A DNA stretch of 64,000 nucleotides from Apophysomyces variabilis (taxonomy: Eukaryota; Mucoromycota; Mucoromycetes; Mucorales; Mucoraceae). The stretch is from contig MZZL01000408.1 in assembly GCA_002749535.1 (NCBI GenBank), positions 124,001 through 188,000 of the forward strand, read 5' to 3'. Below, in pieces: positions 1-64,000 of the stretch. The notes under the pieces are model-generated. The model saw only the letters and a program-made list of their open reading frames with translations, ran no database searches and was not told where the DNA came from. Every line of letters starts with the position of its first letter. Within the stretch, counting starts at the first letter, position 1. The translations under genes were made by a program, and so were the position numbers.

Positions 1-1846
1 CCGCTCAAGCTGGGATTCATTGGTGTTGTCAACCGAAGCCAACAGGATATTCTTACAAACAAACCAATGCAGGATGCTATCAAAGCCGAAAATGACTTTT
101 TCAGGCAACATCCAGCCTATCGGAGCATTGCTCTGCGGTGCGGCACACAATATTTGAGCAGACAACTGAGTAATGTAAATCATATCCGGATGACATGCAC
201 TTCGTTTTTGTAATCGGTTTTACTTTAACAGCTGCTATTGGCCCATATCAAAGACAAGCTTCCTGAGTTACGGACAAAGCTAAGTGCATTGATTAGCCAA
301 ACACAACAAGAATTAGCTCAGTTCGGTGAACCATCGATGGCATCGGAACCTATGCATCGGGTAAATGAGCTGGCGAAAGTACAAAAGGGTTTAATGCGGA
401 AAACAACAGGGGTCACTGATATTGCGATTGTTAACTAAATTCGCCAACGACTTCGTGGCTGCAATTGATGGCACATCCTCCGAAATGTCAACCAAAGAAC
501 TGTAAGTGTGTGATCGCTCTGTAAATTATGCGTGCTAAACTTCTAGCACAGCTGTGGTGGTGCACGTATCTATTTTATCTTTAACAACGTGTTCGGCAAT
601 GCCCTCGACGCCATCCTACCTTGTTCAAATCTTTCGAACAACGATATCCGCACTGCCATCCGTAATTCAACTGGTCCAAGACCCTCACTGTTCGTCCCGG
701 AAATCGCATTTGATTTGTTGGTAAAGCCTCAGATCAAACTGCTTGAAGCACCCAGTCTCCGATGTGTAGAATTGGTGTACGAGGAGCTAATGAAGATCTG
801 CCACAGTGCAGGTGACAAGGTATTGACAAGAGAGGAGTTTATTCCATGGAGCTAATGTCCCCAAAGGAATTACAGAGATACCCGAAGTTACATGGCAAAC
901 TGGTGGAAGTTGTTTCGGAGCTGTTGCGCGAGCGTCTGAGCCCTACAGCAACCTATGTTGAAAGTTTAATTGCGATTGAAAGAGCTTATATCAATACCAA
1001 CCATCCTGACTTTTTCGGAGCGGCGGGTGCTATGTCTAGCCTCGAAACGGATAAAAAGAAGAAGAAGTTGGACAGCAAACGACGGGTAATCTACACAAAT
1101 CGATTTGTTGCTTGTTAAGTGCTCAATTGCACCTGTATAGTCCGCACGCGAATCTATATCCAGCGGCGCAAGTGCACGTGGGGATGATGAACGATCAGTA
1201 AATGGTCTGTCCTCAAAAGAAAATGGATACCCCATGTTGAACGGAACCGCCGATCAAAAGGATTCATTCCTCACGTACTTCTTTGGAGGTGCTGGCAAAA
1301 ATGAGCGACCCGCACTAGGTCCACAAGAGGTGATGAACAATGTGCAGTATGTGCCTCCGATCTCTGTGAACAGTGTGATGGAAACCGAGATCGAGAAAAA
1401 GCTGGAACAGGTAGGTTCCCTCCCGCTTTCCCTAGTTTTAAACCTGACTAACCCTTCTCCTAGGCTTCGATCAACGGTGAGGAACCACCGCCTGTATCGG
1501 AACGTGAAGAAATGGAAGTCCAGCTAATCCGTACGTGCCATATTTTTTCCTTTGTTTGTTCTAGACTTATTTACGATCGTTTATTCTTTTAGGAAACCTT
1601 ATCACCAACTATTTTACTATCGTTCGGAAGAATATCCAAGATCTTGTACCCAAGGCTGTGATGCATCTATTGGTGAACTATTCACGCGAATCGGTCCAGA
1701 ATCGATTAGTGACATCACTTTACAAGCAAGACCTCTTTGCAGAACTACTTCAGGAGGATGAGGGTATGGCAGCAGAAAGGGCAAAATGTAAGGCATTGCT
1801 GGATGTGTATAAGCAGGCCTTTGAGATCGTCAACAACGCCATATAA
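1..1846 (+). CDS. DNM1: Dynamin-related GTPase Dnm1/DRP1, 3' part
   Basis: C-terminal half of a mitochondrial/peroxisomal fission dynamin; the G domain lies off the left edge. The window opens in the dynamin central (stalk) region ([17 protein letters not shown]). Exons from splice sites and phase: 1-174, 232-360, 410-501, 552-819, 867-1085, 1141-1410, 1464-1530, 1593-1846, stop TAA. Landmarks in order: [22 protein letters not shown], the [16 protein letters not shown] stalk, [18 protein letters not shown], then a low-complexity insert-B region ending FLTYFFGG, and a GED with [21 protein letters not shown] and [15 protein letters not shown]. The NTNHP and YFFG motifs resemble Dnm1 rather than Vps1, so Dnm1 is preferred. 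Known role of the family: GTP-driven membrane constriction in organelle division. Introns are 47-62 nt and all in phase; no lesion is visible. Confidence 0.9.
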
Positions 1847-2407
1847 AAGACATCATTACAAGTGCACCTCTCCTCTTCTGCTTTTTTCCTCGCCTTCTCC
1901 TATAGAAACCATTTTTTTCATACCCTCTGAGCCTAATTGACAGAACCAAAAAGAAAAAAAAAAGATTGAAATTTTTATATGCAAGCCAAAAAGGAATAAG
2001 TATTTTACATTGCCATCGGTCGTCTTTCGTATGAAGACCCGGGTTGTTTGGCAACCCCATTGCATGTCTTCTGTTTTTCGCTCACGATAATCAGAGATCC
2101 ACATCAACCTATTGTGCATCATACATTCGATTGGACAGAATGGCTTCCATTGGTTGACCCATAGTTCGCTTCCTCAGAGAAAAGAAGAAAAAAGAGAGAG
2201 AAGAAAAAAAGAAGGGAAAGAATGAGTCGAATGCGCTATTTGGTTAGGATGGCATCATCCATCAACAAACATATAAAAACACGTTCATATTTTTCCGTAA
2301 CAAAAAAAAAGTTGTATAAGTGAGTAACATTCCAATCAAAGAGTGGGTGATTAGGAAAATTATTTCTTTCTAGTTGTCTTCGGCCTCTCCCTTGTCCTTT
2401 TCCAGCC
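1847..2407. other. Intergenic, DNM1 3' end to first VTC promoter
   Basis: No supported gene. It contains A- and T-rich tracts and a purine run near 2180-2222. A CACGTT hexamer lies at about 2280; this is a weak form of the yeast Pho4 site, but one hexamer in 560 bp is not significant by itself. Confidence 0.5.
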
Positions 2408-4559
2408 ATGAAATTCGGCGCGGAACTCAGCAGAAATATCTTCCCCCCGTGGCGCACATCGTATTTTCAGTATAATGAATTGAAGCATGATCTCAAACAG
2501 CGTCAGTTAGATCATGTCTGGAACGATAAGGATGAGCGAGATTTTCTAGATAAATTTCGTCGAGAGCTAGCCAAGGTCTATGGATTTGTGGATGAGAAAC
2601 TTCGTGATCTGAATCGACGAGTGGAGCAAAGCGACGTTATCATGCGCAGAATTGTTACCAGAGATACGCAGCAATATGACGCCGTTGCCGAGGCATTGAC
2701 AGAGACCCTTTTTGACGTGAATGACCTCGGTCGGTTTCATCAGTTGAATAGCAGAGGATTTGAAAAGATGGTGAAAAAACATGACCGATACACAAAGCGA
2801 AACATGCAAGGCGTGTACATTGACATGCTCAAAATTTACCCACTCGACAAGCTATCCCAGCCATTGGACAAGCTCATTGTTCAGATCTCCAGTCTTCACG
2901 ATCGCTGCCGACTCTATGGGCAATCGCGCGACAGTCAGGCCTATACGCAGGGTGGCCAACAAACGGCGTTCGAACGTGCAACATCCAAATACTGGGTGCA
3001 TCCCGACAATATCACCGAAGTAAAATCGATCATTCTCCTTCATCTGCCGGTACACGTGTATAACCAGAAAAAAGATTATGAAGCAGAGGATGCAGCGGTT
3101 TCCAGTGTCTATCTTGACAACAAGGATTTTCAGTTATACACCGCAAGGCTGGAACGGGCGGAGGGCGCACAGGCCATACGCATGCGATGGTACGGCCGTG
3201 GAGAGAATAATAATGTGTACATCGAGCGCAAGACGCACCATGCCGAATGGCTCAACGGGCATTCCGTCAAGGATCGCTTTCGCCTCAAAGAAGGCATGGT
3301 CAACGCCTTTCTCAACGGATCGTATTCTGCAGAAATCTATCGTCAGGATCTGATTCGCAAAGGCAAGATGGACGAGGTATCGGTCGGCAACCATCATTTT
3401 GTGGCCAAGGGGATTCAGGACCGTATCCAAGAAGGTCGATTAGCCCCCATGTGTCGGGTGTTCTATAACCGTACCGCTTTCCAGCTGCCGGGCGATCAGC
3501 GTCTGCGATTGAGCCTTGATTGCGACCTGACGTATATTCGTGAAGACGACCTCGATGGCAAACGACGACGGCAGCGGCGGGATGCAGCAACGGGTCGTGT
3601 TACAGACAATTGGCGCCGGACGGACATTGGCATCGATCATCCCTTCCGATCCGTAGAGCGGGACGATATTCTTCATTTTCCCTACGCTGTCTTGGAGACC
3701 AAGATTCAGAGCCATCTCGGGCAAGAGATGCCGGGTTGGCTAGCCACTCTGTTGAGCAGCCATCTTGTCCATGAGGTCCCACGGTTCTCCAAGTATCTCC
3801 ATGGGGCGTCTATGCTCTACAAAGTCCCGGTTGTGCCATGGTGGCTCAAAGAGCTGGAGATCGATATCCGTAAACCACCTGTACCGAACATCGGTCTCAG
3901 CCGATCTCTAAGTTATCGTCCACTTATCAACGGCCACCATCGCCAATCCTTATTCGATCCTCATGTCGCTATTCATCTGTTCGATCCTGCAGAGAAACGG
4001 AAACGATCCGATTTCTTTTCTCGCGTGTTCAGTCTTCGTTCCGAAAAAGCCTTGCCACCCTTAAGTCAGCCCAACGGCAAGGACGATGGTCTACCGCGCG
4101 GACGAAGCAATGTATCCATTGTCAGTAGGCAGTTCAAGCGAGCAGAACCAAAAACCTACTTTGCAAATGAGAGAACATTTATCAGTTGGTTGCAATTCTG
4201 CGCACTCTTATTAACAGTGGCACTGAATCTGCTGAATATGGGGGACTATATTTCGCGCATAATTGGAGCTGTCTTTATCATCATTTCATCCCTCTTGTCA
4301 TTGTAAGTTCAAATGTCTTGATCTATGCTTTTTTTTCATCCTGGCTTATTCCATCTTTTGTTTCGCTTTTCTATTCAGTTATGCACTCGGACGTTTCCAG
4401 GTCAGAGCATGGCAATTACGAACAGGACGCAATATTATTCGATACGACGACATCTATGGTCCTACTGTTCTCTGTATTTTAATGGTAACAGCTTTAGTTG
4501 TCAACTTTTACCTTCGCGCGCCAACATTTTCTTCTCCTGCTCAACAACATAACAAATAA
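2408..4559 (+). CDS. VTC polyphosphate polymerase subunit, Vtc4-like (copy A)
   Basis: Vacuolar transporter chaperone subunit of about 691 aa; exons 2408-4302 and 4379-4559. SPX domain at residues ~1-160 (start MKFGAELSRNIFPPWR; the basic KKHDRYT helix is the expected inositol-pyrophosphate contact). VTC catalytic tunnel at ~195-500. C-terminal DUF202 membrane domain with about three helices from ~595 ([18 protein letters not shown]). The Vtc4-type residues are present: [54 protein letters not shown] and [15 protein letters not shown], so it should be catalytically competent. Vtc4 makes polyphosphate from ATP at the vacuole/acidocalcisome membrane. The ATG sits at the SPX consensus start. First of three tandem same-strand paralogs. 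Whether it is orthologous to Vtc4 rather than to Vtc2/3 needs a tree. Confidence 0.93.
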
Positions 4560-5108
4560 ATCTTTCCTTTGTGTTTTCTTTACTAGAATAGTAATTATAT
4601 TTTTTCTAGGTTCTTTTCTGTCACACATTGCTTGTATAATGTATATAAACAGTTTTCTATTCGAGAGTCTTGAGTAGACTATGCTAGCGAAACGTGCATT
4701 GTGATGAACTAAGTGCGCCCTCTTTCGTGAGATTTGAGAAAGTTTTGTACGCTGATAAAAAAGATAACTGCATGTTAGCTGGATGAGAAGTTGGCGTATC
4801 AGTTATAGGCTATGCCACAGCATTATTTTAAAAGAGAGTCAATCTCTTATAGAGAGGGAGAAAAAGTAGTCATTTATGTGCATTGTCGTAATATGGCTTT
4901 CAGTTTCTTTTTTCCCCATTCAGTTAACCCCCTTCTCCATTTTGAAGGTTTCCCCTAAAGGTATGCAAAGATTTTCAACATCTCCTTTTTATACTGGATT
5001 GGGTCAAAAGCAATTTTTCCCCCACACACAAAGAGTTGAACAAAGCGCCCATACGCCCCATCTCTCTTCCTTTCTTTCTTTCTCTCTTTCTTTTTGCTTT
5101 TCTTTCGC
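4560..5108. other. Intergenic between VTC copies A and B
   Basis: No gene supported. T-rich downstream of copy A and pyrimidine-rich (CTTTCTTTCTCTC-type) directly upstream of copy B's ATG, a pattern shared with the copy C promoter. An AACGTG hexamer (reverse of CACGTT) lies near 4690. Confidence 0.5.
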
Positions 5109-7285
5109 ATGAAATTTGGTCAATATCTGAATCAGAATCTCTATGCCCCATGGCAGTCAAGTTACCTACAGTATGACAGGCTCAAATACGAATTGAGAAC
5201 ACGTCAGCTGGATCATCCATGGAATATGACAGATGAGTCGTACTTCACACAATGCATCCTGACAGAATTATCCAAGGTGGACGCGTTCATCGCAAGAAAA
5301 GTAGAGGAACTAAATAGCCGTATCCGACAAGAAGAACATCGTACGCTGCCAAACAGTATGAGAGGACGTGAGAGTTCGTTAGGTCGAACTTCTCCAGATG
5401 CATGGTTGTCGGCGATGTTAGATGATATTCATCGTCTGTCTTCTTTTATTCGACTCAACTGCACCGGATTTCAAAAGATACTGAAGAAACATGATAAATG
5501 GACGAACCTCGGACTGCAGCAATCCCTGGTTCCGCACTTCCAGGAATGTCGTCTCGATATCCAGCAGCTGGATCCATTATTGGCCAGGATAGCGCGTCTG
5601 CGCGAGCGCCATGGCCAACCGGCCACGGAGCAGCCGGACGTCACTCCGGACAAATCAGAAACCATCACAAAGACCTACTGGGTTCATCCCTGCCACCTCG
5701 CCGAAGTCAAAGCGGTCTTATTATTTCACTTACCTGTACGCCTATGCAAGAATACAATAACCACAAACGATGCAGCAGAAACTACTTTATCTACTATTTA
5801 TTTTGATAATCCTAATGACTTTGATCTTTATTTTGCCTGTCTACAACGTACGGAGGGTGCAGAATATATCCGGTTCGAATGGTATCTCTTCACCCTTTCC
5901 CTTTTGCACTCTTCAAACCAGATCACTCAAGCTATGTTATCTTTTTTGTATGTTTTTATGAAATCAAAAGGACGACTTCTTCTCAAGATCTCGAAGTTGT
6001 ACAAAGAGCCTTTCGGTCCTCCTCTTTGGATGAAACTGCTATCGTTTCTGTTGAAAATCGATTTAGACTGGATCCGAATCGGGTTGACGCCTTTATCACT
6101 GGCCAGCTGACTCCTGATCAGCTGGAAGCGGAGTTACGGGAGCGGGACGCGCCACAAGCAGTGGTTTTGAACACCGGGAAGACAGCTGAGGCTGTGCAAC
6201 GGTCGATCGGCCAGAAAAAATTGGAACCTGTTCTCCGCTGTGTACACCGTCGGATGGTGTTTGGAGAACACAGCCAGCTTCAGGTCTATCTGGATAGTGA
6301 TCTTAGGTTTATTCGTGAAGATAGCCTCCGAAAATGGCGGAGGCATTCGGGTCTTTGGCAGCGGGAAGATATACAGCCAATGAAGGAGGAAGAAACACAT
6401 GCAGCGGAAGATAATGAACAGAAAGACGAAGGGGGTGGAATGCAGAAAGCATCGTGTGGGTTTCCGTATGTAGTGCTTCAGGCAAACTTACCAAAACATC
6501 TGCCGATACCAGCGTGGCTGACCCAACTCGGTATCAGCCACCTTGTGCACGAGGTTCCACGATTTTCAAAATATATTCATGGTGCTTCGCAACTGCATCA
6601 GTTAGCACTTTTACCTTGGTGGCTGAGCGAATTGAAGACGGATCTTCAAAGAAAGTCAGGTCCGGAGAAAAAGGAAGAGCAGGAAGCAGAGAAAGAAACG
6701 GTTCTTCGACGGCAGAGTGGGCTGAGCAGTAGCCACGAGGGTGTTGGATCGTCCCCAGGAGAGGCGTCGGGTCGGAGGATGATATGGTCGGAAAAAAGTC
6801 AACCGAAAAACCGGAAGCAAAGATGGCCCTGGCTGCCCAGACGATGGGCCAAGAGAAAGAAGAATAACAAAGCACAAGAGATTCTTCCTTTGAGCAACAG
6901 CAAAGTCAAGATTGAACCAAAGACATATTTTGCCAATGAACGGACTTTTATCAGCTGGTTGCAATTCTGCGCCCTTCTGTTGACAGTGTCACTCAGCCTG
7001 CTGAACTTTGGTGACCACGTGTCCCGACTGGTCGGCGGATGCTTTATCGTGATTGCAGCTTTGTTGGCTATCTATGCTCTATGGCGGTATCAATACCGTG
7101 CCTGGCAAATCCGTACAAGGAGCACAGCTCGGTATGATGATCTCTATGGTCCCGCTGTTCTCTGTCTCATGCTACTGGTTGCTCTTATCGTGAATTTCTG
7201 TCTCCGTTTCCAACAACCCATACCAAACTCTCCTTCACCTTACGGATCCAATAACTCTTCTTCCTCATCTGCTTCCTTTGGTTAA
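5109..7285 (+). CDS. VTC subunit with degenerate catalytic domain (copy B, Vtc2/3-like?)
   Basis: About 695 aa; exons 5109-5881 and 5971-7285 (intron placed at the same W codon as the first intron of copy C). The ATG at 5109 matches the SPX start MKFGQYLNQNLYAPWQ. SPX at ~1-155 keeps the KKHDKWT basic helix, and the C-terminal DUF202 helices are intact ([19 protein letters not shown]). The central tunnel domain is recognisable but has lost catalytic positions: SKYWVHP becomes KTYWVHP, RWYG becomes EWTT, the ERKTH motif reads [16 protein letters not shown] reads HRRMVFGEHSQ, and the metal-ligand region PYAVLETK reads PYVVLQAN. The frame is open and the linkers normal, so this looks like a functional non-catalytic accessory subunit, the role Vtc2/Vtc3 play in yeast, rather than a pseudogene. 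It lacks the C-terminal intron of copies A and C. Confidence 0.88.
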
Positions 7286-8751
7286 ATGAGCGAAAATCAA
7301 GATAAAAAAAATTAAGACACTCTTTTTAAAAGGAAAAGACAAAAAAAAATAGGAAAGTAGGAAAGTTCCATGATTTCTTGAAAGCTATTTTTGTTAAAGT
7401 ACAACATCACCAAAAAAAAAAAAAAAAGAATGGGATTCTCATAGTGAATTTCTTGCCAAAGAGTTACTTTTTTTTTCATTAAAAGAAATTCCTTGTGATC
7501 ATCTTTTCGGTGATTGGCTAGTTATACATGGTATGTACAACATTGAAGTAGGAAGATCCTCTTGGTTTTTCTCAGTGTGATCTAATCGCACAAAAAAAAG
7601 GGGAATTGCCATGGGGCTGGTCAGCCATGTTTTCCATAACAACAATGAAGAAAATCCCTTTCTAAAAAGTTTCACTCCTTTCTATGATTTCAAAACCGAT
7701 CAAACGAAACAGACCCTTAGTGAATAAAACGAGGGGGGGGGGGGGAGAAAGAGTCTGTTGAACAAAAGTCCTTATCCTCAGGTCATGATGGTAAAGGTGC
7801 TCAAAAAGTGGTTACTTGCTTTTTTTTTTTCCCTCCCAGCGACGGAGTTTTCTACAAACATGATAAAAAAAGTATAACAAAGAGTCAAGATTTTCTTGGT
7901 TATTTCCATGACAAATATCTCTTTTGTAATAAGAGAAAAAAAAAATGAAATGGATAAACCTCATCACCGAAAGTTCGTCCGCCTGTATTTTACTTCATCT
8001 GCTTAATCAGGCAAATTACAAAATACCAGGATTCAGCTGAGATAAACTTTTTTTGTGCGGTCGGTTTTGTTTATTTTAGGAAAGACGCGTGAGGTCCCGC
8101 CTACAGGTATTTTTCATTGGCCGCCATTGACAGATGAAATGGTCGCACAGAGCAAAAAGTCCAAGTAAAAAAAACCCGTCAATATTTATCTTAGTTCATG
8201 GTGACAATGGCAACGCCATGAATGTTACGATGGTTATCACTTAAGAAAATAGTAGGTCTAGGTACCGGGATAAGACAAAGACGAAACTAGATAGCAAGCC
8301 AATACAGAAAGGAAAATGCAAGTTGAAAGAGTTGAACGGCGAGATTTATTTATAAATAGCAATCATGGACGACCAAGCTCTCTATATGTGAGTGTGCGTG
8401 CGTTGTTTCTCACAGACACGCACGCATATATTCTGTGCGTCTCGTTCCCTTCCCAGTTTCTCTCTCTCCTCTCTCTCTCTCTCTCTTTCTCTTTCTGTTG
8501 TCCCCCCGCTGACTGAGCTTTTCCCCTTTTCTTTTTTTTTTTTACAATCACCGCCCGTTTATAAATCATCACAAAACTGCTGTTGCGTCTTTTTCTATTT
8601 ATTTTTTGGCTTCCCGACTCCATTTTATTACTGTTATCCAACCCACAGCCTTTTCTTTTTTCCCGCTCTCTTCTTTATTTCTTTTCCCCTTCTTTCTACT
8701 ACCCTCTCTCACTCACTCACTCTCTCTCTTCCCTTTCTTTCTTCTCTTTAA
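7286..8751. other. 1.5-kb intergenic region upstream of VTC copy C
   Basis: No gene supported. Many A runs, a pure G run at about 7733-7744, and a long pyrimidine-rich CT tract from about 8450 to 8750 that ends at the copy C start codon. Open frames in the CT tract are low-complexity Ser/Leu/Phe strings and are not treated as genes. Confidence 0.5.
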
Positions 8752-11336
8752 ATGAAATACGGGCTTGAGTTACAAGAGAATATCTTCTCTCCATGGCGTC
8801 TATCCTATGTCGCCTATGATGTCCTGAAACAGGAGTTAAAGACACGCACAGTGGGACGATCCTGGACAGACAAAGATGAAGCAGACTTTGTCCATTTGTT
8901 AGATAATGAATTGACCAAGGTCTATGACTTTGTCAATGCTAAATTAGCAGAGATTGATGCTCGAATCCTGTACTGCGAACGCACCATACAGACCTTACAA
9001 CGCAATCCCACAATGAATTCCGACACAAACTACGGTATCATGGATGAGGCATTGACAGAGATCCTCTTCGATGTGAATGATCTCTCTCGCTTCACACGTG
9101 TCAATTTTACTGCTATTCAAAAGATCCTCAAGAAACACGATCGATGGACGGGTTTGGACTTGAAGCAACAGTATATCCAGAAATTAAGAGAAAAACCATT
9201 GGATAAGCAACGATTCGACGTTGCCATTGTCTATATTTCAGCCCTTCATGACATCTGCCGAAATCGAGGTCAGCGCTCACCCGGGAACAGTGCCTCGGGC
9301 GGCGATCAAAATGCGTTCGAACGTGCAACAGCAAAATACTGGGTACACCCCGACAACATCACCGAAGTCAAAGCCATCATCATGTTGCATTTACCTGTCC
9401 TGGTCTTTAACAAAAACAAAAAATGGGAACCCTCCGATTCTGCCATCTCCAGCGTCTACTTCGATAATGATAATTTTGACTTGTACACCGGCCGATTACA
9501 ACGTGACGAGGGCGCTGAAGCTATTCGGTTCAGATGGTAATACCTTCCTTTTCTTTCCCTGCATTGCCTTATCCGGAATACTCATCATAAATGGAATCTA
9601 GGTACGGTCCCTATGATACCAAGAACGCCTTTATTGAACGCAAAACACATCATGCGCATTGGTTGAACGGTGCATCCGTCAAGGATCGTTTCCGTGTCAA
9701 TGAATCAGATGTGAACCGATTTGTATCCGGACAATACACTGCTGAGCAGATCCGTAACGAACTCTTGGCAGACGGGATGGAACAAAGCGCAGTCAACGAT
9801 GTCCATTTTATTGCAGACGGTGTCCAAACCTCCTTCCGTGAAAAGGCGCTCCAACCCATATTGCGTGTGTTCTATAACCGAACCGCTTTCCAACTTCCGG
9901 ATGATCAAAAACTCAGAATCTCGCTTGACACAGATATGACCTTCATTCGTGAGGATCATCTGGATGGCCGCATCCGTCGTAATAACCCCCTTAACAACTG
10001 GCGAAGAACTGACGTGGGTATCGATCATCCATTCCATTATCTGCCAGAAGAAGAAATCCTGCGTTTCCCGTATGCCATTCTAGAGACCAAGCTTCAAACC
10101 CACTTAGGTCAGGCCCCGCCTCAATGGTTGACCAAGTTGGTCGAATCGCATTTGGTTCATGAAGTTCCCCGATTTTCCAAGTATCTCCACGGTGCCTGTC
10201 ACTTTTATCGAGAAAAACTGGCTCTCTTGCCATGGTGGTTATCGGAAATGAATGTGGATATCCGGAAGGCACGCCATGAGAATATTGGTTTGACCCGTTC
10301 CCGTTCGTTCAAGCCGCTGATTGATGGTCGTTATCGCCGTGCGATGATTGAGGAAAAGGAACGGGTTCGCCGTCAGTCCGTTGCGAACGGAATGCCAGGT
10401 GCCCCAGTGACCCCTACGCCAACCGAAGATGATCGTGGCAGCAGTAGCAGCAGTGGTAAAGGAGCGAATGATACCGTGGGATTGCTGACCAAGCGCAACG
10501 TGAATTCGATTGGCCATCAATTATATGATCCACCAGCACGAAGACGGTCTGAATCCATTGATGAACAGACGGCCGCCGCCTGGCGCCCGGTGACCAACCG
10601 CAAAGAATACTCGTCGATCGATCTCGGGCAATCCAACCATCATAGCGCGGCAGCACAACCGCTGTTACCCCAGAGCAACCGTGGTGTCCATGGCAACGAT
10701 ACCAGTGGGCCGATGTTCAATGGCAAACGAGCCTCGCAATCCTCCTTTTTACCTGTTCCCCTCGGGCACTTTTTCAGTAGCCGCGACGGCGGTCTTTCCG
10801 CTGCCTCCTCTATGGAGGATCTCCGAAGCAGGGACGGCAAGGGTGGCAAATCTGTAGATGACGACGACACCGCCAGCAAAAAGAGCAAGAAGAAGGTCAA
10901 GGTGGATCCAAAGACCTTCTTTGCCAACGAACGTACCTTTATCAGTTGGCTTCAGTTCTGTGCCCTGTTGCTCACCGTGGCACTGACGCTGCTTAACTTT
11001 GGTGACCAAACAGCACACATTGTTGGTGGTATCTTTATTGGTTTGGGTGCAGCCGTCGCCATCTATGCCCTCTACCGATTCGAGAAACGTGCTTGGTAAG
11101 AAAGAACAATCAACTGTGGGTAAAAACCGAACTCCGATTTACCTTTGTTTCTGATTAGGATGATCAATCGTCGTATTGATGGTCGTTATGATGACCTGTG
11201 GGGCCCCGCTATTCTTTGTGTGCTCTTGGTCGGTGCGCTTGTGGTAAGTTCTAATTGCTTCATTATGCCTCTTACAGATGGATTGACCTTTTTGTATGCA
11301 CTCTAGGTCAACTTTTATATGCGTTTCCGACCATAA
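8752..11336 (+). CDS. VTC polyphosphate polymerase subunit, Vtc4-like (copy C)
   Basis: About 797 aa; exons 8752-9536, 9602-11095, 11159-11243, 11307-11336, all in phase; the last exon codes only for [12 protein letters not shown] at ~1-165 ([23 protein letters not shown]). VTC tunnel at ~200-520 with [52 protein letters not shown] and [15 protein letters not shown], all catalytic-type positions. A long Ser/Gly/basic linker (~530-690) follows, then DUF202 helices from ~700 ([28 protein letters not shown]). It makes polyphosphate as part of the VTC complex. It is closer to copy A than to copy B by motif content; the longer linker is its main difference and could carry phosphorylation sites (inference). 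Confidence 0.92.
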
Positions 11337-11713
11337 GAGAAGGTCAAAGATCGGAAGGAAAGGAACAAGGATCCTTATTCGTTCCGAGGACATCAATTGT
11401 CAAAAAGAAGTTCTCTCTCCCTCTCTTCTTCTCCCTCTTTCTCTTTACTACATACTTACACTTTTTTTTCTTTTAACGCGCACACGCTCTCTTTATCAAC
11501 ATTCATAAATTCATTTATCTTCGCCATACATTCACTCTTTTTAGAACTCCTTTTTCTTTTTCTTATTAATGCGACCCTTTTTTGCTCCATTAAAACTTTT
11601 GATTTGCTTTCCCTGTTGTATCATACAAACGAATTTTTGTTATTATAAAAAAAGGGAGGAAGTAACAAACAACGCGCTTGTTTTTCAAGGTTTCAAGGTC
11701 CGTGCATGATTGA
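11337..11713. other. Intergenic, pyrimidine/AT-rich
   Basis: No gene supported. CT- and T-rich stretches (11400-11600) act as the 3' flank of VTC copy C and the 5' flank of the next gene. Confidence 0.45.
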
Positions 11714-13200
11714 ATGCGACGTTTGTCACTTGTAATAATGGCACGCAAAATACGACAAAACAACAGCCTTAGTAACGATAAAAGACACGTCCCGCAAGAA
11801 CCTATAGGAAACCATGCCTACGAATATCTTGCATCGCTCATTTGCTTTATCATGTTCTTCTTCATCGGTACTGCTTTCGTAATGACGCTAAAAAAGAAAA
11901 GTGATCCATTGGGCGGGCAGACTAAATTTCCCTTTTTTTCTTTTTTTTTTTTTCCTTGGAAACTCATTAGATGTACTCAAAGGAACGCTGACTGTGTTAA
12001 AGCCGTTGTTGTCCCTTATTATTGCTGTCTCGTTGATTTTGTCGACGGTAGGGTATGGTTACCATCTCTTGCTGGACGTGATTTGCCCCGTGGGACTTAT
12101 TGGTTCCTTTCTGCCGGCATGTCGACCTCATCTGGAGCCTGTCCCCGACTTTTCCCACTTTGTCAAGGTACAGGAGAATCTGTATGACAGCATGATGACG
12201 CAGAGTGCGGAACCTATGAATGTTCTCGCACTAAAGCGGTTCGAGCTGGCCACGCGTGATCTTCAGGTGATGGTCAAGTTATCCACACTCAAAGAAGCCA
12301 AATTGCTTGAGTCCAAGCTGGGTGAATATATTGATCGTTCACGGTTGTTTGGCAAAGATATTTTGGTAAGTGTAATTAAGAAAAAAAGAGAGGGACAGAA
12401 AAAGAAGGATAAACTTTTGATTGTTGGTTTGGACGATAAACTTGATGGATTGATTAACCGGCTACCGGGGGGAAATAGAGCTTACAGGCACAGACAAGAG
12501 GTGTCTTGGACAATTTAATCACCTACAACACATTTACACTCAATAAACTATCCGACGTGGAATCCAAGAAAGCCAGTCGTCAAGAGTTACGGATTATTTA
12601 TGAACATGCCATGGCTCTCTTTGGTACGTTGGCTGGTTACGAAAGAACAAGAAGGAAAGAAAGAAAGAAAAATAGCCTTGGTTTACGACTTTCTTCGCCT
12701 TTTCTTCTTATCTTTCTATAGAGAAAGAAGCAACGCGGCTTATTGTGGCTACCGTCAAGGCCCAACAATCCTTGGATGAACTGGAGGAAGATCTACGATC
12801 CATCCATGAAATTGCGCTTCAAGAAACAAGTTATCAAGTTAGCGAAATGCCTGATATATTCGCTGACCTGGTCAATATGGTGCAGGGAAAGGGTTTTAGG
12901 CGGCCACTGGTAGAACAGAATCTCAAGATACTGCGTGATTTTAATTCGGAACGGATGAAGGCGGCCCAGCGCCTTATGGTCATGCTGGATAAGATGGACA
13001 CGTTGCAGATGGATCTCGAGGAACTGCGGTCCCAGGTGGTAGTGCCTGTTGTTGCACCAGATGTGATTCCCTTGGAAATCCATATTGAGAATGTGGGTAA
13101 AGCAATAGAGCGATTGAAAGCAGGCAAAATAGCTGCATGGGAAGAACGAAGCGCACGGTCTCACACGGTCGAAAGTCTGCCCTTAAGCTCTGCTGAATGA
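11714..13200 (+). CDS. Conserved fungal membrane-anchored coiled-coil protein, function unknown
   Basis: Exons 11714-11867, 11971-12365, 12488-12623 and 12722-13200 join in phase (first donor GTACTG is non-consensus). The ATG at 11738 is an alternative start eight codons on. The N-terminal ~25 residues are basic and polar. Hydrophobic segments follow at ~40-55 (SLICFIMFFFI) and ~65-100 (LKPLLSLIIAVSLILSTVGYGYHLLL), ending ICPVGLIGSFLPAC. The remaining ~280 residues are mainly helical and predicted soluble, with heptad-like stretches (LALKRFELATRDLQVMVKLS; DNLITYNTFTLNKLSDVE; LDELEEDLRSIHEIAL). From memory it resembles uncharacterised membrane proteins found widely in fungi, with the FLPAC-type segment followed by a helical bundle. 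No catalytic motif was seen and no function is assigned. Confidence 0.72.
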
Positions 13201-15129
13201 AAAAGAAATACAAAAAACCATTTCCTTTTGTCTCACTTCCCTCATACGCATCCCTGCTAACCACGCGTTTTCTCTTATGTCTTAGCGATTATGCGTATTG
13301 TTTTTTGTATTGATACCTCTCAACACAGTGTTTCCCTCTTTCTCTTTTTTCTTCTTTGTTCTTTCTGTCTGCTATTGCAGTACGTCTAAGGTCGTTGATT
13401 CATATTGGGCCAATTGATTTGTCTTTTGGAGGTTCATAACATAATCATGTAAATCTGTTTAGATAACGACCCTATTTGCAGTACTTTTTTTTGAGGCAAA
13501 CCCAAAATATTCATCTGTCCCATTCATAGCAAGTGTATCTAGAGAAAAGTATGTAATATAAAGATTGCCTTTTGCTGTCCATGGGATAACCAAACTTTAT
13601 ATGCTATGCTTCCATGCAGCCCATTTTCTTTGTCATGGTAAACCGCGTTGCCAATCACAATGCTTGCAATAGAACGAGAGAAATTTGTTCATGGAGGATC
13701 TTTTTCTCCTTTTCACTTAAGCATAAACATCAAAGGGTTACCAATAGAATAAGGAGTATTACGCTATTTCGTTCTGTGAACTTCTCTTGGACCTATCTGA
13801 TATCTTAATATGAACCGATTATTATGGTAATTCTTGAAAGTTCATTCTTCAGCCCTTGGTTCCATGGTACCCGTCTGGACCAGCCGCATCTGTTTTCCGA
13901 CTTGACTGCTACTTAATCAAGTATTACAGTTGTATATTTGTTATTGTGTATTGATAACAAGTCGTTGCAACAGCCATGATTGTAGTATTAGTTCGGCTTC
14001 TCCTAATATTTCGTCCGCGGGTCTATGTCCGGACTAGACTTCTTTGTTTGTTGCTTTCCCTTAGAGTGGATAACGTTGAGTACATGACATTGGGACAGTC
14101 GAATGATCGGATGAGGATAGTCCCCGCGGCGCAAACTTTTGTATTTAACATCAAGCTTGATAAAGTTTACAGCTAGTACATTTGTTCGACCCCTAGTATA
14201 TCTCGGAGTAATATACTTCATTTTACGAGTTTAAAACTATAGAGGAAAACAAACAATGACTTCATGGTTACTACAGTAAGTGAAATCAGGGGCTAATGGA
14301 AAACCATGGAAACTTCAATATTTTTGTGTTGTTTTCTTGTGAATCTTGCCGAGCAGGTTTTCACATCTTTATGTATACGGACCATAATACCATTTATTTA
14401 ATGAGGGAAAAAGAAAGTAGAATATGTACATGCGTGGCAGAAGGAGTTGATATTCATGGATAAGTTGGTTATATACAAAAGGGATTGAGGTACGTTAATG
14501 TTGGTGGGATACTGCCGCTTATTCCATTGGATTTGTTTTTCCATCCTGAGGTCTTTTTGTACGTCGATCACGTCTGCGATTAGCGGCCGTATCCTTGATA
14601 CTTTGCTTCATGTCGTGCAAGATAGTTCTGATTTCATAAAGATGTGGATGTTTGCATGGGTCAAACGAAAATCGACGGTAGTTAGCGCGGGTTTCCGGGG
14701 TAACTCTGGTGGAAACGTTGGTATTCATGTTGCGTAGTGAGAGATAGTAGACAAAGAGAAAGATAGAGGATAAATGATTCAACTAGGGTTGGTTTTCCAA
14801 ACAGTTTTATATGTGATGGAAGAGATCTGCAATCATTTGAGTAAACTCCGCACTGGTAACCATAACCCATTGGAGAGTCTTGGCAATGAGCGCGATTTTC
14901 ACGATATTCATGCAACATGACGTAAAGAGCTCATTGGGAAGCCTGAGAGCGGAGTGTCGGAGATGATCGGCTCAACCACAGTAAGCTTGGCAACAGGCCA
15001 CTCATTATTTTGGTTGGGCAAAAAAGTGGGAATTTGAAGATATCATTGGATGAAAAAATAAGGTTCTGAGAGTTTGATTGGAAGAAAAAAGGGGATTGAT
15101 TGGATCAGAATGATCACTGTTGAGCTGAG
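13201..15129. other. Gene-poor intergenic region
   Basis: About 1.9 kb with no recognisable gene apart from one possible short minus-strand frame (14519-14728). No repeat or RNA structure stood out. Confidence 0.4.
14519..14728 (-). CDS. Possible small ORF, 69 aa
   Basis: Minus-strand frame starting MNTNVSTRVTPETRANYRRF and ending KRPQDGKTNPME. It is basic and hydrophilic, without low complexity, and its composition looks protein-like in an otherwise gene-poor stretch. Family not recognised; it could be chance or an exon of a longer gene (the frame stays open upstream through hydrophobic residues). Confidence 0.3.
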   Translation of the reverse strand: MNTNVSTRVTPETRANYRRFSFDPCKHPHLYEIRTILHDMKQSIKDTAANRRRDRRTKRPQDGKTNPME

Positions 15130-15146
15130 AGACAAATACAAAGCAA

Positions 15147-15633
15147 GCGAGGCCCACAGGGCCGAGCCAAGTTCTTGGAAAGACAGCCCACATGCACTCT
15201 TTTTCTGTTTCTTTTTGTTTTCAATGGCTGAAAGAAAGCGAGGCCCGAAGGGTCGAGCTGACTTCTTGCAAAGAAACGTGCATATGTGCACTGACATACA
15301 CACTCTGTCTTTTGCTTTTCAATTGCAAGGCCTGAAGGGGCTGCAATGAATTTTTGGAGGTACGTTACACGAGCGGTACTTCCGTCACACCTGTCATAAA
15401 CGCGCTGTAATTAGTCCACCAGTTTTTGTCTTGAGCCGAGTTTTTGGAGAGGCACTTATATACACACTATCTTTTTCGTTTTAATCGCTGCAAAGAAAGC
15501 GAGGCCCAAAGGGCCGAGTCTAATTCTTGGAGAGACACGTTCACCTACAGACATACACGCACGCATATTCACATATACACACCGTGTCTTTTTGTTAATC
15601 AGTGAAAGAAAGCGAGGCCCAAAGGGCTGAGCC
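15147..15633. repeat. Array of GGCCC-AAA-GGGCC hairpin repeats
   Basis: Five diverged copies of a ~22-nt unit of the form GCGAGGCCCAAAGGGCCGAG start at 15147, 15238, 15325 (most diverged), 15499 and 15612. Each core is an inverted repeat (GGCCC / GGGCC, 3-nt loop). Copies are embedded in longer similar units of about 90-170 nt carrying TTCTTGGAGAGACACG-like and [18 protein letters not shown] stretches. A sixth copy lies at 17054-17075, so the units flank the Helitron remnant on both sides. Irregular spacing and divergence argue against a CRISPR-like array. Confidence 0.8.
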
Positions 15634-15703
15634 TAATTCTTAGAGAGACGCATGCACATGTACGTACACTCTATATTTTTAATTTCTGATTTGTATTTAC
15701 CAG

Positions 15704-16660
15704 AACCTTCACGGCTTTGATCTGCATGCCCAGCAACAACGTCACTTTGCCGAGTTCCTTTTGAATGTTGGTGATGACCGTGTCCCACCAGGTATGTACT
15801 CTTCTATCATATGAATCTCATCATCTTCTCACTTATTTATGCAGTTCCAAATTCCGCTTATATTCCCCTCAACCCTCAGTGGTGCATACCCGGGTCAAAC
15901 GTCGATAACCTTATTGCCGCTATATACCACCCAGTACTCAATGCTATCCCTCCCATTGATACCCAACTTCTTACAGATCGTGCTATCCTCACACCGAAAA
16001 ATCACCACGTCGACATGATCAACAATATTATCACTAATTTATTCCCAAGAATGAGCCGCGCTTACAACAGCGTAGATTCTATTGTAGAACGCGAACATCA
16101 GAATCAAGTGCCTGTGGACTTTTTAAATTCACTATCATTTGCAGGTAACTTCTATCTACTGTTCACCAACCCCGGGCAATGAACCTTTTTTCTTAGCTCT
16201 TCCACCATATACCCTTAATCTCAAGGTCAACATGCTGATCATGCTCTTATGCAATATGGATCCCAAGGCTGGCCTTTGCAATGGCATGCGCTTGATTATT
16301 CGAGCTCTACATCCGCGAGTCATTGACGCTGAGATTGCTACTGGCAGATATGCAAGATCACAAGTTTCTATATCTCGAATCAAGCTCATTGTTTCTGATA
16401 CCAACTTGCCTTTCAGCATAGCAAGAAGACAGTTTCCAGTGAAGCCTGCATTCGCCATGACAATCAACAAAGCGCAAGGTCAGACCCTTAAACATGTTGG
16501 TTTATACCTCCCACAATCCGTGTTTTCTCATGGTCAGCTATATGTCGCTCTGTCAAGAGTGACTGAAGCCTTCAACTTGAGAATCATGTGTGAGTGGAAT
16601 GATACCCATCAACCTATCACCAAAAACGTTGTATATCATAATGCTTTCCCAGCATCGTAA
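15704..16660 (+). pseudogene. Helitron Pif1-like helicase, C-terminal fragment
   Basis: The last ~300 residues of a Helitron Rep-Hel helicase. Coding blocks 15704-15791, 15845-16144 and 16197-16660 splice in phase (introns 53 and 52 nt) into one reading frame: QQQRHFAEFLLNVGDD, PLNPQWCIPGSNVDNLI, a long insert, LPPYTLNLKVNMLIMLLCNMD, GLCNGMRLII, then the helicase motifs FAMTINKAQGQTL and GQLYVALSRVTEAFNLRI. These are the family's typical C-terminal motifs. The Rep HUH nuclease, Walker A and first helicase half are absent; immediately upstream are hairpin repeats instead. The preserved splice sites and frame suggest a fairly recent truncation. Helitrons move by rolling-circle transposition; this copy cannot do so alone. 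Confidence 0.85.
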
Positions 16661-16751
16661 AATAGGTTTTTTTGTACAACTATTATTCCCAGTTATCCCC
16701 AATTACACTATGCAGCACATAAATATACATCCAATTCCACTATTACTATAC

Positions 16752-16795
16752 CTGGGGGCTTCGCCCCCCAGAAGCGCGAAGCGCGAAACAGCTAG
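16752..16795 (+). mobile_element. Putative Helitron 3' terminus (hairpins + CTAG)
   Basis: About 90 bp after the helicase stop lies a strong hairpin (16752-16771, CTGGGGG...CCCCCAG). A second short hairpin (CGCG-AAG-CGCG, 16775-16785) follows, then six nt and CTAG at 16792-16795, followed by T. A GC hairpin shortly before CTRR, with T next to the end, is the known Helitron 3' signature. Confidence 0.7.
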
Positions 16796-19038
16796 TCACC
16801 CTTTCTCTATTAAAAGAAATAACTTTTGGTTACTCAGCTACGCATTCCCATTGGCTCAATGAACAGCTTTTACGCATTGTGATTGTTAGCTGGAAATTTA
16901 GTTGAGTTTTCCTGATTGAATGCTGGGATGCTGGGATATTTTTCTGCTCTCATCATTTGTGGGCGGTACATTCTGAGTATACGGAGTTTTCACTATATGC
17001 TCCGTTATTGCCGAGAAAATCAGTCAATTATCGCGTGGGACAGAATATACGAAGCGAGGCCCAAAGGGCCGAGCCAATGATTATCTTAGTCAAAGCAATT
17101 TGATAGTGCCGGGACTTGATTCACTGCATCCTTGGGGGTCCGGGGTCTCTCCGGGCTATACAGACACGAATACCTTGCTTATATGTTGAAGTACCAAGCT
17201 AAAGGCAAAGAAAGTGTAATTTTCGGATCTGATTTGATAAGCCTTAAAATCATCCTATCGGTAAAAAAGAATCTTTCAGTGTTCCTGAAAGCCACATTGT
17301 TATTGTTATCTTTTTTTTTTCGGATCTGCTTTCCTATACAGGTCTGCTTCTTATTTATCATTCCTGCAAACCTTAACAGTTGCTCTGAAGATAATTGAAC
17401 AATAATCTCTACGTGGATAATGTCCCTTCGTCACAACCAATAAGTATGGTTCGATTTCGACCAATCTTGGCTAGACATTCTTCAAAATCTGTGTGTCCTC
17501 ATATGGACCAGATACAATTCGTTAATCCTCATCAATACAATCCTTTGCAGCCCATAGTATCTGTATTCCTATGTATCGACTTCCTTCTATCCTTCCATGT
17601 CCAGCTTCTTTAGCGCATTACACCATTACATATTCATCATGTTTGCCTCCAAATGTCGTTCCATATCCATCCTTAGTACCTCCTGGTGCTATTTTATGTC
17701 CATGTTGTTTGATTCTCCCTTGCCATTGCATATCCACCACCCATGCATCGTATGACTCCTCGTATATCAACGGATTCTACAGCTGCATCTCGATCTTCCA
17801 TGCATTCGATTACACCATGCCTACCTGCTAATGTCCTGCCTGAGGTCTCTTCTAGACCAGTAATGTATGGCATTGCACTATGATAGCAGGATTCACTTGA
17901 AGTAGGGAAGATTCACTGAAAGTAGGAATGCTTAGTGATGTTTTCAAGGTCGTACGGAAGACCGCTTATTCATATGGCAAACAAAAAATTCAATTAACTG
18001 CAACCATCACTCCTTTCCTCTTCGATCTGAATTCGAGATGGGCATAAACTAAACTTGGTTCACCTCTACTCTTAATGGTACTATATACTCTCAGCGTCAG
18101 TGGGTAGCTACTGGTAGTAACCCCTTGCACAAGATAACCGATAAGCTAATGGTCACAGTTTACTTTGGCAAGCGGTAAGTAATGACGTTTGTAGTCTGTT
18201 CATACGAAAGGTAGTTGTCGAAATGATCGCGTAAGGCAATGGCACTGGTCAGAAAGCTTGAAAAGTGTATATGGTTTTGTAAAGACGGATTTTTTACAAC
18301 AAAAACGTTGAGGTAATGGCTAATTAATAGTTTCTATAAACTATAAGGGAAAAAAGAAAAGAAGAGAAATGGAGATTCTTTTGTAGGAAAGAAGGCCACG
18401 CAAGATAAAAGACAAAGACGACAACAAAGAAAAAAAAAAGAGTGGAAAACAAAAAACCAGAGGAAAAGCAGGGGAAAGAGTTTTGTATGATAAAATAAAA
18501 TGACTATACTAGAAAACTAGGGGCCTGATTTATCTTGCCATAAGGCCATGTAACATGGAAGCAGTAATTCAAATCGAGACTCTACACCAGTCCAGCTTGG
18601 TTTTTTAATCATATCTACTTCAATCATCCTCTCTGTTGCCAATGACCTCTTCTTCTTCAGTAATCATTCTCATCTGTAATTGGGAAGTTCAACTATTGAT
18701 TCGAAACTGCTGATCTTCCACATACGCAAAGCCCGCTGTCACTTTTCTGATATACTTGATTCCACAGAATAGCATGAAATAAAGATGGTCTAAAAGTAGC
18801 AACAGTTATCATCTGTCTCTCTTTATTATTACTATTTGATACACGTAATTCGATATTTTATAGACCTCACTGATCAATAGAGCGAGCATGGATGATGCAT
18901 GGATGACGCAGGGACATTGGTATATCAATTGTCGTCAAACATATTGCATTTACTAGAAAGCGTCACATCACGTAAAATCTTGATTCCTCTCTTGGTTTTT
19001 CGCTTCTTTCTTCCTTCTCTTTTTTTCCCACTCACTTT
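16796..19038. other. Gene-poor region between Helitron end and Fanzor gene
   Basis: Contains the isolated hairpin repeat at 17054. At about 17400-17830 there is a Ser/Thr/Pro-coding-like stretch split among frames (possibly a decayed gene, not recognised). At ~17890-17930 a short imperfect direct repeat of an ATTCACT..GAAGTAGG motif occurs. An A-rich tract lies around 18340-18500. No intact gene is seen. Confidence 0.4.
17054..17075. repeat. Isolated GGCCC-AAA-GGGCC hairpin repeat
   Basis: Perfect match to the consensus of the array at 15147-15633, on the other side of the Helitron fragment. Confidence 0.8.
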
Positions 19039-22000
19039 ATGGCTTCCCGCAACAAGAGAAAGAAAAAACCACAAGCATCTACGTCTGCAGATACGCAGTC
19101 GGATGATGATTTCCAACAACTTCTTCCACCCAAAGGAAAATTAAATATGAAAATGCAAATGACTGACTCCGAGCCAGGTACTGAACATTGAATGTTGTTT
19201 TGTGATTCTTAACTTGAAAATAGGCCCTTCAACCCTTCCCAGCTCAAGCATGGTCTCTACTCAGAATAATTCTTCCAAAGAAAAACCAAGAAGTTTGAAG
19301 GGAAAAGAAAAGGCCACGTTCGACTCCGATGATGATTTCCAACCGCTTCCTCCACCTAAAAGAAAACAAGTATGAAAAATCAAGCGAATGACTCGGAGCC
19401 AAGTACTGTATCTTAAAAATTTTAATTTTTTGGTCCTTAACTTGAACACAGCCCCTTCAGGTCATCCCAGCTCAAGTGCGGATTCCGTTCAGGACCCTTT
19501 GACAAGTAGCAAGTCAAAAGTGTTTCTTAAAGCCCAAAAAGCCTACGCAAAGCGGAGCGAAAAGTATGAGGCGAAAGCGAAATTGCAAGCGGAAAAAAAG
19601 AGTACAATGCTTGAATCTGGGAAAGAAATACGGTGCAGCACTTGCGGCAAGACAGATCATGAACGAAGCACAAGTAAGCTTTGCATGAATCCGACTGAGA
19701 AAAGGAAGGCTCCAAAAAATTTAAAACGAACCAACGTAATCAAGACGTCACTGATAAACACATGTCGATCAGTGAAGTTTGTAGAAGCAATTGAAGAAGT
19801 CGTCAAACACGTTCGGGATATTACCTATGCTGGATCGCTTCTCGCAAACTTCTTTTTTGTCAGGCTGTTATCTGAAAACCGTAGCATTCCACCGATCACT
19901 CATGATCTCTGTTACCGTTTATTTTCGTTGATTGCCGGTAAAGGGAAGTCCGCAGATGATGATCTCCAAGAAGTATACGCAAATTTCAAAACTTCGATTC
20001 CTTAGTTTGATGAAGAAAAGCTCAGATCGCAAGGGTATATGACAATAGTTTCTACCGCTGCAAAAGAGTACGAAGAATCGATCAAAAACCATATAACAGC
20101 CGATTTCGAACCGAAAACGATTCAATACCTTTTAGTGTGTATGTCTGATCAAGACGACAAACTTTTTCGATGGAAAGGATTGGTGAAAGACCGAAAGATT
20201 CTGGCAGAATTTATATACAAGCAGGCTTGCGGCACCGAGGCACGATGGCCTACAGCTATACCAGATAAGAAAGAAAATCGTGCGTACGTCGAGACTTGTG
20301 TAGAGTCTCTTAAAAATTTCATCGGTGTTATTTTCATTGACGAGGAGAAGCTAAACGCTGAACCACATCTGTTCTTTCCGTGGCTTTTTAAAGTACTTAG
20401 GCGACTGGAACAAAAAGTGTTTATCACAGAGACAACGTCCCAAAAATATGTATCCAGCGGATACGTACATCGAATGGTAAAAGAGGTAACTAAAACATAT
20501 TTGAGCTTCTATTGTCTAATTGTCATACAGATTCTTGGCGATGTAAACTTGCCAAAGCGTTTAACGAAGAGCCTAGAAGTTGCTGTCAGAATAGCTATCC
20601 GACGAAGAAAGGAACTGTTTCTCACAAAGAAGTTTGACCGTTTACCAAAGTCAGTGATATCGAAATTATAGAATTTCATCAAGGAAACGGGGAGGCTATT
20701 GACAATGGGACATTTAAACCAGAAAAATACACTGATCCCCGTGGCGCAAGAAGGTTCACAATGGCACCCGTGTATAACATGCAGATGCGTCATGTCACGA
20801 TTGATAACCAGGCGCTCGGCCGTCTGATGTGGAAAGCTGGTTTACGCTCCACCATGTCGCCTATCAAAGCCACGGAAGTCAGAAAAGAATACTTCCAACT
20901 ATTCGACATGTCAAAGATGGGTTATAAGACTCTGGAAAGTCTTGAAACGGAGAAAATTCTTTTCTGGTAAATCAATTAGTTGTGTATCACTCAGACGGCT
21001 CACAGTGATATTTAAGGGATAAAATACGAACGGATGCTACAGACGTCGAATTCATATTTAAAAAGTACAAGACTCCTTACGATCCAAAGAAGAAGCCTTT
21101 GACGCCTTCCGATATAAAAGGGAAGTACGAGGATGCGATTATCTGGGGTGTTGACCCGGGGGTATCAAGTATTTTCGTCGCCGCCGATGGGACAGGCACT
21201 TCTCAGCATCGTGTTCGTTCAACGACAACTGAAGAGTACTATTCTCTTTGTGGATTCAGTCATGCTACCAGGTCCCGAGAAAAATACGTGAAGGGCGATC
21301 CTGCTGTGAAGACTCTGATTGACAACATTCCATCGTTGAAGACGACAATCATGGAGAGCTTAATCACTGCCATCCGGTACTGTATGCAACATTATGAGCA
21401 TATTTCTGAATTTTTTAGCCGTGACCGAAGGTTAATCGTTTGTTAATTGTTTAATGTTTAATCGTATTAACATGTCGGCTTTGTTTTCAGATACAGCAAG
21501 TTGAAGTTCAAGTCTTATATCCAACGACAGAAAGGTCGAAGTGAAGTAGCCAACAGATTGCTGTACGGGAGCAAGAAGTATGATCAAAGCAGTAAGCAAA
21601 ATGAACCTAAGCGAGGTGATTCGAAATGGGTTCCTCTTTCTCCGAACGATCGATCTGACGAGAAGAGCAAACCGATCATTGTCGCCTATGGAAATGGAGG
21701 GTTTTCTGGCAGTATGAAAGGGCAAAAGGCTGCACCTACCAAGGCGGTTTTCAAGGAACTACAGCAACAAGCGAGGAGACGAAAGGTAGGCTATATAGTT
21801 ATCTCATGGGCTTATGGTTGACCATGGATGGGAAAAGGCTCCGACATTTGTATTTCTCATAGACGAATACCTCACATCCCAAATCTGTCCAGCATGTCAG
21901 ACTCGAGATCTGCAGAAAGCGAACGAAAATGATGCACAAGGCCACAAAGGCTCGACTATACATGCTGTACTGACATGTCAAAAAAAATCATGTACGGTGA

Positions 22001-22128
22001 TGTTCTGGAATCGAGACAAAATGGCTGCAACAAATATTTTACACGTATTTCTATATATGAGAGACCATAACAATGAACGCCCAGGCGCGTTCCGTAGGCC
22101 AAAGACAACGCACAGTATTCAGTTATAG
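19039..22128 (+). pseudogene. Fanzor (eukaryotic TnpB-like RNA-guided nuclease), interrupted
   Basis: Spliced gene whose C-terminal half has the whole Fanzor signature. RuvC-I is WGVDPGVSSIF (Asp codon 21153-21155); a middle block is AYGNGGFSGSMKG..APTK; RuvC-II is FLIDEYLTSQICPAC (Glu 21865-21867); a zinc ribbon CPAC...CQKKSC follows; RuvC-III is WNRDKMAATNI (Asp 22015-22017). Upstream is FTMAPVYNMQMRHVTIDNQALGRL. An N-terminal zinc knuckle (CSTCGKTDHERSTSKLC) precedes a helical region. Clean introns: 20967-21016, 21431-21490, 21786-21837. The start is 19039, or more likely 19372 (MKNQANDSEP), because the 5' end is an internal duplication. Lesions: in-frame TAG at 20003-20005, and a probable frameshift within ~20535-20670. 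Known Fanzors are guided by an RNA from the 3' flank (here ~22100 on). Catalytic residues are intact but the copy is probably inactive unless the two breaks are sequencing or splicing artefacts. Confidence 0.87.
19100..19500 (+). repeat. Internal duplication at the 5' end of the Fanzor gene
   Basis: The block coding SDDDFQQLLPPKGK ... MTDSEP plus its intron and the following PSSS exon start (about 19100-19260) recurs at about 19320-19490 as SDDDFQPLPPPKRK ... NDSEP. Both copies keep a GTACTG donor. The second copy is out of frame with the first, so translation probably starts at 19372 in copy two. Confidence 0.65.
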
Positions 22129-23112
22129 GATACTATTCCTTAACCTAGTTAATTATTACTAAAGCACTTAGCGCAAGGACCCTCACCTTCCTGAGATTTG
22201 ATAGATCGGTAAGATGAAACGGAAATAGCAGTAAGTAGAAAACTTCCTTGATACCGTTCATATACAGAAATACTAAAGGTGAGCGCCTAGTTGTTACACG
22301 TCCTACGATGCGAATTAAAAATGGTTCGGTCGGTATGAATGATAGGTTACATAATGAGATGGCGAAATGCTAGTTTTTCTGGAGACTTGTGCATACATCT
22401 TGCGGATCCTATCACAAGAATGAAGCGAGCATACCTATTACTTCCAGTCAGGCTACATAGATCGGTTAATCACAGTTGCTTGCAGCTGTCAGAATGAGAT
22501 TCGACATTTCAAGCAGTGTATTTGATGATCTGTCTGTCAGAGCTCGAGAATGGATCGCAGCAAGGCTACTGTTTACCGGCTATTCCATAAAGCAAAATAG
22601 CGATATGATGATGAAAAGAAACCTTTATCCGGACCTGATAAATATTTTTGTATCTCGCGTAAAACTATCAAAGCTATGCTGCTAATACAAACATTTTAAA
22701 TGACGCAAATTGCTCTCTAATATGAATTCCCCCATACCAGCAAAGTGATCCATATCATCCCATATGACTTTGTTTTGTCTTAACCTCCATCCACTTCTAG
22801 TACTGCGAACAGAGCAGATGACTTGGGAAGCACTGCACTAAAGCTGATCATTTTATAAAATCGGGTGCTTTTGCAAATACATGCATGTTGGATCATGTTA
22901 TGCATGCTCACGAGACCATCATCATCATGGAACGCCATTCAGCACTGCAGTAAGGCCTTGCTACTTTTTGTCTCTTTTTATGATTGAATAGAAGACAGTA
23001 TTTTATGGCATGATTTATAATTACATATCGCTTTGGAAAGAAGTAAATAATCGTAAAAACAAACAAAGGATTAACTGAACTAAGGTGAAAGAAGGTTTTG
23101 GTATCTACATTC
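22129..23112. other. Intergenic; candidate Fanzor guide-RNA region at its left end
   Basis: No gene supported. In described Fanzor loci the guide RNA overlaps or follows the gene's 3' end, so roughly 22100-22400 is where one would look. I see no clear terminal inverted repeat or target duplication here. AT-rich with CATCATCATC near 22915. Confidence 0.35.
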
Positions 23113-23911
23113 CTAAGGTTTTTCTGTGTCACGTACACGTCGACCGGACCCACAGCAGCAACTCAAGCAGTATGCCAAGGATGCGACGAGCAAGCCAGCC
23201 ACGGCACCCAAAGTCATCCATGTTGATGTACCAAGGTGAATAGCAATGGTGTTATCGCGATTGGACAGTTCCCTGAAACCGCGAAGTGAGATGACCAAGA
23301 CGATCACAAATGAGGCTAGCAAGACCAGGAAGGAAATGAACGCAGCAAAAGCTGCAAGGAGGTCTGCACTGCGACGGAAATGCGAAAGCAGGGTGACAAT
23401 CAAAGCCAGTGCGGTGAGACCAAGAGCAATCCAGTAAAGAATGAAGTTCGCCAAAAAGATGTTCTCATGCCCTTGAAGGATGGTATTACGAAAGTATTCC
23501 TGGATGTTGATGGCATTGGCTAATAAAGCGGATCAAAACAGTTAGGACTTGGCATAAACAAATCTCGTTTTCTCTTCTTTTGTATGTATAATATACTCAC
23601 TCCATACAAAAGCCGCTTCCGGTTTGCTGCATTGCGTAACCTGATTTCCGGTACCGGAACAGTAAGACCTGAAAGCCAAGAGCAAGAGGAAAAAGACAAT
23701 CAAAAAGTTGGTTAGCCGACAAAGGATGTCCGTTGTTCAAAAGGATATCTCACCATAAGCCATAGTTGATGAATTGTGATCCTCTTTGAATCTGAACAAA
23801 GTACAAGCTTCGTAAGAAGGCTCGATTATAGGTGCTACCAATCATTGTGAACACTTCAAGCACAAGAGCACCGAAGGTAGTGAATGTTGCTAGTGAGGAG
23901 AACAAGGCCAT
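23113..23911 (-). CDS. SUR7/PalI-family four-helix membrane protein
   Basis: About 210 aa; exons 23911-23754, 23668-23601, 23519-23113 (minus), in phase. Starts MALFSSLATFTTFGALVLEV (first membrane segment). It then has an extracellular-type loop with GLWSYCSGTGNQVTQC, the GLW..C...C pattern shared by SUR7/PalI and claudin-like proteins. Three further hydrophobic helices follow (FILYWIALGLTALALIVTLL; LLAAFAAFISFLVLLASFVIVLVI; WMTLGAVAGLLVASLAYCL) before a short basic Cys-rich tail. Sur7-type proteins organise plasma-membrane eisosome/MCC domains, and PalI/Rim9 helps pH sensing; the sequence does not tell which. Divergent from the transposon zone to its left. Confidence 0.82.
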
Positions 23912-25379
23912 GTTATGCAGGCTATGGGTTGACGTTTGTGTGTGTGTGTGTGTGTGTGTATGTATAAAGAAGAGAAGAGGATTGTTTATACAGAGAGAAA
24001 AAAAAAGGAAGAAAACTGAGAGTTTTCAAATCGATTTGGATTTGTCCTTTTTATTTCGTTTTTCCCTTTGTGTCTATTGACAGCAGAGGAAGTCATGACG
24101 AACCGAAACGCACGTCAGTGGCACTAAGCTAAAATAACTGAGACGCCAAGAAACCCCGCCCCGTCGACAGATCATGCAGTACGACGGTCGGGCTGCGCTC
24201 GCTTCCTAGTCTTCTACACACCGGTAATTCCAATCCGATACCCTTTTCGCTCTTTGTTTCTCTGAAGCTTATATAAACAAGGCATATCCTTCTAATACAA
24301 AGTAAAATAGGTTATATCTACTGTGGAACTACACATCTTTGTGGCAACCGACACGATTGTAACCAAAAAATTGGGAAATCTTAAATATAAAAAAAGCGCC
24401 CAATGGTTCGATCTCCGCTCTTGAAAGCCACAAGGCATGATAAGCGCACATCTGATCTGCGTATATGACGTTTATCCCTCTCGACAAGAGAAATATAGTA
24501 CGAGACACCACGCAGGAATTCGTCATATTCTTAGATTGCAACAATGAATGTACTTTATTAGTATGGATTTTGATAGCATATCTCTTTCTCTATTCCAACG
24601 CCTTTCATTAGGATAGATCTGTATGTTGTCACACTTTTTGTACCAAATCCAGGTAAATTGTATATTGAGTTTCGGTGATAGGTATCCATTTTGGTATGGC
24701 TCTCCCTTTCTTCTTCTTCCTTTACACCATTTTTTTCTTCTACAAGCGAGGCCAAAAAAGCTTGATTCGTGCTTTCGGCTAAGTAAAATGAGCCAATCAT
24801 TTCTGTGCCCGTCGGTCATTCATCTCGAGAACCCAGACCCAGAACGGACCCGATGAACAATGACTGCCTTCTTTTTTTCCTTTCTGCCAAGGTGTTGTGA
24901 CACTCTGTCGTCTGTCTGTCGGTTTCTGTTTCACCTGCGCAGTTGCTAATGGTGACACGGAACTGACACTACGCCACACTCAAGCCGCTCACCCCCCAAC
25001 TCTCTTTATTTTCCATATACGTAATGCGTACTTCTCCATATCCATGTTCGGTAACACCCTTCTATCGTTGTTTGCAGTATAGTCCAATGAGATACTTCAT
25101 ATTAATAGAAGAAAAAATGACAGCAAACAAACAGTAGCGAAACAGAGGGGCAAAAACGGGTGGCACCAACATACAGTCACCATCTCTGTACAAACGTGAA
25201 ATACACACTTCTTGCTAATTGAACGAAGGGGCTTCTCTTTTATTTATGCGAATGACCAATTCTTTATTAGCATCAGGTGGGAAACAAAGCAACCAGGAAA
25301 AAGGAGGTTATTCATACAAAACTGGAGGATTTGGCCAAAAAAAAAAGCTTGGTTCCATTTATACGTAAAAGGGAGTACA
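23912..25379. other. Intergenic, includes TG microsatellite
   Basis: A (TG)n run at about 23937-23959 lies in the 5' flank of the SUR7-like gene. The rest (24000-25380) shows no gene or RNA I can support. A GGTTCGATC motif near 24405 has no tRNA around it. Confidence 0.4.
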
Positions 25380-27380
25380 TTAAGGGCAATAGTAATCATA
25401 GTCATCATCATCGTCATCGTCGACATCGACCGGAATGTATGGTCTCACATAGCCGATGAATGCTGGAGAATAATAAAAATCATCATCCTCTGTATCGAGA
25501 TAATCATCATCCTCTTCGTCCGCATGGAAATAATCCCGTTGGATACTGACAGGTTGACGTCGCACGTTGCTCGAACAAATGTCAGCAAAAGTAGCACCTG
25601 GCTTGCTCAAGCCTTCAAACGCTCGAGAGAAAAGCGACTTAATAAACAAAAAGGTGCCATCCTGGCAACTCTGGCTATAGAAACGAAATTTAACTTATGT
25701 CAACTTGTGAAAAGGACCGCCTTTTCTCCCAAACAAAAACACAGAAAAAAAATGCTTACGCAGCATTGCGTGACAGAATGAACGGGTCTTGAACAGCAAT
25801 AGGTGCTTTCCATTCATTCAATATCGTAGATCCACATCGTAGACTGATAGCGTTTTTCTTATAATCGTGTGTCCGACCAAAATATTTGAAAAAATCGATC
25901 AAAAGTTTGGCCACTTGTTCCGTGTTGTTACTTATCCAAATGGTGTTATGATCGTTGGGATAGACAAGGGCCTTCTTGGCTTCTGCGCTACCTTCGTTCT
26001 TAACAAAGAGGCAGTCATGGTATTTTACCGAGATATCGCGATATTCCTTCTTGTGGATCACCACACTGGATCTGACTCGTTTAGATGAACAGCTTGAGAC
26101 GTTGCAGATATTCCGGTTGAGTCCCGTCACATGCTGAAGACAAGGGACAACCTTTTTCATGATAAGAAACCAGAGACCCATAATCGTATAACAGAAACTA
26201 CTCAAAGAGCCTTTGGAAGCTTTTTGTGGAGAAGAACATAACGGTCCAAAAAGATGAGAACGTTGTGTTTTAACCAACCTTTTTTCTTTATAGTTACCAT
26301 CATTTATATTAGCTCTCTTTGTGAATTCTTTGATAGCGCATAGAAATGGAGCAACACGTTCGTCCAATTCGGTATAAACGCGGATCATCCTTGAATTATC
26401 TATACCAAGACGATTGTTCACATTGATATCGCAAGCGATCTGGTATTTAGGATCTTTAAACTTGCAAATGGGCACATTGGCGGTAGGAATGGGTATCACA
26501 TCGATCATGCCCATATCTCGTAATTTTTTGGCGAGGGTGTGCATGTTGTAATAGGAGGTAGGGCTTTTCTTCATAGTTGAAATGAATGGAAGATCATAAT
26601 GGAAAATATCATCGGGCACGGTAATACATAAGTCCAGATCAGACATAGAATTGCCAAGTCCATTGACAGCAGAACTACATAGAAGAAGTTTGATCCCTTT
26701 CTTTTTGAGACATACGCGCTCGCATTGTATAAACTATGCTCTCTCTTTCGCCATGTCCCTTTCTAATAAGCGCTTACCCATACATCTCTACATCAAGATC
26801 ATCGTTGGGCCATTGCTGTCGCAGCATTTTTCGTACCTTATTCAGTATGGCACGTCGCGTGTCCGATACAACTTGGGCTGGGATTTTTGACTGTGAAAGA
26901 GCATGAGATCAGAACGGTAGGATGACATAAATGCGAAAGAAAAATGGAAACACTTTTTCTTATATGTTTCTTCGTTACATGGTAGAAGTTCGCAATTTCG
27001 TTCGAGAGGCGCCATAGACCCTGATCAGGGGGAAATATCACCAGCAGTAGATCTTTCTCGCTCGTGAAGTAACGTAGCTTCGGAAGAAGACCGCTCCGGT
27101 ATCTGGAATCGCGGTGATAATCTTCGCAATAGATAAGTTCCCATGTCCAATCACGAGCCCAGAATCGGCTCCGGTGAGAAACACCGTTGCCAGTGCTCCT
27201 AATGTAAGCCGAAAGCGATCCGTAATCATCGCGTAAATCATAATACATGTCTTCGTAGTCATTCTTTAATTCAGTCCCCACTACAGAAAGTTTCGCGACA
27301 TGGGTTCTCGAAATGTCACCGGCATAATTAGCCAGCGTGTGTTCGAAAACGAGCCGTTTGATATAATCCGGCGTGTCCAT
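25380..27380 (-). CDS. Cid1-type poly(A)/poly(U) polymerase (non-canonical nucleotidyltransferase)
   Basis: About 548 aa; exons (minus) 27380-26979, 26890-26778, 26674-26298, 26219-25760, 25674-25380. A Mucoromycete-type N-terminal extension (~130 aa) is followed by SKIPAQVVSDTRRAILNKV and the nucleotidyltransferase core: MYGSAVNGLGNSMSDLDLCI supplies the GS motif and the first two catalytic Asp (DLD), and YQIACDINVNNRLGI the third Asp. The PAP-central region has NINDASKGSLSSFCYTIM, and a PAP-associated domain ends with WISNNTEQVAKLLIDFFKYF. The C-terminus is very acidic (DVDDDDDDDYDYY). The 78-nt intron 26220-26297 is a multiple of three with no stop, so unspliced RNA would code for 26 extra residues. 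The family adds non-templated A or U to RNA 3' ends; which nucleotide is used here cannot be told. Confidence 0.88.
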
Positions 27381-29285
27381 GCTTCTGGTTGGCAAAAAGA
27401 AAAAGAAAAGGTATAAAAGTCAATCCTGTGTTGCAATCAGATCACGTGTGTGAGTTGGATTTGTGTCCTCCCTTTGTTCCCTCTCAATGTGCCACAATGT
27501 TTAAACCAGGCAAAGTTTGGATTAAGCATTGATTTTATTTACATGTCCCGTTGGGCGCAAATTAATACAAGTGTTCGCCCGGAATAGACCAATCCTTGAG
27601 GAGGTATAACAGTCAACAAAAAAATCCCCTTCCGGGAAAAGGGTAAAAAAGGTAGAAGGGAAATTAAGGAAAGGTATGTGTCAAAAAGCTATGAAATTAG
27701 AAGAAATGCTTAAGGGCAAATGAGAAGGCTTTGGCCAAGAGGCCTGTCAGTTGAGATCAATGTATAATGGTGTAATTGGTCCAATTCGTGTAGAAGCGAG
27801 CATACGGCTGGCCAACGATGGATCCATGAGAGAGCGGTACTTTTAGAAAGGGATGGGCGTATTGGCATCATGTTTAGAAGAAATGATAGGGGATCTGCAA
27901 TAGACCTTGGCATATTAAGCCGTCGGTGCATATCTAGGCTCCAGGTTGGTTACCACGATCGTAATCTGCCAGCGTGAATACACTGAAAGCGTGGCAGGTA
28001 TGTGGCTTGGTGATGGGGCCAGAGGATCAACAAAGTGTGTATGCATTTGGTGAGCTAAACTTGCTTCGAATCTGCCGTAGCTGGTAAACGATGTTGGATG
28101 AGGACAAGCATGAGGTTTGCGGTAATGCTAGCATGGTCAACCCTTCTTCCCAGAAGGTCAAATCGAGATAAACTTTTTGTGCTCATGGAATCAACGGTGG
28201 TTGTCAGTTGGAAAGACATGCACTTGGAACCGATACATGGCTTCTGTGGTATACGCCGCTATCGTAGTGTGCCTCCTAGTACTTGCGTTCCATGAACAGG
28301 ATGATCGGAATTAACGTGTCTTCATTTACTGTGAACTTCTATAGTTTGGGAACACCGACTGCCTCTTCTCTAAATCAGAGATCTATCACCTAGGACGAAG
28401 ACAAGGTGACACTGCTCTACTGTAGTTATTACACTTAGCTAAATCATACACCTATCGCCGAAAAGGAACGTTTGCTAATTACAAATCCCGCATAAGGTCA
28501 AATAATTATAGTTTTTTCGTCGTCAGAGTAAAATGTATAACGTCGCTTATTGGATAACTCCATATAAATATCTACATATTTTTTTTCATTTCCAGTTGAA
28601 TGCAATGTGGGCTTAGATGGTCTTTTCGAGGGGTTTATTCTGCAGAAACTGAGTAGGAGAGCTCATTGTTTTCGATAGCGAAAAGCTCTCCATCAACAGA
28701 AAGTTCCATCGGCTGAACCCCCATGCTCATCAACAATATGCCCTTGACCATCTTCGTATAAAAATTGCATACTCATTTTGAATGCTTGTAAAATAAACTG
28801 TAACACTCAAAGGAAAAGAAACCTTTTTGGATCAGTCGACATCGTTGTCGGACATGAATTTTTGTTGCACGACATCAAATCCAAAACCAGCGATTTTACT
28901 CTTTGGGATGAATGTAAGGCGAATTGATTACGGGCTTTGCTGACATGAAATGCCTGGTTGATAGAGAACTTGAGTTTAGCGTGCTTGTGACAACCCTACA
29001 GGTTGATACTATCTGCAAACACACACCGTAGCTTGCATAAAACCTGATGTAATCCTAAGGAAGACTGATCGCTTTTATAACATAGTAGGTGACAGCTGAC
29101 CTGTAGAATACAGGAAAATAAGCTACTTCTCGTTTGTATACTGCCAAATTTGTCTCTCTCAAAAATTCAGTTTGAGACAATATAATCATAGGAAGTTGCA
29201 AAGCCTGATATGTCACCATGCATTGTCTTTTATTTTTATTTTCTTGGTAAAAGGTGCAATGCTTCTTTTTGTCCCATTGATTCAT
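27381..29285. other. Gene-poor intergenic region
   Basis: About 1.9 kb without a recognisable gene. Short frames at 27710-27931 (-) and 28098-28295 (+) look like chance or strongly decayed sequence. Confidence 0.4.
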
Positions 29286-31169
29286 TCAGAGAGAAATGCG
29301 CATACCATTTATTCGTAATCTGTCAACAGATAAACACGTAATTTTTGTCATGCCGCATGTACGAAGTTCTCTAATCCACCGCTCAGAGTAGGACTGCCGT
29401 TGAGCGCAAACTCGAGATCGTTTGGTAGGCATACGTAGTATAGCTGTATCGTTTAAGTTCCCATTAACGACATTGCTTTCATCGAGCGTTAATCGTCGGA
29501 AGCTTCTGGCCAAGCCTTTGGTTCGTAAATGTCCATAATCGACATCGCGTGTAAAATAGCGGGGACAGTAGCGATGACGAGTTTTGTAAAAGTCGCTCAT
29601 ATAGTAAACAGTTTCCTTCGACTGTCGGTCTTTCTCCAATTGCGTGAGCGAAAAGAATTTCATGGGTTCGTGATGCACACGCCTTGTCCATTCACTTTCT
29701 TCTGGTTTGAGATAGCTGATATCGATCAGACTGAATTTCTGTTTGGGCATATGGATGTGTATCGTTGGCCGCAGGCTCAAAGTGCGGTAGGGGGAGCAAC
29801 ACAGCATGGATAGCCGGTCTAAAGCAGGACATCGTGCAGAGATATATTCCAGAGCATGTTCATTAAATTTGACACAATTCATAGATAGAGTAGTAAGGCC
29901 GTGGGGAATCAGGTCTTCGTCTCGTGCTTCTCGAGCAGACAGTGTGCCTTGTTCAAAGACAAATCTTTTTAGTCCAATGCAATTGTCTAGCACGGTCTCG
30001 ATGAAGAAGGCTTCACCGAGATGATATCCGCAGCTATAAAGACTCAGGACCAGGTCCGATAGATGTATAAAGCCGTGAAAGCTTGACATCAGCCCGCGCA
30101 ATGGGTTGTCACAGCTTGACCAGGCGATAGTCATTGACGTCAGTGTGTCTCTGAAATGCCTAACTGTGCCAAAGGCAAGGCGAGCATGCACCGTTTGGTG
30201 ATTTACAAAACGCGGTTTGCATGCAATGGCCTCCAACCGTATGCCAGCTTCATCCAATGCCCGGAAAAAATAGTCTTCAATATAAAACCGCGTCATCCGG
30301 ACGGTCTTCAAGCGCTTACAACGTTGTGCGATGAGGTCAAAAGCTTCTAATCTGGATGCATCATTAAAGTCATGTGCATCTGTATCGTCTTTATCCAGAG
30401 ACTCAAAGTCAAGCTCTTGTAGATTGGGATATTTTCGTGCAACGTATTGAAACCATTCAGCGGTGATAGAACATGTATCAGAGAATTGGACACGCAAGCT
30501 TTTCATGTTATAGGCTGGTTCACAGTGTTCGAGAGCCACTGGAAGTTGTGTGGGCTGGTGAAGCGGAGTGTGGCAGCGGGTATGCAAGCTTTCTAGAGAA
30601 GGACATACATTGTGAAGACGCTCCAGATTTTGGACATATATATCATAGGACGTATCTTTGAAGGAAAGAAACAAGAGATTAGGCGCAGCTGCTAACACTG
30701 CCGTGAGGTCAACGGCAAAGGCGAGCTCCTGGCAATCAAGGGTCAAGCGTGTTAGATTTAGTGATCTCAGAAGAAGAGTCATTTTTTCTTCAATCACTAT
30801 AGGCGCTGGTGTATCGCTACGTTCTGCGTATGCAAAATGCTGCCAAACGCTCCAATGAATGTTGATGGACTCTGCATGAGGACACAGTAGCGACAATTCA
30901 GCAAGCTCTTCGCCTGTAAGCCTGCCGCCCGATATGTTTAATTCTTTGATAGAATAACCGAGCGGTCGCGAAGCATAGGCGTCTTTCTTAATTGTCTTAT
31001 ACACTCGCACAAACTCTCGACGATTCCTGACGGTGACGCGGCGATACAATAGTCTACGGAATGCAAGGTACCACTTACGATTGACCGCTGCACAGGCGTA
31101 ATGGTCTTCCTGCGACAGATTACTGCCAATGAGATCGAGCAGCTCAATCGGAAGGGAGGAAGGCCCCAT
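29286..31169 (-). CDS. F-box protein with leucine-rich repeats
   Basis: Single-exon 627-aa protein. The N-terminal F-box spans ~5-45 (LPIELLDLIGSNLSQEDHYACAAVNRKWYLAFRRLLYRRV). Irregular leucine-rich repeats run over most of the rest, for example LNLTRLTLDCQELAF, NLLFLSFKDTSYDIYVQNLE, CPSLESLHTRC, YPNLQELDFESL and CPALDRLSMLCC. The basic C-terminal tail is not repeat-like. F-box/LRR proteins bring substrates to SCF (Skp1-Cullin-F-box) ubiquitin ligases; the substrate here is unknown. Large families of such single-exon F-box genes are usual in Mucoromycota. Start chosen at the MGPSSLP ATG directly before the F-box. Confidence 0.85.
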   Translation of the reverse strand: MGPSSLPIELLDLIGSNLSQEDHYACAAVNRKWYLAFRRLLYRRVTVRNRREFVRVYKTIKKDAYASRPLGYSIKELNISGGRLTGEELAELSLLCPHAESINIHWSVWQHFAYAERSDTPAPIVIEEKMTLLLRSLNLTRLTLDCQELAFAVDLTAVLAAAPNLLFLSFKDTSYDIYVQNLERLHNVCPSLESLHTRCHTPLHQPTQLPVALEHCEPAYNMKSLRVQFSDTCSITAEWFQYVARKYPNLQELDFESLDKDDTDAHDFNDASRLEAFDLIAQRCKRLKTVRMTRFYIEDYFFRALDEAGIRLEAIACKPRFVNHQTVHARLAFGTVRHFRDTLTSMTIAWSSCDNPLRGLMSSFHGFIHLSDLVLSLYSCGYHLGEAFFIETVLDNCIGLKRFVFEQGTLSAREARDEDLIPHGLTTLSMNCVKFNEHALEYISARCPALDRLSMLCCSPYRTLSLRPTIHIHMPKQKFSLIDISYLKPEESEWTRRVHHEPMKFFSLTQLEKDRQSKETVYYMSDFYKTRHRYCPRYFTRDVDYGHLRTKGLARSFRRLTLDESNVVNGNLNDTAILRMPTKRSRVCAQRQSYSERWIRELRTCGMTKITCLSVDRLRINGMRISL

Positions 31170-32713
31170 TGTCCGTGGTTAAAGAAAAAAAGGAGAGGGA
31201 GAAAGAACGATTTGGGATGAACCCAAGCGTAACACAGAACTTTCCGCTGTAGCATACCGTCTCTATTCAAACCCCGCAGCGCAGATGTGAACTCCAGTTT
31301 ATGCTTCCCGATCTGGCGATCTTCATTTTCATGCTTGTCGGTAGGGGCTAGAGGAAACATCCTTACAACGGACGGATATGGTTATTATCAAATTGAATAG
31401 GAAGGGCTTTCATACCCTTGCATTATGAATCATTTATGCGATGAATCTAACTAACCGCATACTTAACTTCTGTCAAGCCGGCACGAGGTTAATGGAAAGG
31501 TTAACTTTCCTATCAAAAGAGAAACTGACATTAGCTCCTTTCCCTGCAAAAAAAGTTTTCATTGATTCATTGTGCTTCCTTACCATAGCTCATCCTTTCC
31601 GAAGACGTTATAGAAGGAAAGATGACTCGTTCCAATGCTGTGTGATATACCGAGGGCTGTACAAGGCTTGACGGTCATGCGGCAGTATCAGATTAATTAA
31701 TTCTATTGTTATTCGCACTTTGAGAATTAGAGGTTTCAAGATAGCCAACCAGTTTTATCTAGCGGAAAGACATATGCGCCCCACGATGACATCCCGAAAC
31801 CCGTCTTCTTCCCGGGAAAGTAATGGTATTTAATGGAAAAGAAAGGCTCATGCTGTTTTCCGCCAGCTATCTTATACAACTAAGAATTTTATATTACTGA
31901 AGAAGTGACTATAGCCGGGTCAAATCACTTAGCGAACGCAAAAATTAACAAGATCCTTCAGTAACATGAATACGTTAAGTGTGTCTTTCTGCTCTTGAGA
32001 GGTTCAAGAAATTACAGGACAAAATTGTATGAGCTCCCAATATAAACATAGCGATATGACAGGTAGCTAGTAAATTTTGTAACCAACGTGTAAAACAAGC
32101 ATCAAGCACTACTCTAACATTCTAGCTCAATCATGGAATAGTCCAAAAATTAATTCTATGAAATAGAGTAAATGTACATTATTTAAAGGAAAATTATATC
32201 GACAAAATGATTCATGCAGTTCAAGGTGAAACTGCCAGATTTTACACCCATGAACTGAAGATGCACGCTGGCTTAAAATCACCGTAAAAGAAAAGCGATA
32301 TCAAACATTCCATTAATCCCGGTCAATGTGCATGGTATTCTGGGAAGTGGTGTGCATTGAATCTTAAAACCGCTTATGTCTTTACTCGCTCTTCCTTACC
32401 TCCATTGAGCGCAATGGCTATGGCCCATCCCAAGTTTCTGCGACTCCGACTGCTAGTACTACAGTTAGTATTCATTGTCAACACAGTCGATATATACAAT
32501 TTTTTCTAACTAGAACGATATACATTATTCAGCCGACGTTTATTGAACACTCTACGGCAGGGCAAAAGTAGGTTTCAAGATAGCGCAACATCATCGTCCC
32601 AAAACTTAATGAAACGCTATTGGCTTATTTCCACCCAGGCGCGTTAAGCCCGCTATTTTTGTCACTTTTTCTTTAGACACTTTTTCCGCTTTGCCCAAAC
32701 CCTATTCTTTCTC
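31170..32713. other. Intergenic region
   Basis: About 1.5 kb, AT-rich, between divergently transcribed genes. No gene, repeat or RNA supported. It should hold the promoters of the F-box gene (left) and the B-box/DUF2009 gene (right). Confidence 0.4.
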
Positions 32714-35329
32714 ATGCCAAGCGGGACCGACAAACGACATCAACTAGAGGATATCCTGTCCGACAAGGTCTCTATTATGGAGACCGACGATTTCGTCGAG
32801 GAACCGGCAGAAGACGAAGAGGCCAAGCCAGGATTTTGTGTGGAATGCAGAGATCAGCATGTAGGCATATAATTGCTTTTTCGCCTTAATGTCTACGGAC
32901 ATGCGCAAGATCGTCCTATGTCTTACACTTTTTACTTGGCAAACATAGGCCGATCTCTTTTGTGAGCAGTGCGATGAGCCTTTCTGTGAAGTTTGTTTCG
33001 GTATGAACCACTTAGGTTTACTCTGCTAGTATGGTAATAAATTACGTCGGAAATAGGCATGATTCATCGAACTGGGAAACGTGCCGTGCATTCGACGAAA
33101 GAATTCACAACGGCTCAGGAAATAGACGGAAATGAGGACATGGATGTTCAGTCGGTTGAACACGAGCAACCATTACAGGCAAAAGTGGATATCAAGCCTA
33201 CGCCTGCTAAGGCTGCTGATTTTGATGTGGGCGAATGGATGGAAAATAGGTACCATAATTCAATTGAAAAGAAAGAAACGTACAAGTACACAGGTCGTGG
33301 TACTAATGGCATGCTTCTGTAGAGCAAAATTTATCCCTTTAAGATTGCATTTAGAAGAACGAAAATATTTAAGATTGTAAGTCAGAAAGAGCAAATTGAG
33401 AAGGAAAAAATGCGTTGTAGATGGAAGCTCATGCTTGTGGTGAACTAGATTGGAAGCAGCATTGAATGTGACAGAATATACCGGTAAGCTATTGAAAGTA
33501 AAAAAAGAACAAAAGGGGAAAATCTTGTATACGGCCGCTCTATGATGGTTAACATTTGTTGTATAGACAAAATTGACAATGAGTCACATACGAGTAAAGC
33601 CAAGCGTGTCGTTAGTCAGATCAAGGAGTTATGTGCCGTATTGACTGGACTTGTCCTGGCTTGCGATTACAAACGGGGGCAAGAATTATTTGAGGATCGT
33701 ACATTTGAAGAGAATGAAGATTTTTTCCAGAAAGTCTTTGAAATTGGTCGTCGGTACGTTTTGGTATAGATAGAGAAAGCCAATTATTGACCTGTTCAAG
33801 GCACAAGATCATGAATCCTGAAAAAATGCGTTCTGCTTATGGAAAACTAATGTATCTGTTGGCGGTAAGTTGAATAGAAAGCAAATAAAGGCAGGTGCAG
33901 AGTGACTTATTTTCACAATAACTAGGACTCGATGATTCCCGAAGTGCATGACATGCTGGGATTTTCCTGCGTGACACCTATTAAGACGGTATATAGCTTC
34001 TTAAAAGAACGTCAAGGATTAGGATTGTTGCATGAGGAGATCATATTGATTGCTACAAGGGAGATTATTGCGGAAGGAAAAAGCAGAAATATTATTCAGG
34101 CAGAAATTAGACGCAAGGAAAAAGCTATTGAGCAGCTGAGTCACAAATATAGATCGAAGTATTTGACAGCAGATGAGGTGCGCCATTGCCTGTACAGTAT
34201 CGGAGATAACAATGCTTATCTTCGAGCCAATCGGTGAGTGCGAAGGAAAAGGAGGGGGAAACGGAAAGGGAGATACGGGATTCACGGGTCCATTGCAGGA
34301 TTTTGACAGCTAGTGATTATTCAGGGATCCTTGCGAAAAGATGCTTCGGTACCTTGAGCGATATTTTGAACCTACATCTTCGGAGCCAGAATATGTTCTT
34401 TCCATTGCCGCTGGCGCCGAAGGTCATCGATTGAGTCATAACCACGAGACGCAGTATATTTATGTTAATCAGACACTTAAATTATGGCGTGAAATTCTGA
34501 ACGAGATGTTTATGCTATGGATGCTTGCAGACCAGGATATGCTTGGGTCTCATAATCCATACCGACTTTTGCAGACAGGTCAAGGGCTGCATCGAGTGCA
34601 GGCATGTCCTGCTGTGTCCCGCGAAATGCATCGTACACTTTATCGAGCTCAAAAGAAGGCAGGTACCTGGATTGGAAGCTCCGTGATTCATTTGGGTGAC
34701 AAGAACGTGCCCAATGCGCTCATGTTTATTGACAAGGTAATAGACAGAACACAGCCGTGAAAATGAAAAGAAAAGGGAAGTGTCATGTGCATGCTCATTT
34801 TTGAATTTTTTTTCCTGCATTAGTACAATCAAGTTTCCCGCATACTGAGCCCCATTTGTCTTACACTAGACAAACTGGATCAATTGACGGATAATGAAGG
34901 CCTTAAGAAACTGATTGATAGAAAATTTGGTGGTGTTACACAGTGCAGAAAAGCCATTCTAGGTAAACGACAAAAAACATGTAGCGGGCTTTACTCAGGC
35001 TTGGCTTATTCTTGTTCTATAGCTGATTTCTTCCGAGGTGCTTTTGATGGCTCTGGTGCAGATAATTTCTATGATGCAGGCAGCTGTATCGATGGACGAT
35101 TGACATCGGCATGGAACTGTAAGTGAGAGTCTAGAATTTTTTATGTTTGTTTGTATGGTTGAATATTTATGGCTGGATTTATTTTAGGGTGTTCACAGAT
35201 AGAACAAAAGCCGTACTTTTTCGTGTTTTTACTAACCGTAAGTGATCGATTAGGAAGGGAAGAAAAGCAATAACCAACTTATGCGTACCACAGGGATTTG
35301 TTGGGTTTGATGGAGGAGGATGGAATTAA
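32714..35329 (+). CDS. B-box zinc finger + DUF2009 protein
   Basis: About 590 aa from 13 exons: 32714-32860, 32949-33000, 33057-33249, 33323-33376, 33449-33483, 33567-33753, 33801-33864, 33926-34233, 34325-34736, 34824-34962, 35023-35118, 35188-35237, 35294-35329; every phase fits. Residues ~44-85 form a B-box-like zinc finger (CVECRDQHADLFCEQCDEPF, CEVCFGMIHRTGKRAVH). After an acidic linker comes the DUF2009 domain to the C-terminus: AKFIPLRLHLEERKYLRLLE, EGKSRNIIQAEIRRKEKAIE, CLYSIGDNNAYLRANRDP, LWMLADQDML, GTWIGSSVIHLGDKNVPNAL and SGADNFYDAGSCIDGRLTSA. DUF2009 is strongly conserved in fungi, plants and protists, and I know of no firm biochemical function. The B-box suggests protein-protein contacts. 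Intron density is the highest in the window. Confidence 0.87.
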
Positions 35330-36236
35330 ACAAGATCTGAGTTACCAATTGCACAAAAAAAAGGGACCCAAACATGGCAGTAGAGGAAAATTTATTGATA
35401 GTATGAAAAAAAAACAAAACAAAACAAAACAAAGTTTGATTATTACTTGTAATTAATGGAAGTCGCATGAACAAATGGGAAGATTGGGTACTTTACACGC
35501 TGTGAGAAAACAAGGAGAAAGGCGGGGAAGAATAAGAAAGAAAATAGCAAGACACAAGGTGATAGTGTATATGTGCGCGACAAACAGAGAGGAAGAGATG
35601 GAAACAGGGAGGATTTGATAATGGGTGCTATAATGATTGAGAGCTTAGGAAAGAAAAGAAACCTTAATGTTAAAGCACTGACAATTCATGATAGAGAACT
35701 AGAATGAATAACTAGACGGAGAAACAGAAAGAGAGAGAGGACATATGTACACCTATACGGAGAGAGACAGACGGAAGAAAGGGGGGTGAGTGAGTGGAGA
35801 GGGACGGCTGCACGTGTTGTCAATGTCTCCTCTTCGTTTTTCCCATGAGATATTCTCGATCTTCGGCGTGCACCCTTTTATTCTTATCCGAGGATAGTGA
35901 AGCGATATATAGAGTAAAGCATGACGCCCCTACAGCTCAGAACCTAAATGTAGTAACTCTTTTTTTTTTGACCCTCATGTTTTTTTAACATACAGCAGCG
36001 AGTCATTCTATTCCGTCATCTCCCTTGTTCTCTTCTATCCGACACTTATTTTGATCGGTTTTCTAATTCTCCTATAATTCCTTTTTTTACCTTTCTTTCT
36101 ACTTTCATATCACTTGAAAAAAAAAAAGCTCGCTCGAAACCTGTCAGACAACTAAAAAGAATAACTAGAAAAGTAGACCCGAAAATGTACCTAAATAAAT
36201 GATAGACAGCGCATTGATGCTAACGTGACCATTAGC
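35330..36236. other. Intergenic with simple repeats
   Basis: Contains an (AAAAC)n run at about 35407-35431 and purine-rich GA tracts (35500-35800). The latter are probably the long 5' flank/UTR of the CP2 gene. No gene supported. Confidence 0.45.
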
Positions 36237-38462
36237 ATGCTTGTCAACTCGTACAATCCAGTGTTTTCACCGTATATGGATGGGTAAGTATATAAAAAAG
36301 AAGGTCTCATCTTCCAACGCGCATGTAAATTTACTTTTTGTTTTTTTCTGATACCTTTTTAACCATTTGCGATTCTGAATCAAATATAATATTACGTCTT
36401 TCGATTATCCTAGTTCGACAGTCTATCGATCCGAACCACCATTGACTGGGTCATTCATTCGACAAACCTTGATGCCTACCACCTCTCAACAACACTTACC
36501 CTTGGAAACGACATCATATCCTCTCATGTCAGCCATTCAACAGCCCGCGCTCTATTCAACTACAACAACGACCCCTTATACTTCAACGTCATCCAATCCA
36601 ATGGCTATGGTGCCTTCTCCTCCCACAAGCTGCCCATCTTCTATCAAGTAAGTCATTTGGTCCATATCCGCTTGGATTCTGTGTAACCCATGCGGTGCAT
36701 GACCTATTTCTCTGAGAGATGAAAAAATATTGACAACAAAGCAATAACCTTTCTAGTCTTCGATATGACATTGCCTTGGAAGGTAAGCTTTAGAGTTCAA
36801 TGACCGACAGGGTTAACCCGAGATTATCAGCGCCCCCAGCAGCTGCTCAAAAAGCAGATGAATCGCCTCTGACCTACTTGAACAAAGGTAAAAGAAAAAA
36901 GGGTTTCGGAGAAAGAGCAAACTATTTTAGAAGAGGGGGACACGAGGAGAAGGAGCAAGACCACACCGGGATGACAGCTAAAGTGGGGAAAAGAAAAAAA
37001 GAAAGAGAGAGAGAGAGGAAGAGAGACAGACGGAGAAGAAACTGAAAGAGGCTTTTTGTTTTTTTGCATGAATCTTCTTGCTTATAGGTCAATATTATAC
37101 AATCCACCTCAGGGACACTGAGCACTTTGATGGTGACATTCTAAGTACAGTGGCTATTATGTTCCATGATGAATCTCACCGTAAATCGGCGGGGAACTAC
37201 TGGCGTTTCTGGTTGGGACAACAACAAGATCCATTAGCAAGAGCTATTGACATTGGTAACTATCCTTTAAGCTCCGATCATTCCCTTCTTCCTTTCTTTT
37301 TCACTCCCCCCCCCAAATATCCCTCCTTTTTGGCTTTCCTAAGCTACACCCCATCCCTTCCCCTGGTTACATGAAAACCTCCCTAATATGTATGTTCCTC
37401 TCTGTTTTTAGATGACAACCGTTCCACAGGCATCCATCATGTTGAATCAAAAGCATTTGATAGAATCAGTTTCATGTGGAATGGGAAAACAGGCGCTTCT
37501 ATACAAGTTCGATTTAACTGTCTATCAACCGACTTTTCCCGCATCAAAGGTGTTAAGGGCATCCCTTTGAGGCTACATGTTGAGAGTCATGTGCCCAGTG
37601 AGGCTTATTATTCCGTGGAGTCCACGTTTACCAAGATCAAATTGTTCCGAGATAAGGTACCGCAGTAATCGAAGATAGTCTTTTTTTTCACATTGGCTTA
37701 CCATTTTCTGTCTTGTCTTATGAAAAGGGGGCTGAGCGTAAGAACAAAGACGATGCAAAACATATTGAGAAACAATTGGAGAAGTTACGAGGCAAACATG
37801 GCGAACCTCATCCTCTTTGGTTGACTTATACTCAGACAAAGCCCTACACCATCTTTACCGAGATCCCGTCTTCACCGCTTCTTTGTAGTATGCCTACAAA
37901 TCCAATGCTGTTGCCACAGGAGACAACGGTTCCGTCCATGACCAATACAACAGCAGGTCTGAAGCGAGCACGTCAATCCAGTCATTCGCCAACACAACAA
38001 ACGTCAGCCCTTTCCTTTCCTACAAGTCCTTGTTTTAGTTATAATGCTGTGGATGTCGATCCTGCCTATGTGCCACAGCCACGTAGACGAATTGCAAGTA
38101 GGTTGTCTTAAAATATTGTAATTCCTGCAAAACCTTGATTTGCGGAACAAAGCCATTGACCTTGAGGACTTTATTTTTGTATGTTAGAATTAAGTTTATT
38201 TGCCCGATTTCCTTCGAGTGATGTCCACCGCGCTATTTATCTCGATCACCTCACCGCAGACGATTTGAGTGAGAAATTGGCATCGAAAATGCGAGTAACA
38301 AGACCGGTCAAAGAAATTCATCGCCAAGTCGTGAACAAAAACAATCTAGTGGTCCGCGTGGATGACGCAGTAGTGGCTGATATGAAGGAAGAGCAAGATA
38401 TGGTTATTGAAGTCAAAACCAATGAAGAAGATGATACCATCACCCTCGTCCTACGTTACTGA
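36237..38462 (+). CDS. Grainyhead/CP2-family transcription factor
   Basis: About 473 aa; exons 36237-36283, 36414-36647, 36757-36782, 36831-36887, 37088-37255, 37412-37656, 37728-38097, 38188-38462, all in phase, including a 26-nt exon. The N-terminus is Ser/Thr/Pro/Gln-rich (possible activation region). The CP2 DNA-binding domain (~90-265) has LRYDIALEAPPAAAQKADES, LTYLNKGQYYTIHLRDTE, the HHVESKAFDRISFMWNGK core and the family hallmark KLFRDKGAERKNKDDAKHIE. The C-terminus (~380-473) forms the ubiquitin-like dimerisation fold (SLFARFPSSDVHRAIYLDHL ... DTITLVLRY). CP2 proteins bind DNA as dimers; the fungal member studied in Neurospora acts in cell-wall remodelling and conidial separation. The protein should be nuclear. 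Confidence 0.9.
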
Positions 38463-39281
38463 TTCACCCTCCTTCCTACTTTCCCCATCCCTCTCTTTTT
38501 TCACCAAAAGTTAAAAAAACAAAACAGTAAGAAGCAGGGGAAGAAAGAAATAACAAGAGTTATCCCCACTCCTCCCTCTCTTTCTCTTTTTCTGTTGTTT
38601 TTCCCGTCTTTCCCTTTGTCACCAAAGTACATATGGATCTGTTCGAAAAGACGAACAGCATATTGTTTTAGTCTTTTTTCTTGTTTGATTTGTCGTTGTT
38701 GCTTTTTTTTCTGTGAAAATGTATAAAAGCTTGTTTGATTTCTTTTTTTTTTTGTTCTGGATAAGAATCTGCTTTTCTTATAGATTCAAGCGCGCGCAAC
38801 TTCGGAATTGGATTTTCCGGAGGGGCTTCGGTTGTCATACTTCTGTGAAACCATGGTGGTTTCCCATAGTGATCTCTCGTTATTGGAACGCATCCTACCA
38901 TGGCTGCGCAAACTGAACGGAAACGTTATTTCTGGATCTTCCAGCACAGACACACACACACACACACACTGACTTTGATTTCGGTCGTTTCATATCCGTG
39001 CACTGTTTCCTCCTTTCTGAGGAAATTATTTCCAACAACGGTAAAATACAAAAAAGGTTTTCCCTTTTTTGTTCGTGCCACTGTCACATCATTATTAGAC
39101 GCTTCGAATGCGCGTTCTATTTTCACATCTTCTTCTTCTTCTTCCTCTTTTTTTTTCTTGTATTCCTTCTTGATTCGATAATCATCCGATGGTAAACATT
39201 CGCATTCTATGTTACTATTGGATAGTTCATCGTTTTAACTTGAACTAACCCGTTTCGTCTCCAAAAATCCAGGAATACGAT
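38463..39281. other. Intergenic / 5' region of the ABC transporter
   Basis: Pyrimidine-rich, with a (CA)n run at about 38947-38970 and a TCT-rich stretch at 39127-39160. An upstream ATG at 38851 opens a frame that ends at 38970, so it is not used as the start. Confidence 0.45.
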
Positions 39282-42200
39282 ATGCCCGTTGCCGCAGTAC
39301 ATTGTACGGCGCAAAGGTAAACAAAGAAACGAGGATTGTAAGGAGACGAAATAGTTTGGGCTAAGGCAGGATAATGTTTGTAGTATCCTTCATCTGGTGG
39401 TTCCGTTCACTGTTTTTGGAATTATTACTTCGTATCTTGCTTATCGTAAATGGAGCTCAAAGAAAAATGGACCAGATCCAGAACCTTTGTCTCCCAATCG
39501 TTGGTCTGCAGTGGTTATCAAAGCAGTCCAGTTTGCTCTCGGATTGGTTGAGGTTGTTGGATGGACGTATCTGCTCGTGCTTCGACAAGGCAAAACAACG
39601 GATGATGTCTGCCATTCCCTCGGTCCGCTGCTTTATTTATTAATATGGGTAAGTCGACAGATAGGAAAAAGAAAAAAGAGAGGATTGTTTTAAACTGACC
39701 GCGTGAATGCTTTTATGGACCAACCCACACACAAAAACAGTTGGCCATTTCGGTTTTCGTAGTTACCGCTCCTCCATACAATGAGTTTAGATCAGAGGGG
39801 TATATCCATGCATTCACTCTGTATTATTTCTATTTCTTGCTGGATGGGATCTACAGTCTGCTCTTTGCCGATACTTACACCGGATTGTTCTTTCTCGCTG
39901 ACTGGGGTTTGATTGATGTGCTTATCACTGCTCTTCTTTTTGTGCTGCTCGGCACAATCTCGCCTCCATTGGATCCCAGAAACGCCGAAAGCCAGCCGAG
40001 CGAAAAAGTGGAGATCAAAGAAGGATGGGTTTACCGTAATGTAATGATTATGTTTACCAAAGGAAAAAAAAAACCTTTAAAAAATATTACTAAAGCGTTG
40101 TCATAGAACCTTCCTCTGAGCCCTGAAGCCACCGCAAGTATATTTTCCTGGGCATCCTTCCAATGGGTTAATCCTCTCGTTGTTTACGGTGCTAATAACT
40201 TGCTCAAGCCAAGCGACCTCTATGCAATGACCTACAAACACCTCACCCGGTTTGCCTATGCTGACTTCGTAACTGCTGCAAAGAATACGTCCCGAACTAA
40301 TATCCTCCTGCGACTCTACCGAGCCAACTGGGGCGCAATCTGGGTCCAACTGATTTTCTCGACGGCCTCTGTATTTGCAGGCTATCTTGGACCTTATTTC
40401 CAACAGCTGTTCCTGGAATACATCGAAAACCCTGCCGGAAGACCGGTGAAAGTGGCCTATATCTATGTATTTGGTTTGTTTTCCGTAGCTGTCGTGAAAA
40501 CTTTGTGCGACAGTCTGCAACTCTGGGCAGGTCGGCGATGGAATATCCGCACAATGGCCATGTTAGACTCCGAACTTCTTGATAAAACACTTAAAAGACG
40601 AGACATGTCCGGTAAAGTAGGCAGCGTAGAAGAAGAAGAAGGAGAAAGCAAGGAAGTAGATCCAAAGAAAGCAAAAGAAGACAAGAAAAAGAAGGAAGAG
40701 GCGAATGCATTCAGTAACACCGGTAAAATCACCAATCTCATGGCTATCGATGCCGATACCTTGTCCGCCTTGCCCAGTTACATCTTCGTAAGTTACACCT
40801 AAAGGGGAATAAAAAAGGAAGAAGAAGCAGTGAGCAAAAGCAAAAACAAGTTATGGGTATTAAGCAGTTTGCTTCGTTTTAGATGTTTTACAATGCTCCA
40901 GTCCAAGTTATCGTGGCTGTCGTGTTCCTCTACAAACTTCTGGGTAGCTCAGCCTTGGTTGGCCTGTCCGTCATGATCTTGTCGTTCCCCTTCACCTGGT
41001 GGCTCACCACCTTCCTTACAAAGAATTATGAAGAGCTGTCGAGCGCAAGGGATAGACGAAGTGACTTAATCAATGAACTACTCCAAGGTATCCGTATGAT
41101 CAAGTACTTCGCATGGGAGAAAAACTGGGCACAAAAGGTCATCGAAGCAAGAAACATCGAAATCAAGCGTCTCATTCGAACACTTGTCTTCGAGATTCTT
41201 ACATTCCTCGTCTTCACTGCCCTTCCAGTCGTCGTAACTGCCAGCACTTTTATCTGGTATACGAAGGTCCAAGGTCATACTCTTACGGCAAGGTAAAGCA
41301 AATATGTTTACTCTACTCAATAGCCTTGCTAAAATCTGTAGCTGTTTTCTCTTTATCCCATAGTGTTGCCTTTGTCAGTATCACTCTGTTTGATATGTTG
41401 CGCCAACCTATGTTCCTCATCCCTGATTCCATTGATACCTTCAGTCAGGCTTATGTGAGCTTGAAGCGTCTCCGCACCTACCTTGAAGAACCAGAAGTCG
41501 ATGATGGAACGGACCAGGTCCTGCCTCTGCCTTCTAACAGCCTTTCTTCTCAAGAGATTTTGGCCCGTGTTGGTTTTGAAAAATCAGTCTTTCAATGGCA
41601 TTCGGCCAAGCCAGCCGCAGCAGCAACCACAGATGCTTCTTCTGCCTCTTCCTCCACTGAGGAGGCGACTGTCATCGCCTCTGATTCTTCTGTTCATGCC
41701 CCGTTCCAACTCAATATCCCAGCCTTGGACTTCCCCATTGGCAAACTAAGCATTATTTGCGGAGTCACTGGTAGTGGCAAGTCCAGTTTCCTCAATGCTC
41801 TTCTCGGAGAAATGGATATCGTTTCTGGTCGCGTCTATCTACCATCCAAGACCCGAAAACATCTTAAGGATTGTCCCACAGTGGATCCAGTATATCCATC
41901 TTTGTATCTTGACAAAGTGGCATATGTTGCCCAACAACCCTTCCTTCAGCATGCTTCCATCCGTGATAATATCCTATTTGGCCTTCCATTTGACCGCGCT
42001 CGCTACAAGAAGGTGCTCGCACAATGTGCTCTTGTCAAGGATCTTTCGCTACTTGCAGATGGTGACAGGACAGAGATTGGCGAGAAAGGTATTTCTCTCT
42101 CCGGCGGCCAGAAACAAAGGTAAAAGACACACAGACTGATGCTTCCACAATATAATTTCGCTGATCTCGTGCGCTCTCTTGTTTTCTGTTTTTCTTAGAG

Positions 42201-44639
42201 TATCTATTGCCCGTGCAGTCTATTCGTATGCTAAAACCGTCTTGTTGGATGACTGTTTAAGTGCGGTGGATGCCCATACAGCAAAGCACATCTATGAACA
42301 CTGTCTTTCAGGAGACCTGCTTAAGGGTCGCACTGTGATCCTTGTGACTCATCATGTCCGACTCTGTCTGGCTAGTGCCAAATTCCTAGTTAAGCTGGAG
42401 AATGGAAACGTTGTTGAGTACGGATCCGTAGAGTCTTTGAGGCAAGCCAAGAAGATTAACCAGATCATTGGCGCTGATACTGAGGCGGATAACGTGGAAG
42501 AAGAAATTGAAGAAGAAACTGAGCCATATAACGAAGAGTTTGAGCTGGCCGATGATCAAGCGGATACAAAGAAATTAGTGGAAGATGAAAAATCGGAGAA
42601 GGGAAGCGTCAAGTTCCAAGTCTACAAGACTTACCTGGCCGCTTGTGGTGGGCTTTTCTTCTGGGGTGCGCTCTACGGCTCGTACATCATTGCCCGTGGT
42701 TTCGACTTTGGAGAGAACTGGTGGCTCCGTATCTGGGCAGCTTCCAATGCAACCCAAGTTCATGACGATCTGAATCAACCGGACTATATGAATCTGTTCG
42801 CTATCCCTCAAACCATCTTACATAAGTCAACACCAGTCATCCAAACATACCAGGCTACTGAGGCTCAACCTAAAACTGTTAACTATTACATTGGTATCTA
42901 TTTGCTGATTTGTTTCTCCGGCATCCTTTTCAATTCTTTACGGTCTATCCTCCTTTACTACGGATCTATTCGCGGTGCCAAGAAGCTCTTCGCTGCTATG
43001 CTGGATCGTATTATCCATGCACCTCTACGGTTCTTTGATACGACCCCAGTTGGACGTATCCTGAACCGCTTTGGACAGGACTTCTCGGTTATTGATATGC
43101 AAATGGCTCGCTCTGCAAGTTTTATGATTGCTTGTATGACTGGATTTGTAGTAGCCATTGCTGTCATTGCTTATATTACTCCTCAATTCTTGGGCGTTGC
43201 TGTCATTATTCGTAAGTGTTTTCTCTTGTCCTTGGCTAATGCAACCATGCAGATTTAGTATTTAACGTCAACTTCGAAATTTAGTGGGTCTTTACTATAT
43301 CATTGGTGTTTATTATCTTCGTATCTCCCGAGAATTGAAACGCTTTACTTCCATCTCTCGATCTCCCATCTATTCGCACTTTACCGAAAGTTTGATTGGC
43401 GTCACTACCATTCGAGCCTACGGTCTCCAGGAGAGATTCCTCTACACCATCTATGAAAGACTGGATGCTTATATTGGGCCCTTCTATTTGTTATGGATGG
43501 CCAATCGCTGGTTATACGCACGTATTGAATTTGCCGGTGCCTTTGTCACCTTGTCGGCTGGTATATTTATCCTTATGAGTCTAGACAGAGTGGATGCCGG
43601 TATGGCCGGTATCTCATTGTTCTATGCAAGAAACTTTTTGGAACAAACTTACTGGTTCATTCGTCAGTACACGCAAGTAGAGATGAACCTCAACTCCGTC
43701 GAACGTGTCCAAGAGTACCTCCAGATCGACCAGGAGCCGCCAGCAACCATTGAAAATCGCCGGCCTCCTGCTGCCTGGCCCACAACTGCTGCAGTAGAGG
43801 TGAAGGACTTGGTCGTTCGATATGCACCTGATCTTGATCCTGTACTACACGGCATCTCCTTTTCGGTCAGACCACATGAGAAAGTGGGCATCGTCGGTCG
43901 AACTGGTTCCGGAAAGAGTACGCTCGCCCTCAGCTTTTTCCGTTTCCTGGAAGCCTCGTCTGGTTCAATTGCCATTGATGGTATCGATATTTCTCACATC
44001 GGTGTGCATGATCTCCGATCCAACCTTACCATTATACCTCAAGATGCCGTTCTGTTTTCGGGTACTATCCGGTCAAACTTGGATCCTTTCAATGAACATG
44101 ACGACGCAGAAATCTGGGAGAGTCTGAGACGAGTCCATATCATCTCCGCCCAACGTGGAAGTGGCTCAAATACCCCCACCAACAGCGCCACTGACTCTAT
44201 AACCAGTCTGTCGCAGCCCGTCAGCGATGGTGGCAATAACTTCTCACAAGGACAGCGACAGCTCCTTTGCTTGGCCCGTGCATTGTTGAAGAACAGCAAG
44301 CTTATCATCATGGACGAGGCTACAGCTAGTGTCGACTTTGAAACGGATGGCAAAATCCAAACCACAATTCGTGAAGAATTCGTCAACTCCACGCTCCTGT
44401 GTATTGCCCATCGTCTGAGAACGGTCATTGACTACGATCGTGTACTGGTTCTCGATCAGGGCAATGTTGTCGAATACGACACGCCTTATAACCTGCTCGT
44501 AAATAACGCTGGTCTGGGCATCTTCAAGTCTATGTGCGAGCAATCCGGTGAAATGGATATCCTGTTAGATATGGCCCAACAATCGGCTTCTCGTTCGCGA
44601 GATGATTTCCCAGTGGCAGATCATCATTCTCTTATGTAA
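39282..44639 (+). CDS. ABCC-type (MRP/Ycf1/Ybt1-like) full-length ABC transporter
   Basis: About 1610 aa; exons 39282-39316, 39366-39648, 39741-40040, 40107-40787, 40883-41292, 41364-42119, 42199-43211, 43285-44639, all in phase. Order: N-terminal TMD0-like helices; TMD1 starting SPEATASIFSWASFQWVNPL with a Lys/Glu-rich cytosolic insert (~residues 360-400); NBD1 (GVTGSGKSS Walker A, LSGGQKQR signature, TVLLDDCLSAVDAHT Walker B with Asp for the catalytic Glu, usual in ABCC NBD1); acidic linker; TMD2 (RFFDTTPVGRILNRFGQDFS; SPIYSHFTESLIGVTTIRAY); NBD2 (GRTGSGKST, FSQGQRQLLCLARAL, LIIMDEATASVD). The family exports glutathione or anionic conjugates, often into the vacuole; substrate unknown. An alternative start is an ATG at 39189 spliced into the same frame. 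Confidence 0.9.
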
Positions 44640-45110
44640 ACCGTCTTAACCCGTTTCCTTTACAACAAAAGAAAAGAAACACACGTATATATACACTGTA
44701 TCCTATCTCTTTGTGTTTCCTCAATAAACTACTTTGCCCCCACGGCTCAAACAATTTTTCCGGAATGCCAACCATCGTTCCTTTCATCTTTGACATACAT
44801 GCCTCGCAACGTTATTCAACAGTCTTAAACATCTGAACAGTAAGATGCACGATATCTTCCCTCTTCTCGCAGGAATGGCGAACGCTCTTTGGTTATTCTC
44901 TTTGCCATCCAATCGAAGCTTTGAGGTGTGAACATTGCGTCCTTTCTTTATAGTTTTGCTGTTATGACAATCTTCCTTAGCGGTAAGTTCCGTTTATTGA
45001 AAAGATGGAAAGACCGTACAAGAAAGAGATATGAGAGCGAAAAGGTTCAGGAGGCAAAGGACTGCGTTTGGCGATAGAGTAGAATTTTCTTCGGTTGTTT
45101 TACTTTGCTT
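44640..45110. other. Intergenic between convergent genes
   Basis: Shared 3' region of the ABC transporter (+) and SEM1 (-). Nothing else supported. Confidence 0.5.
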
Positions 45111-45489
45111 TTACATCTTCATCGGCTGTGGCTGGGAAGCTTTTTCCAACTCGGCTCTATAGTTCGCATTCGTTATGAGATCACACATTCTATTCCATGA
45201 AGTTGCATATCGACGAACCTTAGTTGTCTTGAAAAGTCGTCTTCCACGTCGTCATCGTCCCAGTTATCTTCCCAAAAGTGGGCGTCTTCTTTATCTTCCT
45301 CATTCTCTCCCCAATCTAGAGAACATCGTTAAAACGGCATACGGATCACACTTATTCGAACGGACCTTCAGCTGCGAATTCCTCGAATTCGTCGTCTTCT
45401 TCTAATGCACCCAGCTGAGGCACCTTTTTCTTAGCCGCATCGTCTTTTTGCTTTTGTTGCTGTTGCTGTTGTGCTGCGGCGGTCGACAT
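45111..45489 (-). CDS. SEM1: Sem1/DSS1/Rpn15 proteasome-lid and TREX-2 subunit
   Basis: Short acidic protein of about 88 aa; exons (minus) 45489-45366, 45315-45219, 45156-45111. The N-terminus is Gln- and Lys-rich ([15 protein letters not shown]). Two acidic-aromatic blocks follow that define the family: [19 protein letters not shown] and [16 protein letters not shown]. It ends in the C-terminal helix [12 protein letters not shown]. Sem1/DSS1 is an intrinsically disordered subunit of the 19S proteasome lid and of TREX-2, and binds BRCA2-type proteins. Both donors are atypical (GTCCGT and GTTCGT), which would hide this gene from many predictors; the phase and family match support them. It is convergent with the ABC transporter gene. 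Confidence 0.9.
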
Positions 45490-46313
45490 TGTTACAAGCC
45501 GTTAATTGAGGAATAGAAAAGAAAGCTCAGGAAACAAAAAATTCACGCGTTTCGGCAGACACTCACTACGCAAGCTCTCTATGACGTAAATAACGAATTT
45601 GATTGGCTGTTGAGTTCGTTCGTCAGAAAAATGGACGTTCATACTCTAAACTCATCTAAGGAAGCATTTGTTAACTAGGAATGCTTGAATTGCTTTTCAT
45701 TTCAGTCAATATATCACTTATATCTATCTAAAATAAGTGGAAGCGTCCAAACTAAGTGGCTTGAAACAAATCTCGACCATGAACAAACCCACATTTGCAT
45801 ACTTTTCTTTACTGATCCACGCTAAACATGAGCTCTGCATAAGCTATTGGTCGGTGCTGCTTGCATCTGGCGCTATCAGAGAGCAATCTATATATATTTA
45901 TGTTCAAATAAGAAGTTTCTTATTGATCCATTAAGCCAACAACTATTATTATTATTATTATTGAAAAAAAGAGAGAGAGGATCGATCTGCAAAATGAACA
46001 AGTCACTATCTCCCAAGCTAGATTTCTTCCGCCACATGTTGCATTATACCAAGTGCTCTGGAGAGGGTCATTGGTTCGTACTGCACAGAATCGCTGACCT
46101 CTTTGATATCTAGTGATGGAGGTGAAACACACGGTAGATCAGTGCTAAAGGACGCTTGCGAAGGATATCTGTTAAAATATTGGCGCACAACAATATCCAT
46201 TTGGCGGCAATTGCACATACTGTAAGTTTCATAATCAGACCTTGCGACAATTGGAAGGACGATATGGTAATTTACAGTATTTTAAACCTTCCATTTACTA
46301 ACTATGAATATAA
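45490..46313. other. Intergenic; 5' flank of SEM1 then AT-rich DNA
   Basis: Contains an (ATT)n run at about 45943-45961. No gene supported. Confidence 0.4.
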
Positions 46314-46478
46314 TTTTATGCTACTCGAATGAATTTTGTGTCCTACTGGAGGACCAAGTTGATGTAAGTAAAATATAGTTGCCGCATAATTCATTTTACT
46401 AATGACGCATATTTACTTTAATTTTAGCGCAAACTTGACGCTTCCATGAACGCAAAATTCATTTAGAGTAGCGTAAAA
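46314..46478. mobile_element. MITE-like element, 165 bp, with ~28-bp inverted ends
   Basis: The left end (46314-46341, TTTTATGCTACTCGAATG...) is an inverted match to the right end (46451-46478, ...CATTTAGAGTAGCGTAAAA), with three mismatches and one gap. There is no coding capacity. The flanks are AT-rich, so a short TA-type target duplication is possible but cannot be proven. Confidence 0.7.
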
Positions 46479-47301
46479 TAATATTCAATAGACAGTAACA
46501 GATGGCAAAGAGTATAAAAGAAAACATTTGCGTTATATGCATAAACGAGCAACTGCCCCTCCCTTTAACGGGCTTGATGCAACCCAACACTATTCGTTCC
46601 TTTAAAAAGTTTTTGAAGATTCCACTCAAAATTGTTTGAAGTTTCGAGGAGTCAAATTTTGCAAAATCATCCAATCAAATCATCAAAATTCCAATAAGAG
46701 ATTTTGAATCAAAGATGTGTTCTCGTTCAGGGGCAAGTGTAACTACATCGCAAAGACATAGATACGCATCCCACTAATTAGAAGATAATTCTAAACGGCC
46801 CAATGCTTAAAACAGCTGAGGATACGGGAAAATATCAGCGAAAATAGTGTAGCCGATTCTTTTTGTGTCATACAAAACGCCAGATACCTTTATGATGTAT
46901 GGAAAAGCAGTTGGTAAAGGTTAAACTTCATTAAGAATATCATTTACAGTAAATGAAAGAAAGTCAATAATGATTGTCAACGTAAATAGCTTGAATTACT
47001 GAATATTAATATATACTGGGAGGATTACATGCTGCTTGAATGAAGCCATGGTTCTCAATGTGCTGATCCTTGTTCTCAATGTCCTGTGGATCATCTCACA
47101 AACAAGATAATTACGGAGCTATTAATTATGCCACCATATTAGCTTTCTCAATTACGTGAAATGTCGTTCATAACTACCCGTTGTGTTGAACAAATTAGAG
47201 GAACCACTTCATACCTAATAATGCTAATCATGTCCATAATTTGATAAAAGGAGGAAGTGGAAGACAACTAGAAAAATGGAAGACTTTGAGTCCAAAGTAT
47301 A

Positions 47302-47718
47302 TCATTCCATTTGGGTCTCGAAATGGGATGCAGCTCGCTTATCAAAGGTCAATAGTATTTGTAATGGAAACAACGGAATGAACATACCGAACCCAAAAAA
47401 TTGTATGTAACAGTTGGTCATAAAGTGACCCATATCCCAGTCAAGCATAATATATATATCTTTGCGGAAGCTCTCAAAGCAGCCTGTCATATCAAAGAGA
47501 GACTTGAGGATAAATAGAAATGATTGTAGATGTCTACATTTGAGAAGCCGTGTGCCTGGAGTCCAATCAAGCTTTGTGATGAGATTCTCGCAGGTTATCC
47601 AGCATTCTGCAACGTTTTTTTCCTTGCCTCTTTTACATTGCGAAAGACTAAAACATAAATGTGCATTAGGTAATCTATGTATTTTGCAGTTAGTGGGATT
47701 GATCAGTTTCGTATACAT
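47302..47718 (-). CDS. Hypothetical ORF, 138 aa, inside the inverted-repeat element
   Basis: Open for 138 codons in AT-rich DNA where stops are frequent. Rich in Cys, Phe and Leu (CWITCENLITKLDW; GCFESFRKDIYIMLDWDMGH). No domain recognised. It may be an exon of a decayed element gene, or chance. Confidence 0.25.
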   Translation of the reverse strand: MYTKLINPTNCKIHRLPNAHLCFSLSQCKRGKEKNVAECWITCENLITKLDWTPGTRLLKCRHLQSFLFILKSLFDMTGCFESFRKDIYIMLDWDMGHFMTNCYIQFFGFGMFIPLFPLQILLTFDKRAASHFETQME

Positions 47719-48113
47719 ATCGTCATTATGTTTCAGGCAAAAGATAAGTCCAACTTAGAATGAAAGTGTTTACTCATATTCATGCTTAAGCTGCTAAACG
47801 AAATAGTATATAGATTTGATAGTTATGTGTTATTCGAAGAAACGGTGTCTGCTCGTTTTCTCCAACGGCTTAAATGATGTGTTTATGAAGATGTTGTCAA
47901 TTGAACAGTGATCGAAGTGACTCGTCATCAGACTTCGAGAGTTGTCAAAACTTAGATGCCACTCTGTTTTCCCCCTTATGCAGCTCTTTCTTCCACTTTT
48001 CTTACCAATAGATTCATTGCTTCTCTTGTCAGAAATTTTAGCTTTGCTTGGTCTGCCCGTTTACCCTCCTATTTTGTACACGCTTATTTAAAAAAGTAAT
48101 ACGAAAATTTCAG

Positions 48114-48784
48114 CGAGAGGCAGAGGAAGCGGAAGCACAAACAACGTCTGTTGCTGATATATGAGATTCATTGATCTTACGCGGCATATCCATAGCTACA
48201 TGTCGAGATTGCGGTGCCCTTGGGCAAAAGACAAAGAGAAGTCGCGAATGCCCCTTGTTGAAAGCATATGGTACAAAAGAAGCAGATTGACCATTGTCAA
48301 AACCCTAATCGCATAATTTCTAACAGGGAAGAGAAAAGCCATTGATGACAACATTGAGACTAAGAGACAAAAGAAGCGCGGAAGAGACGAGCGCGATCAG
48401 CAAGAACAAAAATCCATCGACTTCTTCAGCGGTGTGTAGTTCTTGCGGGCACACGGGACACACAACAGCAAGATCGGTTCAACGTGAGAATCACGTTCCG
48501 ACTATCAAAGAAAAGTTCAAGAAACTTTTGCTTCCGGTAGCGAAACGTACACAAGGGTGGTCGCATTTGATTCAGTTGTTCGCGCCGAGCACCGCGACCA
48601 GTTGCACCGCAAGATTATTGAACTATGTAGCTTCGTTCGAGAAGTCGTTTGCCGAGTGCAGATCTTTGTAAACGGATACGTCATTAACGATGCTGAAACA
48701 GAGATTCCAGTTTACATATTCTCGCAAAATTTCTGGTACAGTGTCTGCCAGTTAGTAGCAGTTGTTGGCAAAAATTCTTTATAA
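48114..48784 (+). pseudogene. Fanzor-like N-terminal remnant
   Basis: Decayed sequence matching the N-terminal part of the Fanzor gene at 19-22 kb. Two zinc-knuckle-like motifs (CRDCGALGQKTKRSREC and CSSCGHTGH) are joined across a likely 55-nt intron (~48271-48327). Then comes the helical segment IIELCSFVREVVCRVQIFVN ... IFSQNFWYSVCQLVAVVGKN, which aligns with VVKHVRDITYAGSLLANFFF ... LCYRLFSLIAGKGK in the other copy. An in-frame TGA (~48162) and a frameshift between about 48550 and 48570 break it. It stops just before the right inverted repeat, and the nuclease half is missing altogether. Confidence 0.7.
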
Positions 48785-48962
48785 CTTTCATCTCCAAATC
48801 TTCAAACAATTTTGGGCGGAATCTTCAAACAATTTTGGATGAAATCTTCAAAAACTTTTGAATAAACCACTATTCGTTCCTTTTCAAAAGACAGTCACGG
48901 CAGTACTTTTTTTTTTCTTTCGAGCTACAAAGTAGCTCGTTCCTTTTTTGAGAAGTAGGATC

Positions 48963-50611
48963 ATGTCCAACAAGATCGAGAAGGTAAAAGGTGGTTCAAT
49001 CCTAACTATGGAGGACTAAATACAAGTGCCTTCTTTATTTAGCGTGAAAAGAGAAAGAGAGACGAGAAGGAGGCCGAGGTCAAGAAGGATCACAAGAAGA
49101 GCAAGAAAGAAAAGAAGGAGAAGAAAGAAAAGAAGGAGAAGAAGCAGAAGAAGGACAAGTCTAAGCAGATTGAAGAATCGACGCCAGTGGAAAGTTTGAA
49201 GCAGTCAGAAGATCCTAAGCCTGCTAAGAAATTGTTCTGTAACGACTTGTCCACTTACAAGTATGCCGAACATCCTTCGTTATCAGCTCTTCCCGAAAAC
49301 ACCATCACAGAGTATTATAAGAAACATACTGTGGATGTCCAAGGCGATCTCAAAGTGCGCCCTATCTTGGAATTTGAGTACACAAATCTTCCTGAGAACT
49401 TGATGGCTGTTTTCAAATCGTTCCAGAAACCTACTCCGATACAGGCCGCCACTTGGCCCATCACTCTTTCTGGACGCGACATTGTCGGTATTGCCGAAAC
49501 TGGATCTGGCAAGACCTATGCATTCACTATTCCCGGTCTTGTGCACATCGCTTCTCAATTGAAATCCGGTAACCGAAACAAAAAACCAAAGATGCTTGTT
49601 GTTTCCCCTACTCGTGAGCTGGCTATGCAAAGTGAAGAACAAGCATCCGCTGCAGGTAAAACCATCGGTGTCAAGACTGTCTGTCTCTACGGTGGTGTAC
49701 CCAAGGGTCCACAGCGTGATGCGATCGCCAATGGTGTGGATATCGTTGTGGCCACCCCTGGTCGGTTGATTGACTTGATCAATGAGAATGCCTGCGATAT
49801 AAGCGAAGTTTCCTTTTTGGTTCTGGATGAAGCCGATCGCATGTTGGATGATGGATTTGAAAAGGACATTCGAGCGATCATTGGATACACCCCTAAGTCG
49901 CGTCAGACGTTGATGTTTTCTGCTACCTGGCCAGAAAGCATTCGGAAGCTTGCGAGCGACTTCTTGAACAATCCTATGCGTGTGACGATCGGTTCTGCTG
50001 ATTTGGCAGCGTCGCAAAACGTCCGGCAGATTGTACAAGTCTTGGATGATCCTAGATCCAAGGAGAGAAAGCTTCTCGCTTTATTAAGTCAGATCCATAA
50101 ATCTCGAAAAAATCGTGTGCTGGTATTCTGTCTTTACAAGAAAGAAGCAGCACGCATCGAAAACGCATTGAGCAGAAACGGCTACAAGGTTGTTGGTATC
50201 CATGGTGACAAGAGCCAGGCTCAACGCTCAGAGGCTTTGGAGCAGTTCAAGAATGGAAGTTTACCGGTCATGGTCGCAACAGATGTGGCAGCTCGTGGTC
50301 TGGATATTCCTGATGTCGAATACGTCGTTAATCTTACCTTCCCATTAACTATCGAAGCCTACATTCATCGTATTGGTCGTACTGGCCGTGGAGGTAAGAA
50401 GGGTACAGCGTACACCTTCTTCACGGCTGAGGATAAATCTCACTCCGGTGAACTGATCAATGTTTTGAGACAAGCTAATATGGAAGTGCCCGATGACTTG
50501 CTACGTTTTGGCACCACGGTTAAGAAGAAGACGCATGGCGCCTATGGCGCGTTCTATAAGGATACCGCAGATGCTCCCAAGGCGACCAAGATTGTGTTCA
50601 GTGACGATTAG
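48963..50611 (+). CDS. DBP3: DEAD-box RNA helicase Dbp3
   Basis: About 529 aa; exons 48963-48983 (MSNKIEK) and 49043-50611. A Lys/Glu-rich N-terminal tail (KKEKKEKKEKK-type) and the TITEYYKKHTVDVQG lead-in match Dbp3. Helicase motifs in order: Q (FQKPTPIQAATWP), I (AETGSGKT), Ia (PTRELAMQ), Ib (TPGR), II (DEAD), III (SAT), IV (VLVFCLYK), V (ATDVAARGLDIPD) and VI (HRIGRTGRGG). In yeast Dbp3 is a nucleolar helicase for pre-rRNA processing and 60S assembly. It is a complete frame. It starts only about 80 bp after the direct repeat that bounds the 46.6-48.9 kb element, so the element lies in its promoter. Confidence 0.93.
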
Positions 50612-50924
50612 ACTTATTTAAATGTTTTCCTCTTTTTCTTTGTATTGTTCTGTCCTACTTCTCCATCATCTTCGTTTTTCATTTTCTGTATGTTGAAAAT
50701 ATTTTGCATTTGTATTGATAATGTTCCTACACGCATAAAAACACGCAATACGCACGCATGCACATGATTTGATACTCTTCCTACATCGCAAAATAGAAAG
50801 CAAAAAAAAAAGAGGAAAAAAAGCTGCATCCTTGACTTCCCGAATTATTTTTTGTTGTGGGTGGACAAAGGGAAGTCTAGCAAGAAAGAAGAAAAAGAAT
50901 GGGAAATAGAAGAAGGTGAAATTT
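50612..50924. other. Intergenic between convergent DBP3 and TUP1
   Basis: AT-rich shared 3' region; nothing else seen. Confidence 0.5.
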
Positions 50925-53354
50925 TTACAGTTGTTCATAACTCCAGATCCTCGCGCGGTTGTCACCTGAACCGGTTGCAAAAAGTGGTCGTCCATTAGGA
51001 CTGATGGCGACCGAAATAACTGAAAGACCGACATCAGCTTAGTTAAGGTTCATTGCTTGCTCTATTAACCTACCGGAGTTTTTATGTCCCTGAAGCATAA
51101 ACTGAGTTTGGCCTGTGCGTGGATCCCAGAACTGAACACCACGATCTTTTGAACCGGACACAACCCAGTTACCATCAGGTGTGCAAGCAACTGATAGTAC
51201 AAAGTCCTATTAACGCAAAATATGGAGTTACACCGCCTTTTCATTGTATTGTTTCTTTCTTTTACCTTGTGTCCAGTAAAAGTCATTTTGCAGGGTCCTT
51301 TTGATCGATCTCGTTCAGCCCCATACCCTCGTCCTTCATTTGTACCAAGCTGCCATAACTTTAAAGTCTTATCCAAACTACCACTAACTAACGTTTTGCC
51401 ATCAGGCATGAAAGCTACCGAATAAACGCTATCCTTATGGCCTTCCAGTCGTTCGAGAAGAACACCTGAATGAGCGTCCCATACTCGCACCATCTTATCG
51501 AGACTTCCCGCTGCGACAAATCGGCCATCTGGCGAAATAGCCACGCTAGTCACGCCTGGGTCTTTCTGTTCCATGTCCTTAATTCGAAGTGTGTGGAGAC
51601 ACTGTCCATCAATCATGCTCCATATCCGTGCCGTGCGATCGCCTGATCCCGAAACAATGATTCGCCCATCACGGCTAAAATCGAGAGAGTAGATATCTTG
51701 TTCGTGCCCACTCAAAATGTTGCGAATACGGTTCTTTGCGATATCCCAAATCTAACAGAGATAACCATGTTAGTTTCAGCCTGTAGCAAATCTTTAAAGC
51801 CAAGCGTACTCTGATCTGCTTGTCCTCTGCACCAGTGGCAAGGTACATGCCATCAGGACTGAAACAAACGGAACGAATGTACAGATCCCCATCGTTGGGT
51901 ACATTCTCGTCTTGAAGCACACTTTATCAAATGGTGTTAGCAAGAAAACATTTCTTTAGTCCGGTATTTTACCAGATTCTTTGAGCAGTTGCTACGTCAT
52001 AAATGAACGTGGATCGGTTGCATCCTGCAGCTAAGTAGCGTCCATCAGCGCTAAATTTGACACAGCAAACAACGCTTGCATGGTCAAGAGAATGTAGCAA
52101 TTCAACGTTGAGTTGACGACTTGTCTTTGGGTTAAACCTAAAGTAGAAACGTCGTAAGACTTGTGGAAGATACCAACAAGACAGCATACAGTGCAAACCA
52201 GTCATGTCCTTCAATTTTCATGTTCGGTGGCACACTTTCCGGATCAACGTCTGCTAGTCCTCCGGGAGCTGTTGATCCAAGTGTTTTGCTGGTCATCGGA
52301 CGGTTTTGTGGTATGATCTGACTGCCAGGGGGAGGCACCAAATTAGGAGTGGATCCGGATTTACGTTTCGCGTTTGCCGCATCGCTAGGTAACTGTGCAG
52401 ATTGTGACGACGGAGTACCTGGACCTCCCACACGAGGAGGATATCCGTAACCTTAAGTATTAGGGTAAGAGATCAAGTCAGGACTCATCTTCCTAATTAA
52501 TAACCACTGCCCCAGTGATTGATCTCCTGTGTCTACCTCTAATCAGACGCAGGAGATTTGGGGCCCTTCTACGTAAATATTTCCATACATACCATGACCA
52601 CTAGGAAGACCTGTATAAATAAAATCATGTTAGTCATGTCAAAGAGATCCATTGTACCATCCATACCTTGGGGAGGTGCAGTCGGTGCCCCGGATCCATT
52701 CACATAGCCACTTGGTGGGCCATGTTGGGCAGAAGATGGGTATCCTGAATGTTGATTTTCACCCATTTGAGGCGGTGCGACAAGTCCGGGAGGTTGATTG
52801 TTTCCATGCGCATTCATAATACCACCAAAATAGTTGGAAGCAGGGCCAATATTCGGTGGTGTTGGTTGCTGTTGTTGCTGCTGTTGTTGTTGTTGTTGTT
52901 GTGCCTGTTGTGATGGGTGTATTCCTCCAGGTACGGAACCTGGCATAGTGGGATGACCTGCACGCGCCTGGGCTTGCTCAAGCTGTTGACGAAGCCTGGC
53001 AATCTCGTCTTCATACCTAGCAAATCACATATATCTCAATATAGCTCGTGGATTTGTCAAAGAATAATAACGTACTGCTTCTTCAGGGCCTGCTGAGATC
53101 GTTCCAGTTCGATGATACTTTGCTGGAAATTATTCATTTCTTGTATCTGAGAGTTCACTGGTGTATTGACAACAGAGTTATAATGTATCCAATCAAGGGC
53201 CGGGCTTACTTTTATGTTCGTAGTCATCTCTTTGGCTTTTGCAAACATAAGCTTCCTGAGCAAGCTGATCGAATTCCGCTTTGATACTATCCAGCATCTC
53301 GACGATGCGACTTTGCGGGGCAGGCACCATAGGTCGGTGGTTATAGACAGACAT
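50925..53354 (-). CDS. TUP1: Tup1 general transcriptional co-repressor
   Basis: About 615 aa; ten exons (minus): 53354-53210, 53157-53076, 53016-52667, 52610-52593, 52451-52190, 52137-51973, 51921-51810, 51751-51266, 51206-51074, 51019-50925; every phase fits. The Tup_N tetramerisation helix spans ~10-100 ([20 protein letters not shown] ... [20 protein letters not shown]). Next comes a Gln/Pro/Gly-rich region with a polyQ run of about 12, then the GHDWFALFNPK lead-in and seven WD40 blades, for example [60 protein letters not shown] and [20 protein letters not shown], ending RIWSYEQL. It acts with Ssn6/Cyc8 as a nuclear co-repressor. The 18-nt exon 52610-52593 is unusually small. Confidence 0.94.
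52865..52903 (-). repeat. CAA/CAG microsatellite coding polyglutamine in Tup1
   Basis: A run of (CAA/CAG)n read on the minus strand codes for about 12 Gln between the N-terminal helix and the WD40 domain. Length variation here would be in frame. Confidence 0.85.
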
Positions 53355-54283
53355 GGCGTTATTGCTAGAAAACTTTCAATAGCCAGTAAACGCGAAATTG
53401 GTACTTGTACCTTTCAATGGATGGGCGAGCCAGTCACCAAAGTAAATCGGATGGATGGTTGGAGAGCTTAGGATGACCAGAAACAAAGCAAATGGCAGCA
53501 TCCAACGATGTGACGTTGGGACTTTTTGATTCCCCGACTCCGGATGCAGATGTTTTGTTTGCGCCGCCTGAACATGTGTTTTGCATTGGCAATGGTTATG
53601 CCTATTTTGTCCGGTGCAAATTAGGGTTCCGCAGCAGTAAACTCGCGGATGGCTTTGCAAACCTTCTCCCAAAGAAGTTCGCTTTTACTCATCCAGCAAC
53701 AGGCCGTTCTAATGGGGATGACGAAAGATATTTTAAGTGTTATTTTCTTTATTTGGACTGTATTCCTTTTTTGATCCATCCGCTGTCAACCTTATTATAC
53801 TCATCCAGGAGATTCTAAGAACATCCCGGAATAAACCCCTCTTTATCCTCGAGGCCAATTGGTAGGCTTGGTGATTAAACCTTGATCCACATTGGGGCAC
53901 TCATTCTATTCAATTATCCATTTACACCTATATACTCTTGGTTTTTTTGCTTCTCTGAGTGTGTTTAATATCACTTTCTCTCTTCTATTCGTTTTTTTCT
54001 TCTGTTTTTTTTTTCTTTGAACCAGCGGGTACACAAGGGATCTATACTAAATACCTTATTACATCACGTAATACCATATTCATCAACACTGTTCACGCCT
54101 AGACTTTCTAACTGTAATGCTTTCAAAAGGTAGAATAGTCAAGGCAGATTGTTCTTAGTACGATTGGCATTAACAAAGGATCGGCATACCAAACAATTTT
54201 CTGATGAACAGGCGGAAACTCCGATACTTTCAGTTTTTGATTTGGGTCTGTAGCACATCCTCCGCAAGCATGTTTAAATAAAA
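53355..54283. other. Upstream region of TUP1, no supported gene
   Basis: A plus-strand frame at 53492-53818 (108 codons) has no recognisable domain and lies in the TUP1 promoter. T-rich tracts occur at 53940-54020. Confidence 0.4.
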
Positions 54284-54893
54284 ATGAAGGAGACTACTTC
54301 TGGTCAGAGAGCTATACTTATTGCCGCAGAAATTCACCGCGACCTACCACAGATTCTGTCGCAAGATGTGCCTAAGAAATCTCAGCAGCCTTTCGATGCC
54401 CCGTCCTGTCTCTCGATTCAGTAACATGAGCATTTGCTTCCGTTGCTTCAGTACACTAAACCTTGACTGAATGGATTCTTGAGGCTGACAACGAATAACT
54501 CATGGATTGAGATACTCGATACCTGCTATAAATATGCCGAATCATTCCGCAAAGTTTCCCGGGCGTGCAGAAGACGGCCCAAACCAAGAAAGCGTGGATC
54601 ATCAAATACGGCAACAACGCCATCCAACTCTTGGACTCTACAAAACGGGCAATATCAAGAACTCGGTGATCCGATCAAGAAATACCTATTGAATTGGTCA
54701 AGACAGTCGGTGCAAACGTACTGGCGTTCCTCGATGATATCTCTTGGAAGACGCGTAATGTTTACAGTTACCTGTTTGAACAGACCATGCTATCATGGAG
54801 AGGAAAAAAACTAACTTTTTGTCATGTTGGACATACGACTGGGAACACCGAGCATCTGGATTTTGCAAGGCACCGATCAATCCACACCTGACC
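54284..54893 (+). pseudogene. Possible decayed coding sequence, unidentified
   Basis: Protein-like segments lie in shifting frames: MKETTSGQRAILIAAEIHRD from the ATG at 54284, then KKAWIIKYGNNAIQLLDSTK, then VGANVLAFLDDISWKTRNVY. They are split by stops and frame changes and no splice pattern joins all of them. I do not recognise the family. It looks like a remnant of an amphipathic-helix protein; it could also be two short exons of an unrecognised gene. Confidence 0.3.
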
Positions 54894-54985
54894 GTGGGAG
54901 AGTTGAGACTAAGCGTTTGCGGATTTGACATACATATATTACTTTTCCTCAACTCTTTTTACCCACGATACAGCTCACTTCAGAC

Positions 54986-56365
54986 ATGCTTCGCTTCATT
55001 CCGGCATCACCATTCCGCCTCGCAGCACAATTATCTGCAGTCAAAACTTGTACGAAGGTGAACGATACATAAACGCTTTCTAGAGTTCGTCGCTTGCTGA
55101 AACCAGATCTTCCTGTATTTCCTTTCCTGAAGCCTTTGAGGGTCATCCCAAGGCAACTTTATTCTACTACCAATGAGTTTGTCAAGATCGTCGAAGTTGG
55201 ACCACGCGATGGTCTACAAAACGAGAAACAGGTCATTCCTACACCGGTCAAAGTTCAATTGATCGAGCGACTGGCAGAAGCAGGTCTGCCGGTAGTGGAA
55301 GCGACCAGCTTTGTAAGCCCAAAATGGGTTCCTCAGGTAAGAAAAAGAAAAAAAAGGCAAGCCGAATGCATTCCATACTAAACCTGGTTATCTGGATTGG
55401 GTTAAAAGATGGGTGACAACCGGGAGGTCTATACGACTATCAATAAGAAACCAGGCGTGTATTACCCTGTCCTGACCCCTAACCTCAAAGGTCTGGAAGG
55501 CGCTGTGGCTGTTGGCGCACACGAAGTGGCTGTCTTCACTGCTGTAACAGAATCCTTTAATATGAAGAACACCAATTGCTCTACAAAAGAGTCTCTCAAT
55601 AGAGTCTCGCAGGTGGTACAAAAAGCTTTGGATCAAAATCTTCGCGTGCGAGGGTAAAATAAGCACAAGAAAAAAAAAGGCTTAGGGATAGTTTACCGAA
55701 CAAGTTTTTGCTAATCAACTTTTCTTTTTAGCTATCTCTCTTGCGTTTTAGGATGCCCTTACGAGGGTAAAGTCGCTCCAGAAAAGGTTGGTGAGATGGC
55801 ACAAAAGTTGTATGACATGGGATGCTACGAAATCAGTCTCGGTGACACTATTGGCGTGGGCACTCCTGGAACGATGGCTACTATGTTAGAACATGTGCTC
55901 AAGACTGTTCCAGCTCATGCTGTGGCTGTTCATTGTCATGATACTTATGGACAGGCACTAGCTAACATTCTGAAAGCTTTAGAGGTAACAGTGAAAGCAG
56001 AAATCGGCAGGAAAGGGTCACTGACGGTTGAGATAGTACGGCATCCGCGTAGTAGACAGTTCAGTTGCTGGACTTGGTAAGTTGCCGTTTGTTGCAGCAA
56101 CGAATGCCTGATCATCAAATTGTTCCTTTTCCCTTTTACAGGTGGCTGTCCGTTTGCTCCTGGAGCCAAAGGAAATGTGGCTACGGAGGATGTTGTATAC
56201 ATGTTGCAAGGCTTGGGATTCAAAACCAACGTTGATCTAGACAAGCTTGTGGATATTGGACGCTGGATTTCGGAGGAATTAGGACGGGAGACGAACTCGC
56301 GAGCTGGTGCAGCTTTACTATCTGTGCGCCAGCGAAAGTTGAAGGGGAAAGAATCGAAGCTATAG
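54986..56365 (+). CDS. Hydroxymethylglutaryl-CoA lyase (mitochondrial)
   Basis: Cleaves HMG-CoA to acetyl-CoA and acetoacetate in leucine breakdown. Firm exons: about 55086-55336, 55409-55653, 55732-55984, 56037-56076, 56142-56365. Signature motifs: [64 protein letters not shown] (metal-binding His pair), [20 protein letters not shown] (catalytic Cys signature) and [12 protein letters not shown]. The 5' end is tentative. The core frame lacks its own ATG; one at 54986 ([20 protein letters not shown]) is in the same frame but needs an unusually short 36-nt intron (55050-55085) to skip a stop. The Arg-rich leader (FRRLLKPDL ... [10 protein letters not shown]) fits a mitochondrial presequence. 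The lyase core itself is certain. Confidence 0.88.
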
Positions 56366-57068
56366 AACAGATGGTGACGTTTCAGGTTGGGAGATTTCAT
56401 CCAGTCGGTTAAGAACATTTTATTTTTGCAAATTGGGCTGCTTTGATAGTAATGCTAGACAGTACTGGATATTTCAATTCAAACAGGAAGATCAAACAGA
56501 TTTCATACGTTTCGATTGACTTTTACTATGTGTTATTTTAATGCAGCAGATGAACATATATCAAGGAAGGACTTCATTAAGGTTCTATAGGAATAACTAT
56601 AGTATGCCACCCTTTAAGCTCTGACGTCAAAGAAAGGAGGGTCTTTTGATGTAGTTAGTTCTATTTCTCTTATTCATCGTCTGCATCTCCAACGCTAGAC
56701 GCCGATACAGGGCGGTGAACATTTGATCGGACTTTAGTCCTTTCATTGATTTTACAGAAAGTAGCGTCATACAGAAAAGCATGGCAATTTTGCAGTCTCG
56801 GTTTACCGGATTTGATATAACTTAAAACGGCTATTTATTGGTGATCAAGAACACGGATGGAGACCAATAAGATTTGCAAAGTTTCCTTGTATACTACAAT
56901 TGAGCATCTTTAAAGAAGAAAAACTGCCTCCAGTGAAGCTGGTGAGAGATAACCATGCAGATTTTTGCGAACGTGAAGGTCCAGAAATAACATCGGATTT
57001 TATATTAGTGTGATGAGACTATTACTTTAACTAGGTATATTAAGACAAAAAAAGTATGGTGCAAATGA
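56366..57068. other. Intergenic between convergent genes
   Basis: About 700 bp, AT-rich, shared 3' region of the HMG-CoA lyase and SCS7 genes. Nothing else supported. Confidence 0.5.
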
Positions 57069-58236
57069 TTAATATTTGTAAGACAAGCCAGTACCAAAGA
57101 TATTGTCCCAAAATTTGGAAGTGATCCCATATGCCGCTTCAAAATCCTTGTAATGATGTGCTAAATGAAACTTTTTCATCTCACGGAAATGAGCACCCCA
57201 TACTTTGGCATGGTGAACGTAATAATGAGTCATATCATACAGGATATAGCCAAAAATGCCCCCGGCAATCACAGCATGAGCCATCATAGGAGGAAAAAGT
57301 ATATGCGCCAAATTGATCCAAGGATAAGCAAGAATAATAAATAGTGCTGGTGGAACGACCAAACGCATCCTATACATCCCAAAAAAAAATTTAGTCTCCT
57401 AACAGAAACAGGAATAGACGTGCCAGATTCTGTTTTCTCAATGTGCTTTTTTACCTGTCCATGGGTAGATAATGATGGAAACCATGTAACGTGAAATGGA
57501 CCACGAAGGCGAATTGACAGTTAGGTAACCAGTCATCAAAATGGAACAAAAATCGATGCAGGCCATATTCCAGCAAGGTCCATATGAAGATACCGAGCAC
57601 AAACAAGGCTGCGGTGAACCATGGCATACCGTATCCGAGAGATTGATAGATCTGATAACCGACGTAAGGCAGCCAGGTAAGAGGAACTACGTACCAAGCT
57701 GTCTTTGTCAAAGGTTCCAGCAAGGGGTGGCCAAAGAAGATGGCAGGTGTGGGGAGATACCGAGGTTTGTGAACTTGTTCTAAGTAGAACTCCTTGGTAT
57801 AACTGGCTCTCATGATCTGAGGTACCAGCGGTCTTCGGAGATCCAGGAATTCGTAGGTTTTCATGTCAGCCCGAACATCAGTCTCTTTAGGAATGAAATC
57901 TTCTTCGACAAAAGTTTTGTATTCTTCTTCCTTCTCCAGCAAATCCACTCTGCGGCGATGCAAGCGAGCGCGTTCGCCTTCAAACCGGCTGGTATATTCG
58001 CCAATTTCATATTCCTGCAAAATTTCATATGCTACTTCGGAATGCTCGTGTTCAAGCACGTCGCTCATCACTTCGGTAATGTCCTTGCCACCGTACTTGA
58101 GAATGAGATCATCCCCACCAGGATGGTCAGGCATGAACTCCGTAATGTCATAGACCTTGTCTTTGTAAATGACCCAACAGTCTCCCCGTTTATTATGTGC
58201 TTGTACTTGTGCCAGGGAATAGGTTCTGACAGCCAT
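57069..58236 (-). CDS. SCS7: Fatty acid/ceramide 2-hydroxylase (Scs7/FA2H)
   Basis: About 360 aa; exons (minus) 58236-57455 and 57369-57069. An N-terminal cytochrome b5 domain (~1-85) carries the haem motif EFMPDHPGGDDLI. The membrane hydroxylase domain (~165-355) has the histidine boxes of the family: HRFLFH, HFTLHGFHHYLPMD, HYYVHH and FHLAHHYKDFEAAYG, which bind the di-iron centre. Hydrophobic segments lie between them (MPWFTAALFVLGIFIWTLLE; HAVIAGGIFGYILYDM). Scs7 hydroxylates the alpha carbon of very-long-chain acyl groups in sphingolipids at the ER. Start chosen at MAVRTYSLAQ, just before the b5 fold. Length matches the family. Confidence 0.93.
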
Positions 58237-59415
58237 TTTTCTGTTACACCAAAGAATAAGGGACAAGGGGAGGAGAAAGGCTATTCAAAAGCCGAAATGG
58301 CAAAGTAGACGAACGCGAAAAAATCAGCCCACTCTATCTGATCCACACAACATCGGCAGAGCGAGCTAGTCACATCCAATCCATGGCCGGATTCAGGTCG
58401 TTCTTAATAACTCACTAAAGCCCTACCCTGACCATGGGTGTGGACACCCACAGTGCATTCATGTCGAAAAGTAAAATACGAGAGAATTTTCCCACAGTAA
58501 TACCCCCAATTGCCTGCACAGACCTACTAAAGCATAATAATTGCACATGTATGCATATGCTGCAAACTCGTGTAGCAACGAACGAAGGTCAAACAATCTT
58601 CCATGTCCCTCCATTTGTAGACTGTAAATGGAGTTCAGCTGCTTAGAAAAAAAGCCACATCCATTTTCCTTTTATGCTGGAATGCATATAGTTTCAAACT
58701 ACCGAACACGTTGTCTCTCAAAAGATATTTATCCTGCAAGCCATTCTTGTGCATGTTTTCCACAATCCGTTTGAGTCATTTATTTTTGTGGCCGACCTAC
58801 TTAGAAAGCCATAGATACGTATAGGTCTTCGCAAGAAGCAACATTACCACACGAATTTATTACCCTTCAATGCGACTGCAGTTAAGAGCCTGGTGTTACT
58901 TCTTCGTTGTCCGAGGAAGGCTACGGCAGCCTTTCGTAGGCGAGAACTTTATTTGCTGTGTACATTGAGATGCCGATGTACTTTAGTGTCTCGCGATGCC
59001 TCTGATAACTTTGGCAATGTAAATGCATGAAACGGGATTTTATCTGCACTGAAGAGCTGCGTCATAGTCCGTATGATATACGTATCTCTATGTGGAAATA
59101 GAGGATATTGACGTATTTCTAGCTAATCAGACCGTCACCAAGAACTGCTCTATGCATTTGTATGATAAACAGCCTTTAGTTAGACAACCTTTTCAACATC
59201 GCTTGTATAGAAGCTGTTCTAATAGCACTTCCAAATCTGGTATATACAACCGTCAATTAAGGTCAATGTCTTATCCTGTGACATCCATTGGCGAGGAAGT
59301 CATGATACAGCAATAGCAACGTTGTATGGATGCGATAAAGAAAGGTGTTTATGTAAATTTTGAAAGCATATGTATTGTTTTACTCGCTACCAGTCTTGAC
59401 TGTGATGATCCATAC
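58237..59415. other. Intergenic region
   Basis: About 1.2 kb upstream of SCS7 and downstream of the Tudor-SN gene. Two short plus-strand frames (58434-58646, 59092-59316) show no family and are not supported. Confidence 0.4.
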
Positions 59416-62400
59416 TTAGAACCTTGACTCTTCCTCGTTAAGAGAATAATCGCCATGGACAAAGACGCCAATCTGAGATAATCAATGTCAGCTGGTCCTT
59501 ACAAACAGACATGTTCTTATACTACATACTCTCTCTTTCCTTGCACTCTCCATAGCGTCTTCCAGAGATTTCAAAATGTGCTGGTTGCCTTTGGCATAGC
59601 GAACCTTGGGTGTGACAAGCGCTTGACCCTCTCGAACCATTTCCAGATTTAAACTTGCTTCAGCGCTTTGAGAATTGGAAGGATCATAAAGTGTTAGGCA
59701 CAGCACGCCATTTTCGCGGGCATCGATATTAGCAACCAATTGCTTGTCCTGTATAAAGCATTTTAATAAACGACAATTTGCAATGAGCTAAAAGAGCGTT
59801 ACCCCAGTTAATTCTCGGAAGAACTCGTATGCTTCCAATCCATAGTCAGCATCCCTCGCTGGACTCTGAACAAATGACAAAACTGCTTCATGGGCTTGAG
59901 GCTTCAAAGTTTTGAATCTGTCAGGTAATGAACGAATTCTGCTGCTGGACAGAATCTCGGACTGTAAAATAGAATGAATTACCCATTCGTGCAAGTGACG
60001 GAAAGCTCACTTACATTGCCGTAGTCAATGTACAAAACGTGGACGCCCTCGTGAGTGATTCGTCGTACTTTTGCACGATACCATGCATTATCTTCTGTGA
60101 ATTGCGCGCTAACAATGTCGCCCACACGTGGTTTGATAGCTTCATGCGGTCTTCCATTTTGATACTGAGACAGTTCCGTCATTAAGGTTTCCAATTGACG
60201 GATTTCGGCATTAATAATTTGGACATAGAAGTTGGATCCGCTCACAATGTCAGAGACAACAATGTCGACATATTCGCGTCGCGGTCCCGCGTTCTGTTCT
60301 TCCGCAACATCCTCGACAACGGCTTTTTTCTCTTCGTAATGCTGCCAGATACCCTTCTTCTCAGCTTGAGCGATACGTTCGGCCGTATAGAACTGGTTTG
60401 TGTAATGCGACTCGTTTGCAGAAAATTCATGGACGGAGGCAAAACCGCGCTGTAACAGGGAAACAGCAAGATTTTCACCTTGAATAAAGAGATTACCGAT
60501 GAAAGAACCAGTTTTGTCAACATTATCAATTTCAATCTCGACCTATGAAGGATTCATACGGTAAATTAACTGAATACTCCTTCCTGTCCTTGTCACTTAT
60601 ACATACATCGCGCTGTAGACATTTTTCAGTAACATACGCCAATGCCTCTGCACCAAAAGGCTCCGACTTCTCACTAGCTGAACGGCCAACGCGCGGAGCT
60701 CGAATTCCCGCAAGTACAAAGGTAAGACGGCAGTTCTCTTTAGGCACCCAGACGAACAAACGCGACCCATTTGCAACATGATCTACCACTGCGTTAAGCT
60801 TGCCGCTGCGCTTGAGGAAAGTAAGAAATTGGCGAGATTTAGCAGCGTTCTATAATCAAAAAAGAAAACTTAGCTTTCCTTGATCATTGCATGAGATGTA
60901 CTTACCTCGGAGGCATCGACAATTCTGACAATAGGCTGCTCCTTAGTGCTATAGATGCCCTTCTGGGCCTCCTGAGCTCTACCCATACACTCCTTAGTTG
61001 ACCCATTCTAGTTAGGCCCCGATTTTACTTACTTGGATTCAGCTAACAAAAGTTGGTCATAGCATTGCGAACGATTGTCATCATCTTTACGATGTCTGAT
61101 AACATTTGCAAGACCACGTTCCACAAGTTGTTCCGCGATATTCCTATCAAAAACTTAGTATTCTTCTTTTGCTTCCTATAATAAACACTTACACATTGCC
61201 CAACTTAACAGTGGCACAGTCCTTTGCCTCAAAACCATCTTGAGCTGGCTTATGGTAATCGACTACCACGTGGACTTGCTTGCCAATTAACTTCTTTCTC
61301 AAGAATTCTCGTGCTTCAAACTGGTAACCGACTTCTTTAATATCTCTCGACCTCCCGCCCGGCACTGTACTTCCAGCCCCTCTAAAATATCTCGATAAGC
61401 CTGCATCACTAGTCTTTCCTTGTGACTTACTTTGGAACCTGCCTCAAGCTGGCAAACTGAATTTTCCTTTCTACGCCTGCTTTGGTTTTGACCACGATGG
61501 TATCGCCATTCACGATTTTGACAACCTGAAAGTGTAGAACAATGCATTTCAGTAAGATTATCCCTAAATACCTGACATACTCTCTGTCTTTACCTGGCCA
61601 TCAAACTCGGAGTCGTTTGTCTTTTCCTTTGCTACAAAATCTTTCCAGATGCGAAGTTTCTTTTCTTTTGCGACTCTGTCATTCGTTGTAAGTCATACAA
61701 CAGAATCATTTGACGGGCAAGACACACACACCTTTCTGCATTCCTTAGTGCAATGGGGCCATCTGTAACAAGGGTAATACTCCAATCGACACACTTTGCT
61801 AGACCATTCGCAACGAGCAATTCCGCAATATTACCCGCAGGATGCTTAATAGAACCAACGAAATTTTGACCACCGGACTGTGAAACTCCCTCCAGAATCA
61901 CTTTCACACCACGTTGTAGTAGACGGGTTTCAACGAAATATTTGGCTTCCTCTCCAAATGGCTCAGAAACATTTGTTTGATCTGCTGGAGCATTATCGCG
62001 TTTGCACGCTGGAGCTTTGATTCCCGAGAGAAATAGAGTGAGGACTTGCTGCGACTTGTCAGGCAAATGAAGCAATATACGATATGTCGAAGCATCACGA
62101 ACTTGTTCAATAATGGCTGGAAAAAAGGAGACATGTTATTCATATTATCCAATCCACATACCTGAAATCACACTTACCATCCAATGGTTTGCCCTTGTAC
62201 TGATTCAAAAAGGCACGTGCATCACCATCGAAAGTATATGAGATCTTGCGCTGACCCTTCATCGAACGAACAACGAAGAGAAACGAAAAGTTAGATTTCT
62301 TACTGCCTCCTTTACCGAAGGGGAACGTACATCTTCTTTGTCATTCCACATGCCGCGCTTAGCTTGTCGAGCCTCGTCCTCCAGTTGCCGCAGCGTTTCC

Positions 62401-62854
62401 AACGTAGCTTCGTGTTCCTCTTCATTACCGCGCGCCTTACTTTCACGCACTTTGAGCCATCCATTTCGTACGCCAAGTTCGGCGACGTCTTCATTATTTG
62501 GAAGCAGGATAAATCCGTATTCACGAGGGGGGTTAACACTTGTTACGGTATACTCGGGAACAAATGCAACTTCTTTGCCGACAAGGAGCTTTCGAAGATA
62601 TTCTCGAGAAAGGAAAGCAAATGCCTTTAAAAAGCCAGTATAAGCCAATGCTCAACTGATTTCCGATGTAGTGTATGTGTCGAATTTACCTCGTCATCTC
62701 GGTCTTTGTTGCCTAATCTCGGTGCCTGGACGTTAGACAAAGCCAGCAATCGCTCCGCTGGTGGACCATTGGCTCTTGGTCTCCCTCGAAGAATTACGGT
62801 GTCTCCAGAGAGGACGTTTTTGACAACCGCTGTATGTTGTTGTTGACGGACCAT
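59416..62854 (-). CDS. SND1: Tudor staphylococcal nuclease (SND1/Tudor-SN)
   Basis: About 892 aa; fourteen exons (minus): 62854-62690, 62624-62331, 62256-62178, 62116-61732, 61675-61594, 61525-61431, 61381-61193, 61143-61033, 60978-60906, 60849-60607, 60542-60015, 59961-59803, 59748-59530, 59472-59416; sum and phases fit. Four N-terminal SN-like (OB-fold) repeats: [80 protein letters not shown] Tudor domain ([20 protein letters not shown] ... VLYIDYGN) is then inserted in a fifth SN fold. Length matches family. Tudor-SN is an RNA-binding, RISC-associated regulator of RNA stability and splicing. Although present in many eukaryotes it is absent from S. cerevisiae, which supports an early-diverging fungus. 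Confidence 0.93.
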
Positions 62855-63797
62855 GGCAGTGAATAGACAAGTGAATAAAACAAGCTAGAGGAAAAGAGTT
62901 GAGCAACGAACTGGCAAGAAGTGGACATTAAACTCTGGCGGAGATCGTACTGTCGCTGCTACCCAATGGCGTTGCGCAACGCAACATGCTTCTTTCAATT
63001 TGGCATGGGAAAAATTTGATGTCTGCATGGAGACACTCTTCCCATCAGACCTTTACCGAATTACCAAAAATAGTAAAGCCTGTTCCTAGGTTTTGCTTTA
63101 ACCCACGAAGAAAACAAGTGGGCATTTTTTGCTTTCGAATGAAAGTAGCATATTTCCCAATATGGAAGACATCAGATTTGGTTTGCCATGTAAATTTTTC
63201 ACAGTTAAAGTCCTTTGTTTCTTGCTACTTCGGCTTATGGAACGTATGTACAAATAATCTTTCTTACAGTCATAAACAATCAGTAAGGCTTTAACATTAA
63301 AAGTAATATATCAGCACATGATCTTGCCAAAGCGCTCATCTTCATCACCTGTTTTAAATCGTTCTGTGCTGTGTAAATGACTGTCCTCAAAAACAAAGAT
63401 CAACTTAAACGTGAGCGTGCTATCTGGTTTTTTTTTTCCCAAATCACATTTCGTGCTGACCCGTTAATCCGTCTTTTGCCAATTTAAGCGCATCCAGAAC
63501 TATAGAAGAAAATTGAATGAGGCTCTATATCATCCATTGAGGGAAGGTAGAAGCGTGAACCTGTTTTGTCTTCCGTTCCTGAGTATCCATAAACAAGTCA
63601 TACCGAAAGTCCGATCGGTCTATTTTTTTGCGTCATAATGTTTCAGACACTAAGGAAGACTTATTATTGCAACACCAACATTTTTTGAGCACTCATGCGC
63701 TTCTTACGATTATGCACTAAGGCTTATGTATGGATACGCTCTGCTACATATATTGATGTGGACTGTTATTCTTGTGTTATACTTAAGGTGTCATTGT
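62855..63797. other. Intergenic, right end
   Basis: Upstream of the Tudor-SN gene. A 102-codon plus-strand frame (62986-63294) has no recognisable feature and is not supported. Confidence 0.4.
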
Positions 63798-63917
63798 CGG
63801 TGCTCTCAGCAAGGCTCCAGATTGGTCTATTTCCTTAGCTAATCAATAACAAGGGTCCAGTTGCCGGTGCTCTCAGCAGGGCTTTAGATTGGTCTGTTTC
63901 CTTAGCTAATCAATAAC
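63798..63917 (+). repeat. 53-bp tandem duplication
   Basis: CGGTGCTCTCAGCA...CTAGATTGG-like unit: 63798-63850 and 63865-63917 match over 53 nt with about five differences, ending identically in CCTTAGCTAATCAATAAC, separated by 14 nt. The CTAATCAAT core holds a CCAAT-box-like inverse (ATTGG) in each copy, so it could be part of a promoter for a gene beyond the right edge. Confidence 0.75.
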
Positions 63918-64000
63918 TCCGCCCGTCTAAAACTTTTCTCGTCTCTTTTCTATTCATATAAAAATGTACCCACTGACCGCCTTCATTCCCGCCGTTCTCT

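Follow-up and report, generated by a model that had tools for sequence, protein, structure and literature searches.

A recently decayed Fanzor1 gene in a unit with Helitron-type ends from the mould Apophysomyces variabilis

Fanzor1 genes were reported in 2013 from CRe-1, CRe-2 and CRe-3, three Helitron2 elements of Chlamydomonas in which Bao and Jurka describe truncated copies with duplications beside full-length copies without them (PMC3627910). The same paper lists Fanzor1 families from Rhizopus, Phycomyces and Mucor (PMC3627910), and the occurrence of Helitron transposases together with Fanzor1 is mentioned in general terms in a further article (PMC10711439). Among the families from the Mucorales, ROr-4, PBl-3 and MCi-4 are of the MuDR type, with inverted repeats and 9-bp duplications, while MCi-2 of Mucor circinelloides is unclassified: its description gives 11-12 bp duplications and a partial Crypton gene, and no Helitron part (PMC3627910). 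A structure has been solved for one Fanzor1 of this order, PpFz1 of Parasitella parasitica (PDB 9cf0), which carries a cyclophilin-binding FRI domain and has the TAM ATN (PMC11423790). Our literature search found no paper on a Fanzor in Apophysomyces, and the parts of the Fanzor and Helitron literature that it covered hold no report of one in a fungal Helitron with canonical TC...CTRR ends. The initial annotation of the locus described here called Fanzor copies in this group little described, which is fair for Apophysomyces and less so for the Mucorales, given the families of 2013 (PMC3627910).

Here we describe a Fanzor gene copy from a 64,000-nucleotide stretch of A. variabilis DNA, hereafter the window. 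The genome to which it belongs comprises 126 contigs and 38.7 Mb. The gene copy lies at 19039-22128 within a unit at 16796-22148 (Table 1). Our preferred reading, with a probability of about 0.75, is that of a recently dead Fanzor1 gene copy carried as cargo by a non-autonomous Helitron. The gene itself is of a known kind, and dead; its carrier, with canonical Helitron ends in a mould, is a little unusual. As in CRe-1, 2 and 3, Fanzor1 would be the cargo of a non-autonomous Helitron that has its 5' end in common with a verified Helitron, and here too there are 5'-truncated copies that keep their 3' ends and duplications in some copies (PMC3627910). In contrast, the CRe elements are Helitron2, with hairpins at both ends and insertion after TTTT, and their 3' ends also resemble those of their Helitron, where the unit described here is alike in form only (PMC3627910). 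It has canonical TC...CTRR ends, one hairpin and, in two clean cases, insertion between A and T, followed by TTA. With MCi-2 it shares the fungal order Mucorales, a constant 3' part that holds the Fanzor gene and 5' parts that differ (PMC3627910). ROr-4, PBl-3 and MCi-4 are likewise Fanzor1 carriers of the Mucorales, but neither their inverted repeats nor their 9-bp duplications are present at the window copy (PMC3627910).

Table 1. Coordinates of the Fanzor gene, its carrier unit and the adjoining remnant in the window
Feature	Position	Strand	Basis
Upstream Helitron remnant: repeat-rich stretch, Pif1-helicase end 16127-16660, 3' hairpin and CTAG 16792-16795	15007..16795	+	profile and homology (see text)
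Fanzor-carrying unit with Helitron-type ends TC...CTAG, 5,353 bp	16796..22148	+	ends common to copies
5' segment common to Rep/helicase Helitron	16796..17873	+	82% over 1,078 bp, C27; 82-83%, C79 and C93
Exon 1, ATG start	19039..19177	+	gene model; frame carried by six-copy alignment
Exon 2; frame change near 19367	19224..19402	+	copy alignments
Exon 3, zinc knuckle; in-frame TAG 20003-20005	19452..20485	+	gene model, copy alignments
Exon 4; in-frame TAG 20669-20671 and frame change near 20691	20531..20966	+	copy alignments
Exon 5, RuvC-I, first catalytic D (GVDPG)	21017..21430	+	aligned to SpuFz1 D383, weak stretch
Exon 6	21491..21785	+	gene model, six-copy alignment
Exon 7: catalytic E (IDEYLTS), zinc ribbon, last D (NRD), TAG stop 22126-22128	21838..22128	+	PF07282; SpuFz1 E541, D606
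3' hairpin, 7-bp stem, 7-nt loop, overlapping stop codon	22114..22134	+	pairing in 18 copies
CTAG end 22145-22148 and flanking TTA 22149-22151	22145..22151	+	TTA next in 22 of 23 copies

The Fanzor gene and its breaks

The initial annotation had read from the sequence a spliced Fanzor gene with the RuvC D-E-D residues, a zinc ribbon and an N-terminal zinc knuckle, and these features were all recovered. The gene model has seven exons and six introns on the plus strand. The introns measure 46, 49, 45, 50, 60 and 52 nt in order, are all GT-AG and, as first described, are clean in the nuclease half. We aligned the gene with the five close copies L010 to L014 (n=6 with the window copy). All six introns are GT-AG in five of the six copies, the exception being L013, which has AT at intron 1. 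Under the gene model the alignment contains 2,793 coding columns, which divide evenly into codons, and all six copies have no stop in common other than the one at 22126-22128.

Spliced exons 5-7 (21017-22128) match three molecules of the PDB at E values up to 1, and these are Fanzor1 only: SpuFz1 of Spizellomyces (4.2e-8), GtFz1 of Guillardia (3.7e-6) and PpFz1 of Parasitella (7.5e-4, a weak match overall). Single stretches are weaker alone: 8.6e-6 for Guillardia, 0.0016 for Parasitella and, for SpuFz1, 0.0014 for one stretch and 0.72 for the one that bears the first catalytic D. Residues of GVDPG, IDEYLTS and NRD align with D383, E541 and D606 of SpuFz1 (PDB chain numbers less a tag offset of 394), which coordinate magnesium ions in that enzyme (PMC10432273). 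The initial annotation was to be refuted if these exons lacked a significant Fanzor/TnpB hit or if the RuvC residues failed to align, and neither was the case. Neither exon 5 by itself nor the piece 20006-20668 gave a match in the PDB. The profile search proposed at the outset succeeded for the zinc ribbon, where the open frame 21799-22125, which holds the last exon, matches PF07282 above the Pfam cut-off (E 1.6e-6); the joined exons reach 24.7 bits, just under the cut-off of 26.3. It did not succeed for the NCBIfam TnpB model, with 16 bits against a required 100, and Pfam gave no match, or none above cut-off, for the remaining exon pieces. The published Fanzor1 motif, D-X(125,275)-[TS][TS]-X-X-[C4 zinc finger]-X(5,50)-RD (PMC3627910), can be followed by eye through the 333 residues of exons 5-7, as D47, T250-S251, C254 onward and R296-D297. 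By its sequence, then, the window gene is a Fanzor1. The N-terminal knuckle, C-x2-C-x4-H-x7-C, was also read by eye, and a young but distantly related Fanzor family in the genome has it in the same form.

Only two relatives, both from Rhizomucor pusillus and 45% identical, passed in a protein search of 4,383 candidates. One of them, VTP01DRAFT_6032 (hereafter P0001), is a relative in another genus with an annotated open frame; its identity is 45% across 86% of the region used for the search, and it has a zinc ribbon above the Pfam cut-off. Against the PDB it finds SpuFz1 alone, at E 0.96, and an AlphaFold model built from two sequences has a pLDDT of 33.7. A repeated DDDF motif in this protein is similar to a tandem duplication (about 76%) in the window gene, where the end of exon 1 with intron 1 (19099-19248) corresponds to the end of exon 2 with intron 2 (19325-19476). 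This duplication is also found in L010-L014.

The window copy has four breaks, a frame change near 19367, TAG stops at 20003-20005 and 20669-20671, and a frame change near 20691. It is a Fanzor pseudogene, since two stops and two frame changes interrupt it, and is no longer able to make a whole protein. Two breaks had been named originally. The TAG at 20003-20005 is present as described and, like the frame change near 19367, is seen in none of the seven copies aligned at its position. The second, a frame change placed at 20535-20670, had been put in the wrong position and lies near 20691; the gene model rejects a frame change inside that interval and gives instead an ordinary 45-nt intron (20486-20530), in-frame and found in six of six copies, and the TAG at 20669-20671. 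Introns of 11 or 19 nt in the same area were rejected by eye. The TAG at 20669-20671, absent from seven close copies and from seven of a second subfamily, had been overlooked, as had the frame change in exon 2. None of the other aligned copies has the frame change near 20691 in the same place, but L012 and L021 are short of one base close by and L046 has one extra, so this spot appears fragile in several copies. A 3-base in-frame deletion near 21924 is found in the window copy only, among six copies.

All six close copies compared, counting that of the window, are broken, mostly at differing places, and none of them has a whole Fanzor frame. L010 has three frame changes and one stop, L011 one frame change and three stops, and L014 five frame changes and two stops. 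In L012 there are six frame changes and no stop, one of the changes being a 101-base duplication around an N, and L013 has eight frame changes and five stops, plus a 1,207-base insertion. Some breaks are common to sisters, i.e. the stop at 20471 (L011, L013), the stop at 21904 (L011, L014) and the frame changes at 21312 and 21508, so either some copies descended from damaged ones or the same breaks arose twice.

Could these breaks be errors of assembly or sequencing, with the gene whole in the living fungus? Two of the four are single-base length differences, and some loci of the assembly contain runs of N, such as the one that the duplication in L012 surrounds. However, the other two breaks are stops made by single differing bases, the sisters in this assembly have their breaks at other places, and L013 contains large insertions, and dN/dS among the members of a recent burst of copies is near 1, which fits relaxed selection. 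We consider such errors quite improbable as an explanation.

The dN/dS values also bear on the age of the decay. Among L010, L011, L012 and L014, the recent burst, dN/dS is 0.65-1.20, and between the window copy and these four it is 0.44-0.59. The older copy L013 gives 0.33-0.42 against the other five. Eight loci belong to the comparison with the second subfamily (subfamily 2), which is about 68% identical in DNA to the window element; here dN is 0.20-0.32 and dS is saturated (computable for three of the eight, 2.4-3.0). Taken with the values of the burst, this indicates a protein that was conserved on a long branch and is now decaying. The decay is judged recent because the protein is strongly conserved between the two subfamilies, and the breaks are not common to the aligned copies, in agreement with the recent decay that the initial annotation had offered as one of two options.

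Its other option was expression by way of readthrough or alternative splicing, to which frameshifting may be added. Exons 5-7, the nuclease half, are unbroken with clean splice sites, and dN/dS between the window copy and its four sisters is below that among the sisters. Against this, each of the four breaks falls in an exon that all compared copies possess, the breaks themselves are not common, both stops and both frame changes would have to be bypassed, and the 45-nt intron is an ordinary one. With the sisters broken mostly elsewhere, the hypothesis is not needed, and we find it scarcely credible.

The carrier unit

The Helitron-type carrier and its many copies went unseen in the initial annotation. 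The search for sister copies that it had recommended found many of them. At its 5' end the unit has a sharp boundary at 16796, where TCACCCTTTCTCTATTA begins in L038, L040, L041 and L042 as well, and L045 joins one base in. From this first base the unit matches the C27 Helitron across 1,078 bp, with no match past that. The C27 Helitron is 6,115 bp long, starts with TCACCCTTTCTCTATTA (TC) and ends in a GC hairpin and TTAG, then T. Its sister at C79 (96% identical) ends in CTAG, then T, and encodes in separate frames a Helitron Rep (Helitron_like_N, PF14214, 2.6e-10, above cut-off) and a PIF1 helicase (1.2e-70).

Canonical Helitrons have a 3' hairpin, followed after 10-12 nt by CTRR. In the window unit the hairpin and CTAG are 10 nt apart. 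A 5' TC was found as well, and so was a Rep/Pif1 partner, whose 3' end is alike in form only. We thus regard the unit as built like a non-autonomous Helitron, because it joins a Helitron 5' kilobase to foreign cargo, a hairpin and CTAG.

A search with the 3' part of the gene returned 26 loci (29 rows, with three loci split), and 25 of the 26 reach the 3' end, 22 of them with alignments that stop within 5 bases of it and three by inspection (L020, L021, L024). The close copies end in ...CCTAG then TTA in 12 of 13 cases, the window copy included; L026 has CTTG then CAG. In subfamily 2 the end is CTTG (GTTG in L020) then TTA in all ten copies inspected, including the more distant L035, and this is an imperfect CTRR. 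Across both subfamilies, TTA follows the 3' end in 22 of the 23 copies inspected, a triplet that makes up 1.5% of those in the window and 5.3% of those that start with T. Before the last copy was added the count stood at 21 of 22, for which the binomial chance is below 1e-25 provided that each copy was inserted independently, which is suggested by the differences between their flanks. Helitrons need only a T after their end, and a fixed TTA is more than that.

The stem of the 3' hairpin pairs in 98.4% of 126 cells from 18 copies, and in 34-65% when slid by 1-3 columns. Letter shuffles nearly match the pairing (97.7%), and covariation in the stem is without support because the base changes sit on one side only. 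As DNA the hairpin is weak, with another fold preferred (z -1.22), and the RNA fold of the terminal 149 nt does not surpass that of shuffled sequences (z -0.18). It has the same form as the hairpin of the Rep Helitron and a different sequence.

Subfamily 2 starts with TCATAAT in L015, L016, L018 and L021. The 5' starts thus differ between the two subfamilies, both being TC, and the 3' end is of the same kind. Its 5' kilobase, used as a query, matched 17 stretches, the majority being Fanzor loci already known, and among those covered no Rep Helitron with the subfamily 2 start was identified.

Directly upstream of the window unit lies the remnant of another Helitron. It contains a Pif1_2B domain (PF21530, E 1.4e-10, above cut-off), its homology with C91 starts at 15007, and its stretch 15700-16651 has 69-70% nucleotide identity with the helicase end of the C27 and C79 Helitrons. 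Folded as DNA, 16735-16795 has a z of -2.19. A Helitron 3' part directly before the Fanzor unit is also present at C89 (95%) and C91 (83-84%). L015 and L016 have a common flank and are perhaps a single locus that was duplicated; by eye, the sequence before their TC resembles a Helitron end of the CTGG type.

Several other junctions were observed along the way. L039 and L052 (C122) are Helitrons placed head to tail, with a 3' end followed directly by a TCACCC-type 5' end. L036 (C108) has a reversed Helitron 3' fragment inside the 5' end of a Fanzor unit, by eye with some sequence loss. Repeats with the word CGAGGCCCAAAGGGCCGAG occur in the window at 15140-15660 and 17055, and at CGAGGCCCAAAGGGCCGAG the copies L014, L026 and L044 pass abruptly to 17052, as if recombined. 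A repeat of at least 355 bp, starting TGTGTTATATG and 97% identical between L024 (about 4435-4789) and L052, interrupts a Fanzor copy and a Helitron.

Insertion sites and possible roles of the nuclease

In subfamily 2, L018 and L021 have both ends present and sit between A and T, with plain flanks ending ATA and no duplication. L019, which lacks its first few bases, is flanked on either side by TTAAGCTTA(T), and this duplication of 9-10 bp starts with TTA. A duplication of this kind is a possible trace of a cut-and-paste element. At the window copy the 5' neighbour is the end of another Helitron. No exact target duplication of at least 8 bp was found at the window copy and six close copies, nor one of at least 6 bp at two further 5'-truncated copies. 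Among the matches listed (25 of 28 pairs) there are no terminal inverted repeats that join both ends; an inverted-repeat element as the carrier was ruled out on these pairs.

These sites bear on a different account of the unit, namely that it is an independent element, either of the MuDR type or of the kind of the unclassified MCi-2, which merely lies among Helitrons and obtained its 5' kilobase from a Helitron inserted in or beside it. A constant 3' end with 5' ends that differ by subfamily, as described for MCi-2 (PMC3627910), would suit such an element, as would the duplication at L019, a 3' hairpin unlike that of the Rep Helitron in sequence, and the search for a Rep Helitron with the subfamily 2 start, which yielded none in 17 stretches, mostly known Fanzor loci. 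However, both subfamilies start with TC, the listed pairs contain no terminal inverted repeats, L018 and L021 sit between A and T without duplication, and the match to the Helitron runs from the very first base. The account is unlikely in our judgement.

With the unit read as a non-autonomous Helitron, a mechanism can be sketched. A Rep/helicase acting in trans would have nicked the Fanzor unit, copied it and inserted it by rolling circle. Intact Fanzor copies may once have encoded an RNA-guided nuclease, by analogy with Fanzors tested elsewhere (PMC10432273, PMC11423790), and its guide RNA, by the same analogy, may have been drawn from the 3' end of the unit and the flanking DNA. Such a nuclease could have cut element-free sites and so favoured the spread of the element.

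A bolder idea, which we find attractive but doubtful, is that one short 3' end served as the stop-codon end of the Fanzor gene, as the guide-RNA scaffold and as the Helitron terminator. The guide would be read from the DNA behind the insertion, starting with TTA, and the TAM would be formed by the bases that precede the site of insertion, which are ATA in the two clean cases L018 and L021 (compare ATN for PpFz1). The element's own end, with CTAG or CTTG at the TAM position, would be spared from cutting. A rolling-circle element could in this way use the RNA-guided nuclease it carries to cut empty sites and to home. On this view the Fanzor 3' end must have acquired Helitron-type 5' ends of different origin on two or more occasions.

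Two subfamilies with different TC 5' ends and one kind of 3' end, together with a Rep/helicase partner for one of the two, make it testable whether the nuclease helps a rolling-circle element to retain or multiply its copies. The results also suggest that a Helitron reading is worth trying on unclassified families such as MCi-2.

Other Fanzor copies and neighbouring genes

Searching the genome with exon 5 gave at least 149 matched stretches (150 of 190 candidates scored), a figure in which some loci are split across several stretches and many matches are to distant Fanzor families. The sister copies are spread over many contigs, each decaying separately. One separate Fanzor1 family is apparently young: L061, L062 and L063 (C41, C93 and C89) are about 99% identical over 3.4-5.2 kb, with 99% identity across 5.2 kb between C41 and C93.

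Scans of the window for tRNAs and Rfam families found nothing, and neither did a search of phage records. Two tandem SPX/VTC-type genes lie on the plus strand of the window at 5040-7285 and 8752-11099, the first judged by eye, and a piece of the second (9591-11096) shares 98% identity with an Apophysomyces ossiformis protein.
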